NCBI GenBank assembly: GCA_947474905.1
Contig: CANJKQ010000050.1
Span: 1-6,948 of the forward strand
Direction: 5' to 3'
DNA: 6,948 nucleotides
DNA from: Pseudomonadota bacterium
Lineage (GTDB): Bacteria > Pseudomonadota > Alphaproteobacteria > Sphingomonadales > Sphingomonadaceae
A model generated the notes under the pieces. That model saw nothing but the letters and a program-made list of their open reading frames with translations, made no database searches and had not been told where the DNA came from. Within the stretch, counting starts at the first letter, position 1; every line of letters starts with the position of its first letter. Positions 1 through 6,948 of this stretch are shown here, one piece after another. The translations under genes and the position numbers were made by a program.

Positions 1-470
1 AAGCGCAGCACCGGCGTGCCATCCGACAGGATGATATGGCGGCCATCCTGCGTCATCCCCCAGCCTTCGCCATCATAGCGAAAGCTGCCGGTCAGCCGAA
101 AATCCTTGAGCGCGCGGCGCTGGCCATGGCCGCCATGCCAGATGACGTTCAGGATTTCATCGCGCCACACCACAATCCCCTCGCCAAACACATCGGGGGC
201 GAGCTGCGTCTGTTGTTCGACCTTGCCGGTGGCAAGGTCGATGCGGCGGATAAACGATTGCCGCTCATAGCCCGTGCTTTCGTAAAGCTTGCCGTGATCG
301 ATCAACAGGCCTTCGGTGAAGGCGCTGCTGTCGTGTGGCAGGCGCTCGACGATCGTCGCGGTCACGATGGGAACCGCCGGGGGCGGCGCATCTGCCCCCC
401 CCACCATCAAGGGCGCGACAATAGCCAAAGCCGTTGCAGCAAAGCGGCGGAGGTGGTGGGAGCGCGGCAT
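1..470 (-). CDS. Secreted glutaminyl-peptide cyclotransferase (partial, 3' end outside window)
   Basis: The visible 156 residues match the bacterial glutamine cyclotransferase family, a beta-propeller enzyme that converts N-terminal glutamine of peptides to pyroglutamate with release of ammonia. Family blocks appear in order: PHDSSAFTEGL (45-55), LYESTG (62-67), a RRIDLATGKV strand (75-84), FGEG (95-98), SFRYDGEGWGMT (129-140) and ILSDGT (147-152). The 35-residue spacing between FGEG and GEGWG equals my memory of the family, so no indel is evident, although the segment GHGQRRALKDFR (115-126) diverges from the usual VYD-type strand. The N-terminus has basic residues followed by a hydrophobic stretch ending near GADA (25-28), a signal peptide for export to the periplasm. 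Roughly the last 100 residues of a family of about 260 are missing because the gene crosses the left edge. The ATG at 470 gives a sensible signal peptide but has only a weak ribosome-binding site. It lies 38 bp after the Cys-rich gene on the same strand, so co-transcription is likely. Confidence 0.85.
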   Translation of the reverse strand, partial: MPRSHHLRRFAATALAIVAPLMVGGADAPPPAVPIVTATIVERLPHDSSAFTEGLLIDHGKLYESTGYERQSFIRRIDLATGKVEQQTQLAPDVFGEGIVVWRDEILNVIWHGGHGQRRALKDFRLTGSFRYDGEGWGMTQDGRHIILSDGTPVLR

Positions 471-508
471 GGCGCTTTCATGCCCGCTTCGGGCGGCAAT
501 GCAAACCG

Positions 509-886
509 CTATTGCGGCGTAACGGGGTTGGGGCCGGTTGCTGGCGCAGGCTGGAGCGGTCGTTGCTGGCGTTCCCCACGCTGGGCACGGAGCGCCTCCA
601 GCGCCTCGCTGCAGCCGCTCGACAGCTTGGCGCGATTGGCGCGCAGGCATGCACCAAGCTTGCCGTCGCCTGGCTGCATGCCGGGGCACAAGCTCGCGAA
701 ATCAGCGCCGCATGCCGCCTGCAACCCCGCCAACCGCCGACCGCCGCCATGATGCGCGGGCGATTGATCGCCGGGCTGCACCACCGGCGCAGGGGCAGGC
801 ACAGGCGCTGCATCATTGTTCTGCGCCAGCGCGACGCCGCCCGAAAAGCCCAGGGCTGCCAAGGTGATCACTATGGCCGTGCGCAT
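509..886 (-). CDS. Small secreted four-cysteine protein (cysteine-rich repeat type)
   Basis: This encodes a 125-residue exported protein of unknown function. It begins with a signal peptide (MRTAIVITLAALG..., cleavage likely after ALA at 19-21), followed by a Pro/Ala-rich linker (27-36). Next is one compact cysteine module with Cys59, Cys67, Cys80 and Cys92: CGADFASLCPG, GKLGACL, then KLSSGC. This pattern resembles the short 'cysteine rich repeat' (Golgi-protein-like) modules common in secreted alphaproteobacterial proteins, and two disulfides are plausible in the periplasm. A Gln/Pro-rich tail follows. The start at 886 is preferred over an in-frame ATG three codons upstream (895) because AAGGAT at 895-900 sits 8 nt before it, whereas it would overlap the upstream ATG. 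The cyclotransferase gene follows 38 bp downstream and is probably in the same transcript. No substrate or partner can be deduced from the sequence. Confidence 0.75.
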   Translation of the reverse strand: MRTAIVITLAALGFSGGVALAQNNDAAPVPAPAPVVQPGDQSPAHHGGGRRLAGLQAACGADFASLCPGMQPGDGKLGACLRANRAKLSSGCSEALEALRAQRGERQQRPLQPAPATGPNPVTPQ

Positions 887-894
887 TGCCACCA

Positions 895-900
895 TCCTTC
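895..900 (-). promoter_or_regulatory. Ribosome-binding site that decides the Cys-rich gene start
   Basis: The minus strand reads AAGGAT here, 8 nt before the ATG at 886. It touches the alternative ATG at 895-893, so only the downstream start has correct spacing. Confidence 0.6.
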
Positions 901-912
901 GATCAAGATTGA

Positions 913-952
913 GGGGGAGCGCGGGTGCCAGGGACTGGATCCGCGCTCCCCC
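913..952 (-). terminator. Long hairpin between the sigma/anti-sigma unit and the Cys-rich gene (terminator-like)
   Basis: The arms 913-924 and 941-952 are perfectly complementary over 12 bp (GGGGGAGCGCGG on the plus strand). The 16-nt loop contains a further CCAG/CTGG pairing (928-931 with 935-938). It lies 66 nt beyond the stop of the minus-strand membrane-protein gene and 26 nt before the start of the Cys-rich gene. Its position suits a transcription terminator of the sigma unit, but the bases that follow on the minus strand (TCAATCTTGATC) are only a poor U-tract. A 5'-leader structure or an mRNA-stabilising hairpin is equally possible. Confidence 0.5.
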
Positions 953-1017
953 AGTGATCGGGACGCTGCTTGCGGGACCGGGGGGAAGTCGCAGCGCCCG
1001 AACCGGTTACGATGCGA

Positions 1018-1995
1018 TCAACGCGGCAGCGTGCTGTTCCCTTCGGTCATCGCCGCTGGGGCAGGCACAATGCCGGGGCCAGGATCGGCTTGGGCTGCCC
1101 ATAGGGCACGCAGACGCTGCTGCCGCCGAAAGGCGCGCAGGCGCCGTTCGGTCCAGCTTGGCTGGGGCGGTGCCGCGACAGCGGGTGCAGGGGCTGCGTC
1201 GGCGCCAGGCACGGCATCGGCGGTGATCGGCGTCGGCGCCTCCGCGGCCTGATTTGATTGCAACCGGGCAAGGCGGCGCTGCTCCTCAAGCTGGTCAGCC
1301 TCGGCAGCGCGGGCGCGCAATTGGTCACGCAAGCCCGGACGCGCGTCGAGATAGATTATGGCACGATCGCGCATCACCGCCATCGCCGGGGGCAGCTTGG
1401 TCTGGGTGTCACCGCGCACTGCGGCGCCAAAGGCGATTTCGCGCATGTCGAGCTGTTGATCGATTACCTGGCGCGGCACGAACCGGCCCTGTTGGGCAAG
1501 CCGCGACTGGACAACGTCAATCTGGCGCTGGCGCTGGATGAAGTGGCGCACAAAGCCGAGCTGGGGCGGTGGCGGCGGGACGGCGAGTGGCGAGGGGCTT
1601 GCCCCTGCGTCGGGCGTCGGCTGCGCTGTTACCAGCTTTGCCGGCTGCGACCGTTCATGGTGCGGATGCCCGTGCTCCTTCGCCTTGGCCGGCGCGAACA
1701 TCGCGATCAGCGGCGCGGGCACGGCAAGGTGGATCGGCGGGAAGAACCCCGTTGCTGCCGCCGTGGCGCTGGCCACGCCCAGCGCGATGACGCCAATGCT
1801 GGCGCGCCGCATCCAGGCGCCGCGCCTGCCGTCACCAAATACGCGGCGGCGTGGCAGCGGGGGCAGCGCGGCCAGCCCGGGCGGTGGCATTTTGGCGATG
1901 CGTTCGCCAAAGCCGGGCATCGGCTCGGGCACGGCAAACCGGTCAAGCGCGCGCGCCATCGCCGCATCGATGATCAGACGGTCAGTCTCGGTCAC
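1018..1995 (-). CDS. Single-pass membrane protein, putative anti-sigma factor for the adjacent ECF sigma
   Basis: The 325-residue protein has no clear family match that I recognise. Layout: an N-terminal segment of about 63 residues with an amphipathic start (LIIDAAMARALDRF) and a Pro-rich stretch, then basic residues (RRGAWMRR, 57-64), one membrane segment (about 66-84), and a long outer part. The outer part starts with a His cluster (HGHPHHE, 108-114) and a Pro-rich linker (about 125-145). A charged region rich in helix formers follows (149-250), including a Gln/Arg-rich stretch (151-180) and a probable coiled coil (222-247). The end is Ala/Pro-rich with a basic Arg/Gln helix (280-300). It starts with GTG inside the sigma gene's stop (GTGA overlap), with GGGAGGA at 2001-2007 as ribosome-binding site. 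Co-translation and the inside-membrane-outside topology fit an anti-sigma factor. The HxxxCxxC zinc motif of ZAS-type anti-sigma domains is absent, so the role is inferred from context. Confidence 0.6.
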   Translation of the reverse strand: MTETDRLIIDAAMARALDRFAVPEPMPGFGERIAKMPPPGLAALPPLPRRRVFGDGRRGAWMRRASIGVIALGVASATAAATGFFPPIHLAVPAPLIAMFAPAKAKEHGHPHHERSQPAKLVTAQPTPDAGASPSPLAVPPPPPQLGFVRHFIQRQRQIDVVQSRLAQQGRFVPRQVIDQQLDMREIAFGAAVRGDTQTKLPPAMAVMRDRAIIYLDARPGLRDQLRARAAEADQLEEQRRLARLQSNQAAEAPTPITADAVPGADAAPAPAVAAPPQPSWTERRLRAFRRQQRLRALWAAQADPGPGIVPAPAAMTEGNSTLPR

Positions 1996-2582
1996 GACGC
2001 TCCTCCCGGATCGCCGAGAATGCCTGCTGCCGCCAGCTTGTCGCGCAACGTGGCGCGGGCGCGGAACAGCAGCGATTCAAATGCCTTGATGTTCATGTCC
2101 ATCGCATGGGCGGCAGCCATGTTGCTCAAATCCTCGTAATAGGTCAGCACGATCGCCGCGCGCTGCCGTTCGCTCAATGCATCGATGCACCGAACGACCG
2201 CTGCCCGATCCTGATCCTCCTCGATCAGCACATCGGCATTGGGCGCTTCATCGACACGCTCGGGTACGCCTTCGTCACTCACCGTCCGGCGACGACGCAG
2301 CCGGTCCAGGCACAAATTGGTGGTGACGCGGCACAGCCAGGCACCAATGCCCGACCCTGTCTCTCGCCACCGCGCGGCGTGTTGCCACAGCCGCAGAAAC
2401 GCCTCTTGCGCGACGTCCTCCGCCTCGGTCGCGTCGCCCAGCATGCGATAGGCGATGCGCCGCATGGCAACGGCATGGGCATCGGCGATGGCGCGAAACG
2501 CCGCAGGGTCACGCGCGGCGACGCGCGCCATCAGCGCGGCGTCATCCTGCCTTTGTGTCCCTGTGCCGCGTTGCGCCAGCAC
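1992..2582 (-). CDS. ECF-family RNA polymerase sigma factor
   Basis: This is a 196-residue alternative sigma factor of the two-domain extracytoplasmic-function type, which directs RNA polymerase to a stress or signal regulon. Sigma region 2 spans about 24-98, with the core-binding motif DATEAEDVAQEAFLRLW (50-66) and the -10-recognition helix around WLCRVTTNLCLDRLRRRR (82-99). An acidic linker (103-126) leads to sigma region 4 (about 128-182), with ALSERQRAAIVLTYYEDLS and the -35-reading helix-turn-helix ending in KAFESLLFRARATLR. That last helix resembles ECF factors of the CnrH type, but I cannot assign a group. The start is a GTG preceded by an AAAGGG-like site. An internal ATG at 2531 (residue 18) is possible but would leave a shorter N-terminus. 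The stop overlaps the start of the membrane-protein gene by 4 bp. Self-regulation is usual for such pairs, but no consensus promoter was recognised upstream. Confidence 0.93.
   Translation of the reverse strand: MLAQRGTGTQRQDDAALMARVAARDPAAFRAIADAHAVAMRRIAYRMLGDATEAEDVAQEAFLRLWQHAARWRETGSGIGAWLCRVTTNLCLDRLRRRRTVSDEGVPERVDEAPNADVLIEEDQDRAAVVRCIDALSERQRAAIVLTYYEDLSNMAAAHAMDMNIKAFESLLFRARATLRDKLAAAGILGDPGGAS
2001..2007 (-). promoter_or_regulatory. Shine-Dalgarno site for the membrane-protein gene, inside the sigma gene
   Basis: The minus strand reads GGGAGGA within the last codons of the sigma gene, 5 nt before the overlapping GTG start at 1995. It supports the GTG and points to coupled translation of the two proteins. 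Confidence 0.65.
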
Positions 2583-2600
2583 GTGCTGCCCTTTTTCCGT

Positions 2601-2615
2601 CGTCCCGCCGGGACG
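2601..2615. promoter_or_regulatory. Near-perfect palindrome upstream of the ECF sigma gene
   Basis: CGTCCCG (2601-2607) and CGGGACG (2609-2615) form a 7-bp inverted repeat around a single base. The symmetry extends two more positions with one mismatch. It lies 19-33 bp upstream of the sigma GTG, in the 83-bp gap after glpD (2583-2665). A dyad with this position could be an operator or part of the sigma unit's promoter region. No U-tract follows on either strand, so it is not a standard terminator. Chance symmetry in GC-rich DNA cannot be excluded. Confidence 0.25.
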
Positions 2616-2665
2616 TCGCCGCTTTGGTCGATTAACGGGGCGCCCGGCGATATCCTTCGCTGATG

Positions 2666-4126
2666 TTACTCAGGATAGGTGATTTGCCACCATAGGGCAA
2701 AGTCGCGGCGCTGGTCGGCGCTCATGTGAAGGCCGGTCTTGCTGCGCCGCCACAGCGCATCATCAGGCGCGCGCGCCCATTCGCGGTCGTGCATCCAGCG
2801 CGCTTCCACTTCGCTCAGGCCGCCGCCAAATTGCCGCCCCAGCCCCGCCAGATCCTCAATCCCGGCCAGCATCTCATCCAGCATCGACCCATAAGCCCGC
2901 ACCAATCGCACCGCCTGATCGGCCGGCAGAAAGGGCCAGCGCGCGCGCACGGTGGCAAGGAAACCGGCGAAATCCCCGATATCGCCGCCGGGAAACAGGC
3001 GGTTGCGCGTCACCCGGCGTGGTTTGATGCTCAGCGGCGCGGCGAGCTTTGCCACCGCCTCTTCGGCCAAATGCCGTGCCGTGGTGATCTTGCCGCCAAA
3101 GACTGAGAGCAGGGCGGGGCCAGTCGCATCGAGCTCGAGCACATAATCACGGGTGACGGCCTTGGCCTCGCTCGCGCCGTCATCATAAAGCGGCCGCACG
3201 CCCGACCAGGTCGACACGACGTCACCCGGCGCAATCTGTTGGCGGAAATGTCGGTTGGCCGCGTCGCACAGATAGGCAATCTCGTCGGCGTCGATCACCG
3301 CGTCCTCAGGCGCGTTGACGGGAACATCGGTCGTGCCGATCTCGGTAAAGTCGCGCTGCCACGGAATGGCAAAGACGATGCGACCATCGGGCTGTTGCAG
3401 AATATAGGCATGGTCGCCGTCATACAGGCGCGGCACGACGATGTGGCTGCCCTTGATCAGCCGGACATTGGCAGCGGCGTTGACGCCCAGCCGACCCATC
3501 ATCTGGTGAACCCACGGTCCGGCGGCATTCACGATCGCGCGGGCGCTGACCCGTTGACCATCAGCCAGCGTTGCGTCCCAATGATCGCCGATGCGCCGCG
3601 CCGAGACGAGTTCGGTCCGAGTGTTGATCGCTGCCCCGTGCGCCGCCGCATCGATGGCGTTGAGCAAGGTGAGCCGGGCATCGTCGACTTGCGCATCCGA
3701 ATAGACGAAGCCGCGTGCCCCGTCCTTCAACGGCGCAACAAAGCCGGTGTCGCTGCGCCTTAACCCGCGCGACCGCGGCAGCGACATGCGCCCGCCAAGA
3801 AAATCATAGAGATACAGCCCCAGCCGCAACATCCACCATGGCCGCGCGCTATGCTCATAGGGCAGGATGAAGAGCATTGGCCGGATCAGATGCGGCGCGG
3901 CATGGACCAGCCGCTCACGCTCGCGCAGCGCCTCTGCAACCAGCTTGAATTCGTAATATTCAAGGTAGCGCAGCCCGCCATGAATCAGCCCGGTCGATGC
4001 CGAGGAGGTGGCGCCTGCCAGATCGCCCTTGTCGACCAGCAGCACCGACACGCCATTCAGCGCGGCCTCGCGTGCGATTGCCGCGCCGTTGATGCCGCCG
4101 CCAATGATGAGCAGATCATATGTCAC
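2666..4126 (-). CDS. glpD: Glycerol-3-phosphate dehydrogenase, FAD-dependent (aerobic type)
   Basis: GlpD oxidises sn-glycerol 3-phosphate to dihydroxyacetone phosphate at the inner face of the cytoplasmic membrane and passes electrons to quinone, linking glycerol and lipid-derived carbon to respiration and glycolysis. The 486-residue protein is the normal length. It shows the FAD-binding Rossmann motif LLIIGGGINGAAIAREA (5-21), the signature ATSSASTGLIHGGLRY (39-54), VNAAGPW (199-205), IPWQRDFTEIGTTD (254-267), GVRPL (309-313) and FGGKITTAR (343-351). The C-terminal GlpD domain ends with DDALWRRSKTGLHM (455-468). The start chosen is GTG at 4126, directly before the first strand of the Rossmann fold; no convincing Shine-Dalgarno precedes it. 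An in-frame ATG at 4258 would add 44 unrelated residues and overlap the divergent gene, so it was not used. No glpK, glpF or glpR is in the window. The ECF sigma gene follows 83 bp downstream on the same strand. Confidence 0.95.
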   Translation of the reverse strand: MTYDLLIIGGGINGAAIAREAALNGVSVLLVDKGDLAGATSSASTGLIHGGLRYLEYYEFKLVAEALRERERLVHAAPHLIRPMLFILPYEHSARPWWMLRLGLYLYDFLGGRMSLPRSRGLRRSDTGFVAPLKDGARGFVYSDAQVDDARLTLLNAIDAAAHGAAINTRTELVSARRIGDHWDATLADGQRVSARAIVNAAGPWVHQMMGRLGVNAAANVRLIKGSHIVVPRLYDGDHAYILQQPDGRIVFAIPWQRDFTEIGTTDVPVNAPEDAVIDADEIAYLCDAANRHFRQQIAPGDVVSTWSGVRPLYDDGASEAKAVTRDYVLELDATGPALLSVFGGKITTARHLAEEAVAKLAAPLSIKPRRVTRNRLFPGGDIGDFAGFLATVRARWPFLPADQAVRLVRAYGSMLDEMLAGIEDLAGLGRQFGGGLSEVEARWMHDREWARAPDDALWRRSKTGLHMSADQRRDFALWWQITYPE

Positions 4127-4182
4127 CGTTGTCGGATAGGGCGCGGGCGAGCGCGGGTCCAGTCCGCTTGGGGCCGGCCGTC

Positions 4183-4207
4183 GGAACCCGTCTTCACGCC
4201 GAAGGTT
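4183..4207 (+). promoter_or_regulatory. Possible EcfG-type (general stress) promoter for the Asp/Arg/Gly-rich protein gene
   Basis: GGAAC (4183-4187) is followed after 16 bp by GGTT (4204-4207). The alphaproteobacterial general-stress sigma EcfG is known to use GGAAC, a spacer of about 16-17 bp, then CGTT, so this copy has one mismatch. It would start transcription about 30 nt before the ATG at 4243. It sits in the 116-bp divergent gap between glpD and this gene (4127-4242), where no sigma-70-like promoter was recognised. The motif is short and could be chance. Confidence 0.3.
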
Positions 4208-4229
4208 GATCCAGTCGGCAGCAGGGCTT

Positions 4230-4235
4230 GAGGAG
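4230..4235 (+). promoter_or_regulatory. Strong Shine-Dalgarno site
   Basis: GAGGAG with a 7-nt spacer before the ATG at 4243 fixes the start of the secreted Asp/Arg/Gly-rich protein. Confidence 0.75.
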
Positions 4236-4242
4236 ACGATAG

Positions 4243-4797
4243 ATGCGCAAAGCGGCATTTGCTGCAGTGGCACTGGTCGGTGCGCTGACCGCGCAACCGG
4301 CGCTGGCCGATCCGCCGAACGGGTGGCAGCAGGATCGCTATGGCCAGCACGATCAGGGCGATGACCGTGACCATGGCGACCATCGCGATCGCGGCGATGG
4401 CCGTGATCAAGGTGGTGGCCGTGATCAAGGGGACGGTCGTGATCGGGGCGATGATCGCTATCGTGGTGATGACCGTTATCGCGGCGGTGACGATCATGGT
4501 CGTGGCGGCTGGCGCGGCGAGGACGATCGCAGTCGCGGTTGGCGCGGCTGTCCGCCGGGGTTGGAGCGCAAGGGCTGCGTCCCGCCCGGTCAGGCACGGC
4601 ATTATTTCTATTCGCGTGGTCAGGCCTTGCCCTATGGTTATGGCGGCTGGACGCGCTATGACGCATTGCCCGTGCAATTCCGCCATCGCTACGGCTATGG
4701 CGACCGCTATCGCTACATTTACCGTGACAATGTGGTTTACGTGGTCGATCCGCGCACACGGCTGATCCGCGATGTGGTCGATCTGTTGAGCTATTGA
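4243..4797 (+). CDS. Secreted Asp/Arg/Gly hexapeptide-repeat protein with CPPGL/CVPPGQ C-terminal domain (RcnB-like)
   Basis: The 184-residue exported protein has a clear signal peptide (1-22, cleavage after QPALA). Residues 39-80 are seven back-to-back hexapeptides of the type G-D-x-R-D/Y-x, mixing Asp and Arg so that net charge stays low. A Gly/Arg/Trp-rich stretch follows (81-102), then CPPGLERKGCVPPGQA (103-118) with two cysteines that could form a disulfide. The C-terminal domain (119-184) is rich in Tyr and Arg and contains YFYSRGQALPYGY, YRYIYRDNVVYVVDPRTRLI and a final hydrophobic helix. This C-terminal architecture recurs in periplasmic proteins of sphingomonads and other alphaproteobacteria and resembles RcnB-like proteins; its biochemical role is unknown to me. 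The gene is divergent from glpD, has its own strong ribosome-binding site and is followed by a hairpin. Envelope location is well supported, while a stress role is only suggested by the possible EcfG promoter. Confidence 0.85.
   Translation: MRKAAFAAVALVGALTAQPALADPPNGWQQDRYGQHDQGDDRDHGDHRDRGDGRDQGGGRDQGDGRDRGDDRYRGDDRYRGGDDHGRGGWRGEDDRSRGWRGCPPGLERKGCVPPGQARHYFYSRGQALPYGYGGWTRYDALPVQFRHRYGYGDRYRYIYRDNVVYVVDPRTRLIRDVVDLLSY
4357..4482 (+). repeat. In-frame tandem repeat, seven 18-bp units
   Basis: Seven consecutive 18-bp units encode GDDRDH, GDHRDR, GDGRDQ, GGGRDQ, GDGRDR, GDDRYR and GDDRYR. The DNA copies are imperfect, but neighbouring units can be very close: GGCCGTGATCAAGG occurs at 4399-4412 and again 18 bp later at 4417-4430. 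The unit is a multiple of three, so gain or loss of copies would keep the frame and change only the length of the charged spacer. Confidence 0.85.
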
Positions 4798-4803
4798 GGC
4801 GAT

Positions 4804-4838
4804 GGCGGTTTGGCGTGGCGTCCCCACGCGGAACCGCC
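4804..4838 (+). terminator. Strong hairpin between the secreted-protein gene and rnr
   Basis: GGCGGTT (4804-4810) pairs with AACCGCC (4832-4838). After one wobble and one mismatch, GCGTGG (4813-4818) pairs with CCACGC (4824-4829) around a 5-nt loop. The hairpin begins 6 nt after the TGA at 4795-4797, the usual place for an intrinsic terminator, but only a weak T-rich run (TATCCTT) follows. It ends 13 nt before the rnr ATG, so it could also limit or shape rnr translation. Confidence 0.55.
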
Positions 4839-4851
4839 TATCCTTGCGGCC

Positions 4852-6948
4852 ATGCCCAAGCCCAAGCGCCCGGCAGGCTTGCCGAGCCGCCAGCAGATCC
4901 TGGATTTCATCACCTCGACGCCCACCCCGGCCGGCAAGCGGGAAATTGCCCGTGCATTTGGCTTATCGGCGCAGGAAAAAATCGCGCTGAAAGCGCTGCT
5001 CAAGGACATGGCCGATGAGGGGCTGATCGATTCCGCGCCCGGCCGCGCTTTCCACAAGATGGGCGGCGTCCCCAAGGTGACGGTGCTGCGCGTCACCGAG
5101 GTGGGGGATGACGGCACCATCTGGGCCGTGCCCGAAAGCTGGCATGCCGAAACGCCGCCGCCGCTGCTCAGAGTGCGCGATCGCAAGCAAGGCGCGCTGG
5201 CGCTGGGAGACCGAATCCTCGCCCGCACCGAGGAAGCGGGCAAGGGCTGGATCGCGCATCCCATGAAGACGCTGGCGCGGGGTGAGGCGCTGATGCTCGG
5301 CGTGCTGCGGCAAGTGGGCGACCGGCTGTTCCTGCAAGGCGTCGAGAAAAAGGAACGGCGTGATTTTCCGGTGGCGGATGCGGGCGGGGCGCAAGCCGGT
5401 GACCTGGTGCTGGCGGAAAAGACCGGCCGCCCGCCGCGCATCGCCGCGCGGGTGACGCAAGTGCTGGGCGATCCCTTTGCACCGCGCGCCTTTTCGTTGA
5501 TCGCGGTGCACAAGCACGAGATTCCGGTCGCGTTCAGCGAGGAAGCGCTGAATGAGGCGACGCGGGTGGCGAAGCAGCCGCTCGACGGACAGGGCCGTGA
5601 AGACCTGCGCCATCTTCCCATCATTGCGATCGACCCTGCCGATGCGCGTGACCATGACGACGCGGTCTGGGCGGTGCCCGATGGTGATCCCGCCAACCCC
5701 GGCGGCCATCGCGCCATCGTCGCCATCGCGGATGTCAGCTTTTACGTGCGGCCGGGTGCCGAGCTTGATCGGGAGGCGCGGCGGCGCGGCAACAGCGTCT
5801 ATTTCCCCGATCGCGTCGTGCCGATGCTGCCCGAAATCCTGTCAGCCGATATCTGTTCGCTGAAAGAGGGCGAAGACCGCGCGGCGCTTGTCTGTCACCT
5901 GACCATCGACAAGGCGGGCGCGATCACGGGGTATCGCTTTGCCCGCGCGGTGGTGCGGATCGCCGCGAACATCGCTTATGAGGACGCGCCGGCGGCGATC
6001 GATGCTAATTCCTCTACGTCGTCGCCCCAGCGAAAGCTGGGGCCGCTCTCGGAAAGAGCGACCGAGAACGATCCCGGCGTGCGCTGGGATGACGAGCGTA
6101 TTCTTCCCGCGCTCCGCAACCTCTGGGCCTGCTGGCGTTCACTTGCGGCGGCGCGCGCGAAGCGCGAGCCGCTCGACCTTGATCTGCCCGAGCGGCGAGT
6201 CGTGCTGGATGAAAAGGGGCGGATCATGTCGGTCACCCCGCGCGAGCGGCTCGACGCGCACCGGCTGATCGAGGATTATATGATCGCCGCCAACGTCGCC
6301 GCCGCGCTGGCGCTGGAGCGCAAGAAGGCGCCGGTCATGTATCGCGACCATGAGCCGCCATCGCGCGAAAAGCTGGTGGCGCTGAAGGACTATCTCGCCA
6401 CGTTCGGCCTCGATTTCGCGCTGGGCCAGGTCATTCGCCCCGCCACCTTCAACCATGTCATCGCGCGCGCCCGCGCCCTGGCGACGGCGGCGGAAGACGG
6501 TGCCGATATCGTGCCGCAAATCATGGAACAGGTGCTGCGCAGCCAGACCCAGGCCTATTACGGGCCTGAAAATCATGGTCATTTCGGGCTGGCGCTGGCG
6601 AGCTATGCGCATTTCACGTCACCGATCCGGCGCTATGCCGACCTGATCGTCCATCGCTCGCTGGTCGCCGCCTTTGGGCTTGGGCCAGGCGGGCTGAGCG
6701 AAGGCGAAGCGGCGACGATGGCGCGGATCGGCGAAAGCATTTCGGGGCTCGAGCGCCGCGCGATGGAGGCGGAGCGGGAGACAATCGACCGTTATGTCGC
6801 TGCCTATCTGTCGGAACGCGTCGGCGAGGTGATCGAGGCGCGCATCACCGGCGTCCAGAATTTCGGCTTCTTCGCCACGGTGGAGGGCATTGGCGGCGAC
6901 GGGCTGGTCTCAGTGCGCGATCTGGGCAGCGAGTATTTCCATTATGAC
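4852..6948 (+). CDS. rnr: Ribonuclease R (partial, 3' end outside window)
   Basis: RNase R is a processive 3'-to-5' exoribonuclease of the RNB (RNase II) family that degrades structured RNA in the cytoplasm. The visible 699 residues include an N-terminal winged-helix-like region (about 10-65) and the cold-shock RNA-binding region (about 70-230). The RNB catalytic domain starts near 245 and carries the metal-binding aspartates D261, D267, D269 and D270 in IAIDPADARDHDDAVW. It also has NSVYFP with its active-site Tyr (314-319), MLPEILS, IEDYMIAAN and FTSPIRRYADLIVHR (588-602). The S1 domain begins near 658 and is cut by the right edge. All catalytic residues I can place are intact. Residues about 389-415 are foreign to the family and come from an in-frame palindromic element. 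The ATG at 4852 gives the usual N-terminus but lacks a Shine-Dalgarno. Its frame is the same as that of the upstream gene, from which it is separated by one TGA and 18 codons. Confidence 0.95.
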   Translation, partial: MPKPKRPAGLPSRQQILDFITSTPTPAGKREIARAFGLSAQEKIALKALLKDMADEGLIDSAPGRAFHKMGGVPKVTVLRVTEVGDDGTIWAVPESWHAETPPPLLRVRDRKQGALALGDRILARTEEAGKGWIAHPMKTLARGEALMLGVLRQVGDRLFLQGVEKKERRDFPVADAGGAQAGDLVLAEKTGRPPRIAARVTQVLGDPFAPRAFSLIAVHKHEIPVAFSEEALNEATRVAKQPLDGQGREDLRHLPIIAIDPADARDHDDAVWAVPDGDPANPGGHRAIVAIADVSFYVRPGAELDREARRRGNSVYFPDRVVPMLPEILSADICSLKEGEDRAALVCHLTIDKAGAITGYRFARAVVRIAANIAYEDAPAAIDANSSTSSPQRKLGPLSERATENDPGVRWDDERILPALRNLWACWRSLAAARAKREPLDLDLPERRVVLDEKGRIMSVTPRERLDAHRLIEDYMIAANVAAALALERKKAPVMYRDHEPPSREKLVALKDYLATFGLDFALGQVIRPATFNHVIARARALATAAEDGADIVPQIMEQVLRSQTQAYYGPENHGHFGLALASYAHFTSPIRRYADLIVHRSLVAAFGLGPGGLSEGEAATMARIGESISGLERRAMEAERETIDRYVAAYLSERVGEVIEARITGVQNFGFFATVEGIGGDGLVSVRDLGSEYFHYD
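6017..6094 (+). repeat. Palindromic interspersed element inserted in frame within rnr
   Basis: The segment is bounded by related inverted ends: CGTCGTCGCCCCAGCG on the left and, reading the other strand from the right, CGTCATCCCAGCG. Inside are three adjacent hairpins. They are GCCCCAGC/GCTGGGGC with a GAAA loop (6024-6043), CGCTCT/AGAGCG with a 5-nt loop (6044-6060), and ATCCCGGC/GCTGGGAT with a GTGC loop and one wobble (6071-6090). The sequence around CCAGCGAAAGCTGG and GCTGGGATGACG is the core of a repeat family abundant between genes in sphingomonads and some other proteobacteria. Off-frame translations give the familiar IPACAGMT (plus) and SFRWGDD (minus) strings. At 78 bp it adds 26 codons and keeps rnr open. 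The true edges may extend a few bases to each side, as GCTAATTCCTCT before it is also unlike RNase R. Confidence 0.75.

Follow-up and report, generated by a model that had tools for sequence, protein, structure and literature searches.

A putative CGTC-REP dimer in frame in a sphingomonad RNase R gene, at a loop occupied by several families of palindromic repeats

The rnr gene of a sphingomonad, encoding RNase R, carries within an open reading frame a palindromic insert which, judged by its sequence, is a CGTC-REP dimer of a dispersed kind, with relatives scattered through other sphingomonad genomes. The presence of the insert, its open frame, its dispersed relatives and the recurrence of inserts at this one site can be read directly from the sequences compared: a repeat signature of one of seven types occupies the same RNase R loop at 46 of 146 distinct loci. 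We consider it probable that the loop is permissive and disordered, that it is a recurrent landing site for such repeats, and that their presence is mostly neutral. The features of the window, by which we mean the whole 6,948-nucleotide stretch of DNA analysed, are listed in Table 1.

Table 1. Positions of the RNase R gene, its variable loop and the parts of the insert in the window.
Feature	Position	Strand	Basis and remarks
rnr, RNase R	4852..6948	+	cut by window end; open frame; Pfam RNB and CSD2; start from homologues
Variable loop, residues 380-424	5989..6123	+	EDA motif to LWACW; probable recurrent landing site; loop comparison, related loci
Putative CGTC-REP head-to-head dimer, in frame, residues ~390-415	6020..6094	+	sequence; insert alignment; dispersed matches
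REP unit 1: CGTC tag, 8-bp stem, GAAA loop	6020..6043	+	hairpin at 6024-6043
Small spacer hairpin: 6-bp stem, 5-nt loop	6044..6060	+	sequence
REP unit 2, inverted: 8-bp stem with one G.T, GTGC loop, GACG end	6071..6094	-	

The gene start was placed at the ATG at 4852, where the homologue consensus opens with MPKPK, and the frame is open from there to the window end at 6948, includes an RNB domain (Pfam, E 1.2e-90) and is uninterrupted across 6000-6100. The preliminary description of this DNA had pointed to palindromic hairpins inside an intact rnr frame, and three are indeed present (6024-6043, 6044-6060 and 6071-6090). CGTC occupies 6020-6023 and its reverse complement GACG occupies 6091-6094, after the stem of the second unit at 6071-6090. 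The insert (6020-6094) adds about 25 residues to RNase R, giving a loop of 41 residues compared with mostly 14-24 in repeat-free sphingomonad loops. The block of E. coli RNase R (5xgu) aligned with the insert is about 20 residues shorter, in good agreement with the earlier estimate of about 18. The best database match to the window protein, identical at 100% over 91% of the query, has the same insert, and the nearest named relative (P0002, 88% identical) has a short loop at the insert site in its protein sequence. Conservation of the insert residues across the order, which would have spoken against a mobile origin, is therefore not observed, the residues being absent from many relatives including P0002.

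The 16-base pattern of the first unit, searched with up to 3 mismatches, occurs twice in the window (one exact match and one with 3 mismatches) compared with a mean of 0.10 in shuffled sequences, of which 1 in 200 reached two matches. Folded as RNA, positions 6005-6110 give -52.9 kcal/mol (z -4.95), with none of 200 shuffles equally low, and the minimum-energy fold is a single long hairpin in which the outer units pair with each other rather than three separate hairpins. Searches of a plasmid collection for near matches to 4500-6948 and distant matches to 6005-6105 returned none, as did a search of the whole window against Rfam at the gathering threshold. Elsewhere in the window, the open reading frame at 4243-4797 encodes a small protein in which 18-bp tandem repeats (4351-4486) specify a stretch rich in D, R, G and H; its match to DUF1236 is weak and sub-threshold.

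Both units of 6020-6094 conform to the CGTC-REP superfamily in having an unpaired CGTC at one end. Their 8-bp stems and 4-nt loops lie within the superfamily ranges of 8-9 bp and 4-5 nt, as in family CGTC-1. The near-invariable A-T pairs of CGTC-REPs at the first two stem positions are found in unit 2, while unit 1 has G-C and C-G. Past the stems come CGC and (inverted) CGT, where the CGTC-REP tail is given in the main published account as most often, not always, CCA. Copies counted in related genomes indicate that the sequence is also multicopy, dispersed, mainly intergenic and arranged head-to-head, as are CGTC-REPs. Using 6016-6095 as a query against 30 sphingomonad genomes (E <= 0.001), we obtained matches in 19 and none in 11, with at least 34 copies in the genome richest in them. 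These dispersed relatives bear out the proposal that a mobile-type repeat sits in frame in rnr, and the contrary expectation that related genomes would hold no other copies can be dismissed. Among 30 copies fetched, 27 were not scored as lying in genes and one (L094) lies in the rnr of its own genome; two further, truncated loci (L085, L105) were flagged as in-gene on an assumed position and were left out of the in-gene tally. Six RNase R inserts of the window's type, window included, align over both arms and differ in their spacers, and the window's spacer with its small hairpin at 6044-6060 is not common to the others. No target-site duplication of the kind expected of a MITE is evident by eye in pairs of filled and bare loci, in which decay blurs the ends.

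The RNase R loops compared were taken from tblastn alignments between the EDA motif and LWxCW in 172 records, which gave 146 distinct loci (window included) after exclusion of one locus with a frameshift at the loop (L178) and merging of 24 sets of identical sequences. The sampling is non-random: 80 loci were the best matches to the window among genome contigs, a further 60 were picked among the matches listed for 397 genomes sampled across the order, of which 394 gave a match, 20 of the 60 loci being chosen for an alignment break at the loop, and the remaining 31 were relatives of two genomes. Before merging, inserts were present at 21 of the 80 best matches and at 20 of the 60 order-level loci. 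Two looser measures were set aside. A lax peptide-signature count, made on the 121 aligned proteins most similar to that of the window, gave some signature in 92, and alignment breaks at query residues 385-390 in the order-level search proved a poor sign of large inserts, most of the 20 genomes concerned being short-looped.

We labelled the seven types of insert F1 to F7, names coined for the present analysis. The commonest is F2 (22 loci), with runs of C and G and peptides such as PLPLAGG...PHPNPSP. It is followed by F1 (7 loci, window included; CGTC), F3 (7 loci; LPGTGRGT...PPPRAGE), F5 (5 loci; SRDT...RVSTSLDTNG) and F6 (3 loci; a CGTC-like variant, RESGSP...DPRLRGG), and by F4 (AEPVEA...FDKLR) and F7 (SRTWSGIH) at one locus each. 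Among the carriers of F1 is S. asaccharolytica NBRC 15499 (L001). A single superfamily might embrace F1, F6 and F7, and there may be kinship between F4 and F5; the number of unrelated kinds of repeat at the loop is accordingly put at no fewer than three, and is probably higher. The preliminary description had considered such cases rarely noted in sphingomonads, a view at odds with a loop filled at nearly a third of the loci, albeit in a non-random sample. Four loci (L203, L215, L225, L229) were counted as inserted on their peptide signature with fewer than three dispersed DNA matches, and five records (L030, L048, L178, L221, L262) were not counted despite at least three. RNA folding z scores below -2 were found for 44 of the 46 inserted loops and 10 of the 100 others. 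Loops of at least 35 residues occur at 23 of the 100 uninserted loci, and 19 of those 23 have fewer than three dispersed matches, so that the loop also lengthens by other routes or by unrecognised repeats. An SSPCS-like motif marks a longer loop at ten loci (L011, L030, L059, L076, L211, L213, L216, L217, L219, L220), and loops with this motif have few or no dispersed matches.

The frequency of inserts at the loop was compared with that in control sequence. A blastn search with six families across tiles of three genomes, 1.2 Mb in all, found 95 places, 5 of which were scored as in-gene from an open frame and codon usage, without annotation; one of the five was rnr. With 39 inserts as queries and self-matches excluded, a single DNA criterion picked out 22 of the 80 rnr loops, and in 19 of these the match reached at least 50 bits. 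The 22 include two loci classed as uninserted, L004 and the deletion scar L058 (the latter also among the 19), and one signature insert, L022, was missed. In the flanks of the rnr loci (about 3 kb on each side) there were 19 strong and 23 weak matches outside genes, with no strong and one weak match in other genes. The same 39 queries gave 57 strong and 52 weak matches outside genes in the tiles and 4 strong matches in genes, once in rnr and three times elsewhere. Strong matches in genes other than rnr thus number 3 across roughly 1.65 Mb of control DNA, falling in genes for a biotin-carboxylase-type subunit, an error-prone DNA polymerase and LeuS. A comparison of 21/80 with 3/1648, assuming one gene per kb, gives p of about 1e-26 in Fisher's test and a ratio per kb of about 65, in which the rnr figure is the signature count, more lenient than the blast criterion, and the control queries derive from rnr inserts, so that families never entering rnr are uncounted.

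On a tree of RNase R (FastTree only, loop omitted from the alignment) the insert labels need 41 state changes. Those forced by branches with support >=95 number 15 for F2, 6 each for F1 and F3, 5 for F5 and 3 for F6, counts in which parsimony does not separate gains from losses. Where unrelated families share a position, each must have arrived separately. Sister species do not always agree in what they carry: an F1 locus (L013) adjoins two F2 loci (L193, L040), F2 is paired with F5 (L077, L212), and F3 is paired with a bare locus (L064, L188). Both orientations of arm order occur in F5 (L207, L212). RNase R proteins only about 59-67% identical to that of the window are also inserted (L218, L223, L225, L226, L228), with F1, F2, F3 and F5 represented; the hot spot is therefore not limited to close kin.

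Inserts also appear to be lost. The branches leading to L057 and L058 are very short, and in the latter 81 nt bounded by two CCCCTCCCG repeats are missing without disturbing the frame, which we read as one clear in-frame deletion. Three other loci (L056, L275, L276) have the same 20-residue loop as L058, with little of the repeat remaining. In L178 (genome G192), half an F3 hairpin remains and rnr is out of frame at the loop, which may reflect either a failed deletion or a sequencing error. Two F2 inserts (L037, L040) hold a second palindrome nested within one arm.

An AlphaFold2 model built from a 121-row alignment is of moderate overall quality (mean pLDDT 75.9, pTM 0.67). Residues 388-411 have pLDDT below 50, with block means of 28 and 31 for 391-410, and this stretch is flanked by helices at 378-385 and 417-437 in a well-predicted part of the RNB domain. 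The insert is thus predicted to be disordered. On the question raised in the preliminary description, whether the segment is a surface loop, the model bears out a loop between helices; exposure at the surface is likely.

The pattern extends to other enzymes. In 30 genomes the corresponding LeuS loop has 18-23 residues in 26 and 53-75 in the other 4 (L231, L232, L233, L234), which hold F3, F2, F2 and one composite insert; two LeuS genes that are 94% identical nonetheless carry F3 and F2, respectively, at one site. The DnaE2 loop, readable in 20 of the 30 genomes with paralogues possible among the 20, has 9-19 residues in 15 and 30-59 in 5 (L292-L295, L321). One of these long loops has an F3-like peptide and one has WTPEQVRGDE, and not every one is linked to a repeat family at the DNA level. 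Both query genes were picked as inserted, and each counts itself. The long loops of LeuS and DnaE2 imply that the pattern is not peculiar to rnr. Of the same 30 genomes, 17 have an insert in rnr, a rate that is not comparable with those of LeuS and DnaE2 because the set over-represents rnr inserts.

We posit that a dispersed CGTC-REP dimer entered a disordered RNase R loop in frame. Repeats of this kind would insert widely, coding copies persisting only where they are in frame, free of stops and in a tolerant loop, and insertions elsewhere in coding sequence would mostly be purged. In-frame, stop-free insertions would survive in the rnr loop because it tolerates extra peptide, and the loop would be a recurrent landing site since sphingomonads harbour several active repeat families. 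Unrelated palindromes would arrive independently and presumably be translated as low-complexity peptide, while in-frame deletion by recombination between repeated arms would remove inserts and leave scars. We infer that RNase R remains functional with the insert in place, that carrying it is close to neutral, and that survival rather than targeting makes the hot spot. Permissiveness alone leaves unexplained the excess of rnr over LeuS and DnaE2, in a set enriched for rnr inserts.

A preference for the target itself, whereby a DNA feature of the site attracts palindromes or hairpins are swapped by recombination or template switching, would account for the arrival of several families at one place, for the different families in 94%-identical LeuS genes, which could represent exchange instead of fresh insertion, and for the second palindromes nested in one arm of L037 and L040. 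Inspection of the rnr and LeuS sites by eye revealed neither a common motif nor an evident target duplication, and we regard such a preference as unlikely, if worth keeping in view. A related and rather unlikely suggestion is that the loops of RNase R, LeuS and DnaE2 are docks at which a resident hairpin is replaced or nested by other families, a common hairpin-driven recombination step doing the replacing and nesting. If true, unrelated selfish repeats would circulate through the same protein sites, rewriting enzyme surfaces.

The preliminary description also held autoregulation of rnr to be conceivable, the hairpins lying in an mRNA of a class that RNase R itself acts on. On this reading they would be retained for the structure they give the mRNA, recognised by RNase R or by further nucleases. 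The strong folding of 44 of the 46 inserts, F1 arms that are alike between variable spacers, and insertion of rnr in 17/30 compared with 4/30 for LeuS and 5/20 readable for DnaE2 (again in a set enriched for rnr inserts) are what such self-regulation might produce. However, 100 of the 146 loci are without a recognised repeat, near-identical sisters lose theirs, recent insertion of a repeat would equally leave the arms alike, and LeuS and DnaE2, which have no role in RNA decay, show the same pattern of filled loops. Retention for function therefore seems improbable. More remote still is that the inserts are merely a fast-evolving, low-complexity loop resembling repeats by chance, or an artefact of assembly. 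The long loops of 23 of the 100 uninserted loci, 19 with fewer than three dispersed matches, such as those with SSPCS-like motifs, lend the chance reading some colour. For the inserted class, chance is contradicted by loop DNA that mostly matches many dispersed places, compared with at most 1 match for one shuffle per loop, and recurrence of inserts in assemblies from many species argues against an artefact. Entry of dispersed repeats into a permissive loop, mostly without consequence, is thus the reading we favour.

Repeats within genes are known from other systems. The elements described by Ogata and colleagues in 2000 from Rickettsia (Rickettsia palindromic elements, RPEs) are reportedly translated in frame inside conserved proteins. 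The rnr insert, as a palindromic repeat in frame in a conserved protein gene, resembles them by analogy, and differs in its host order and in that the sphingomonad rnr site holds several unrelated families. The likeness to RPEs drawn in the preliminary description is apt, as RPE-6 and RPE-4 of R. conorii correspond to CGTC-1 and CGTC-4 repeats according to the main text of Di Nocera et al. (2013; PMC3733652). The CGTC-REPs of that text share with the window insert the CGTC end, 8-bp stem, 4-nt loop and head-to-head dimers, and have alphaproteobacterial hosts including sphingomonads. The same text records CGTC and GTAG repeats in genes, including those for error-prone polymerases (such as dnaE2) and tRNA synthetases. 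It differs in that the insertion at about the same site which it describes is in recB of two Xanthomonas. The terms RNase R, ribonuclease and vacB are absent from this main text; RNase R might be named in its Additional file 3, a list of target genes. Enterobacterial RU elements, small mobile sequences that occur in genes (Delihas 2007; PMC2759123), are likewise intergenic, MITE-like repeats that in genes are read as protein, but are longer (103-168 bp) and have other hosts, and the terms same site, same position and hotspot are absent from the text of that article. REPs and RPEs in genes are thus already known, while the multi-family hot spot in RNase R, for which we found no precedent in the open-licence PMC papers searched, is apparently new.

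One loop visited by several mobile families amounts to a natural experiment, its insertions, losses and scars ordered along a phylogeny, in which the neutral passenger, the regulator and the source of new peptide become testable alternatives in a single enzyme with solved homologues. The loops of RNase R, LeuS and DnaE2 are pointed to as insertion-tolerant sites, and the hot spot in RNase R shows where proteins can absorb mobile DNA.
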